A stretch of 36,320 bases of DNA, taken from NCBI GenBank assembly GCA_003221515.1, contig QHSI01000120.1, forward strand, positions 1 to 36,320. Direction: 5' to 3'. Origin of the DNA: Candidatus Rokuibacteriota bacterium. Lineage in GTDB: Bacteria; Methylomirabilota; Methylomirabilia; Rokubacteriales; CSP1-6. The translations under genes were made by a program, and so were the position numbers. The notes beneath the pieces were generated by a model. It was not told the DNA's origin. It was given only the letters and a program-made list of their open reading frames with translations, and did not search any database. Below, in pieces: positions 1-36,320 of the stretch; position 1 is the first letter of the stretch, and each line of letters begins with the position of its first letter.

Positions 1-294
1 GGCCTTGATGTCCCACAATGCCAGCTCGATGCCCGCCATGGCCTTGTGCGAGACACCGCCGCTGTTCTGGCGGACGCGGCGCAGCATATCCCAGTAGATC
101 CGCTCGACCGGCCGCGGGTCCTGGCCGACCAGGAGATCGGCGAGATCGCGCACGCAGCCGGCGAGGCCGTGCGGGCTCCGGTTGTCGCTGCACTCGCCCC
201 AGCCCACCAGCCCGTCGTCGGTCTCGATGCGCACGAACGTCCACGGCCGCCATCCGGCGTCACAGTGCAGCGCCTCTACCCGCGCGATCTTCAT
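1..294 (-). CDS. Enolase-superfamily (mandelate racemase/muconate lactonizing) enzyme, N-terminal part
   Basis: Only the first 98 residues lie in the window; the barrel and stop codon are beyond base 1. The protein starts MKIARVEAL and shows the capping-domain signatures of the mandelate racemase/muconate lactonizing family: DDGLVGWGE near residues 26-34 and ELALWDI near residues 90-96. Family members abstract a proton alpha to a carboxylate and usually racemise, cycloisomerise or dehydrate sugar acids. The catalytic lysines and metal ligands would be in the missing part, so the substrate cannot be guessed. It lies 54 bp downstream of a second family member on the same strand and probably ends the same operon as the ABC importer at 2083-5086. 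The ATG at 292-294 is the natural start because the family motif MKI begins there. Confidence 0.85.
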   Translation of the reverse strand, partial: MKIARVEALHCDAGWRPWTFVRIETDDGLVGWGECSDNRSPHGLAGCVRDLADLLVGQDPRPVERIYWDMLRRVRQNSGGVSHKAMAGIELALWDIKA

Positions 295-348
295 CGGTCG
301 TTTCCCCCGTCGAAGGCCCGGCGCCCTCCCGGACATACCGGCCATCGC

Positions 349-1443
349 TCAGCTCCGGCGAAGCTTCTCGAGCAGCCGCGGGTCGGGATCGACCCCGAGG
401 CCCGGGCCCTGCGGCACCGCGATGCGCCCGTTCTTGGGATGGATCGCGTCGCCCAGCGGATTGTCGGCGAAGTCGCAGTAGAACCGCTCGACCGGCGATT
501 CGGTCGTCTGCGCCGCGATGCAGTGGATCGAGGCGAGCAGCCCGGGTCCGAAATACGCCGAGTGCGGCACGACCTGGACGCCGAACACGTCGGCCAGGGT
601 CATGACCCGCCGCATCTCGGTCACGCCGCCGATCTTGGTCACGCTCGGCTGCGCGTACGTGAGCGCGCCGGCCTCGAAGGCGCGGCGGAACTCCCAGACC
701 GTCCCGTAGTTCTCGCCCGCCGCGGTGGCGATGCCGCCCTGGGTCTTCACTTCCGCGAGCCCCTCGAGATTCTCGGGCGGCCACACCGGCTCCTCGAGCC
801 AGTGCAGGCCCAGCGGCGCCAGCCGCCGCGCCATCTCGACCGCCTGCGCCGCCGTCCACGGACAGTTCGTGTCGACCATCAGCGGCATGCCGGCGCCCAT
901 CACGTCGCGCGCCGCCTTGATCTCCGGCACCGTGATCTCGTGGATCTTGACGAGCCGATAGCCGCGCGCCAGCGCCTGGTCCGTGTAGTGCGTGACGGCG
1001 GCGGCGGTGCCGTAGCGGAGCAGGCTCGCGTAGGCCGGGAGATCCGCGCGGTTGCCGCCGCCCAGCAGACGATAGAGCGGGGCGCCGGCCACTTTCCCCG
1101 CGATGTCCCAGAGCGCGATGTCGATACCGGACAGCGCGTAGATGGCGGGCCCGCTGCGGCCGATCCCGTGGAGCTGTCGCTGGATCTCGTCGCTGAGCTG
1201 CGCGATCTGGCTCGGGTCTCGGCCGACGCACAGCGGCCCGAGCAACGTGTCGATGGTGGCCCGCGTCGCCGGGAAGATGCGATGACCGAACGCCTCGCCC
1301 CATCCAGTGACGCCCTCGTCGGTGTCGACGCGAACGAGCAGCATGTCGATGCTGGTCCGCGCGCGCCCGCCCAGCATGGGCGTCGCGCCGTCGATCAGCA
1401 TCGGCAGGTTGAGGACGATCGTCTCGACCCTGGTGATCTTCAT
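349..1443 (-). CDS. Enolase-superfamily enzyme (MR/MLE family) with altered catalytic residues
   Basis: A full-length 364-residue member of the mandelate racemase/muconate lactonizing family. The N-terminal capping domain has DEGVTGWGE (42-50) and IDIALWDIAGK (107-117); the barrel carries the Mg ligands D191 (MVDTN), E217 (WLEEP) and E244 (AAGEN). H294 (VVPHS) sits where the general-base histidine of mandelate racemase lies. Two usual residues differ. The KxK motif reads K166-I-H168, and the Asp that normally partners the histidine is Ser (QPS267-VTKIGG). It is therefore more likely a sugar-acid dehydratase-like enzyme of unassigned specificity than a racemase. It follows the PrcB-like gene by 15 bp and the ABC sugar importer upstream, which suggests it works on the imported compound. 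No strong ribosome binding site is visible; the start is set by the MKI motif. Confidence 0.9.
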   Translation of the reverse strand: MKITRVETIVLNLPMLIDGATPMLGGRARTSIDMLLVRVDTDEGVTGWGEAFGHRIFPATRATIDTLLGPLCVGRDPSQIAQLSDEIQRQLHGIGRSGPAIYALSGIDIALWDIAGKVAGAPLYRLLGGGNRADLPAYASLLRYGTAAAVTHYTDQALARGYRLVKIHEITVPEIKAARDVMGAGMPLMVDTNCPWTAAQAVEMARRLAPLGLHWLEEPVWPPENLEGLAEVKTQGGIATAAGENYGTVWEFRRAFEAGALTYAQPSVTKIGGVTEMRRVMTLADVFGVQVVPHSAYFGPGLLASIHCIAAQTTESPVERFYCDFADNPLGDAIHPKNGRIAVPQGPGLGVDPDPRLLEKLRRS

Positions 1444-1458
1444 GCGCTCTGTTCTACC

Positions 1459-1917
1459 TCATCGGGCGCCGCTCTCGCGGACGAAACTCACGAACGCATC
1501 GTCACGGGCGAGCCGGACCAGGTGAAAGGGTTGGGTCAGCGCCTGGGTGAGGATCGCGCCGGCCTCGGGCTCTCGTGTGACGTATAGAACGCGGAGAACC
1601 GAGGCCGTCCGCTCTACCTCGATGATCTCGATCTGGTAGCCGCCGGTGTCGCGCTCGCCCAAGAAGACGCCCACGACCATCTCGCGCGAGAAATCTACCG
1701 GTGGCGGGACCACCGCGCCGACTGGTTGGACGTGCCGGGCCCAGACCACGAGCCACTCACGAGACGTGCGAACGACGACGCGGGTCGGTTCGCGGATGCC
1801 GCTGGACACTCCGAGCTCCACCGTGGAGAAGCTCAGTGGCGTTCCCGGCGTCCGGCCGGCGCACGCGCCCGTCAGGAGCAGCACGCCGAGGGAGAGGAGC
1901 GCCGACCGCCAGGGCAC
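1459..1917 (-). CDS. PrcB-like C-terminal domain lipoprotein
   Basis: A 152-residue exported protein. The N-terminus is a short hydrophobic leader ending LLTGAC (Cys19), a plausible lipobox, so the mature protein is probably a lipoprotein. The rest matches the small beta-rich domain seen in PrcB-type proteins: a REWLVVWARH segment, VDFSREMVVGVFLGERDTGG and GYQIEI, then VLYVTREPEAGA, with a C-terminal PFHLVRL strand. In spirochetes PrcB belongs to a dentilisin-type surface protease complex; most bacterial homologues have no known partner, and no protease gene is nearby here. The start is a GTG with no clear Shine-Dalgarno, chosen because it precedes the leader directly. It lies 178 bp after the second sugar permease and 15 bp before an MR/MLE gene, within a same-strand run, but its job there is unclear. 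Confidence 0.75.
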   Translation of the reverse strand: MPWRSALLSLGVLLLTGACAGRTPGTPLSFSTVELGVSSGIREPTRVVVRTSREWLVVWARHVQPVGAVVPPPVDFSREMVVGVFLGERDTGGYQIEIIEVERTASVLRVLYVTREPEAGAILTQALTQPFHLVRLARDDAFVSFVRESGAR

Positions 1918-2082
1918 CGGGCCAGTGTACGCCTCCGCCGCCGCGCCATCGCAGACGCTTCCAGCCGATCGTTCTTCACCGGCGGGCGCTCCGCACGGAT
2001 CTGGCGCGCGACTTCGCGAAATTCCTGGTGCGGCTCTCGCAGGGTCAGGCGCCCAAGGCCGCGCCGTCGCCGCGCTCCCCGT

Positions 2083-2904
2083 CTACCCTTTCACCGCGCC
2101 GGCCGTCAGCCCCTGCACCATGTACTTGTGCAGGTAGATGTAGACCACGATCACCGGCAACGAGGCCAGCGCGGCGGCCGCCATCAGCTGGCCCCAGAAC
2201 GCGAAGTCGGACACCACGAATTCCGAGAGGCCGACCGGCAAGGTCTTCAGGCTGTCGTCGGCGATGAAGATCAGCGCGTAGAGGAACTCGTTCCACGAGA
2301 GCGTGAAGCAGAAGAGCCCGGCCGCCAGCAGCCCGGGCGCCGCCAGCGGCAGGACCACGCGGACCATCGCCTGTATGCGGGTGGCGCCGTCCACCAGCGC
2401 CGCCTCCTCCAGCTCGCGCGGGATCGAGCGGAAGAATCCCATGAGCAGCCACGTCACGAACGGCACCAGGAAGGTCGGGTAGGCCAGGATCAGCGTGCCG
2501 AGCGAATCCGTATAGCCCATCTGGATGAAGGTCCGGTAGAGCGGGATGAACATCAGCCCCGGCGGCACCAGGTAGGTGATGAGCACGACGCCGCCGAAGG
2601 TCCGGCGCCCGGGGAAGGACAGCCGCGTCAGCGAATAGGCGCCGGCGGTGCCGATCACGAGCGAGAGCAGCGTGCTGGCGGTGGCGGTGATCGCGCTGTT
2701 GCGGATCCACAGCGCGAAGCGGCTCTCCTGGAACAGATAGATGTAGTTGTCGATCGTGAACGGCCACGGCACGTAAATGTGCTGGGAGAGGAGGATCTGC
2801 CGTCCGGTCTTGAACGAGGTCACCAGGATCCAGTACATCGGCACGAACACGATCAACACGATCACCGCGAGCACGATCCAGCGCGCGAGCGTCGCCGGGC
2901 GCAT
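2083..2904 (-). CDS. ABC sugar transporter permease 2 (MalG/UgpE type)
   Basis: A 273-residue inner-membrane subunit of a carbohydrate-type (CUT1) ABC importer. It opens with a hydrophobic helix, WIVLAVIVLIVFVPMYWIL, followed by the VTSFKT element typical of MalG-like permeases, and has about six membrane segments. The cytoplasmic EAA loop that docks the ATPase is intact (EEAALVDGATRIQAMVRVVLP, from residue about 178, of the form EAA---G). The C-terminal end, MVQGLTAGAVKG, is the classic MalG-family ending. The start at ATG 2902-2904 lies only 2 bp after the stop of permease 1, so the pair is translationally linked; a longer reading of this frame upstream is only the shadow of permease 1. No ATPase gene is in the cluster. 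Confidence 0.93.
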   Translation of the reverse strand: MRPATLARWIVLAVIVLIVFVPMYWILVTSFKTGRQILLSQHIYVPWPFTIDNYIYLFQESRFALWIRNSAITATASTLLSLVIGTAGAYSLTRLSFPGRRTFGGVVLITYLVPPGLMFIPLYRTFIQMGYTDSLGTLILAYPTFLVPFVTWLLMGFFRSIPRELEEAALVDGATRIQAMVRVVLPLAAPGLLAAGLFCFTLSWNEFLYALIFIADDSLKTLPVGLSEFVVSDFAFWGQLMAAAALASLPVIVVYIYLHKYMVQGLTAGAVKG

Positions 2905-2906
2905 CG

Positions 2907-3791
2907 TCAGTCCTCCTCCCGGTGCAGGTACCGCACGACCGCCACGATGAGCAGCGCCACCAGCGGCAGCGAGGCCAGCGACGCCGCCATGGCCAGCCCC
3001 CAGCGCTGCGACATGATCCCGAGCTCGTAGCTGTAGGTCGCGAAGATGTGAGTGGCGGCGCCGGGGCCGCCGCGCGTCATGATGTAGACGATGTTGAAGT
3101 CGTTCAGCGTGACGATCGTGCTCAGGAGCGTCACCACCGCCACGACGCCCTTGATGCTGGGCAGCGTGATCTGCCAGAACTTGTGCCAGCCGCCGGCGCC
3201 GTCGACCGCGGCGGCGTCGTACAGCTCCTGGGGCACCGTCTGCATCGCCGCCAGGAACGAGACGCCGAAGAACGGAAAGCCGCGCCAGACGTTGGCCATG
3301 ATCACCGAGACCATCGCCAGCGTGGGGTCGCCGAGCCAGTGCACGCCGCTCCGCACCACGCCGACGTCGATCAGCGCCACGTTGATGAGCCCGCGGAAGA
3401 GGTCCATCAGCCACTTCCAGGTCAGCGCGATGACCACGGTGGGGATCACCCACGGCAGCAGCAAGATGCCACGGATGAACTGGTTGCCGCGCACCACGTG
3501 GTGCAGCGCCAGCGCCATGGCCATGCCGACGACGAGCTTCACCACGATCGAGCCCACCGTGAAGGCGGCGCTGTTCCAGGCCACGATGCGGAACCGGCCG
3601 CTCTCGAGGAGCGCCGAGTAGTTCTTGAGCCCCACGAAGTGCGCCGGGTAGCCCACGATCTTCTCGGTGAGGCTCAGATAGATGGCGGAGAGGAACGGGT
3701 ACGCGACGAGGCCGGCGAGGAAGATCGCCACCGGGGCGAGCAGGGCGTAGCCGAGCAGCCGTTCCCGGTGGCGATCGGTCAGCGCATTCAC
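2907..3791 (-). CDS. ABC sugar transporter permease 1 (MalF/UgpA type)
   Basis: A 294-residue polytopic membrane protein, partner of the 2083-2904 permease in a CUT1-type sugar importer. It begins with a short basic N-terminus (TDRHRERLLGYALLAP), then a first membrane helix and the FVGLKNYSALLES element characteristic of UgpA/MalF-like subunits. Further helices follow (e.g. ILLLPWVIPTVVIALTW). The EAA loop reads ELYDAAAVDGAGGWHKF and ITLPSIKG, so the ATPase contact is conserved. NDFNIVYIMTRGGPG near residue 225 is another family hallmark. Its start codon overlaps the end of the solute-binding protein gene by 4 bp (3788-3791), strongly indicating one operon read from 5086 leftward. Confidence 0.93.
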   Translation of the reverse strand: MNALTDRHRERLLGYALLAPVAIFLAGLVAYPFLSAIYLSLTEKIVGYPAHFVGLKNYSALLESGRFRIVAWNSAAFTVGSIVVKLVVGMAMALALHHVVRGNQFIRGILLLPWVIPTVVIALTWKWLMDLFRGLINVALIDVGVVRSGVHWLGDPTLAMVSVIMANVWRGFPFFGVSFLAAMQTVPQELYDAAAVDGAGGWHKFWQITLPSIKGVVAVVTLLSTIVTLNDFNIVYIMTRGGPGAATHIFATYSYELGIMSQRWGLAMAASLASLPLVALLIVAVVRYLHREED

Positions 3792-5086
3792 TTTACCGGG
3801 AGCCGATCGTAGATCTCCTTGATGCGCTTGTTGGCCTCGTCGATCGCCGCCTCCGGCGCCACCTTGTCGACGATCACCCGCGTGATCATGTCGGTGAGCA
3901 CGTTGCCCGAGACGACCTCCGCGGCCGCCGGCGTGGTCGGGCCCGGCCAGCCGACCGGATGGCCCTGCTTCACGGTGTCGACGATGATCTTGCCGGAAGG
4001 CGTGTTCCAGTACGCGTCATCGAGCGGCTTGGCGAAGAGCGGCACCATCTGGCGGAACGAGCCCGTCATGTACTTCACGAAGTTCTCGCGGGCCATCACG
4101 CACCCGATCAGCGCCTTGGCCTCCTTCTGCTGCTTGCCGTCGGTCGGCACCGCCCAGTTCATCACGAAGGTCAGCGCCAGATTGCGGCCGGCCGGTCCCT
4201 TCGGCATCACCTTGATGGCGGTGTCCTTCAGGAGCGGGTGCTGGGTCGATTCCTCCTGGAACAGGATGCTCGGCCCGTTCGGCGTGAACGTGATCTTGCC
4301 GGCCATGAACGCTTCGTTGTTGGTGGCGCCCGACCACGAGAGATAGTCGAAGGCGGCGGTCTTGTCGGCGACGTACGCGCGCGTGACGACCTTGAGCGCC
4401 TCGAGCCCCTGCGCCTTCGGGATGCCCGTGAACTTCCCGCTCCTGTCGACCCAGGCGGCGCCGTAGCTCCACAAGAGGCTCATCGCCGGGTCGTAGCCGT
4501 CGCCGGTGCGGTTCCACGGAAAGCCGTTGGGGAAGTCCTGCACGCCGGCCTTCTTCACCTTCTCGGAGACCTTCTGGATGTCCTCCCAGGTGTCCGGCGG
4601 CTCGGCACCGACCTTGGTGAGGATGTCCGACCGGTAGAACAGCACGAGCGGGATCGCGTAGTGAGGCACCGCGTAGTACTTGCCGCCGAACTTCACCGCG
4701 CCGTCGGCGTTCGGCAGGATCGGCCCGAGCTCCCTGGTGGCCGCCGTCACCACGTCCGACACGTCGGAGAGCCGTCCGAGATTAGCCAGCCGCGCCGGCC
4801 CGACGGCGTCGAGCTCCGCGATGTCCGGCAGGGTCTTCGACTCGATGGCCGCGGTGAACTTCGTCCACATGTCGTCGAAGGTGTACGTCTGGATCGCGAG
4901 CTCGATGGCGGCCTTCTTCGCGCACTCCTGGGCGTTCAGGTCGAGGATCTTGTCGGCCGGCGGGATGTAAGTCTTGAGGCGCCAGAGGCTCAGTTTGCCC
5001 GCCCCGGCCGCGGGCTCGAGCAGGGGCGCGGCGGCGATGGTGAGCAGCGCGAACAGGACGCCGAGCTTCTTTGCGAGCGTCGTCAT
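3788..5086 (-). CDS. ABC transporter extracellular solute-binding protein, family 1 (sugar type)
   Basis: A 432-residue secreted ligand receptor feeding the two permeases downstream. A Sec signal peptide is visible (MTTLAKKLGVLFALLTIAAA, cleavage probably after AAGAG, about residue 29). The mature part has family-1 features: TFDDMWTKFTAAIESKTLPDIAELD, a GKYYAVPHYAIPLVLFYRSDIL segment and PDTWEDIQKVSEKVKKAG, followed by NGFPWNRTGDG and the usual late NEAFMAGKITFTPNGP. This order is typical of glycerol-3-phosphate/sugar binding proteins, but the ligand cannot be told. A strong Shine-Dalgarno (GAGGAGG) precedes the ATG. It is the first gene of the leftward operon. The 115 bp to the divergent amidohydrolase at 5202 must hold both promoters, though I see no convincing -35/-10 pair there. 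Confidence 0.93.
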   Translation of the reverse strand: MTTLAKKLGVLFALLTIAAAPLLEPAAGAGKLSLWRLKTYIPPADKILDLNAQECAKKAAIELAIQTYTFDDMWTKFTAAIESKTLPDIAELDAVGPARLANLGRLSDVSDVVTAATRELGPILPNADGAVKFGGKYYAVPHYAIPLVLFYRSDILTKVGAEPPDTWEDIQKVSEKVKKAGVQDFPNGFPWNRTGDGYDPAMSLLWSYGAAWVDRSGKFTGIPKAQGLEALKVVTRAYVADKTAAFDYLSWSGATNNEAFMAGKITFTPNGPSILFQEESTQHPLLKDTAIKVMPKGPAGRNLALTFVMNWAVPTDGKQQKEAKALIGCVMARENFVKYMTGSFRQMVPLFAKPLDDAYWNTPSGKIIVDTVKQGHPVGWPGPTTPAAAEVVSGNVLTDMITRVIVDKVAPEAAIDEANKRIKEIYDRLPVK

Positions 5087-5201
5087 GAGGGCCTCCTCTG
5101 GGGGCCGAAGCGCGGATATGATCTACAGCGGCCGGGCAGCAAGTGGCCCACGTCTAACAGCGAGGTCAGGAAGGTGTCAAGGCAAAAAGGGACCGCACCC
5201 G

Positions 5202-6200
5202 ATGCGTAGCATCGACATCCACGCCCATCTGATGCCGCAGAGTCTGTGGCGAGCTGTCGACGCCGGTCGCGACTGGTACGGGACGACGTACGAGCGGGGC
5301 GAGGAGCTGGGCACCACGGTCAGCCACGGCCGCCGCAGCCGCGTGCCGACGCCCAAGGTGCGCTTCACGCCGGAGGAGCGGCTCACGGACATGGACGTGC
5401 AGGGCATCGACGTGCAGGTCGTGTCGATCCACACGCCGTTGTTCGGCTATCAGCTGGACGCATCGCGGGGGCGGCAGCTGGCGCGCGAGGTCAACGACGA
5501 GATCGCCGGCATGACGCGCCAGTGGCCGCGGCGCTTCGCGGGGCTGGCGACGCTCCCGCTCCAGGACGTCGGCGCCGCGGTCGACGAGCTCGAGCGCGCC
5601 GTGACCGTGCTCGGTCTCAAGGGCGCCGAGCTCGACACGGTCGTGAACGACAGCACGTGGGACGAGCCGCGGTTCCTGCCGCTCTTCAAGGCCGCCGAGA
5701 GCATGGGCGCCGTGCTGTTCTTCCATCCGCAGCCGCAGCATAATTTGTTGTCCACGAGCCGCGATCGCTACGGGATTCCGAACTCCATCGGCGTCATCGT
5801 GGAGGACCTGCTGATCGTCGCCACGCTCGTGTTCGGCGGCGTCCTCGACGCCTATCCCAGCCTCAAGGTGTGCATCGCCCACGGTGGCGGGCCGGCCTGT
5901 TTCGGGATGGGACGCCTCGACCGGGGCTGGCAGGTGCGCGCCGAGGCACGCGAGCGGATCCACAAGCCTCCCAGCGCGTACCAGCGGCGTCTCTACTACG
6001 ACTGCGTCACCGACAGCGAACCGGGGCTGCGGTACCTGATCGATCACGTCGGCGCCGAGCGCGTCGTGCTCGGCAGCGATTGGCCATTCGTCGCCTGGCA
6101 GCCCTCGCCGGTCGCGTGGGTGCAGGGACTCGCGAGTCTCACCCAGGACGAGAAGAACAAGATCCTCTGGCAGAACCTCGAATCGCTGCTCGCCCTCTAG
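5202..6200 (+). CDS. ACMSD-like amidohydrolase (metal-dependent TIM-barrel), copy 1
   Basis: A 332-residue amidohydrolase-2 family enzyme related to aminocarboxymuconate-semialdehyde decarboxylase and o-pyrocatechuate/5-carboxyvanillate decarboxylases. The metal-binding pattern is complete: H7-A-H9 in IDIHAHL, a His in VLFFHPQPQH, a His in VCIAHGGGPA and the late Asp in VLGSDWPF. Enzymes of this family decarboxylate or hydrolyse aromatic or ring-opened carboxylates in the cytosol. A near paralogue lies at 27552-28556. The ATG at 5202 was chosen because the family N-terminus begins there; an open frame extends further left but is the shadow of the solute-binding protein gene. Only a weak AAGGG-like ribosome site is present. 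The gene is divergent from the sugar-importer operon. Confidence 0.9.
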   Translation: MRSIDIHAHLMPQSLWRAVDAGRDWYGTTYERGEELGTTVSHGRRSRVPTPKVRFTPEERLTDMDVQGIDVQVVSIHTPLFGYQLDASRGRQLAREVNDEIAGMTRQWPRRFAGLATLPLQDVGAAVDELERAVTVLGLKGAELDTVVNDSTWDEPRFLPLFKAAESMGAVLFFHPQPQHNLLSTSRDRYGIPNSIGVIVEDLLIVATLVFGGVLDAYPSLKVCIAHGGGPACFGMGRLDRGWQVRAEARERIHKPPSAYQRRLYYDCVTDSEPGLRYLIDHVGAERVVLGSDWPFVAWQPSPVAWVQGLASLTQDEKNKILWQNLESLLAL

Positions 6201-6352
6201 ACGGGCACCGCGGTCGGCGGCGCTGACCTCCTCTTGGATGTGAGAGCGCGGAGCTGGAGACCGCAGATACCGGCGCGATCTCCAGCTCCTATGGTCATGC
6301 GCCCGAGGTCGCGACACACCGGGCGCTTGTTTTCGCGCTGCTCATCGGATCG

Positions 6353-6523
6353 TCAGCAGCGCTCGAACTCCTCCTGCGTCGGCTCCTCATCGACCCCGTC
6401 GAGCACCCGCCCCATGACCTCGCCATCGACGTTCCGACGGGCCGGCTCGTCCCATGGCCCCGTCTCGACGCCGTCCGGATCCGGATGCGGACCACCCATG
6501 CGCTCGCTGTCGCCCCTGCCCAT
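6353..6523 (-). CDS. Small acidic hypothetical protein (56 aa)
   Basis: A short ORF with unusually good start signals: GAGGAG, a 6-nt spacer (AAATTC), then ATG. It encodes 56 residues that are rich in Gly, Asp, Glu and Pro, beginning MGRGDSERMGGPHPDP and ending EEPTQEEFERC. The product is acidic, has no membrane segment and is probably disordered apart from a short acidic C-terminal helix. I recognise no family. Support is the ribosome binding site and the protein-like composition in this frame compared with the Arg/Ser-rich other frames. It is an isolated gene between the amidohydrolase (convergent) and a divergent small membrane protein. Confidence 0.5.
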   Translation of the reverse strand: MGRGDSERMGGPHPDPDGVETGPWDEPARRNVDGEVMGRVLDGVDEEPTQEEFERC

Positions 6524-6967
6524 GAATTTCTCCTCGCAGTGAAAATCTCGACCTCAGCGTCCTCGTGGCCCCAACCCCACACTCCCTCGTGGCAAGCGCC
6601 GTGCCGGAGCCCACGTCGTGAGAGGCGGTCACGGAACCCAGGTAACAGCGAGGATTGTTCCGTCGTGCTCGCTGGAACGCCCGGCGCACGCTTGCCGCGC
6701 CGCGTAACTCTTACCGGGAAGGATTACTCGGATCGCGATTTTCCCATGGGCCTGAGACGCAGGTTGCGACGAAGGCGCGAGAACGCCTTCTTCAAGGCGC
6801 TCCTGCCCGCCAGGTAAGTCCTACCAGGTAAAAACTCGCCGCCGATGCCTTGCACGCCGCACCCGACTCCTCAATGCACACGACTAGAGCCTCGAGCGCT
6901 GGATCGTCGTCGTGGCACTTCTCTTGCTCGATCCACTGAGGACGAACATCTCGAAAGGAGACCCGTG
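6524..6967. other. 444-bp intergenic region between two divergent small genes
   Basis: No convincing gene. An open frame crossing it on the plus strand (6485-6817) is Arg/Ser-rich, lacks a ribosome binding site and overlaps the start of the 56-aa gene, so I discount it. There is a 6-bp inverted repeat CGGAAC...GTTCCG (about 6633-6663) and a GAAAGGAG ribosome site for the next gene at 6953-6960. The base composition is visibly less GC-rich than the surrounding coding sequence, which fits a regulatory region serving both flanking genes. Confidence 0.5.
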
Positions 6968-7207
6968 ATGGTTCAATTCATCCTGGGCGCAGTAGCAGGA
7001 GGGCTCGCGGTCTGGTTCTGGCGCGATGAGATCCTCGAGTTCGCCCAGAGCAAGACGCACGGGGTCCGTGCCGGAGCGGTCGATACGCTCCAGACGGTCG
7101 AGAAGCAGACGGAGAAGGTGCTGGATCGGACGAAGGGGCAGATCACCGCGGCGCTCCAGGCCGGACAACGGACGCTGTCCTCGACGCACGACCGCTCCAC
7201 GCACTGA
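6968..7207 (+). CDS. Small single-pass membrane protein (79 aa), YtxH-like in outline
   Basis: A 79-residue protein with a GAAAGGAG ribosome site 7 nt before its ATG. The N-terminus is a glycine-rich hydrophobic helix (FILGAVAGGLAVWFW, about residues 4-18), followed by RDEI and a long amphipathic, charged helix (VDTLQTVEKQTEKVLDRTKGQ) that could form a coiled coil. This outline, one membrane anchor then a helical tail, resembles YtxH/DUF883-like small envelope stress proteins, but I cannot name a family with confidence. Its stop codon is 15 bp before the GTG of the MFS gene and in the same frame, so the two may be co-transcribed. Confidence 0.75.
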   Translation: MVQFILGAVAGGLAVWFWRDEILEFAQSKTHGVRAGAVDTLQTVEKQTEKVLDRTKGQITAALQAGQRTLSSTHDRSTH

Positions 7208-7211
7208 TACC

Positions 7212-7232
7212 ATGGGGGCCCCGTGGCCCCCC
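7212..7232 (+). promoter_or_regulatory. GC-rich hairpin enclosing the MFS start codon
   Basis: GGGGGCC and GGCCCCC form a 7-bp perfect stem around CCGT, and the GTG start codon of the MFS gene (7223) lies in the loop and stem. The 13 bases CATGGGGGCCCCG are identical to the left half of hairpin 1 in the tandem repeats at 33809-33992. It could be a remnant of that repeat family, or a translation-limiting structure. The hairpin is seen in the sequence; the function is inference. Confidence 0.45.
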
Positions 7233-8626
7233 AAGGACACCTCGCCAAACGCGGGCGCTCCTGGACCGAGCTGCTCGAGCCTCCGTACGCGCTGTCCGCG
7301 ATCGTCGTGGTGCTGTGCATCCTGGCGCCTGCGTATAGCGCGTTCATCACGGCCACGGTCCTGCCGTCGGCCATCGCCGAGATCGGTGGGCTCGCGATCT
7401 ACGCGTGGGCCTCGACCGCCTACGCGGTCGCCTCGATCCTCGGAAGCGCCGGCAGCTCGGTCGCCGTCGGTAACGCCGGAATGCGCCGCACGTTCGTCCT
7501 GGCCGCCGGCGTGTTCGTCGTGGGCGCGGCCGTCTGCGCGAGCGCGCCGAGCATGCCGGTGCTCGTCGCCGGCCGCGGGCTTCAGGGACTCGGCGGCGGG
7601 ATGCTCATCGCCGGCGCGCACAGCATGGTGCGCGAGGTGTTCCCGGAAGCGTTGTGGCCGGGCATGCTCACGACGATCTCCTGCACCTGGGCGATTCCCG
7701 CGCTCAGCGGGCCGGCCGTCGGAGGCGTGCTCGCCGGGCTCGGCCTCTGGCGCACGGCGTTCTGGGTCGTGGCCCCGATCGCCGTGCTGGCCGGCGCGCT
7801 CACCTGGCGCATCCTGCCCGAGACCGGCCCAGGCGGCGCCGGCGCGGCACGCGTCCCGTTCGGACGCCTGGGGCTCGTGTGCGCGAGCGTGCTCTGCGTC
7901 GGCTCGATCGCCAACACCGGCGGCGCGCCCGCGCGCGTCGCGCTCTTCGGCGCCGCGATCGCGCTCGTCGCGCTCATGCTGCGGCTGGACAACCGGGCGC
8001 GGACGCGGCTGTTTCCGACGGGCATGCTCTCGCCCGCGAACCGGATCGGGAAGGGCTTCTGGATGATCTTCCTGCTCGGCATGTCGACGACGCCCGGCGG
8101 CATCTACCTGCCCCTGCTGGTACAGGTGCTCCACGGCGTGACGCCGGCCGAGTCCGGCTATCTCTACGCGCTCCAGTCGCTCGCGTGGACGACGGGCACG
8201 CTGCTGAGCGCGTTCGTCCCCCCGGCCCGCGTGCGCTGGGCGGTGGTCCTCGGCCCACTCCTGACCGCCGTGGGATTCGTCGGCCTCGTCCTCACGATCA
8301 GCTCGGGGCCGATGGGCGCGATCGCGGCGTCGCTGATCCTGATCGGCGGTGGGATCGGCACGGCCTGGGCGCACGTCGGCGCCGCCATCCTCTCGTCCGG
8401 ACGGCCGGACGAGGGGGCGGTCACGGCGTCGATGATCCCGAGCACGCAGCTCTTCGCGGTCTCGCTCGGCGCCGCGCTGTCCGGCGTCATCGCCAACGCC
8501 GCCGGGCTCGGCGGCGGCGCCTCGAAGCCGGCGGCTGCGCTCGCGGGCGCGTGGCTCTTCGGCGGCTTCGTGGCGGCGCCGCTGACGGCGCTCGTGATCG
8601 GATCGCGCCTCAACCGGTCCGCTTGA
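7223..8626 (+). CDS. MFS transporter (DHA2-like)
   Basis: A 467-residue major facilitator superfamily permease with about 12-14 hydrophobic helices along its whole length. The family signature between helices 2 and 5 is recognisable: WASTAYAVASILGS, then GNAGMRRTFVLAAGVFVVGAAVC and the LVAGRGLQGLGGGML motif typical of the drug:H+ antiporter-2 group. The likely role is proton-driven export of a small molecule, with the substrate unknown. The start is GTG at 7223. The same frame closes with the stop of the preceding small gene at 7205-7207, so no start further upstream than this 15-bp gap is possible. The start lies inside a strong GC hairpin. It is followed by 285 bp without a gene. Confidence 0.88.
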   Translation: MAPQGHLAKRGRSWTELLEPPYALSAIVVVLCILAPAYSAFITATVLPSAIAEIGGLAIYAWASTAYAVASILGSAGSSVAVGNAGMRRTFVLAAGVFVVGAAVCASAPSMPVLVAGRGLQGLGGGMLIAGAHSMVREVFPEALWPGMLTTISCTWAIPALSGPAVGGVLAGLGLWRTAFWVVAPIAVLAGALTWRILPETGPGGAGAARVPFGRLGLVCASVLCVGSIANTGGAPARVALFGAAIALVALMLRLDNRARTRLFPTGMLSPANRIGKGFWMIFLLGMSTTPGGIYLPLLVQVLHGVTPAESGYLYALQSLAWTTGTLLSAFVPPARVRWAVVLGPLLTAVGFVGLVLTISSGPMGAIAASLILIGGGIGTAWAHVGAAILSSGRPDEGAVTASMIPSTQLFAVSLGAALSGVIANAAGLGGGASKPAAALAGAWLFGGFVAAPLTALVIGSRLNRSA

Positions 8627-8911
8627 GCCGTCCGGTCGGTGCGAGCTCGCCGGCCACGGCCGACAACGGCGCGCCGGCCAGCCGGTGCGGCCTCGTCTCC
8701 GCCTCCCGATCCCGACGAGCGTACGACAGGCCGAGAGCGTGTAGGTCGCGCCGGATAGGTCATGCAAAGCCTCCCGCGCATCGGGCGCGACGCGCGTACG
8801 ACCGCGTCGGCTTGTGCTGCTCTTACCCGGTCAGGTCAGGCGAGGCTGTGCATTGCCGTCACCGCAACAGTGGGCTAGCCTACATGCGCCCAGGAGGGTT
8901 TGCGAGCCGTG

Positions 8912-9997
8912 ATGCGCGCCGTCGTCATGCGGAAGCAGCACCTCGTCGTCGCGGACCTACCCCTGCCAACACCCGGCCCGGGCGAGGTGCTCGTGAAGAC
9001 ACTCGCCTGCGGGATCTGCGGCTCGGACCTGCACGCGCTCAAGCATGCCGAGAACTTCGTCGAGGCCGGGCGCCGCGCCGGCAGTCGGTTCGTGATGGAC
9101 CTGAGCCGCGACGTCGTGATGGGCCACGAGTTCTGCGCCGCGATCGTCGAGCACGGCCCCGAGACCCGCCGCCACCTTCCCCGGGGGACGCGCGTCTGCT
9201 CGCGGCCGGGGCTCGTTCGCCCCGACGGGGTGTGGACCGTCGGCTACTCGAACGACACGCCCGGCGGCTACGCCGAGTACATGCGGCTCACCGAGGCGCT
9301 GCTGCTACCGGTGCCGGACGCGCTCGCCACCGAGCAGGCCGCGCTCACCGAGCCGATGGCGGTGGGCGTGCACGCGGTCGAGAAAGCGAGCCTCGGTCCC
9401 GACGACGCGCCGCTGGTGATCGGCTGCGGCCCGGTCGGGCTCGCGGTGATCGCGGCGCTGCGCCTGAAGGGCGCCCGGCCCATCGTCGCTGCCGACTTCT
9501 CACCGCGCCGGCGCGAGCTGGCGGCGGCGCTCGGCGCCGACGTCGTCGTGGATCCGGCGGGGACCACGCCGTGGCAGAGCTGGCGCGAGGTCGCCGTCTG
9601 GCGCGATGCCAGCCGCGCGCCGAAGCTCCCGGCCTGGATGCCCGGGCCGCCGCTACGTCCCGCCGTCGTGTTCGAGTGCGTGGGCGTGCCGGGCGTGCTC
9701 GACCGGATCATGGGCGCCGCACCGCGCGGCACGCGCATCGTGGTTGTCGGCGTGTGCATGGAGCAGGACGCGATCTCCCCGATGCTGGGGATCATGAAGG
9801 AGCTGAGCCTCCAGTTCGTCCTCGGCTACACGGGCGACGAGTTCGCGGCGACCCTCGGCCACATCGCCGCGGGCGCCATCGCGGCAGCGCCGCTCGTCAC
9901 CGGCAAGGTGGACCTCGCGGGCGTCGCGGGCGCGTTCGAGGCGCTGGCCTCGCCGGAGCGTCACGCGAAGATCCTCGTCGAGCCCTGGAGAAGTTGA
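8912..9997 (+). CDS. Zinc-type alcohol dehydrogenase-like (MDR) oxidoreductase
   Basis: A medium-chain dehydrogenase/reductase of about 361 residues. The catalytic-zinc residues are recognisable in CGICGSDLH and VVMGHEF. The Rossmann nucleotide site is VIGCGPVGLAVIAALRLKG, followed by an acidic residue in VAADFSP that suggests NAD(H). The loop that usually carries four structural-zinc cysteines is replaced by RPGLVRPDGVWTVGYSND, which has none, so this member should bind only one zinc. AGGAGGG at 8892-8898 is the ribosome site. Candidate starts are GTG 8909 and ATG 8912 (chosen), with ATG 8927 also possible. The stop is 20 bp before the LVIVD protein gene, and the two are probably co-transcribed. 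The substrate alcohol or aldehyde is not deducible. Confidence 0.88.
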   Translation: MRAVVMRKQHLVVADLPLPTPGPGEVLVKTLACGICGSDLHALKHAENFVEAGRRAGSRFVMDLSRDVVMGHEFCAAIVEHGPETRRHLPRGTRVCSRPGLVRPDGVWTVGYSNDTPGGYAEYMRLTEALLLPVPDALATEQAALTEPMAVGVHAVEKASLGPDDAPLVIGCGPVGLAVIAALRLKGARPIVAADFSPRRRELAAALGADVVVDPAGTTPWQSWREVAVWRDASRAPKLPAWMPGPPLRPAVVFECVGVPGVLDRIMGAAPRGTRIVVVGVCMEQDAISPMLGIMKELSLQFVLGYTGDEFAATLGHIAAGAIAAAPLVTGKVDLAGVAGAFEALASPERHAKILVEPWRS

Positions 9998-10017
9998 CCC
10001 TGGGAAAGGAGCCACGC

Positions 10018-11478
10018 ATGCGGTCCCCTTCTCGGTCGCTCCGGCCGATCCTCCTCGGCTTCACCCTGGTGCTCCTCGCGGCCGCGCCCGCGGCCACGCA
10101 GCCGCCAGCGCGCGGCCACGGCGCCGAGGCTCACGACATGGAGCTGGTCGGTCACGACGATCTGCAGGGCCGCTCGGCCTACCAGCCGACGATCCACCAG
10201 CAGAGCGGGCGCGTGATCGCGTACGTCGGCCATCACGGCGGGCGCGCGCGCAACCCGCTCACCGGCGTCGAGGAGGACAACGGCACGTCGATCGTCGACG
10301 TCACCGACCCCGCGAAGCCCCGCTACCTCGTCCACATTGCCGGCGCGCCGGGCAGCGGTGAGCAGGGCGGCGCGCAGATGGCCCGCGTATGCGACCGGCA
10401 GGGCAAGACGTATCTGCTGCGCACGATCGGCAACTCGGTCCCCAACTCCGGTCACGAGGTGTGGAACGTCACCGATCCGGCGAAGCCGCAGAAGACGAGC
10501 ACGGTGGTCTCCGGCCTCACCTCCACGCACAAGAACTGGTGGGAATGCGACACCGGCATCGCCTACCTGGTCTCGGGCGATCTCGTCAAGGTGGACCCGC
10601 TGCAGCTCGGGCCCTCGGGCTGGCGCACCTGGCGCATGACGAAGGTCTACGACCTCAGCGACCCGGCGAAGCCCGTGTTCGTCCGCGACTTCGGGCTGGC
10701 CGGCCAGCAGCCCGGCTCGACCGGGCCCATCACGGTCGCCCACGGCGTCCACGGGCCGATCGTCGTCGGCAACCGCGTGTACTTCGCGTACGGGACCAGC
10801 GGCGAGGGCGCGCTGCAGATCGTCGACCGGCAGAAGCTGCTCACCGGCCCCAAGGAGCCGACGGCGGCGAACCTGAACTTTCCCGAGATCAGCCGGCTCT
10901 ACATGTCGCCCAACTGGGGCGGCCACACGTCGTTCCCCATACTGGGCATGACGATCGGCGACTGGGCGCCCAACACCAAGGACCGGGTGCGCGACTTCGT
11001 CTTCCTCGTCTCCGAGGCCATCGCCAACGAGTGCCGCGAGTCCCGGCACGCGAGCTTCGTGGTCGACATCACCGCCGAGACGCGGCCGTTCTCGGTCTCG
11101 ACGTTCCAGGTGCCGGAGGCGAAGGGCGCGTTCTGCCGGCGCGGCGGGCGGTTTGGTCCGCACTCGAGCAGCGAGACGTTCGCGCCGATCTTCTACAAGA
11201 AGATGGTGTTCGTCGCCTACTTCAACGCCGGCGTGCGCGCCGTCGACGTCCGCGACCCCTACGCCCCGCGCGAGGCCGGGTTCTACATCCCGGCGACGAC
11301 GGAGCGGACGGCGGAGCGCTGCGTGCAGAACGGGACGCGCAGCTGCAAGGTCGCGATCCAGACCAACAACGTCGAGGCGGACGAGCGCGGGCTCGTCTAC
11401 CTGGCCGATCGGGCCAACACGGGGCTGCACATCGTGCGGCTCACCGGTGACGCCGCCAGGATCGTCGGCACGCGCTGA
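10018..11478 (+). CDS. Secreted LVIVD-repeat beta-propeller protein
   Basis: A 486-residue exported protein. A Sec signal peptide (RPILLGFTLVLLAAAPAATQ, about residues 9-28) is followed by repeated blades containing the LVIVD-type pattern: TSIVDVTDPAKPRYLVHI, then HEVWNVTDPAKPQK, VYDLSDPAKPVFV, VRAVDVRDPYAPREAGFY and GLHIVRL. Such proteins fold as beta-propellers at the cell surface or in the periplasm; most have no assigned enzyme activity. Cysteines near 125, 185, 340, 366 and late positions could form disulfides. GGAAAGGAG lies 7 nt upstream of the ATG, and the gene follows the MDR oxidoreductase by 20 bp. Its 3' end is separated from the convergent cupin gene by an inverted-repeat element. 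Confidence 0.87.
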   Translation: MRSPSRSLRPILLGFTLVLLAAAPAATQPPARGHGAEAHDMELVGHDDLQGRSAYQPTIHQQSGRVIAYVGHHGGRARNPLTGVEEDNGTSIVDVTDPAKPRYLVHIAGAPGSGEQGGAQMARVCDRQGKTYLLRTIGNSVPNSGHEVWNVTDPAKPQKTSTVVSGLTSTHKNWWECDTGIAYLVSGDLVKVDPLQLGPSGWRTWRMTKVYDLSDPAKPVFVRDFGLAGQQPGSTGPITVAHGVHGPIVVGNRVYFAYGTSGEGALQIVDRQKLLTGPKEPTAANLNFPEISRLYMSPNWGGHTSFPILGMTIGDWAPNTKDRVRDFVFLVSEAIANECRESRHASFVVDITAETRPFSVSTFQVPEAKGAFCRRGGRFGPHSSSETFAPIFYKKMVFVAYFNAGVRAVDVRDPYAPREAGFYIPATTERTAERCVQNGTRSCKVAIQTNNVEADERGLVYLADRANTGLHIVRLTGDAARIVGTR

Positions 11479-11613
11479 GGCCCACTACTTCGCCGAGTAC
11501 TGGAGTGCGCGGTCCACGTGTACGCCATCGGCACCGTCGCGGCGCGCGCCGCGCAGGATGGGTCGACCCCCTGGACCCCCGCCGAGCGCCAGCGCCTCAC
11601 GCGCCGTGGCGGC

Positions 11614-11734
11614 GGCGGCTGAAAAAGGCCCATCTGCTTCGTTGCCGCCCTCGGCTGCGCGCTCACCGTACTCGAAGTACGGCTCGCGTGCAGCCTTCGG
11701 ACGGCGCCTCGCATCTGGACCTTTTTGAGCCGCC
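11614..11734. repeat. Inverted-repeat element, family B, copy 1
   Basis: A 121-bp element bounded by GGCGGCTGAAAAAGG (11614-11628) and CCTTTTTGAGCCGCC (11720-11734), which pair except for one central G/C position. The interior right half (GCAGCCTTCGG, CGCCTCGCATCTGGAC) is nearly identical to the copy at 21334-21412. It sits between two convergent genes, and the stop codon of the cupin at 11734 touches its edge. The A5/T5 runs in the arms suit a bidirectional transcription terminator; a small mobile (MITE-like) origin is equally possible. Confidence 0.75.
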
Positions 11735-12099
11735 TATGCTAGCGGGATGATCGCGTAGAAGCGGGGCTGATCTCCGACCACGCGCGTGACGTGCCCCTGG
11801 CCCGTGAGATCCTCGGCCAGGATCACGTCGCCGGGCCCGACCCGCGCCACGGTGCCGTCGCCCACCTCGATCTCGGCGCTGCCCGACAGCGAGATCGAGT
11901 ACTGGCGACGGGGCGCGCAGTGCCAGCTGAGCACGTAGCCCGGCGGTGAGACGCGAAACGCGATGCTCGACGCGCCCTGCATCGGGGTGCCCTGACCGTA
12001 GGCGCCCTCGACGTCCTTGAAGGGCTTCAGGTCGAAGGGCACCTCGGCGACGTGCGACTTTCCATCCGTACCGCTGTAGACCCGAAACATCTTCGGCAT
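11734..12099 (-). CDS. Cupin-domain protein (121 aa)
   Basis: A small single-domain cupin, starting MPKMFRVYSG, with GGAGG 9 nt upstream. The double-stranded beta-barrel motifs are degenerate: PGYVLSWHCAPRRQYSISLSG corresponds to cupin motif 1, and VGPGDVILAEDLTGQGH to motif 2 (G-x5-7-P-x-G followed by a late H). At least two histidines that could bind a metal remain (SWHCA, GQGH). This composition is seen in bacterial cupins of unknown substrate. It is the third gene of a leftward run: metallo-beta-lactamase-fold hydrolase, cupin, cupin, with 31 bp between the two cupins. Its stop abuts the family B inverted repeat. Confidence 0.8.
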   Translation of the reverse strand: MPKMFRVYSGTDGKSHVAEVPFDLKPFKDVEGAYGQGTPMQGASSIAFRVSPPGYVLSWHCAPRRQYSISLSGSAEIEVGDGTVARVGPGDVILAEDLTGQGHVTRVVGDQPRFYAIIPLA

Positions 12100-12130
12100 C
12101 GTCGATGACCTCCCGCCGGTCGCGCGGCGC

Positions 12131-12553
12131 TCAGCGCGCCGCCGCGGCCTCCGGCATCCGGCCCACCACGACCGTCTCGTGGACCGCCGGCGAGTAGATC
12201 TCGAGAACCTCGACGTCGTCCGAGCAGTCGAGCTCGTTGTGGACGATACCGGGCGGCTGCAGGATGCAGTCGCCCTTCTGAAACGTGTGCTCGCCATGCG
12301 CCTCGTAGACGAACTTGATCCAGCCGTTGAGCACGTAGAACATCTGGAAGTCGCACTTGTGCTGGTGCAGGCCGGTCGTGTGCAGCTCGTGGGCGCCCGA
12401 ACCCTTCTTGATCCTGATCACGTGGGCCCGGAACTGTCCGTGCGTGGCCGCGTCGATGCCGAGGTCGCGGTACTCCATGAAGCTGCGCAAGCCGGTCGTG
12501 TACACCGCGTCCTTGGCCAGGTTCGCGCTGAACAGCTGCGGTTGCTCGCTCAT
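12131..12553 (-). CDS. Cupin-domain protein (140 aa)
   Basis: A 140-residue cupin with a well-formed motif 1 (HTTGLHQHKCDFQMFYVLNG) and motif 2 (GDCILQPPGIVHNELDCSDD). The histidines in HQH, the downstream acidic position and IVHNE give a plausible single-metal site, so a dioxygenase, isomerase or ligand-binding role is possible. The start MSEQPQLF has GGAGG 9 nt upstream. It lies 22 bp downstream of the MBL-fold hydrolase gene and 31 bp upstream of a second, shorter cupin. Three co-directional metal-binding proteins suggest one small catabolic operon, but no substrate can be read from the sequence. Confidence 0.83.
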   Translation of the reverse strand: MSEQPQLFSANLAKDAVYTTGLRSFMEYRDLGIDAATHGQFRAHVIRIKKGSGAHELHTTGLHQHKCDFQMFYVLNGWIKFVYEAHGEHTFQKGDCILQPPGIVHNELDCSDDVEVLEIYSPAVHETVVVGRMPEAAAAR

Positions 12554-12575
12554 GGTCGGTACCTCCAGTGAGGGA

Positions 12576-13535
12576 TCAGGGTGAAGGCGCCGCGCCGTCG
12601 GGCGCCGCGAACTCGAAGGTGGTGCCCACCGAGCTGGCGGTGAAGCGTCCGGGCAGCCGGTGAGCGATGGCGACGATGGCCTCGATGCCGGTGCAGTGCT
12701 GGGGCACCATGTGCTCGACGTCGAGCTCACGGAAGGCGTCGACCACCCGTGTGACGCGCGGCTCGTCGAGACCGCTGAGGTGAAAGCCCCCCATGACCGC
12801 GTGCACGCGCGAGACCCCGGTGATGCGTACGGCGTTCCGGCAGATGCCGACGATCCCGCGATGCGAGCACGACGTGATCACCACGAGACCGCGGTCGCGC
12901 ACGTTGGCCACCAGCGTCTGCTCGCCGATGAACGTGTCCTGGATCAGCTCGCCGGCGCGCTCGACGCGCAGGTTGCTGGGGATCGTCTCCCAGTCTTCGG
13001 CGCCGTGCATCTCGCCGGAGAGCCACACGCCCTCGGCGAGCGTGGTCGGCTTCGCCACGAGCGTGACCGGCACGTCGTAACGCTCGATCTCGTCGCGAGA
13101 GAGGCGGCCGCTGTAGACGCGGCGCTCGCCGCGCTGCTGCCAGCGCGGCTCGAAGTGATCGACGCCGCCGTAGAAGGGCAGGTCGCGGCGAAGACGCCGC
13201 CGCCAGGCGTGCAGGAAGCCGGTCAGCCCGCCCCAGTGATCGCGGTGGCCGTGGGAGAGGCCGAGCGCGTCGATCGCGGAGGGCTCGATGGCCAGCTCGC
13301 GGAAGTTGTGGTTCAGCGCGTCCGGCGTCAGACCGAAGTCGAAGGCCATCGTGAACCGGTCCCGGCCGCGGGTGATCTCGACCAGATGCGCCAGGCCGTG
13401 CTCGGCGCGGAGGTCCGGCATCTTGCCGGCCACGAACGCGCTGTACCGGCGGGCCACTGCGGTGTCCTGGCGCAGGTTGTCGATGTAGTTGTCGACGACG
13501 GTGGTGACGCGGACACGGTCGACGGCGCCGGGCAT
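12576..13535 (-). CDS. Metallo-beta-lactamase-fold hydrolase
   Basis: A 319-residue cytosolic MBL-fold protein with the zinc motif H95-G-H97-R-D99-H100 (LSHGHRDHWGG). An Asp-containing FDFGLTPDALNHN precedes it, later metal histidines lie in SCSHRGIVG and GGFHLSG, and the C-terminal PQHCTG motif is present. The order SHGHRDHWGG - CSHRG - GGFHL - PQHCTG matches the subgroup related to the ribofuranosylaminobenzene-phosphate (methanopterin-type) synthases and their uncharacterised relatives; I would not transfer that function. The ATG at 13533-13535 has no Shine-Dalgarno. It lies exactly 6 nt after TAGGAT, suggesting a leaderless mRNA. It is the first gene of a three-gene operon with two cupins. 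Confidence 0.88.
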   Translation of the reverse strand: MPGAVDRVRVTTVVDNYIDNLRQDTAVARRYSAFVAGKMPDLRAEHGLAHLVEITRGRDRFTMAFDFGLTPDALNHNFRELAIEPSAIDALGLSHGHRDHWGGLTGFLHAWRRRLRRDLPFYGGVDHFEPRWQQRGERRVYSGRLSRDEIERYDVPVTLVAKPTTLAEGVWLSGEMHGAEDWETIPSNLRVERAGELIQDTFIGEQTLVANVRDRGLVVITSCSHRGIVGICRNAVRITGVSRVHAVMGGFHLSGLDEPRVTRVVDAFRELDVEHMVPQHCTGIEAIVAIAHRLPGRFTASSVGTTFEFAAPDGAAPSP

Positions 13536-13541
13536 GCGCGT

Positions 13542-13547
13542 ATCCTA
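13542..13547 (-). promoter_or_regulatory. -10 box for a leaderless MBL-hydrolase transcript
   Basis: On the minus strand TAGGAT lies 6 nt before the ATG of the MBL hydrolase gene, and no ribosome binding site fits in between. TAnnnT with 6-7 nt to the start codon is the known arrangement of leaderless genes in several bacterial phyla. The same 6-nt spacing recurs at 14026-14031 and 15876-15881. Confidence 0.5.
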
Positions 13548-13583
13548 GCAGGACGCCGAACGGCCGTGACGGAGAAGGCCGCG

Positions 13584-13610
13584 TGTCGATTTCGAAGGGT
13601 CATCGTCGTC
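13584..13610 (+). promoter_or_regulatory. Candidate ECF42-type promoter upstream of the DGPF gene
   Basis: TGTCGA (13584-13589) is followed after 17 nt by CGTC (13607-13610). A TGTCGA -35 with a short CG(A/T)C -10 is what has been reported for ECF42 sigma factors, and the two genes downstream are the DGPF protein and the ECF42-like sigma factor. This suggests autoregulation. The match is seen directly; use by this sigma factor is inference. Confidence 0.6.
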
Positions 13611-13644
13611 GTACTGGTTGAATGACATCCTCAAGGAGGATCCG

Positions 13645-13992
13645 ATGCGTTACATGCTGCTCATCTGCGGTGACGAGAAGGCCCAAGCCCAGGCGCCACA
13701 GGCCGAAATGGCCGCGGTCGTGCAGGGCCACAGGCGCTTCGCCGAGGAGCTCCAGGCGTCGGGCAAGATGGTCCACGGCGAGCGGCTCCGGCCCGACAGC
13801 GAAGCCAGCCGGATCCGGATCAAGGCCGGCCAGCGACAGGTCATGGACGGCCCGTTCGCCGAGACCAAGGAGGCCCTGGGCGGCTTCTACCTGATCGAGT
13901 GCGCCACCAAGGAGGAAGCCGTCGAGTGGGCGAAGAAGATCCCGCTCCGCGAGGGCGGCTACATCGACGTACGGCCGATCTGGCCGATGTGA
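13645..13992 (+). CDS. DGPF/YCII-domain protein
   Basis: A 115-residue single-domain protein of the YCII-related DGPF family. It starts MRYMLLICGDE and contains the name-giving motif DGPFAETKEALGGFYLIE (about residues 72-89), ending with the PIWPM-type tail common in the family. These are small ferredoxin-like alpha/beta proteins, often encoded next to ECF42 sigma factors; their biochemical role is unknown. The ATG at 13645 is fixed by a very strong AAGGAGGA ribosome site 4 nt upstream; a longer frame starting at 13618 would place this site inside the gene. The sigma factor gene follows after 45 bp, and a TGTCGA-type promoter lies 35 bp upstream. Confidence 0.93.
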   Translation: MRYMLLICGDEKAQAQAPQAEMAAVVQGHRRFAEELQASGKMVHGERLRPDSEASRIRIKAGQRQVMDGPFAETKEALGGFYLIECATKEEAVEWAKKIPLREGGYIDVRPIWPM

Positions 13993-14025
13993 CCGGTCGG
14001 CCGAAGGAGCGCTCCCCGCATCGGG

Positions 14026-14031
14026 TAACAT
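14026..14031 (+). promoter_or_regulatory. -10 box for a leaderless sigma-factor transcript
   Basis: TAACAT ends 6 nt before the GTG start of the ECF sigma factor gene, and no Shine-Dalgarno is found at a usable distance (the nearest, GAAGGAG, is over 25 nt away). This fits a leaderless start internal to the DGPF-sigma pair, in addition to read-through from the upstream promoter. Confidence 0.45.
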
Positions 14032-14037
14032 CGATGC

Positions 14038-15297
14038 GTGCCGGACGGCGACGTGCACGCGCGCGTGGCGGAAGTGTTTCGCCAGGAGTACGCGCGCGTC
14101 GTCGCGTCCGTGGTCCGGATCGTGCGCGACATCGACACGGCCGAAGAAGTCGTCCAGGAAGCGTTCGCCCAGGCGCTCCATCGCTGGCCCGCCGACGGAA
14201 CGCCGGACCGGCCGGGCGCCTGGCTCCTCACCACGGCGCGGCGGCGTGCCCTCGATCGCCTGCGCCGTGACCGTCGGGCCGGGGCGCGCTCCGATGCGCT
14301 CGCGTACGAGACCGGGCTCGGTGCGCTCGACGAGATCCCCGACGTGAGCGACCCGGAAGCGATCGCCGACGACCGACTGCGGTTGATCTTCACGTGCTCC
14401 CATCCCGGGCTGCCGCCCGACAGCCGCGCCGCGCTCACGCTCAAGCTGGTCGCTGGTCTGTCGACCGCGGAGATCGCGCGAGCCTTCCTGGTGCCCGAGC
14501 CCACGATCGCGCAGCGGCTCGTGCGCGCCAAGCGGACCATCCGAGACCGCGAGCTGCCTTACGAAGTGCCCGAAGGCGCGGAGCTGGCCGAGCGCCTGCC
14601 GGCCGTGCTCGCGGTCATCTACCTGGTGTTCAACGAGGGCTACGCGGCGCATACCGGCGACGCCCTCGTGCGCCACGACCTCTGCGACGAGGCGCTTCGG
14701 CTGGGACGGATCCTCGCCGAGCTGATGCCCGAGGAGCCCGAGGTGCTCGGGCTCCTGGCGCTGATGGAGCTGCAAGCGTCGCGGGCGGCGGCGCGCGCGG
14801 ACGCCGACGGCAACCTGATTCTGCTGGCGGATCAGGAGCGCGCGCGCTGGGACCGGGCGCGCATCGCGCGCGGGCTCGACGAGCTCGACCGGGCCGGATC
14901 GCTCGCGGGCGCGGGCCCCTATCAGCTGCAGGCCGCCATCGCCGCCTGCCACGCGCGCGCCGCCTCGTGGGAGGAGACGGACTGGCCGCGGATCGTCGAC
15001 CACTACGACGCGCTCATCGCGGTGACGCCGTCGCCGGTGGTCGAGCTGAACCGCGCGGTCGCGATCGGGCTGGGGTACGGGCCGGCGCGTGGGCTCGCGG
15101 CGCTCGACGCCGTCGACGCCTCGGCGTTGCGGAGCTATCACCTGCTCCCGGCCGCCCGCGCCGACTTCCTCCGCCGTCTCGAGCGCTGGGCCGAGGCGGC
15201 CGCCGAGTATCGCCGCGCCCTCACCCTGGCCGACAACGCGAGCGAGCAGAAGTTCCTGGCCGCACGTCTCGCGGCGTGCGAGCAGCACCTGCGTTAG
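14038..15297 (+). CDS. ECF42-type RNA polymerase sigma factor with C-terminal helical extension
   Basis: A 419-residue ECF sigma factor, much longer than the usual 180-200 residues. Region 2 is VFRQEYARVVASVVRIVRDI followed by DTAEEVVQEAFAQALHRWP; region 4 is LTLKLVAGLSTAEIARAFLV and PTIAQRLVRAKRTIR. The remaining ~230 residues form the SnoaL-free, TPR-like extension typical of the ECF42 group, with AVIYLVFNEGYAAHTG, LCDEALRLGRILAELMPEEPE, ELNRAVAIG and YHLLPAARADFLRRL. In this group no anti-sigma factor is encoded, and the extension is thought to control activity. The DGPF gene 45 bp upstream supports the assignment. The start is GTG 14038; an overlapping ATG at 14034 is out of frame. Its stop overlaps that of the convergent Uma2 gene. 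Confidence 0.92.
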   Translation: MPDGDVHARVAEVFRQEYARVVASVVRIVRDIDTAEEVVQEAFAQALHRWPADGTPDRPGAWLLTTARRRALDRLRRDRRAGARSDALAYETGLGALDEIPDVSDPEAIADDRLRLIFTCSHPGLPPDSRAALTLKLVAGLSTAEIARAFLVPEPTIAQRLVRAKRTIRDRELPYEVPEGAELAERLPAVLAVIYLVFNEGYAAHTGDALVRHDLCDEALRLGRILAELMPEEPEVLGLLALMELQASRAAARADADGNLILLADQERARWDRARIARGLDELDRAGSLAGAGPYQLQAAIAACHARAASWEETDWPRIVDHYDALIAVTPSPVVELNRAVAIGLGYGPARGLAALDAVDASALRSYHLLPAARADFLRRLERWAEAAAEYRRALTLADNASEQKFLAARLAACEQHLR

Positions 15298-15869
15298 GGA
15301 AGGAGATCGGCGACGGCGATCCGAATGGCCGAGAACGCGAGCGGCGTGACGACGGCAGGCGGGATCGCGACCGTCACGGTCTGGTACCGCCACGCGTACG
15401 GCGCCGCCGCGTCGGGCACGGGATCGCGGTAGACCTCGAGAACTCGGTCGACGAGATTCAGGATCCAGTAGTCCTGAATTCCCGCGCGCGCATAGAGGCT
15501 ACCTTTGACGTCGCGGTCGAAGGCCAGACTCGACTCCGCCACCTCGATGGTGAGCACGGGCCGTCCAGGATGCGCGAGGCGGTAGTCGGCGGGAAGGCCC
15601 GGCACGACGACGAGGTCGGGTTCGGGCTCCGACTCGTCGTCGAGCCACACCGGTGACTGCGTCCTCACGATCCAGCCCGGTGGCAGCACGGCTCTCAGCG
15701 CGTAATCCGTGCTGCCGACCGCGGACGCGTGATAGGGGCGCTGCGGCTCGGCGACGACCAGTTGGCCCGCGATGAGCTCGAGCGGGTCGCCGTCGAAAGC
15801 GCCGAGCTCGACGAGCCGATCGTACTCCGCTCGCTTCCACCGGCGTACCGTGAGCGGCGGTTGCGTCAT
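15294..15869 (-). CDS. Uma2-family (DUF820) restriction-endonuclease-like protein
   Basis: A 191-residue protein of the Uma2 family. The N-terminal helix region reads WKRAEYDRLVELGAFDGDPLELIAGQLV, and the core PD-(D/E)xK nuclease motif is seen as EPEPDLVVV, then VLTIEVAESSLAFDRDVK and LYARAGIQDYWILNL. The Asp, Glu and Lys positions of the nuclease fold are therefore present. The family is abundant in cyanobacteria, Chloroflexi and related soil bacteria; its biological role is unproven, though the fold predicts DNA cleavage. The gene converges on the sigma factor gene with a 4-bp overlap of stop codons. The ATG lies exactly 6 nt after TAGAGT with no Shine-Dalgarno, suggesting leaderless translation. 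Confidence 0.88.
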   Translation of the reverse strand: MTQPPLTVRRWKRAEYDRLVELGAFDGDPLELIAGQLVVAEPQRPYHASAVGSTDYALRAVLPPGWIVRTQSPVWLDDESEPEPDLVVVPGLPADYRLAHPGRPVLTIEVAESSLAFDRDVKGSLYARAGIQDYWILNLVDRVLEVYRDPVPDAAAPYAWRYQTVTVAIPPAVVTPLAFSAIRIAVADLLP

Positions 15870-15875
15870 GTGCCC

Positions 15876-15881
15876 ACTCTA
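15876..15881 (-). promoter_or_regulatory. -10 box for a leaderless Uma2 transcript
   Basis: On the minus strand TAGAGT is followed by 6 nt (GGGCAC) and the ATG of the Uma2 gene. No ribosome binding site is possible in that interval. The spacing is identical to that at the MBL hydrolase and sigma factor genes. Confidence 0.45.
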
Positions 15882-16013
15882 GACCGTTCCGCGCGGTCCA
15901 ATCAATGCCGGCGGCGCATACGCCGATCGCCCGGCCTTCAACTTCGACGAGAAGCCTTTGATGTGGTCGATCGATGCACGGAACGGGCGAGGAACCGTGT
16001 CATGGCGCTAGGG

Positions 16014-16019
16014 TATCAT
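16014..16019 (+). promoter_or_regulatory. Likely -10 box of the MR/MLE gene
   Basis: TATCAT matches the bacterial -10 consensus at five of six positions and lies 18 nt before the ATG at 16038, with the GGAGG ribosome site in between. No clear -35 hexamer is visible. The mRNA leader would be very short. Confidence 0.4.
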
Positions 16020-16037
16020 CGCGTCGGAGGCGCACCG

Positions 16038-17195
16038 ATGAAGATCAAGGCGCTCGACACGTACTTCCTGTCCGCGACCCTGCCGCAACCGGTCCGCACG
16101 TCCACCTCGACGATCAGTCGGGTCAGCGAGCTCGTCGTGAAGCTCACGACCGACGCCGGCCTCGTCGGGATCGGCGAGGCGCACGGGCCGTTCCTCTCCC
16201 AGGGCGGGCCCGAGGCCATGCGCACGGTGGGTCAGATCCTCGAGCGCGTCACCCCGCTGGTCGTCGGCCAGGACCCGTCCGGCATCGAGCGGATCTGGCA
16301 GGACCTCTTCGCGCTGACCTACACGAGCGTGCGCGGCATCCCCACGCTGGCGCAGCAGCGGAGGCAGCTCGTGACGGCGATCAGCGCGATCGACATCGCG
16401 CTCTGGGATCTGGCGGGCAAGGCGACCGGCCGGCCGGTGCACGCGCTCCTCGGCGGCGCGCTGCGCTCGCGCGTGCCCGCGTATGTCACCGGTTTCTACT
16501 ACCGCGACGGCGAGCGGCCGGACGACCTGCGGCGCGAGGCGGCGATGTACCTCGAGCACGGCTATCGCACCGTGAAGGTGAAAGTCGCGGGGTTGCCGCC
16601 GGAGGCCGACGCCGAGCGCGTCGGCGTGATCCGCAAGGCCGTCGGCAAAGACGTCGCGATCATGCTCGACGCCAACCAGGGCTGGGACCTGCCGACGGCC
16701 GTCCGCGCGACGAAACTCTGCGAGCCGCACGGCATCTTCTGGCTGGAGGATCCGATGCCCTGGTACGACGAGCGCCATGCGCTACGCCGTCTGAAGGACG
16801 AGGTCGACGTGCCGATCGCCGCCGGCGAGACGGAGTTCACGCCCTACGGTCTGCGCACGATGGTGGCCGAAGGCCTTGTCGATTACCTGATCATCGACTC
16901 CACGTGGGCGGGCGGGCTCACGACCTGGCGCAAGGCCGCCGTCATGACCGAGCTCTACCAGATTCCGCTGGCCGCCCACCACGACCCGCAGATCCACGTC
17001 CACGCGGTGGCCGCGAGCCCCACCGGCTTCATCCTCGAGTCGTTCGCCGACCCGACGCGCGACCCGCTCTGGTTCGAGCTGTTTCGCGAGCGGCCGAAGA
17101 TCGTCGACGGCTTCATGACGGTGCCCGAGACGCCGGGGCTCGGGCTCGAGCTCCGCGAGGACACGCTCGAGAAGTACGGCGTCAAGCTCGGCTAG
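16038..17195 (+). CDS. Enolase-superfamily enzyme (MR/MLE family) with complete catalytic set
   Basis: A 385-residue mandelate racemase/muconate lactonizing family enzyme. All signature residues are present: capping-domain DAGLVGIGE and IDIALWDLAGK, the lysine pair K180-V-K182, and metal ligands D211 (MLDANQGW), E237 (FWLEDP) and E264 (AAGETEF). The Asp/His dyad candidates are D287 (IIDSTWAGG) and H314/H315 (LAAHHDP). The overall lineage looks like the mandelate racemase subgroup acting on acid sugars or aryl-hydroxy acids; the precise substrate is not deducible. GGAGG lies 7 nt before the ATG at 16038, which also starts with the family MKI motif, so an in-frame ATG 12 codons upstream is rejected. 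It differs from the copy at 349-1443, where two of these residues are changed. Confidence 0.93.
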   Translation: MKIKALDTYFLSATLPQPVRTSTSTISRVSELVVKLTTDAGLVGIGEAHGPFLSQGGPEAMRTVGQILERVTPLVVGQDPSGIERIWQDLFALTYTSVRGIPTLAQQRRQLVTAISAIDIALWDLAGKATGRPVHALLGGALRSRVPAYVTGFYYRDGERPDDLRREAAMYLEHGYRTVKVKVAGLPPEADAERVGVIRKAVGKDVAIMLDANQGWDLPTAVRATKLCEPHGIFWLEDPMPWYDERHALRRLKDEVDVPIAAGETEFTPYGLRTMVAEGLVDYLIIDSTWAGGLTTWRKAAVMTELYQIPLAAHHDPQIHVHAVAASPTGFILESFADPTRDPLWFELFRERPKIVDGFMTVPETPGLGLELREDTLEKYGVKLG

Positions 17196-17221
17196 TCAGC
17201 GGCGGGTCGCCGCCAACGTCG

Positions 17222-18274
17222 TTATGCGAGCTTCGGCATGACTTGATCGGCGAATCGCCGCATCGCACGCTCGACCTCGGCCCGCGGCAACCGCGAGCCT
17301 TGATCGAACCAGCAGATGATCTGCGAGAGCCCGAACTCGTCACGGGCGGCCTGCAGCCGATCGACGACCTCCGCGACGTCGCCGAACACCGCCTGGTCGC
17401 GGCAGAACTTCTCGAACGGGAGATTGGCGATGGTCTCCTCGATCGACCGCAGACGCGGCAGGTGGTCTCCGTACGACGCGGGGATCTGGGCGAAGATCGT
17501 CCGGAGGTTCTGATAGTACTGGAGGACGCCCGGGCGCATCGCGTCGCGCGCGGCGGCGCCGCTGTCGCCGAGGTGCACCGGCAGCATCAGCGCCATCTGG
17601 TCGCGCTGCCACGGGTGGCCGCCGGCGGCGAGACGCTCGCGATAGAGCGCCATGCACTCGCGCAGCTGCGGCAGCGGCGTGGTCGTCGTGCCGGAGTAGA
17701 TCGGCAGCCCCTTGTCGCCGATGTGGGCGAAGCTCTCGGCGGTGTGGACCGCGACGCGGATCGGCGGGTGCGGCCGCTGGACGGGCTTCGGCACCACTGC
17801 GAGGTCCTCCACCTGGTAGAACTTCCCGCGATAGCTGAAGCGCTCCCGCGTCCACGCCAGACGAATGATGTCGAGTGCCTCGTCGAACCGGGCCCGGTTC
17901 TCCGCCACCGGCACGCGAAATCCATGGAACTGGCTCGGGATCGAGCCCCGGCCGACGCCGAACTCGAGGCGCCCGCCGGAGAGCAGATCGGCGGTCGCGG
18001 CTTGCTCGGCGCAGCTCAGCGGGTGGTGGAGCGGCAGCAGGACGACGGCGGTCCCGATGCGGATCCGCCGGGTACGCTGGGCGATCGTCGGCACCGCCAT
18101 GAGCGGGCTCGACAGCAGCGAGAACGCGCCGCCGAAGTGGATCTCCGCGAGCCAGGCGACGTCGAAGCCCAGCTCGTCGCCGAGCGCGATGAGGTCCAGC
18201 ATCTCGGCGAACCGTTCGGCGTGGGAGCGGCCGGGGGCCTCGGACGCCTGGAAGAACAGGCCGAATCGCGTCAC
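17222..18274 (-). CDS. LLM-class flavin-dependent oxidoreductase (luciferase-like), copy 1
   Basis: A 350-residue luciferase-like monooxygenase fold protein. N-terminal strands RFGLFFQASEAPGRSHAE and FDVAWLAEIHFGG are followed by the flavin-site region TRRIRIGTAVVLLPLHHPL and AEQAATADLLSGGRLEFGVGRGS. RPHPPIRVAVHTAESFAHIGDKG is the usual mid-barrel motif. The enzyme should use reduced FMN or F420 to oxidise a small substrate with O2 or transfer hydride; the substrate is unknown. The start is GTG at 18274, overlapping the stop of the methyltransferase gene by 4 bp (GTGA), so the two are translationally coupled. A longer frame upstream is only a shadow of that methyltransferase. Confidence 0.9.
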   Translation of the reverse strand: MTRFGLFFQASEAPGRSHAERFAEMLDLIALGDELGFDVAWLAEIHFGGAFSLLSSPLMAVPTIAQRTRRIRIGTAVVLLPLHHPLSCAEQAATADLLSGGRLEFGVGRGSIPSQFHGFRVPVAENRARFDEALDIIRLAWTRERFSYRGKFYQVEDLAVVPKPVQRPHPPIRVAVHTAESFAHIGDKGLPIYSGTTTTPLPQLRECMALYRERLAAGGHPWQRDQMALMLPVHLGDSGAAARDAMRPGVLQYYQNLRTIFAQIPASYGDHLPRLRSIEETIANLPFEKFCRDQAVFGDVAEVVDRLQAARDEFGLSQIICWFDQGSRLPRAEVERAMRRFADQVMPKLA

Positions 18275-18966
18275 GGGGCGTGCGCCCACACCGCGTAGAG
18301 CGGATCCGCGCCGCGCCCGGACGACCGGTCCTCGGCCTTCACGTCGACCCAGCCGCCGGCCCCTTCGAAGTAGGCGCGCACGAGCTGCAGGTGCTGCTCG
18401 TCCATCGTGTCGAGCCAGACGGCGACGGCCTTGGTGGGAAAGCAGCGGTTCGAGAAGGACACCACGAACGGGGCGCCCGGCTTCAACACCCGGCGCATCT
18501 CGCGCAGGACCCTGACGGGATGGAGCACGTACTGGATCGAGACGGCGCACATCGCGCCGTCGAACTCCCTGTCGCCGAACGGCAACCGGGGGTCGCTGTT
18601 CAGATCGTGGACGACCGACCGCGCGAGCTGCGGATTGTCAGCCATCTCCTCGGCGTTGAGCCCGATCCCCACGACCTCTTTGACCCGGAACCCCGGCGGC
18701 AGATGGCTGCGCCAGCTGCTCATCACGTCGAGCAGCCGCCCGTCGGCCGGAAGCACCTCGGCGTAGAGGCGGCCGAGCGCGGCGATGGCGTCGTCGTCGA
18801 TGTGGACGACCTTGCGCGGGACGTCGTAGAAGTTGCCGTCGGGCGACTCGTCGTCGCGCGTGTACGCTGCGGGCGGAAACAGACCGTCGCCGCGCACCGG
18901 CTCGGAGATCACGCCCGCACCATCGTCATGGCGCTCCAGCTTGCACGTCCGCTCGCGGCGAGTCAA
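18271..18966 (-). CDS. SAM-dependent methyltransferase-like protein
   Basis: A class I methyltransferase-fold protein of up to 231 residues. LLDVMSSWRSHLP replaces the usual glycine-rich motif I (DLMSSW-type methyltransferase group), followed by VVGIGLNAEEMADNP (motif II region) and VHDLNSDPRLPFGDREFDGAM (motif III/IV). Near the end of the sheet, SIQYVLHPVRVLREMRRVLKPGAPFVVSFSNRC is a clear post-motif. The start is uncertain. TTG 18966 gives the length stated here and lies 6 bp after the FAD oxidoreductase stop; GTG 18912 would give 213 residues and fits the family's normal N-terminus. It sits between the FAD oxidoreductase and the LLM oxidoreductase, in one leftward operon. The methyl acceptor is unknown. 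Confidence 0.82.
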   Translation of the reverse strand: MTRRERTCKLERHDDGAGVISEPVRGDGLFPPAAYTRDDESPDGNFYDVPRKVVHIDDDAIAALGRLYAEVLPADGRLLDVMSSWRSHLPPGFRVKEVVGIGLNAEEMADNPQLARSVVHDLNSDPRLPFGDREFDGAMCAVSIQYVLHPVRVLREMRRVLKPGAPFVVSFSNRCFPTKAVAVWLDTMDEQHLQLVRAYFEGAGGWVDVKAEDRSSGRGADPLYAVWAHAP

Positions 18967-18972
18967 TTCTTC

Positions 18973-20064
18973 TCACCGCGCGGCCGGCAGGCGCGCCGGA
19001 TCGAAGGGGCGAAGATCGACCGACGACGCGGCGCCGTCGGCGATCAGCTCGGCCAGGGCGCGGCCGGTGGCGGGCGCGTTGAGGATGCCCCAGGGGCCGT
19101 GGCCCGTCGCCACGTACGCGCCGGCCACGCCGGGGACGCGGCCGATCAGCGGCAGGCCATCGTCGGTGACGGGTCGGTAGCACGCCTGCCGGCGAGCAAT
19201 CCGCGCGGCCGCCAGCGCGGTGGACACGCGACTGGCCGCGCGGGCCAGCGTGTCGCAGGCGGCCTCGCACACCTCCACCGCCTCGGGTGAGTCCGGCAAC
19301 GGCGCGGGATCGGCCATCCCGCACACGTAGACGTCGCCGTCGGGGCGCGGGAAGATCTCGGGCTCGAACGCGCGGCCGTCGGCGGCCCGATAGTCGACGA
19401 ACAGCGCGTGCGCGGGCACGTCGGCGCCGACGAGCGTCACGCTGTAGCCCTTCAGCCCCTGGATGGCGGGAAGCGGGAGCTTGCCGCTCAGGCGCCCGGT
19501 CCACGGCCCCATCGCCAGGACCACGGCGTCGGCTTCGATGCTCTCGCCGCCCACTGCGACGCCGCGCACGGCGCCGGCGTGCTGGATGAGCGACTCGACG
19601 AGCCCCATGCGGAGCACGCCGCCGCGCGCCAGGGCCGCGTCGAGCAACGCCGAGGTGAAGCGCGCCGGCTGCACTTGCGCGGTCGTGTCGGTCGATCCAA
19701 GCGTGGCGGTGACCACGCCGGCGCCGTCGAGCCAGCTCGGCGCGGCGACGCGATGGCCGCCGCTCGGCGTCCCACGCTCGCGCGCGGCCAGCATGAAGGT
19801 GTCCACGCGGCGGTAGCCGTAGTCGGTCGCGAGCTCGCGAGCCAGCTCGGCGTGCAGCGTGAAGCTCGCGCGCGCCAGCGGACCGAGCGGCGAGCCGTCG
19901 CACCAGTCGAGCGCCAGGAATCCGCCCGACTTTCCCGACGCCGCGCCCGCCACGCCCGAGCGCTCCACCACGGTGACGGCGATGCCACGCCGGGTCAGGA
20001 AGTAGGCGACCGAGGCGCCGATGACGCCGGCGCCGCACACGACGACGTGTCGGGGAAGGGCCAT
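18973..20064 (-). CDS. FAD-dependent oxidoreductase (D-amino-acid/glycine oxidase family)
   Basis: A 363-residue DAO-type flavoenzyme. The N-terminal Rossmann motif is VVVCGAGVIGASVAYFLTRRG (GxGxxG) with a Glu-terminated strand VTVVERSG, and the second FAD segment is ASGKSGGFLALDW. The catalytic-domain pattern includes QVQPARFTSALLDAALARGG and VVLAMGPWTG. The C-terminal FAD element is GLPLIGRVPGVAGAYVATGHGPWGILNAPATG. This group oxidises amine or amino-acid C-N bonds, or acts as a putative repair oxidase; the substrate is unassigned. The ATG at 20064 is the family start. It is the first gene of the leftward operon with the methyltransferase and LLM oxidoreductase, and is divergent from a solute-binding protein gene with only 49 bp between. 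Confidence 0.9.
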   Translation of the reverse strand: MALPRHVVVCGAGVIGASVAYFLTRRGIAVTVVERSGVAGAASGKSGGFLALDWCDGSPLGPLARASFTLHAELARELATDYGYRRVDTFMLAARERGTPSGGHRVAAPSWLDGAGVVTATLGSTDTTAQVQPARFTSALLDAALARGGVLRMGLVESLIQHAGAVRGVAVGGESIEADAVVLAMGPWTGRLSGKLPLPAIQGLKGYSVTLVGADVPAHALFVDYRAADGRAFEPEIFPRPDGDVYVCGMADPAPLPDSPEAVEVCEAACDTLARAASRVSTALAAARIARRQACYRPVTDDGLPLIGRVPGVAGAYVATGHGPWGILNAPATGRALAELIADGAASSVDLRPFDPARLPAAR

Positions 20065-20074
20065 GGCCGTCCCC

Positions 20075-20090
20075 TACTGTGCAGTACAAT
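20075..20090 (+). promoter_or_regulatory. Divergent promoter region with short inverted repeat and TACAAT box
   Basis: The 49-bp gap between the divergent FAD oxidoreductase and binding-protein genes contains TACTG-TG-CAGTA (20075-20086). It overlaps TACAAT (20085-20090), a good -10 match for the rightward gene, about 24 nt before its ATG. No good -35 is seen, which suggests activator dependence or a repressor site at the inverted repeat. This is inference. Confidence 0.35.
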
Positions 20091-20113
20091 TCGGGCCGGC
20101 GAAAGGAGCCTCT

Positions 20114-21331
20114 ATGCGTCGTCTCACGCTCGTGATCGTGCTCTCCACCCTCGTCGCTGCGCCCGCGTCGGCGCAGGAGCCCGTACGCGTCGGCGTGCTG
20201 ACGATCCGCTCCGGGCCGATCGCGTCGTGCGGACGGCAGATGGAGGACGGGCTCCAGTTCGCGCTCAAGGAGCGCGGTGGCGCCATCGCCGGCCGAAAGG
20301 TCGAGGTGTACTTCGGCGACTCCGCGGGCCAGCCGGCGCAGACGCGCACCAAGACGCTGGAGCTGGTCGAGCGCAACCGCGTCCACGTACTGATCGGGCC
20401 GGTGGCGGCGTTCGAGGTGTACGCGATCAGCGAGTACATCCGCCAGGCCGAGATGCCGATCATCATCTCCCCCGCCGCCGCCGACGACATCACCCAGCGC
20501 AAGGCCAACCCGTGGTTCGTCCGCGCGACGATGAGCGGCTCGCAGGTCACGCACCCGCTCGGCGAGTACGCGGCGAAGAAGCTCGGGTACAAGCGCATCG
20601 CCACGATCGCCGACGACTTCGCGTACGGCCACGAGCACACCGGCGGGTTCCACCGCACGTTCGAGGAGAACGGCGGGAAGATCGTGCAGAAGCTCTGGCC
20701 GCCGATCACGACGCCCGACTACGCCCCGTACATCGCCCAGCTCAAGACCAACGTCGACGCGATCTACGCGGGGTTCGGTCCTACCAACGGCCAGCGCTTC
20801 CTGAAGCAGTACAACGAGTTCGGCCTGAAGCTGCCGGTGCTCGGGATGGTCACGACCACCGAGGAGTCAAGCCTGAAATCGATGGGCGACGAGGCGCTCG
20901 GCGTGATCACCGCCGGCACCTACTCGGCCGCGCTCGACACGCCGACCAACCGGAAGTGGGTCCAGGCGATGCGCGGCGAGTACAAGGAGGACCCGGGCTA
21001 CTGCAGCATCGGCGGCTATCTCGGCATGCTGTTCCTCGACGCCGGGATGAAGACCGTGCGGGGCCGGATCGAGGACAAGGCCGCATTCATGAAGGCGCTG
21101 CGCGCCGTCCAGCTTCCCGACACGCCGCAAGGGCCGATCAAGATCGACGCCTACGGCAACCCGATCGTGAACGTCTACATCCGGCGGGTCGAGCGGCGCG
21201 ACGGGCGCCTCATGAACGTGGTGATCGACACCTACCGCGACGTGAACCAGTTCTGGAAATACGACCCCGCGCAGTTCCTGTCAGCGCCCGTCTACTCACG
21301 CGACTATCCGCCAGCGAAAAACACCGAATGA
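20114..21331 (+). CDS. ABC transporter substrate-binding protein, branched-chain amino acid type
   Basis: A 405-residue periplasmic binding protein of the Leu/Ile/Val-binding (Peripla_BP_6) family. The signal peptide is MRRLTLVIVLSTLVAAPASA, with cleavage before QEPVRVG. The mature N-terminus VRVGVLTIRSGPIASCGRQM and the following EDGLQFALKERGG are typical. VHVLIGPVAAFEVYAISEYI, then EMPIIISPAAAD and YAPYIAQLKTNVDAIYAGF, follow the family order. Homologues in this kind of organism often bind aromatic or carboxylic acids rather than amino acids, so the ligand is open. GAAAGGAG lies 5 nt before the ATG. It is an orphan: no permease or ATPase genes are adjacent. A family B inverted repeat begins 2 bp after its stop. 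Confidence 0.92.
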   Translation: MRRLTLVIVLSTLVAAPASAQEPVRVGVLTIRSGPIASCGRQMEDGLQFALKERGGAIAGRKVEVYFGDSAGQPAQTRTKTLELVERNRVHVLIGPVAAFEVYAISEYIRQAEMPIIISPAAADDITQRKANPWFVRATMSGSQVTHPLGEYAAKKLGYKRIATIADDFAYGHEHTGGFHRTFEENGGKIVQKLWPPITTPDYAPYIAQLKTNVDAIYAGFGPTNGQRFLKQYNEFGLKLPVLGMVTTTEESSLKSMGDEALGVITAGTYSAALDTPTNRKWVQAMRGEYKEDPGYCSIGGYLGMLFLDAGMKTVRGRIEDKAAFMKALRAVQLPDTPQGPIKIDAYGNPIVNVYIRRVERRDGRLMNVVIDTYRDVNQFWKYDPAQFLSAPVYSRDYPPAKNTE

Positions 21332-21333
21332 CC

Positions 21334-21412
21334 AGGCTGCTGAAAAAGGCGAAGTACGCCTCGCCCGCAGCCTTCGGGCGCCGCCTCGCATCTGGACCTT
21401 TTTGAGCAGCCT
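21334..21412. repeat. Inverted-repeat element, family B, copy 2
   Basis: A 79-bp element with 16-bp arms, AGGCTGCTGAAAAAGG and CCTTTTTGAGCAGCCT, paired except for one central position. It is bounded by the stop of the binding-protein gene (2 bp away) and the stop of the convergent SLT gene (7 bp away). Its interior shares CGAAGTACG, GCAGCCTTCGG and CGCCTCGCATCTGGAC with copy 1 at 11614-11734. Placement between convergent stops suits a shared bidirectional terminator. Confidence 0.8.
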
Positions 21413-21419
21413 AGCAGCT

Positions 21420-22298
21420 CTATGGCGCGGTCGTTAGGCGCGCAAACTGACGCTTGAAACCGTTGATGCGGGAGAGATACGCGGCGACATCGTGGTCGCC
21501 GCACTTCTGGCCCGGCGTCAGTCGGAACGCGCGGCGCGCGTAAACGTCGCCGGGGCCCGCCCCGCACAGGTGGATGATCGCGGCGAGGTCCTGCTTCTGC
21601 TGGAGCGTGGCGGCGGCGACCCGCTGGCGCGCCAGCGTGCTCGAAATGCTGCGATCCAGGAGCGCAGCGGTCATCTCCACGGCGTGGCTCGGCACCACAC
21701 GCGTGTAGAGAACGTTGAACCAGCACGATCGCAGGTCGTGCCAGGGGCCGTCTTCCACCACCGCGTGATCGTGGATGCAGTAGCGCCGGGCCTCGCGGAA
21801 CGTCGGGTCGGTGATCTGGTACATCCCGACCGCGCTCGACGCGGGCCGATAGAGCTCGAAGGGATTCCACGACAGGCGCCAGCGCCAGTACGTCCGGGCC
21901 ACCGGGTTGCCCGACCCTTCGACCTGCGCGATCGCCGCCAGCAGCTCGGGCGTCATCACGGCCGTGGCGTGCGCGCGGAAGATCGACTCGTACTCGCGCC
22001 ACGTCTCGGGCGGCGTCTTCGAGAGCGCGCCGCTCATCGGGAAGAACAGCTCGGTCGGCTTGCGCACGGCCTGATAGGTCCAGTTGACGATCCACCAGAC
22101 CGTCAGGATGACGCTGGCGCCCACGAGGAGCCGGATCGCCAGCGGCGCCGCGAGGAACGCTAGCAGGGCGCGCCGGGCCAGGCGCCACAGCTTCCGGGCC
22201 TTCGTCATCGCGGCCGCGAGCCCGGCCCTGACTCTCGCCAGACGCGTGCGCGCCCGGCGCGTGGTGGTCGTGGCTCTGGTGACACGCAGGTGTGCCAT
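21420..22298 (-). CDS. Membrane-anchored lytic transglycosylase-like (SLT/lysozyme fold) protein
   Basis: A 292-residue protein. After a basic N-terminal stretch (TTTRRARTRLARVRAG and KARKLWRLARR) there is one membrane helix (LLVGASVILTVWWIVNWTY, about residues 57-75) and an extracytoplasmic domain. That domain has MTPELLAAIAQVEGSGNPVA, with the catalytic Glu in QVEGSGNP, then SSAVGMYQITDPTF, the G-x-MQ(Y)QI motif typical of SLT folds. Later helices carry HLCGAGPGDVYARRAF. The likely role is cleavage of peptidoglycan in the periplasm. Cysteines near DLRSCWFN and LIHLCG-like positions could form disulfides. The ATG at 22298 has AAAGGA 6 nt upstream; an open frame further upstream is discounted. 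It is divergent from a methyltransferase gene. Confidence 0.82.
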   Translation of the reverse strand: MAHLRVTRATTTTRRARTRLARVRAGLAAAMTKARKLWRLARRALLAFLAAPLAIRLLVGASVILTVWWIVNWTYQAVRKPTELFFPMSGALSKTPPETWREYESIFRAHATAVMTPELLAAIAQVEGSGNPVARTYWRWRLSWNPFELYRPASSAVGMYQITDPTFREARRYCIHDHAVVEDGPWHDLRSCWFNVLYTRVVPSHAVEMTAALLDRSISSTLARQRVAAATLQQKQDLAAIIHLCGAGPGDVYARRAFRLTPGQKCGDHDVAAYLSRINGFKRQFARLTTAP

Positions 22299-22382
22299 GG
22301 GCGTCCTTTCACTATGCCCCAGCCGGCGCGCCCCACCAACCAACCGCGCGATGCCGCTCCGTGGTAACTTCGAGGCCACGTC

Positions 22383-23087
22383 ATGCCCACCCACCAATCG
22401 CTCGCGGGATCGTCGGATGAAGAGCTGCTCCGGCGCATGGTCGACACCCACGCGGATCGCTATGGGGAGACGTTCTGGGCGTTTTTCACCACGCGCGTGG
22501 CGCCCTCGTTGCCGACGCGGCCCGTGATCGTCGATCTGGGATGTGGGCCGGGGCTCTTCCTGCGAGATCTCGGCATGCGCTACCCGTCGGCGTCCCTACA
22601 CGGGTATGACATCACGCCGGCGATGATCGCGTACGGCCAGCAGCTAGCGGGCGTCAAGCTGACGCTCGAGCTGCACGACGTGACGGCGAAGCCGCTGCCA
22701 CAGGCCGCTGGCAGCGTCGATCTGGTCTCGATGTCGTCCGTGCTGCACGTCTTCGACGAGCCGCTGCCGGTGCTCGCCGAGATCCGGCGCGTGCTGGCGC
22801 CGCGCGGGATCTTCCTGCTCCACGACTGGATCCGCCAGCCGCTCGCGACCTACCTGGCGTACCGACGAGACGAGATCAAGGAGACCGGGCCCGACGCGAC
22901 GCGGCGGGCCTTTCGCCTCTTTCCCGTCCACAACAAGTACACGCCGGACGACTGGCGGTGGCTGCTCGCGGAGGCCGGCCTGGCCCTCCGCGATCACACG
23001 CAGCTACGCGCCTCGCATCAGATCTTTGTGTCGGGGGGCCTCGAAGGGCCCCCCGAACCCCCCGCGCTCGGACTCGCCCCGGCGTAG
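22383..23087 (+). CDS. SAM-dependent methyltransferase with repeat-derived C-terminal tail
   Basis: A 234-residue class I methyltransferase. Motif I is PVIVDLGCGPGLFLRDLG (about residues 47-64), followed by SLHGYDITPAMIAYG (motif II), VTAKPLPQAAGSVDLVSMSSVLH and IRRVLAPRGIFLLHDW (post-motifs). The enzyme core appears complete at ASHQIFVS. The last 17 residues, from GGLEGPPEPP to APA, and the stop codon are encoded by a family A repeat element at 23033-23100, so the gene's original 3' end was probably replaced by the repeat. The acceptor substrate is unknown. The start ATG 22383 has only a weak GAGG upstream; TAACTT 13 nt before may be a -10 box. Confidence 0.85.
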   Translation: MPTHQSLAGSSDEELLRRMVDTHADRYGETFWAFFTTRVAPSLPTRPVIVDLGCGPGLFLRDLGMRYPSASLHGYDITPAMIAYGQQLAGVKLTLELHDVTAKPLPQAAGSVDLVSMSSVLHVFDEPLPVLAEIRRVLAPRGIFLLHDWIRQPLATYLAYRRDEIKETGPDATRRAFRLFPVHNKYTPDDWRWLLAEAGLALRDHTQLRASHQIFVSGGLEGPPEPPALGLAPA

Positions 23088-23100
23088 CCGGGGCGCGCCT
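23033..23100 (+). repeat. Two-hairpin GC-rich repeat, family A, copy within gene end
   Basis: Hairpin 1 is an 8-bp stem, GGGGGGCC/GGCCCCCC, with loop TCGAAG (23033-23054). Then come a C6 run and CTCGGACTC, and hairpin 2, GCCCCGGC-GTA-GCCGGGGC (23076-23094), followed by GCGCCT. The same architecture occurs twice in tandem at 33809-33992. The TAG of the methyltransferase gene lies in the loop/stem of hairpin 2. It may act as a terminator for this gene. Confidence 0.75.
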
Positions 23101-23117
23101 CGATATCCCGTCGCGCG

Positions 23118-23426
23118 CTACGAGCTTTTGAAAGCGTTCATCGCGGTCACCAGGGCCGGCGTGCCACCGAACAGGTAGGCGACTTCGACGGCTTCCTGGA
23201 TCTCCGCCTCCGAGGCGCCGGCGCCGCGCGCGCGGTTGGCGATGTTCGTCACGCCGTCCGGGTGCGACTGAAGCGCGTCCACGATCATCGTCATGAGGTG
23301 CTTGTACTTCGCCGGGATGGCGCCGTCGCGCAGCACGTGCTCGCGCTGCGTCATGTAGGTCTCGACGAACTTCGGGTCACGCTGCTGCAGCGGCTGAATC
23401 CACGGGGGCGGGGTCGGCTGGGCCAT
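23118..23426 (-). CDS. Carboxymuconolactone decarboxylase (AhpD-like) family protein lacking active-site cysteines
   Basis: A 102-residue all-helical protein of the CMD/AhpD-like family: FVETYMTQREHVLRDGAIPAKYKHLMTMIVDAL, followed by the AGASEAEIQEAVEVAYLFGG helix that is highly characteristic of the family. In AhpD-type members a CxxC...H motif sits between these segments. Here the corresponding stretch is QSHPDGVTNIANRARG with no cysteine, so a thiol-peroxidase role is unlikely; a decarboxylase-like or purely structural role is possible. GGAGGG precedes the ATG by 6 nt. It follows the VapC gene by 19 bp on the same strand and may be co-transcribed with the redox/toxin-antitoxin block. Confidence 0.87.
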   Translation of the reverse strand: MAQPTPPPWIQPLQQRDPKFVETYMTQREHVLRDGAIPAKYKHLMTMIVDALQSHPDGVTNIANRARGAGASEAEIQEAVEVAYLFGGTPALVTAMNAFKSS

Positions 23427-23445
23427 CGGTCCCTCCTTATGACGG

Positions 23446-23814
23446 TCACCTGACGACGACGGTATCCGGAAGACCCTCGAAGTCCGTGTCGCTGCTTACC
23501 AGGATCGCGCCGAAGCGCCGAGCAGTAGCGTACACAAGCGAATCGGCCATGGCGAGACCGTGGTTGAGCGAGAGATCGGCGGCCTCGAGTGCGAGCGGCT
23601 CGTCGACGGGCGCAATGGTGGCGCGACGCAGTGCCGATACTGCTTCGATCGCGCGCTCCTCGCTGAGATCTCGCCGGATCACCTTGTAGACCTCGTAGAT
23701 CTCGAGCGCCGAAACGAGCAGCGGGTCGCGGCCCTCGATATAGGCGGCAAAGCGGCTCGCCTTCGACCGGTTGGCGAGATACTCGATCCAGCCACTCGAA
23801 TCGACCAGCGTCAG
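23446..23814 (-). CDS. vapC: VapC-family PIN-domain toxin, probable CTG start
   Basis: A PIN-domain ribonuclease of 122 residues. The acidic residues expected for Mg binding are all present: an Asp in LTLVDSSGWIEYL (residue 5), a Glu in VSALEIYEVYK, an Asp in AMADSLVYATA and an Asp in LVSSDTDFEGL. No ATG, GTG or TTG precedes the first strand. The codon located where the start must be is CTG at 23812-23814; its TG overlaps the VapB stop as CTGA, the position where ATGA is normal. Starting at the GTG at 23682 would delete the first Asp and more than a third of the fold. So either CTG is a true non-canonical start, or it is a mutated ATG. It is coupled to the VapB antitoxin gene. Confidence 0.75.
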   Translation of the reverse strand: MTLVDSSGWIEYLANRSKASRFAAYIEGRDPLLVSALEIYEVYKVIRRDLSEERAIEAVSALRRATIAPVDEPLALEAADLSLNHGLAMADSLVYATARRFGAILVSSDTDFEGLPDTVVVR

Positions 23815-24020
23815 AGGCGGTCCTTCTTCTCGCGAAGCCCCCGGGCGCTCACTCCGCGGGCGATGCCTCGGTAGGCGACCATCGGGCGCTCGGGAACGAG
23901 GAAGATCACCCCACCTTTATCGAGCACGGTGATCCGCATCCCCGGGCGTAGCCGCAGTCGCTCTCGCGCGCCGCGCGGGAGGACGAGTTGATACTTGCTG
24001 GACAGCGTCACGGTTTCCAT
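23811..24020 (-). CDS. vapB: VapB-type antitoxin (AbrB/MazE-like)
   Basis: A 69-residue DNA-binding antitoxin with the swapped-hairpin AbrB fold. It starts METVTLSSKYQLVLPRGARERLRLRPGMR, the canonical strand-loop-strand with K9 in the core SSKYQLVLP, continues with ITVLDKGGVIFLVPE, then a C-terminal tail (AYRGIARGVSARGLREK) that would cover the toxin. It represses its own operon and neutralises the PIN toxin in known pairs. The stop overlaps the start region of VapC by 4 bp. The start is ATG 24020; TAGCAT, 13 nt upstream on the minus strand, is a possible -10 box. The block is downstream of the OsmC/peroxiredoxin selenoprotein operon. Confidence 0.9.
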   Translation of the reverse strand: METVTLSSKYQLVLPRGARERLRLRPGMRITVLDKGGVIFLVPERPMVAYRGIARGVSARGLREKKDRL

Positions 24021-24057
24021 CGTCTTACCCGGATGCTATCGATCAGTAATCGGTAAG

Positions 24058-24573
24058 TCAAGGCTTACGCTCGAGCGGTGTGCCGTTGAGCAGCGTGCGG
24101 CCCGTCACCGGCACCGGGTTCTGCAACGCCTGCAGGACGAAGCAGCCGCGCTCGGCGTTGCGCACGACCTTCGCGACGCGCTCGGGCGGATCCGGCGAGT
24201 CGATCTCCAGCGTGGTCTCGGCGCCCACCATCCGGCCCTGGATCGTGTCGTTGAGCACCGAGCCGTCGACCCGGTAGCGCGCCGTCACCTTCATGCGCAT
24301 CCCGTTCACCGTGACCTTCAGCATGTGCCCGTACCGGGACACCTGGGTCATCAGTCAGAACGCGAGCGCGGCGCTGAAGTACATGAGCGGTGTGGGCGCC
24401 GAGCCGAGCCCGCCGAGGCTCGGTCCTTCGTCGGAGGCGAACGTCATGTGCCCGGCGCCGCCCCGGCTGACGGTCGCGAGCTTGAGGAACGGCGTGACCA
24501 GGTCGACGCTGGCGTCGAACACGATCTCCCGCGTCTCGACTTTCGGGTTGAGCCCCTCGGGCGCGGCGCTCAC
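24058..24573 (-). CDS. OsmC-like selenoprotein (in-frame UGA at catalytic Cys), copy 1
   Basis: Reading through one TGA (24355-24357) gives a 171-residue OsmC/Ohr-family thiol peroxidase. Sec73 sits in SAALAF-U-LMTQVSRYGHML, where the family's first redox Cys lies; the second redox Cys is kept in AERGCFVLQAL. Upstream, TREIVFDASVDLVT and GGLGSAPTPLMYFSAALAF form the N-terminal half, and VNGMRMKVTARYRVDGS plus PERVAKVVRNAERG the second. Right after the TGA lies a SECIS-like hairpin (24325-24342). The start is GTG 24573, overlapping the peroxiredoxin stop as GTGA, with GGAGG 6 nt upstream. Without recoding, one would see two unrelated fragments split at the active site. Likely role: reduction of organic hydroperoxides in the cytosol. 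Confidence 0.88.
24325..24342 (-). promoter_or_regulatory. Bacterial SECIS-like element in OsmC-like copy 1
   Basis: On the minus strand, 12 nt after the TGA, the RNA GUG-U-CCC-GGUAC-GGG-CAC folds into a stem with one bulged U and a GGUAC loop. E. coli fdhF has 3 bp, a bulged U, a short upper stem and a loop containing GGU at almost the same distance from UGA. The loop begins 19 nt after the UGA. Confidence 0.8.
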
Positions 24574-25232
24574 GACGCGCCTCCGTCGCGGAGCCCCTTC
24601 AGAATCTTGACGGTGTCGGCCGGCTCCGGTCGTCTCGTGTAATCGGGGTCGGCGTCGACCGCGCGGATCACGCCCCCGCGGTCGATCACGAAGCGGGCCG
24701 GCACCGGCAGCCGCCAGGTGCCGTCGCCGTTGCCGCGCGCCAGGTCGATGCCGAACTTGAGATAGATCGCGCACAGGTCGTCGGATAGGGTGAAGACCAG
24801 GCCGTACGCTTCGGCCACGCGGTTGCCGAAGTCGCGGAGCAGCGCGAACTCCATGGGCTTGGCCTCCTCGGTCTCACGCGGCGTGCGGGCCACCTGGGGC
24901 GAGATCACGGCCAGCGCCCCGCCGGCCGCGGTGATCTCGGGCAGGGCCTGCTGCAGAGCCTCCAGCTCTGCGTTGCAGTACGGTCACCAGCGGCCGCGGT
25001 AGAACGAGAGCACGACAGGCCCACGGGCCCGCAGCTCGGCGAGGCTGACGGTGCGGCCGGCCGCGTCGGGCAGCGCGAAGTCGGGCGCCTTCCGGCCGAC
25101 GGCGGCGATCCGGGTCATGATCCCGGAGGCGCGCAGGTCGTCGATGCTGCGCTCCATGACGGCGCGCGCCTCGGACGGGATGCGCGCCTTGGACGCCTCC
25201 CGCATCGTGTCGAGCCTTTCACGAAGTGTCAT
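24570..25232 (-). CDS. Peroxiredoxin-like selenoprotein (UxxC active site)
   Basis: With TGA 24984-24986 read as Sec, this is a 220-residue peroxiredoxin/AhpC-TSA-like protein. Sec83 lies in SFYRGRW-U-PYCNAELEAL, i.e. U-x-x-C in place of the standard CPYC. Preceding this is a typical thioredoxin-fold entry, GRKAPDFALPDAAGRTVSL, plus an N-terminal ~40-residue helical extension. Later come LAVISPQVAR, then EFALLRDFGNRVAEAYGLVF and the RFVIDRGGVIRAVDADPDY segment with its Arg. GGGAGG lies 5 nt before the ATG at 25232. A SECIS-like hairpin follows the UGA. It overlaps the OsmC-like gene downstream by 4 bp and is divergent, by 68 bp, from a second OsmC-like gene. Likely role: peroxide reduction with a selenolate nucleophile. 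Confidence 0.9.
24953..24971 (-). promoter_or_regulatory. Bacterial SECIS-like element in the peroxiredoxin-like gene
   Basis: Twelve nt after the UGA, GCAGAGC-UGGAG-GCUCUGC forms a perfect 7-bp stem with a 5-nt loop containing GG. The loop begins 19 nt after the UGA, the same distance as in OsmC-like copy 1. Bacterial SECIS elements need a loop guanine near the 5' side and a loop 16-37 nt from the UGA, both met here. Unlike copy 1 there is no bulged U. Confidence 0.75.
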
Positions 25233-25268
25233 GAGGACCTCCCAGGGCGGCATTCGCGTCGCCCTCGG

Positions 25269-25276
25269 TATATCAT
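25269..25276. promoter_or_regulatory. Candidate bidirectional promoter of the selenoprotein locus
   Basis: The 68 bp between the divergent peroxiredoxin-like and OsmC-like genes contain TATATCAT. On the plus strand TATCAT (25271-25276) is a 5/6 -10 match, 24 nt before the ATG at 25301. On the minus strand TATACC (25273-25268) is the corresponding weaker box. No -35 is obvious, as is common in this window. Confidence 0.4.
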
Positions 25277-25300
25277 GCGCTCCGAGCGAGGAGGTGTTCC

Positions 25301-25771
25301 ATGGGTCAGATCATCCACGTGACGAAGGCGCGCGTCGTCAAGGAACCGGGGCGCGGCATGAAGACGGCGTACCTGGACGCGTTCCCCGACACCCCCGTTC
25401 CCTACGGCATCCACGGGGGCATCAAGAAGTTCTACAAGACGGAGCCAGAGATCGAACGGCCCGCGACGCTGGACCATCTCGTGATGGCCGTGGCCGGCTG
25501 ACTCACGGGGAATATGGGAAGCGCGCTGGATGCGCGCGGGATCAAGAGCGCTCCGGACAACCTGGTCGCCCACGTCGAGGGGATCATCGAGGACGTCGAC
25601 GGCGTTCCTTTGATCACCACGATCCGCGTCCGCTACAGGTGCAAGATCCCCAAGGGCAAGCTGGCCGAGGCGGAGCGCGCGCTGGGCGTGCACGAGAAGG
25701 GCTGCCCGGCCAGCCAGTCCGTCCGCCGGGGCATCAACGTCGAGTACACCGCCGAGTTCGAAGAGGTGTGA
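25301..25771 (+). CDS. OsmC-like selenoprotein (in-frame UGA at catalytic Cys), copy 2
   Basis: Read through TGA 25499-25501, this gives a 156-residue OsmC/Ohr-like protein. Sec67 lies in LDHLVMAVAG-U-LTGNMGSALDARGI, the position of the family's catalytic Cys on the core helix. The second redox Cys is conserved in GVHEKGCPASQSV (about residue 137). The N-terminal half (ARVVKEPGRGMKTAYLDAF, then PYGIHGGIKKFYKTEPEIERPATLDHL) and the second (NLVAHVEGIIEDVDGVPLITTIRVRYR) fit the family. GAGGAGGT precedes the ATG by 5 nt. Copies 1 and 2 are clearly diverged members of the family, each with its own UGA and SECIS-like hairpin (25521-25537), which argues for real recoding rather than an error. It is divergent from the other two selenoprotein genes. 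Confidence 0.87.
25521..25537 (+). promoter_or_regulatory. Bacterial SECIS-like element in OsmC-like copy 2
   Basis: Nineteen nt after the UGA, GCGCGC-UGGAU-GCGCGC forms a perfect 6-bp stem. Its 5-nt loop, UGGAU, shares UGGA with the peroxiredoxin-like element. The loop starts 26 nt after the UGA, inside the usual 16-37 nt range. Confidence 0.7.
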
Positions 25772-25777
25772 CGGCAG

Positions 25778-26497
25778 CTAGTCAGCAGACAGATAGCGCT
25801 CGAGGAGCGCGCGGAACTCGCGAGATAGGACCACGCCGCCGAGCAGCTCGCTCGTGTCGACGAAGTACGGGCGGCCGAGGGTCGTGCCGTCGGCCAGCCA
25901 GAACGTGAGCCAGTAGCGCGGCTCGTCGACCGGGTGCGCCAGTGGCCGGCGCATCGCGCCGCGGACGACCATGTCGACGAGCGCACGGACGTCGCCGGGC
26001 GCGGTGATCTCGACCGGGCTCGCCGCCGGCACCGAAGGTGGCTCGCCGCGCCGGACCTCGATCGCGCGGACCCGGTTCTTGATGTCGTAGAGGTCGCCGC
26101 CGACCTTCGCGCGAGGATTGCGCCAGACCTGGTACAGAAAGACATGATCCTTCCACACGGCGGCCAGGCGGAACTCGGTCGCGTAGCCGCGGACGGCGTA
26201 CATCTTGGTACCGGCCGGCATGAACGCGGCGGACGCGTCGACCCCATACGGGCAGCCTCGCAGATCCTCGCCCAGCGAGCACTCGATCGTGGCGAACTCG
26301 ACGCCGAGATCGGTCCGCGTGAGCGAGCGGCCGGGCTCCCACGGCCAGCGGATGTAGTCGACGCCGTCGAACGTGACGTAGTCGAGAATGTTCGACGCGC
26401 CGGCATGCCCGGCCGACACGAGGAGCCCCAGGCCCAGGACGAGGACGCTCACGAACGGTATCGTCACGGCCACCCTATATGCAGGCGATACTACCAT
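25778..26497 (-). CDS. Hypothetical secreted protein (239 aa)
   Basis: I recognise no family. The N-terminus is a signal peptide or anchor (VTIPFVSVLVLGLGLLVSAGHAGA, about residues 11-34). It is followed by a beta-rich domain with several Trp/Tyr-rich strands (DYIRWPWEPGRSL, then YGVDASAAFMPAGTKMYAVRGYATEFRLAAVWKDHVFLYQVW) and two cysteines (IECSLGEDLRGCPYG) that could form a disulfide outside the cell. The C-terminal half (PRYWLTFWLADGTTLGRPYFVDTSELLG) looks like a small soluble domain. The start is uncertain: ATG 26497 or the GTG ten codons later, directly before the hydrophobic core. It is divergent from the Cys-rich gene at 26524 with almost no gap. Confidence 0.7.
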   Translation of the reverse strand: MVVSPAYRVAVTIPFVSVLVLGLGLLVSAGHAGASNILDYVTFDGVDYIRWPWEPGRSLTRTDLGVEFATIECSLGEDLRGCPYGVDASAAFMPAGTKMYAVRGYATEFRLAAVWKDHVFLYQVWRNPRAKVGGDLYDIKNRVRAIEVRRGEPPSVPAASPVEITAPGDVRALVDMVVRGAMRRPLAHPVDEPRYWLTFWLADGTTLGRPYFVDTSELLGGVVLSREFRALLERYLSAD

Positions 26498-26501
26498 CGG
26501 C

Positions 26502-26508
26502 TAGAGTA
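26502..26508. promoter_or_regulatory. Symmetric -10-like sequence between divergent genes
   Basis: TAGAGTA reads as TAGAGT rightward, 16 nt before the ATG at 26524, and as TACTCT leftward, 5 nt before the ATG at 26497. Both fit TAnnnT. One sequence could thus serve divergent transcription, as reported for symmetric bacterial -10 elements. Confidence 0.35.
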
Positions 26509-26523
26509 AGGCCTGGAGAGCAC

Positions 26524-26937
26524 ATGCCCGAGCGCGACCGCAAGTATCGCCAGCAGGGGTACCGTCCACCCGATCCCGGGGAGCGCCGGCGAGAGCCGCC
26601 GCCGAGCGACGCGCCGCGGAGCGGCGGAATGCTCGCGCAGCACACCGTGTCCCGGTGCGCGGCCTGCGGCGCGGTGCTGCCGATCGCGAACTCGACGCTC
26701 GAGCAGTGTCCGAGCTGCCAGGCCGCCATCCGCGCCTGCCGCCAGTGCACCCACTTCGACACGAGCCGACGCTTCGAGTGCGAAGAGCGCATCGCCCAGC
26801 GGATCGCGGACAAGAGCGCTCGCAACGACTGCGCCTCGTTCTCGCTCCGGGTCACGGTCGAGCGCGACGCCTCGCCCGACTCTACGCGCCCCAGCGACAT
26901 CCGCCGCGGGTTCGACAACCTGTTCAAGAAGAAGTAG
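26524..26937 (+). CDS. Cys-rich zinc-ribbon-like protein (137 aa)
   Basis: A 137-residue protein with a low-complexity, basic and proline-rich N-terminus (KYRQQGYRPPDPGERRREPPPSD) and then a cluster of cysteines. The spacings are CAAC, CPSC, CRQC and FECEE, followed by another Cys in NDCASF. Two CxxC pairs (AACGAVLPI and CPSCQAAIR) make one zinc ribbon, and CRQCTHFDTSRRFECEE supplies a further set. The function is unknown; such ribbons often bind nucleic acid or protein. GGAG lies 6 nt before the ATG at 26524. The frame stays open further left, but this start fits the ribosome site. It ends 7 bp before the AlgH-like gene, so the two are co-transcribed. Confidence 0.78.
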   Translation: MPERDRKYRQQGYRPPDPGERRREPPPSDAPRSGGMLAQHTVSRCAACGAVLPIANSTLEQCPSCQAAIRACRQCTHFDTSRRFECEERIAQRIADKSARNDCASFSLRVTVERDASPDSTRPSDIRRGFDNLFKKK

Positions 26938-26944
26938 TCGGGCG

Positions 26945-27538
26945 GTGCCGGCACTCCTCCTCGCCGTCATCCTCGCCCTGGGGACGACGGCCCACGGCCA
27001 AGAGCCCCCGACTCGACGGTCGCTCGCCGGGCGCTTGCTCGTGGCGACCGACGTGCTGCGCGACCCGCGGTTCGCCCGGACGGTGATCTACGTCGTCCGG
27101 CACAACGCCGACGGGGCGTTCGGGGTCGTCGTCAACTGGCCGCTGACCGACGTGCCGTACGCGCGTGCGCTGCGGCCGTTCGGGCTCGAGGTGCCGGCCG
27201 AGAGCGGCGACGTCCGGGTCCACTACGGCGGGCCGGTCGAGGAGCGACGCGGCTTCGTCCTGCACACGCCCGACTGGAAGGGCGAGGGCACGACGGTGGT
27301 CGACGATCACTTCGCGCTCACCGAGGATCCCAAGGTGCTGCAGGCGATGGCGAACGGCGCCGGTCCGCGACGGGCGCTGTTCATGCTGGGCTACGCCGGA
27401 TGGGCGCCGGGCCAGCTCGACGTCGAGATGAAGACCGGCGCCTGGGGCGTCGCCCCCGCCGACGAGCGACTCGTGTTCGACGAGGACCCCAAGCAGAAGT
27501 GGATCGAGGCGATGGCCCGCCGGATTCTCGACCTCTAA
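26945..27538 (+). CDS. AlgH/YqgE-family protein with N-terminal signal peptide
   Basis: A 197-residue protein with the UPF0301/AlgH fold: GRLLVATDVLRDPRFARTVIYVVRHNADGAFGVVVNWPL is the family's defining N-terminal block. VHYGGPVEERRGFVLHT, ALFMLGYAGWAPGQLDVEM and the ending EKWIEAMAR-type helix (QKWIEAMARRIL) complete the order. Unusually, the sequence starts PALLLAVILALGTTAHGQE, a cleavable leader that cytosolic YqgE proteins lack, so this member may be exported. The start is GTG 26945, 7 bp after the zinc-ribbon gene. The following amidohydrolase begins 13 bp after its stop. The function of the family is poorly defined; in Pseudomonas, AlgH is linked to alginate control. Confidence 0.85.
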   Translation: MPALLLAVILALGTTAHGQEPPTRRSLAGRLLVATDVLRDPRFARTVIYVVRHNADGAFGVVVNWPLTDVPYARALRPFGLEVPAESGDVRVHYGGPVEERRGFVLHTPDWKGEGTTVVDDHFALTEDPKVLQAMANGAGPRRALFMLGYAGWAPGQLDVEMKTGAWGVAPADERLVFDEDPKQKWIEAMARRILDL

Positions 27539-27551
27539 GGAGGACGCGCTC

Positions 27552-28556
27552 ATGAAGACCATCGACATCCACGCGCACCTCGTGCCGCGCTCGCTGTGGC
27601 AGGCCGCGGAGGCCCGCCGCGAGTGGCACGGCTTCCGTCACGAGCCCGGCGACGGGCTCGGCACCGTCCTGGGCAACGGCAAGCGCACGCAGTTCAACTC
27701 GCCGAAGGTGCGCTTCACGCCGGAGGAGCGGCTCAAGGACATGGACGCGCAGGGCGTGGACGTTCAGGTGGTCTCGATCCACACGCCGTTCTTCGGCTAT
27801 CACCTCGACGCCGCGCAGGGCCTGGCGCTGGCGCGCGAGGTCAACGACGAGATCGCGGGGATGGCCCGGCAATGGCCGACGCGCTTCGCAGGCCTCGCGA
27901 CGCTCCCGGTGCAGGACATCACGGCGTCGATCGACGAGCTGGAGCGCGCGGTGAACGTGCTCGGCCTCAAGGGCGTCGAGCTCGACACCGTGGTGAATGG
28001 CGAGAACTGGGACGAGCCGAAGTTCCGGCCGTTCTTCAAGGCGGCCGAGGCGATGGGCGCGGTGCTGTTCTTCCACCCGCAGCCGCAGCACAACTTCATG
28101 ATGCAGCGTACGACGCGCTACGGGCTCTTCAACAGCCTCGGCGTCATCGTCGAGGACGCCATCGTCGTCTCGGTCCTGATCTTCGGCGGCGTTTTCGACG
28201 CCTGCCCGAATCTCAAGGTGTGCATCGCCCACGGCGGCGGTCCGGCGTGCTACGCGATGGGACGCCTCGACCGGGGCTGGCAGGGCACGCCCGAGGCCAA
28301 CCGCGTCATCAAGCAGGCGCCCAGCACCTACCAGCGGCGCCTCTACTACGACACCGTGGTCGGCAGCGAGAAGGCGCTCCGTTACCTGCTCGACGAGGTC
28401 GGCGCCGACCGCGTGGTACTCGGCAGCGACTGGCCCTTCGTGCCGTGGCACCCCTCGCCCGTCACGTGGCTCCAGGGCATGAAGACGGTGACCGAGGACG
28501 AGAAAGAGAAGATCCTCTGGCGCAATCTCGAGGCGCTGCTGAGGCTCGAGTCATGA
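27552..28556 (+). CDS. ACMSD-like amidohydrolase (metal-dependent TIM-barrel), copy 2
   Basis: A 334-residue amidohydrolase-2 family enzyme, a close paralogue of 5202-6200. Long stretches are identical or nearly so (VSIHTPFFGYHLDA versus VSIHTPLFGYQLDA; LAREVNDEIAGMARQWP; VLFFHPQPQHN; CIAHGGGPAC; LGSDWPFV). Metal residues are H7-A-H9, a His in VLFFHPQ, a His in IAHGGGPA and an Asp in LGSDWPF. Like copy 1, it should decarboxylate or hydrolyse an aromatic or ring-opened carboxylate. AAGGAGG lies 8 nt before the ATG. The stop overlaps the start of the thioredoxin-like gene by 4 bp (ATGA), so the two are one operon. This repeated enzyme may reflect two related aromatic substrates. Confidence 0.93.
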   Translation: MKTIDIHAHLVPRSLWQAAEARREWHGFRHEPGDGLGTVLGNGKRTQFNSPKVRFTPEERLKDMDAQGVDVQVVSIHTPFFGYHLDAAQGLALAREVNDEIAGMARQWPTRFAGLATLPVQDITASIDELERAVNVLGLKGVELDTVVNGENWDEPKFRPFFKAAEAMGAVLFFHPQPQHNFMMQRTTRYGLFNSLGVIVEDAIVVSVLIFGGVFDACPNLKVCIAHGGGPACYAMGRLDRGWQGTPEANRVIKQAPSTYQRRLYYDTVVGSEKALRYLLDEVGADRVVLGSDWPFVPWHPSPVTWLQGMKTVTEDEKEKILWRNLEALLRLES

Positions 28557-29254
28557 CGCCGGAGCGCTTCGCGAGAGGCATGACCTTCGACGACTACGTG
28601 AAGTTCACCGGCTCGCCCGAGAATCTCGGCCGCGAGGGGTTCGACATCCGGCGGTTCAGCCTGGTCCGGCCGCGCGTCGACTGGAGCGGCTTCCTGCGCG
28701 AGCGCCACGCGCGGGCGCGACTCACCGCCGACCAGACCGCGGCCATCAAGTGGCTGGCCGCGCAGCCGGGCGGGCCCGCGAAGGTGCTGGTCATCTCGGA
28801 GGACTGGTCGTCCGACTGCCGCCGCGACGTGCCGTACCTGGCGCGGCTGGCCGAGGCCGGCGGCCTCGAGCTGCGGATCTTCACCCGCGACGGCGACGCG
28901 ATGCTGATGAAGGGCCTGCCCGATCCCGCCGCCGGCGGCAACACCGATCTGGTGCTCGAGTACGCGAACGAGAAGAAGGGGCAGAAGTTCGCCACGGTCC
29001 CCGTCGCTGCCTTCTTCACGACTGACTTCGTGGAGCTGTACCGCTACGTCGAGTACCCGGCCATCTATCGCAAGGACCGCGTGATCGGCCACCTGCGCGC
29101 GGCGCGCCCGGGCGAGACGGACGAGCAGGTGAAGACGCGCGGCGGCCGCGACATCGCGACCTTGCTCGAGTCGCCCTTCTTCGACCTGTGGGCGCACGCC
29201 GGGATCGCGGAGATCCTCAGCGCGCTGTACGAACGGCTGACTATTCGCCCTTGA
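28553..29254 (+). CDS. Thioredoxin-family protein with Ser in the CxxC position
   Basis: A 233-residue protein with a thioredoxin-fold core, VLVISEDWSSDCRRDVPYLARLAE and LELRIFTRDGDA, and a cis-Pro-type segment FATVPVAAFF. Relatives in this family carry WCxxC-like DWCGDC; here it is DWSSDC, so only the resolving cysteine is left and disulfide oxidoreductase activity is doubtful. The codon is TCG, not UGA, so this is not a further Sec. The N-terminal ~70 residues are helical (MTPERFARGMTFDDYVKFTG, then VDWSGFLRERHARARLTA). Translation is coupled to the amidohydrolase by a 4-bp overlap. It converges on the DppC-like gene with a 14-bp overlap of coding ends. Confidence 0.85.
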   Translation: MTPERFARGMTFDDYVKFTGSPENLGREGFDIRRFSLVRPRVDWSGFLRERHARARLTADQTAAIKWLAAQPGGPAKVLVISEDWSSDCRRDVPYLARLAEAGGLELRIFTRDGDAMLMKGLPDPAAGGNTDLVLEYANEKKGQKFATVPVAAFFTTDFVELYRYVEYPAIYRKDRVIGHLRAARPGETDEQVKTRGGRDIATLLESPFFDLWAHAGIAEILSALYERLTIRP

Positions 29255-30143
29255 GACGGGGATCGAGCAGGTCGCGCAGCGCGTCGCCCACCAGGTTGAA
29301 CGCCAGCACCGCGACCATGATCGCGAGCCCCGAGAACGTCGTGATCCAGGGGCAGCACTTGATGTACTGACGCCCCTCGCTGAGGATGTTGCCCCAGCTC
29401 GGCGTCGGCGGCGGGACGCCGAGCCCGAGGAACGACAGGCTCGCCTCGGTGCGGATCGCCGTCGCGATGTAGAGCGAGGCCACCACCACCAGCGCGTAGA
29501 GCGTGTTCGGGAACACGTGCCGCGCCATCACGCGGAGCTGGCCGCTGCCCAGCGCGCGCGCCGCCAGGATGTAGTCCTGCTCGCGGATGGTCAGGGCCAG
29601 GCTCCGCGCGAGCCGCACGAAGTTCGGCGTCAGCGCCACGCCGATGGCCAGCATCTCGTTCGCGAGCGAGCCGCCCAGCGCCGCCACGATGATCAGCGCC
29701 AGCAGCAGCGTGGGGAAGGCCATCAGCATGTCCGCGCACCGCATGATGAGCGTCTCGACCCGGCCGCCGCTGACGCCGGCGAGGATGCCCAGCGGCACGC
29801 CCAGCACAAATCCAAACATCACCGAGGCGAGGCCGACCTCGAGCGAGACGCGCGCGCCCCAGATCACGCGGCTCAAGATGTCGCGCCCGTAGTCGTCCGT
29901 CCCCAGCAGGTGCCGATCGACCACCCCCGGCCCCTTGAGCACCGCGTCGGAGAACTGCGCCGACGGGCTCAGTGGCGCGATCAGGGGCGCGGCGGCGGCG
30001 ACCACGACCATGAGCGCCGCGATCGCGAGGCCGATGCCGACGGGCAGCCAGCGGCGCAAGCGGCCGCGCGTCGCGCCGCGCGACTCGTTCGCGGCCCCCG
30101 CGAGGGAGAGATCGACCGGCTCGGCTCGACGAACGACGGCCAT
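29241..30143 (-). CDS. ABC peptide-type transporter permease (DppC/OppC-like)
   Basis: A 300-residue permease of the dipeptide/oligopeptide/nickel family. The long cytoplasmic N-terminus (NESRGATRGRLRRWLP) and first helix (GLAIAALMVVVAAAAPLIAP) are followed by LLGTDDYGRDILSRVIWGARVSLEVG, a strong OppC signature. Later come VETLIMRCADMLMAFPTLLLALII, the EAA loop EQDYILAARALGSGQLRVMARHVFPN and ASLSFLGLGVPPPTPSWG, then the typical LLDPRLKGE end. The start at ATG 30143 is the first with a family-like N-terminus; an open frame continues left through the shadow of permease B. It is 11 bp after the DppB-like stop. No ATPase genes follow. Confidence 0.93.
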   Translation of the reverse strand: MAVVRRAEPVDLSLAGAANESRGATRGRLRRWLPVGIGLAIAALMVVVAAAAPLIAPLSPSAQFSDAVLKGPGVVDRHLLGTDDYGRDILSRVIWGARVSLEVGLASVMFGFVLGVPLGILAGVSGGRVETLIMRCADMLMAFPTLLLALIIVAALGGSLANEMLAIGVALTPNFVRLARSLALTIREQDYILAARALGSGQLRVMARHVFPNTLYALVVVASLYIATAIRTEASLSFLGLGVPPPTPSWGNILSEGRQYIKCCPWITTFSGLAIMVAVLAFNLVGDALRDLLDPRLKGE

Positions 30144-30154
30144 CTCGCCCTTTC

Positions 30155-31159
30155 CTACCGGTAGGTGATCCGGGGGTCGACGACGGCGTAGAGCATGTCG
30201 ACAACCAGGTTGACCACGATGATGGTCATGGTGAAGACCGTGATCGCGCCCTGGGCCAGCGGATAGTCGCGGGCATTGATGGCATCGATCAGCATCTTGC
30301 CGAGCCCCGGCCGCGTGAAGACCGTTTCGGTGAGGACGGTGCCGGTGAGGGCGATCGCGACGAAGATCCCGATGATGGTGAGCAGCGGCACCATCATGTT
30401 GCGCAGCGCGTGCTTGTAGACGACCAGACGCTCGCGCTGGCCCTTCGCGCGGGCGGTGCGGATGTAGTCCTGGCTGATGACCTCCAGCATGGCCGAGCGC
30501 GAGAGCCGGCTCACGGTGGCGGCCAGCGTGAAGCCAAGCGCCAGCGCCGGCAGGGTCAGGTGGTGGAGGACGTCGGCCACCGCGGCCAGGAAGTCCCGGG
30601 GATAGAGGAAGACTTCGCCCGAGCGGATCATGGCCGTGACGCCGTCCAGGTCGCCGCCGCCGATCAGCGGGAACACGTTCCAGCGGAGCGAGAACGCGAT
30701 GAGCAGCAGGATGCCCAGCCAGAAGACGGGCATCGAGAGTCCCAGCAGGGCGATGATGCGGAGCGGATAGTCGATCAGCGGGTTGCGGCGCTTGAGCGCC
30801 GAGACGATCCCGATCGGGATCCCCACCAGCGCCGCCACGATCGCGCTGGCCATCACCAGCACGAGCGTGTGCGGGAACATGCGGGCGATGTACTCGCTGA
30901 CCGGATAGCCCTGCCGGAACGAGTTGCCGAAGTCGAACCGCACCGACCGCCACAGGTAGTCCGTGTACTGGACCGCCAGCGGTCGGTTCAGCCCGAGGTT
31001 CCTGGTGCAGTCGGCCAGCGCGGAGGTCGTCGCCTGGTCCCCCATCATGGCCACGCACGGATCGCCCGGCAGGACGCGCATCGCGAAGAAGACGATGCTC
31101 ATGGCCCCCAGCAGCATGGGGACGGCGACCAGGAGGCGGCGCAACACGTACTGCACCAT
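30155..31159 (-). CDS. ABC peptide-type transporter permease (DppB/OppB-like)
   Basis: A 334-residue inner-membrane subunit with the classic DppB pattern: YVLRRLLVAVPMLLGAMSIVFF at the N-terminus, VLPGDPC, then GLNRPLAVQYTDYLW and FGNSFRQGYPV. The central membrane region includes VLVMASAIVAALVGIPIGIVSA and MPVFWLGILLLIAFS. The EAA loop reads ISQDYIRTARAKGQRERLVVYKHALRN, and the C-terminal VDMLYAVVDPRITYR is the usual ending. It pairs with the DppC-like subunit and with the binding protein encoded 4 bp upstream. It probably imports peptides, opines or another small solute; specificity lies in the binding protein. Confidence 0.94.
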   Translation of the reverse strand: MVQYVLRRLLVAVPMLLGAMSIVFFAMRVLPGDPCVAMMGDQATTSALADCTRNLGLNRPLAVQYTDYLWRSVRFDFGNSFRQGYPVSEYIARMFPHTLVLVMASAIVAALVGIPIGIVSALKRRNPLIDYPLRIIALLGLSMPVFWLGILLLIAFSLRWNVFPLIGGGDLDGVTAMIRSGEVFLYPRDFLAAVADVLHHLTLPALALGFTLAATVSRLSRSAMLEVISQDYIRTARAKGQRERLVVYKHALRNMMVPLLTIIGIFVAIALTGTVLTETVFTRPGLGKMLIDAINARDYPLAQGAITVFTMTIIVVNLVVDMLYAVVDPRITYR

Positions 31160-31163
31160 GGCG

Positions 31164-32759
31164 CTACTTCATGACCTTGAGCAGCTCGGGATAGTTGTAG
31201 CTGTAGTGCAGCGAGAACTCGCCGTACTCGGGATCGAACGGGGTGCTCACGCGCTTGGGGTTGCGCGCCCACTGCCCGGGCACGTCGCTGATGGGCAGGC
31301 ACACCAGGTCTTTCTGGAGGCGCTTCTGGGCCTCGTGATAGATCGCCGCGCGCTTCTTCACGTCCCGCTCGACCCGGCCCGCGGTCAGCAGGTCGTCCAT
31401 CGCACGGTAGTGGGCGAAGTTGGTGCCGTTGTTGCCGGTCGCCGGATCCGGGATCTCCTTCGAGTCGAAGAACAGCGAGAGCCACGGATCGGCGTCGGTG
31501 ATCCGGGTGCCGCCGTAGAGCACGAAGGGGTCGAGGTTCTTCCGGATGTTCTCGTGGAAGGTCGCGTGGTCGACGAGCTGGAGCTCCACGATGATGCCGA
31601 CCTTCCGGAGCTGCTCCTGGGCCAGGGTGAGCACCTTCGGGTAGAAGAACGACCGGCTGATGAAGTAGTTCTTGATCGTGAACCCGTTCGGGTGGCCCGC
31701 CTCGGCCAGGAGCTTCTTCGCGAGCTCCGGGTTGTACTCCGGAAACTCCATCGGGATGTGGCCGAAGTAGCCGGGCGGGAGACAGCTCGTCGCGAGTCGC
31801 GCCAGGCCGCCGGGGTACATGGTCTCCTTGATGGCCTTGCGGTCGATCGCGTGCATGAACGCCTTCCGGACCCGGACGTCGTCGAAGGGCGCCTTGGTCA
31901 TGTTGATGTAGAAGCGCTCCTGGCCGCCGGGGCCGCGGCGGTCGATCACGGCGCCCATCTTCTTCACCTGGTCGGCGAAGTCCGCGGTGACCGCCTCCGG
32001 ATAGAGCAGGTCGAACGTCCCCTTCTCGAGGCCGATCAGCTTGGTCGCGTCCTCGGGCACGTCGTACCAGTGGACCTCGTCGATCTGGGGGCGGCCGGCG
32101 TAGAACTTGTCGAAGGCCTTCAGGACGATCTTCTCGCGCGGGGTGTGGCGCTCGAAGTAGAACGGCCCGGTGCCGACGGGGCTCCACTTGAACTGGTCGC
32201 CGAGCTTCTCGACCGCCTTCTTCGAGATGATGTAACCGTTCTGATAGCCGACCATGCGCAGCAGGAAGATCGGGTCGAACGACTTGAGGGCGATCTGCAC
32301 CGTGTGGGGGTTGACGACCTCGATGGACTTGATCACGTCGAGGTTGACGCCGTAGCGCGTCCCCGGCGCCTTGTTGATCTGCCGCTCGAAGCTGAATTTG
32401 ACGTCCTCGGCGGTCAGCTCACCGAATCCCTTGTGGAACTGCACGCCTTTCCGGAGCTTGAACGTCCAGATCGTGCCCTCGGGCGAGAGCGTCCAGCTCT
32501 CGGCCAGGTCCGGCTCGACCTCGGCGGTGGTGACCTTGCCGTCCTTGATGGCGAAGCGCGTGAGCCCGCGGAACATGAAGCGCGAGATCGCCTGGCTCTG
32601 CCCCAGGGTGCTGGAGTGGGGATCGAGCGTATCCGGCTCCTTGGCGGCGATGTTGACGATCTTCTTCTGCGCCTCCGCGACCGGGGTCTCGACGAGACCC
32701 CAGACCGCGAACGCGGTCAGGAGCACAAGGCACACGACGATCGGTGTGGACCGTGACAT
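31164..32759 (-). CDS. ABC transporter substrate-binding protein, family 5 (peptide type)
   Basis: A 531-residue periplasmic binding protein of the DppA/OppA cluster. A signal peptide (PIVVCLVLLTAFAVWGLVETPVAEA) precedes KKIVNIAAKEPDTLDPHSSTLGQ. Family landmarks follow: LAESWTLSPEGTIWTFKLRKGVQFHKG, LTAEDVKFSFERQI and GTGPFYFERHTPREKIVLKAF, then DDVRVRKAFMHAIDRKAI and ELAKKLLAEAGHPNGFTIKNYF. The start ATG 32759 has GGGGAGAGG upstream and begins the signal peptide; a frame to 33218 exists but is non-coding. It is the first gene of the leftward importer operon. The long upstream region carries a promoter-like pair and a 16-bp palindrome. Confidence 0.93.
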   Translation of the reverse strand: MSRSTPIVVCLVLLTAFAVWGLVETPVAEAQKKIVNIAAKEPDTLDPHSSTLGQSQAISRFMFRGLTRFAIKDGKVTTAEVEPDLAESWTLSPEGTIWTFKLRKGVQFHKGFGELTAEDVKFSFERQINKAPGTRYGVNLDVIKSIEVVNPHTVQIALKSFDPIFLLRMVGYQNGYIISKKAVEKLGDQFKWSPVGTGPFYFERHTPREKIVLKAFDKFYAGRPQIDEVHWYDVPEDATKLIGLEKGTFDLLYPEAVTADFADQVKKMGAVIDRRGPGGQERFYINMTKAPFDDVRVRKAFMHAIDRKAIKETMYPGGLARLATSCLPPGYFGHIPMEFPEYNPELAKKLLAEAGHPNGFTIKNYFISRSFFYPKVLTLAQEQLRKVGIIVELQLVDHATFHENIRKNLDPFVLYGGTRITDADPWLSLFFDSKEIPDPATGNNGTNFAHYRAMDDLLTAGRVERDVKKRAAIYHEAQKRLQKDLVCLPISDVPGQWARNPKRVSTPFDPEYGEFSLHYSYNYPELLKVMK

Positions 32760-32867
32760 CGGCCTCTCCCCTTTCACTGAGCGGACGAATGGTGAGCGGG
32801 ACCGGCGTCCCGAACGTTTCACGGAAGGTTTCCAAGACGTCGCGCGCGATTGGAGCATCGTCGCCTC

Positions 32868-32883
32868 GTCGAATCGATTCGAC
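32868..32883. promoter_or_regulatory. 16-bp perfect palindrome (candidate operator)
   Basis: GTCGAATCGATTCGAC is a perfect palindrome about 110 bp upstream of the family-5 binding protein start, and about 22 nt downstream of the -10 box of the candidate promoter 32905-32933. That is where a repressor would block transcription of the importer operon. No regulator gene is adjacent. Confidence 0.45.
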
Positions 32884-32904
32884 TCTGCCACGCGAATGGC
32901 CGCT

Positions 32905-32933
32905 ACGATATACGAACGGCGCGCGCCCGACAA
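32905..32933 (-). promoter_or_regulatory. Candidate sigma70-like promoter of the peptide-importer operon
   Basis: On the minus strand TTGTCG (32933-32928), a 17-nt spacer and TATCGT (32910-32905) make a partial -35/-10 pair. Transcription would begin near 32898, about 15 nt before the palindrome, leaving a leader of about 140 nt. Confidence 0.4.
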
Positions 32934-32952
32934 GCGATGCCGGGCCAGGCAC

Positions 32953-33798
32953 TTAGGGGCGCATGCGCACCGCGCAGCGGTCGAGGAGCGGCAGCACCTC
33001 GTCCGCCTTCGCCGGGGGCAAGTTGAAGACCAGGCGAGCGACGCCGGCATCACGGTAGCGCTTGATGAGATCGCCGTCCTCGGCCACGCCGAAGACCGTG
33101 ATCGGCAGCGTCGCGGGGTCGCGCCCGGCCTCGACGACCAGCTTGCGGAAGTCCGGCAGCAGCCCGAGCACGTCGCCGTACTCCGGCCGCCGCGCGTGGG
33201 GCATCCAGCCGTCGCCAAAGGCGATCGCCCGGCGCGCCCCGTAGGGGAACGCGCCGCCCACGATCACCGGCGGGTGCGGTTTCTGCACGGGCTTGGGCCA
33301 GGTCATCATCGGCGGGAACTTGACGAACTCGCCGACGTACTCCGGCTTCGACTTCGTCCAGATCGCCCGCATCGCCTCCACGCGCTCCCGCATCACCTTG
33401 AAGCGCGACTTGAAGTCGGTGCCGTGATCGGCCATCTCCTCGGCGTTCCAGCCGGCGCCGATGCCGAACAGAAACCGTCCGCCCGAGACCTGATCGAGGC
33501 TCGCGACCTGCTTGGCGGTCTGGATCGGGTCGCGCTGCACGACCAGGCACACGCCGGTGGCGACCTGCAGGCGTGTGGTGGCCGCCGCGGCCGCGGCGAG
33601 CGTCACGAACGGATCCATCACGTCGTAGTACTTCTTCGGCAAGTCACCGCCCTGCGGAAATGGCGAGCGGCGCGACAGCGGGATGTGCGAGTGCTCCGGC
33701 GCCCAGAGCGAGCCGAACCCGCGCTCTTCCAGCGCGCGGCCGAGCTCGGCCGGGCCCATCGAGTAGTCCGTGAAGAAGATCGCCGCGCCGAAGTCCAT
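32953..33798 (-). CDS. LLM-class F420/FMN-dependent oxidoreductase, copy 2
   Basis: A 281-residue luciferase-like protein of the F420-dependent TIGR03619-like group: MDFGAAIFFTDYSMGPAELGRALEERGFGSLWAPEHSHIP at the start. VATGVCLVVQRDPIQTAKQVASLDQVSGGRFLFGIGAGWNAEEMADHG is the strongest family block, and KPVQKPHPPVIVGGAFPYGARRAIAFGDGWMPH follows. These enzymes use F420 or FMN; the substrate is unknown. The ATG at 33798 has AGGAGG 5 nt upstream; an extended reading frame to 33858 lies in the family A repeat and is discounted. It is unrelated in detail to the LLM protein at 17222-18274. The gene lies downstream of a tandem GC-rich repeat and of the phosphatase gene on the same strand. Confidence 0.92.
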   Translation of the reverse strand: MDFGAAIFFTDYSMGPAELGRALEERGFGSLWAPEHSHIPLSRRSPFPQGGDLPKKYYDVMDPFVTLAAAAAATTRLQVATGVCLVVQRDPIQTAKQVASLDQVSGGRFLFGIGAGWNAEEMADHGTDFKSRFKVMRERVEAMRAIWTKSKPEYVGEFVKFPPMMTWPKPVQKPHPPVIVGGAFPYGARRAIAFGDGWMPHARRPEYGDVLGLLPDFRKLVVEAGRDPATLPITVFGVAEDGDLIKRYRDAGVARLVFNLPPAKADEVLPLLDRCAVRMRP

Positions 33799-33808
33799 GT
33801 GTCCTCCT

Positions 33809-33992
33809 ATTTTCATGGGGGCCCCGACATGGCCCCCATACCCCCACCCGTTCGGCACGCCCCGGCGCAGCCGGGGCGCGCCTCTATCTCGCTAATCGCT
33901 ATTTTCATGGGGGCCCCGACATGGCCCCCATGCCCCCACCCGTTCGGCACGCCCCGGCGCAGCCGGGGCGCGCCTCTATCTCGCCAATCGCC
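33809..33992. repeat. Family A repeat: two tandem 92-bp copies
   Basis: Copy 1 (33809-33900) and copy 2 (33901-33992) differ at only three positions. Each unit contains hairpin 1 (ATGGGGGCC/GGCCCCCAT, 9-bp stem), a C5 run, CCCGTTCGGCAC, and hairpin 2 (GCCCCGGC-GCA-GCCGGGGC) followed by GCGCCTC. A third relative is at 23033-23100. Copy 2 overlaps the last codons and stop (33976-33978) of the phosphatase-like gene. The duplication carries part of that coding end too, suggesting an unequal event at the 3' end of that gene. A terminator function for the leftward transcript is plausible. Confidence 0.85.
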
Positions 33993-35481
33993 AGCTCTTG
34001 TCCACGTAACGATGTCCGTCCACGACCGAGACCTGGAGGGCGGCGGCGTAGGCGCCGGCGTCCACCGTGTGCACGCGAGTCTCGACGGCCACTTGTCCCG
34101 CGTCCCCTCCGCTCGCGAGCGCCTCGGTGAGCACGCGACCGTCGAGGCCGTCACGCTCCGCGATCCCGAGCAGGGCGAGGATGGTCGGTGTCACGTCCAC
34201 GTTGCCCGCCGGCGCGTCGATCACGGTGCGCGTCTTGAAGTCGACGCCCCACGCCAGGAACGTGTTGCGCACGTTCCACGGGCTCATGCTGCCGTGGTCG
34301 CTCGCCAGCGGCGCCCCGCCACGGCTGACGTTGGCCAGATCGCTGCCCGGGACGCCGAACGCGTTCGGCGTCGAGCTCCACGGAAACGTCACCATCAGGT
34401 CGGGCCCGCGCTCGTCGTTGGCGACGTGAATGAGCTCGAGCGAGAAGGTGCCCTCGACGACCCCGCGCGGATCTCCCGGCGCGCGGCCAGCCGTGAAGAG
34501 AACTCCGCCCCAGTCCCGTGACTGGATGAACCTTGCGATGCGGGCGAGCCGGTCGGCGTCGCGCCCCTCGACGTGGAGCGCGATCGCCTGTCCGCTGCTG
34601 GCCAGCACGACGTCGGGGGAGTCGGAGGCCGTCTTGAGCCCGGCGTCGATCAACGCGCGGGCGACGTCGACGCCGGCCGTGTTGGTGGTGAACCCGTGGT
34701 CGGACACGACGAAGACGTCGGTCGATCCCAGCAGCCCGAGCTCGTCGAGGGTGGCCAGCACGCGCTCGATCTCGCCGTCGTCGTTCCGGAGCGCCTCGCG
34801 CGTCGACGGCGCGCCGACGCCCAGGTGATGCTGGCTGTGATCGGGCTCGGTGAGCCAGTTGATCACGACCGCGGGCTGGAGCTCGGGCAGGACGTACTCG
34901 CGCAGGACGCGCTGGGTCCACATGACCGACGCGTCGTACCGATCGCCCCCCGTCTTCGCCGGCGCCGGCCCGAACTTGGCGAGCACCGCCTCGCTCACGC
35001 TGGCCGGCCACGCCACGGTTCGCCCGGGATCGAAGTACCCGTTGATCAGCACGCCGACGCCGGCGACCGCGCGCGGATTGGTGAGCAGGGCGCTGCCCGT
35101 CGAGCCCGAGCTGACCGCCGCCAGTCGCAGGCCCCGCGCGGCGAGACGCTCGGCGAGCGTCGGCACCAGCACGAGGCGGCCGCCGGTGGCGCGATCGAGC
35201 GCGAGCAAGTTCCGGTAGTCGCCGGTGTCGAAGGCGCGATGCGGATCGACGGCTGGAGCGTACAGCTGGTTGCCCAGGATGCCGTTGGTGCCGGGCTGCG
35301 TTCCGGTGGCGAGCGCAGCGGCGTTCACGCGGGTCACCGTCGGGAACACGGCGTGGCCGTTCCTGAAATTCACGCCCTCGGTCTTCAGGCGAAACAGCGT
35401 GGGCGTGTTCTCGGCGGTGACGCCGTCGGGCCGGAGCCCGTCGACCACGAACACGATGACGAACCGCTTGCCGCTCGGCAT
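33976..35481 (-). CDS. Alkaline-phosphatase-superfamily (type I phosphodiesterase/pyrophosphatase-like) protein
   Basis: A 501-residue metalloenzyme of the type I phosphodiesterase/nucleotide pyrophosphatase family. Metal and nucleophile sites are visible: IVFVVDGLRPD (first Asp), FPTVTRVNAAALATGTQPG (catalytic Thr in FPT), NWLTEPDHSQHHLG, VVSDHGF and a late His in LASDHGSMSPWN. The central part, from ASVMWTQRVLREYVLPELQPAVVINW to DDGEIERVLATLDELGLLGS, follows the family. There is no obvious signal peptide, so the enzyme may be cytosolic, or its leader is too short to see. The end, SWRLAR-stop, lies inside the family A repeat copy 2. TAGCAT 9 nt before the ATG on the minus strand is a candidate -10 box shared with the divergent gene at 35519. 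Confidence 0.9.
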   Translation of the reverse strand: MPSGKRFVIVFVVDGLRPDGVTAENTPTLFRLKTEGVNFRNGHAVFPTVTRVNAAALATGTQPGTNGILGNQLYAPAVDPHRAFDTGDYRNLLALDRATGGRLVLVPTLAERLAARGLRLAAVSSGSTGSALLTNPRAVAGVGVLINGYFDPGRTVAWPASVSEAVLAKFGPAPAKTGGDRYDASVMWTQRVLREYVLPELQPAVVINWLTEPDHSQHHLGVGAPSTREALRNDDGEIERVLATLDELGLLGSTDVFVVSDHGFTTNTAGVDVARALIDAGLKTASDSPDVVLASSGQAIALHVEGRDADRLARIARFIQSRDWGGVLFTAGRAPGDPRGVVEGTFSLELIHVANDERGPDLMVTFPWSSTPNAFGVPGSDLANVSRGGAPLASDHGSMSPWNVRNTFLAWGVDFKTRTVIDAPAGNVDVTPTILALLGIAERDGLDGRVLTEALASGGDAGQVAVETRVHTVDAGAYAAALQVSVVDGHRYVDKSWRLAR

Positions 35482-35489
35482 GGGTGGGC

Positions 35490-35496
35490 TATGCTA
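35490..35496. promoter_or_regulatory. Symmetric -10 element between divergent genes
   Basis: TATGCTA reads as TATGCT rightward, 23 nt before the ATG at 35519, and as TAGCAT leftward, 9 nt before the ATG at 35481. Both strands carry a TAnnnT box in the same seven bases. Two divergent genes thus appear to share one symmetric -10, as in other gaps of this window. Confidence 0.4.
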
Positions 35497-35518
35497 ACGC
35501 GCTGAGGGGAGGATTGAC

Positions 35519-36151
35519 ATGGGCAATCACGCGCTGTTCCTGGTCCGGATGGACGTGGCGCACGATCACGAGTCCACCTTCAACGACGTCTACGACCGCG
35601 AGCACGTCCCCAACCTCAAGGCCGTGCCCGGGGTGCGCCGGGCCAGCCGCTACCGTCAGTCCTCGCCGACCGAGCCGCGCTACCTCGCCGCCTACGAGCT
35701 CGACGGGTTGGACGTGCTCGAGAGCGCGGCGTGGAAGACCGCCGGCGAGGCGGGGCGGTGGCCGTCGGTCGTGCGCCCGCACACCATGAACCGCCACCTG
35801 ACCCGGTACGAGTGGGTCGGCGGCAACGCCGCCCTCACCGGGAAAACTCCGTACGTCTTCTGGGTGATGATGGACGTCGAGTCCCACCGCGAAGCGCTCT
35901 TCAACGACCTCTACGACAACGAGCACCTGCCGCTCTTGCTCAAGCTCCCCGGGGCGGTCAACGCCGTGCGCTACCGCACGACCGCCGCCGGCGAGCCGCG
36001 CTACCTCTGCGCCTACGAGGTCGAGAACACCGACTTGCCGATGTCGAAGCTCTGGAACGACACCTCGGACATCGGGCGCTGGAAGCCGGAGGTGCGGCCC
36101 TACACGTTCAACAAGCGCTACATCGTCGGCGAGCGGATGCGCTCGGCCTGA
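35519..36151 (+). CDS. Duplicated dimeric alpha/beta-barrel (EthD/ABM-like) protein
   Basis: A 210-residue protein made of two similar halves. Half 1 (ALFLVRMDVAHDHESTFNDVYDREHVPNLKAVPGVRRASRYRQ) and half 2 (PYVFWVMMDVESHREALFNDLYDNEHLPLLLKLPGAVNAVRYRT) share the FNDxYDxEHxP motif and the AxRYR end. Each matches the dimeric ferredoxin-like ABM/EthD fold, so the gene is an internal duplication giving a pseudo-dimer in one chain. EthD-like proteins bind or degrade small lipophilic metabolites, and some are monooxygenase-like; the substrate here is unknown. GGGGAGG precedes the ATG by 6 nt. The next gene, an SDR, starts 13 bp after the stop on the same strand, so the two are co-transcribed. Confidence 0.88.
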   Translation: MGNHALFLVRMDVAHDHESTFNDVYDREHVPNLKAVPGVRRASRYRQSSPTEPRYLAAYELDGLDVLESAAWKTAGEAGRWPSVVRPHTMNRHLTRYEWVGGNAALTGKTPYVFWVMMDVESHREALFNDLYDNEHLPLLLKLPGAVNAVRYRTTAAGEPRYLCAYEVENTDLPMSKLWNDTSDIGRWKPEVRPYTFNKRYIVGERMRSA

Positions 36152-36164
36152 GCCTGGCCACGGC

Positions 36165-36320
36165 ATGCCCGGCCGATTCGCGGGCCAGGTCGCGATCGTC
36201 ACCGCGGGGGGCTCCGGAATCGGCGCGGCCACCGCGCGACGCTTCGCCGGCGAGGGCGCCGCGGTGGTGGTCGCCGATCTGAGCGGCACGCGCGCGGAGG
36301 CCGTCCTCTCCGGGATCGAG
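36165..36320 (+). CDS. SDR-family oxidoreductase, N-terminal fragment (runs off the window)
   Basis: The first 52 residues of a short-chain dehydrogenase/reductase: GQVAIVTAGGSGIGAATARRFAGEGA holds the NAD(P)-binding motif, with TAGGSGIG in place of the common TGxxxGIG (the second position is Ala rather than Gly). VVVADLSG supplies the acidic residue that usually selects NAD over NADP. The catalytic Ser-Tyr-Lys residues lie beyond the window. No strong ribosome site precedes the ATG at 36165; coupling to the duplicated ABM-like gene 13 bp upstream is likely. Confidence 0.85.
   Translation, partial: MPGRFAGQVAIVTAGGSGIGAATARRFAGEGAAVVVADLSGTRAEAVLSGIE

Follow-up and report, generated by a model that had tools for sequence, protein, structure and literature searches.

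Do three adjacent genes in an uncultured bacterium, each interrupted by a single in-frame TGA codon, encode genuine selenoproteins and, if so, what kinds of selenoproteins are these and what might they do together? The question is raised by a locus in the window, that is, the whole stretch of 36,320 nucleotides of DNA analyzed here, which is contig C115 of a metagenome-assembled draft genome (5.10 Mb in 191 contigs, 95% complete, 2.3% contaminated). The closest kin of this genome are soil MAGs of Ca. Rokuibacteriota, e.g., AR22, AR23, AR26, AR30 and AR31, and the host, an uncultured soil bacterium, belongs with this group in the phylum that GTDB calls Methylomirabilota. Homologues of the three genes were sought in 95 genomes of the host class, and the comparison sequences are draft MAGs as well.

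The locus and its surroundings

The features of the locus, with positions in the window, are the following.

24058-24573, minus strand: P2, predicted OsmC-like selenoprotein gene of the UxxT type, 171 aa when read through (NF041052, Pfam OsmC, PDB 3cje)
24355-24357, minus strand: P2 Sec UGA codon, residue 73, ALAF-U-LMTQ (sequence and homologues)
24325-24342, minus strand: P2 probable SECIS hairpin, GUGUCCCGGUACGGGCAC (pairing in homologues)
24570-25232, minus strand: P1, predicted peroxiredoxin-fold selenoprotein gene of the Prx-like UxxC type, 220 aa when read through, stop TGA at 24572-24570
24984-24986, minus strand: P1 Sec UGA codon, residue 83, RGRW-U-PYC (sequence and homologues)
24953-24971, minus strand: P1 probable SECIS hairpin, GCAGAGC-UGGAG-GCUCUGC, with the loop GGN in relatives (compensatory changes)
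25301-25771, plus strand: P3, predicted OsmC-like selenoprotein gene of the U-[LM]-T-G type, 156 aa (Pfam OsmC, AlphaFold)
25499-25501, plus strand: P3 Sec UGA codon, residue 67, AVAG-U-LTG (sequence and homologues)
25521-25537, plus strand: P3 probable SECIS hairpin, GCGCGC-UGGAU-GCGCGC (pairing in near and far homologues and in P3b, a sister group of P3)
25233-25300, no strand: divergent intergenic region of 68 nt between P1 and P3, with Shine-Dalgarno-like sites for P1 (GGGAGG) and P3 (GAGGAGGT)

Along the window, an OsmC-like gene (P2) is followed by a Prx-like gene (P1) and another OsmC-like gene (P3), and the three frames, with one in-frame TGA each, are present where the first-pass annotation of this DNA had placed them. 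The GTG start of P2 overlaps the stop of P1 by 4 nt (GTGA), and all three starts are preceded by a Shine-Dalgarno-like sequence. Two divergent units had been proposed to share one short promoter region; the 68-nt gap is real and nearly identical in the relative G048, but a promoter scan of the gap found no sigma-70-type site. An Rfam scan of the window produced no match.

Directly downstream of P2 lies a pair of genes for a PIN-domain protein and a MazE-type antitoxin (23443-24020, minus strand); in G048, too, matches to PIN and MazE-type genes adjoin P2, the PIN match being short. Positions 23118-23426 (minus strand) encode a carboxymuconolactone-decarboxylase (CMD, AhpD-like) protein that, unlike the AhpD-type redox proteins, contains zero cysteines. 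This CMD gene was rejected as a part of the system: among the relatives, only the closest, G048, has it in the neighborhood, and it is missing from the examined stretches of G050, G051, G053 and G060, where P1-P2 persist.

In-frame TGA codons, Sec machinery and hairpins

Homologues of P1, P2 and P3 are present in 36, 25 and 58 of the 95 genomes, respectively. Distinct homologues with a TGA at the Sec column and a frame that remains open beyond it number 35 for P1, 23 for P2, 47 for P3 and 20 for P3b; all homologues of at least 35% identity that span the TGA column have TGA there, and so does every match spanning the column in a profile search of the 95 genomes. As judged from these alignments, the conservation of TGA in the locus genes is far beyond chance.

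The draft state of the assembly, together with the fragments into which automatic ORF calling splits the locus genes, might suggest that the TGAs reflect sequencing errors or are the stop codons of pseudogenes. The same codon, however, recurs in 125 distinct homologous genes (P1, P2, P3 and P3b) from dozens of genomes, with neither TAA nor TAG at the column in any of them, in agreement with the earlier argument that three recoding events side by side are hard to explain by sequencing error. In pairs with the window genes, the part of the gene past the TGA has a dN/dS of 0.13-0.29 in P1 and P2 and of 0.08-0.20 in P3, resembling the values upstream, which indicates that the coding sequence beyond the codon is under purifying selection, unlike that of pseudogenes. 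Decay or error is also at odds with the complete Sec machinery described below, and we consider it extremely improbable. A general reassignment of UGA to tryptophan or another standard residue in this lineage would account for the open frames and nothing more. Against it, UGA is the normal terminator of all three genes, the internal UGA sits only at columns of the redox-Cys type, and a selC-type tRNA with the anticodon TCA adjoins selA and selB, so that we give reassignment hardly any credence.

All four genes of the Sec machinery that the first-pass annotation had suggested looking for, selA, selB, selC and selD, are found in the same genome. The tRNA-Sec (69.8 bits, anticodon TCA), selA (567 bits) and selB (359 bits) lie together on contig C184, and a Sec-type selD (339 bits) on contig C150; across the class, selB scores above the cut-off in 84 of the 95 genomes. 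The selD gene (L019, G000:C150:27763-28707) has an in-frame TGA of its own (CAG-U-ASK), with a hairpin of about 8 pairs and the loop GAUC.

A SECIS-like hairpin was defined as one with at least 6 pairs, G at the first two loop positions and a location 16-32 nt after the UGA. Such a hairpin is present in 121 of the 124 homologues tested, compared with 15-16% for positions drawn at random, or for TGA triplets, in the GC-rich window. The P1 stem is paired in 98% of the cells across 26 distinct homologues (25-50% in slid controls), with a compensatory C-G to U-A exchange in 8 of the 26; the P2 stem is paired in 93% of the cells across 14 distinct homologues, one pair being changed on both sides. 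The P3 stem is found at one and the same location in near and far homologues and in P3b, where it is 100% paired; because it is nearly invariant among the near homologues, its support comes from the far ones, in which 6 of the 7 stem pairs show double-sided changes. Slid controls for pairing were mostly far lower. Folding energy beats a codon-resampling control in 64% of the P2 homologues; for P1 and P3, it is not significant against codon-preserving resampling and thus does not discriminate, and positional and covariation tests were therefore used. The hairpin that had been reported at SECIS distance after each TGA is accordingly present, positionally conserved and covarying in all three genes, its loop starting with G, but its mere presence, given a background of about 15%, is a weak indication. 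It is the combination of conserved position and compensatory changes that makes the evidence for these predicted elements convincing.

P1, P2 and P3 thus combine a conserved in-frame UGA with selection on both sides of it, and the UGA is almost certainly read as selenocysteine, so far as comparative sequence analysis can tell. The central claim of the first-pass annotation, three adjacent selenoprotein genes, came through all the checks it had named that can be run by computer, and none of the contrary results that it had listed appeared.

Families of the three proteins

P1 matches Pfam AhpC-TSA (97.7 bits), and its AlphaFold model (pLDDT 93.5) retrieves peroxiredoxins as the first PDB matches. 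Its closest non-Sec homologues, from Methylobacterium, Pseudanabaena and Aureibacter, are 45-47% identical over nearly the full length and contain W-C-P-Y-C, such that the UGA corresponds to the first position of a CxxC motif. This position aligns with the active-site Thr of true peroxiredoxins (TxxC), and Cys86, the second Cys of the UxxC motif, which P1 indeed keeps as had been noted, occupies their peroxidatic-Cys column. The suggestion that each TGA falls at the catalytic Cys of the family is hence correct for the OsmC-like P2 and P3 but not for P1, where the UGA is in the Thr column. P1 lacks the classical signature PxxxTxxC/U, with Thr three residues before Cys or Sec, and possesses the AhpC/TSA fold and UxxC active site of Prx-like selenoproteins; as Sec replaces the Thr of TxxC and Cys86 takes the peroxidatic place, it is a UxxC Prx-like protein and not a TxxU peroxiredoxin. 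It shares fold and motif with the Prx-like UxxC selenoproteins of the Zhang and Gladyshev families (PMC1088965, PMC2398784 and Table 1 of PMC13188914), and differs from classical Sec-peroxiredoxins, which carry TxxU in the place of its UxxC. By its Cys homologues, P1 groups with the "peroxiredoxin-like family protein", with about 40 additional N-terminal residues; the Sec form of cd02970 is listed as UxxS in the PMC13188914 inventory, in contrast to the UxxC of P1.

The same genome contains a second, distant Prx-like gene with an in-frame TGA (GYW-U-PFC; L161, G000:C55:86782-87249, minus strand), where the TGA is followed by the inverted repeat GCTCCAA..TTGGAGC with the loop GGGC. In G052 (C351:4244-4810; L084, L111, L122), residues 1-141 of P1 are followed immediately by P2 sequence starting at residue 113, both on one strand, an arrangement that a deletion fusing the two genes and removing the Sec codon of P2 might have produced; an assembly error is possible.

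P2 scores 164.1 bits against NCBIfam NF041052 (OsmC_like_Se), well above the cut-off of 95, and 58.7 bits against Pfam OsmC, with 3cje as the PDB match. Its Sec column is occupied by Cys in a protein of Halorussus, an E. coli plasmid protein and PDB 3cje. With its U-L-M-T motif, P2 fits the OsmC-like UxxT selenoprotein, the Sargasso Sea family that NF041052 names "OsmC-related (seleno)protein". As had been pointed out, both OsmC-like proteins keep the second redox cysteine (C144 in P2, C135 in P3): P2, judged by sequence, and P3, judged by AlphaFold and Foldseek, combine the OsmC fold with a peroxidatic and a resolving position, Sec replacing the peroxidatic Cys.

P3 also matches Pfam OsmC (46.6 bits), and in its AlphaFold model (pLDDT 94.6), for which OsmC structures are the first matches and E. 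coli OsmC the best PDB match, Sec lies in the central helix; C135 is invariant and is expected to be the resolving partner of Sec. P3 resembles NF041052 in its OsmC fold, in the location of Sec and in having the second Cys, but its motif is U-[LM]-T-G rather than UxxT; it reaches only 13.3 bits against that family (cut-off 95; 22.4 bits for the P3 homologue L037), and an NCBIfam scan placed it above the cut-off of no family. TGA-containing relatives are found in Nitrospinota (75-81% identity) and in a Desulfobacteraceae MAG and another bacterium (44-45%); a search of plasmids gave no match. In line with the expectation of Cys at the TGA column, which is borne out for P1 and P2 homologues and for OsmC proteins at large, the Sec column of P3 holds Cys in the Thermus (1ukk) and E. 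coli OsmC proteins and in distant OsmC proteins from the class of the host. This correspondence extends only to distant OsmC proteins: no Cys form of P3 was found in the phylum or among the other relatives detected. Beyond the phylum, where the scan used patterns of close relatives only, such forms may exist.

In 16 of 30 far homologues of P3 (e.g., L039, L044, L052), the rare codon CTA is used for two Leu residues following the UGA. These codons create a further inverted repeat (GCTAGC...GCTAGC, positions 15-32) that overlaps the proposed SECIS; in selA and selB, CTA accounts for 1 of 152 Leu codons.

Reading and term searches of an inventory published in 2026, which covers 119 families and subfamilies of prokaryotic selenoproteins (PMC13188914), turned up several Prx-like UxxC entries and one OsmC-like entry (PF02566, UxxT). 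By motif and family profile, P1 and P2 are assigned to known selenoprotein families, Prx-like UxxC and NF041052 UxxT, respectively. The P3 subfamily did not turn up in the inventory, and under the rule given there (same domain, different Sec motif) it would be a separate subfamily; its absence from the literature searched and from NCBIfam is not proof of novelty. The literature search found no paper on selenoproteins in Rokubacteria; for one Methylomirabilota MAG, PMC13188914 gives 63 selenoprotein genes, reported as the largest predicted bacterial selenoproteome.

Clustering and proposed redox chemistry

Seven genomes of the genus or family carry P1 and P2 next to each other on one strand, namely, the window genome, G048, G050, G051, G053, G055 and G060, and P3 adjoins them in G048, G050 and G055. 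The flanking genes of the window that were tested are not shared beyond the closest relative, G048; since the flanks differ and P1-P2 persist, it is the cluster itself that is kept. In other genomes of the phylum, P3b adjoins a P1 homologue in G043, G044 and G059 and another W-U-P-F-C protein in G052 and G054, and in G028, one P3 is located beside a third type of such protein. The codon motif W-UGA-P-[YF]-C occurs within 1.6 kb of 11 of the 67 P3/P3b loci, compared with none in 130 kb of control strands, a pattern that supports a putative functional link between the OsmC-type and thioredoxin-fold selenoproteins. Several unrelated Sec genes are likewise adjacent in the known multi-selenoprotein neighborhoods, such as the Prx/SelW and Prx-like/AhpD-like GOS read pairs and the SAO and Tso operons, which PMC2398784 and PMC13188914 interpret as one pathway. 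The divergent combination of a Prx-like with two OsmC-type genes is not mentioned in the literature searched.

The best explanation of the locus, which we consider highly probable, is that it encodes three genuine selenoproteins of a bacterium with its own SelA, SelB, SelC and SelD, with hairpin-directed decoding of UGA as Sec and presumably a shared redox pathway. One UGA per mRNA would be read as Sec, directed by the hairpin just downstream, and the products would be thiol/selenol redox enzymes. Sec would act as the nucleophile in P2 and P3, located where OsmC has its peroxidatic Cys, and would pair with the second Cys (C144 and C135, respectively) in a selenenylsulfide. P1 would combine a UxxC pair like that of thioredoxin with the peroxiredoxin fold and either reduce a substrate of its own or regenerate its neighbors. 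The likeliest substrates would be hydroperoxides or other small electrophilic oxidants, the weakest step of this scheme.

With the classical Ohr/OsmC hydroperoxide reductases, P2 and P3 share the fold and a redox pair located at two corresponding positions. In Ohr, the peroxidatic Cys is surrounded by an Arg-Glu pair, with Glu51 ten residues before Cys61 (PMC5962072). P2 and P3, in contrast, have Sec and do not keep the Glu: neither alignment contains an acidic residue at this position (Cp-10), and in P3, Asp is invariant at -9 but no N-terminal Arg is, so that neither protein shows the Ohr combination of Glu at Cp-10 and a conserved N-terminal Arg. Canonical Ohr/OsmC peroxidase chemistry is thus not assured for P2 and P3 on the evidence of their sequences. 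Of the Sec-based peroxide-defense locus that the first-pass annotation had envisaged, the Sec part stands; given that the Ohr Glu is not conserved, the role in peroxide defense can only be called putative, although peroxide reduction by these proteins appears likely.

It is quite possible, without being probable, that true selenoproteins have a redox role here other than peroxide removal, P1 being a thiol:disulfide oxidoreductase and P2 and P3 acting on other electrophiles or in sulfane/thiol chemistry. The thioredoxin-like UxxC of P1, with U in the Thr column of true peroxiredoxins, points in this direction, as does the Ohr Glu (PMC5962072), which P2 lacks and for which P3 has an Asp one position away; moreover, the OsmC-like FTN_1133 is reported to lack thiol peroxidase activity (PMC4069020). 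Conversely, P2 and P3 both keep the two-residue redox pair, and the P1 fold best matches peroxiredoxins. More speculative and, in our judgment, unlikely is the proposal that P3 and P3b constitute a Sec-only OsmC subfamily with a dedicated selenol relay, where a Sec-containing thioredoxin-fold partner (P1 or another W-U-P-[YF]-C protein) would reduce the selenenylsulfide, replacing the lipoyl-dependent recycling of Ohr; the direction of the relay between the two types of selenoproteins is one that we infer.

Under the preferred reading, in which all three proteins are genuine selenoproteins, the locus offers a specific candidate for a redox pathway with multiple Sec proteins in a soil lineage that is uncultured, and P3 would add an OsmC-type selenoprotein subfamily whose members are truncated by gene callers. 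The presence of P3 in 58 of the 95 Methylomirabilota genomes and in Nitrospinota, with no Cys form found, raises the question of why some redox families seem to be Sec-only.
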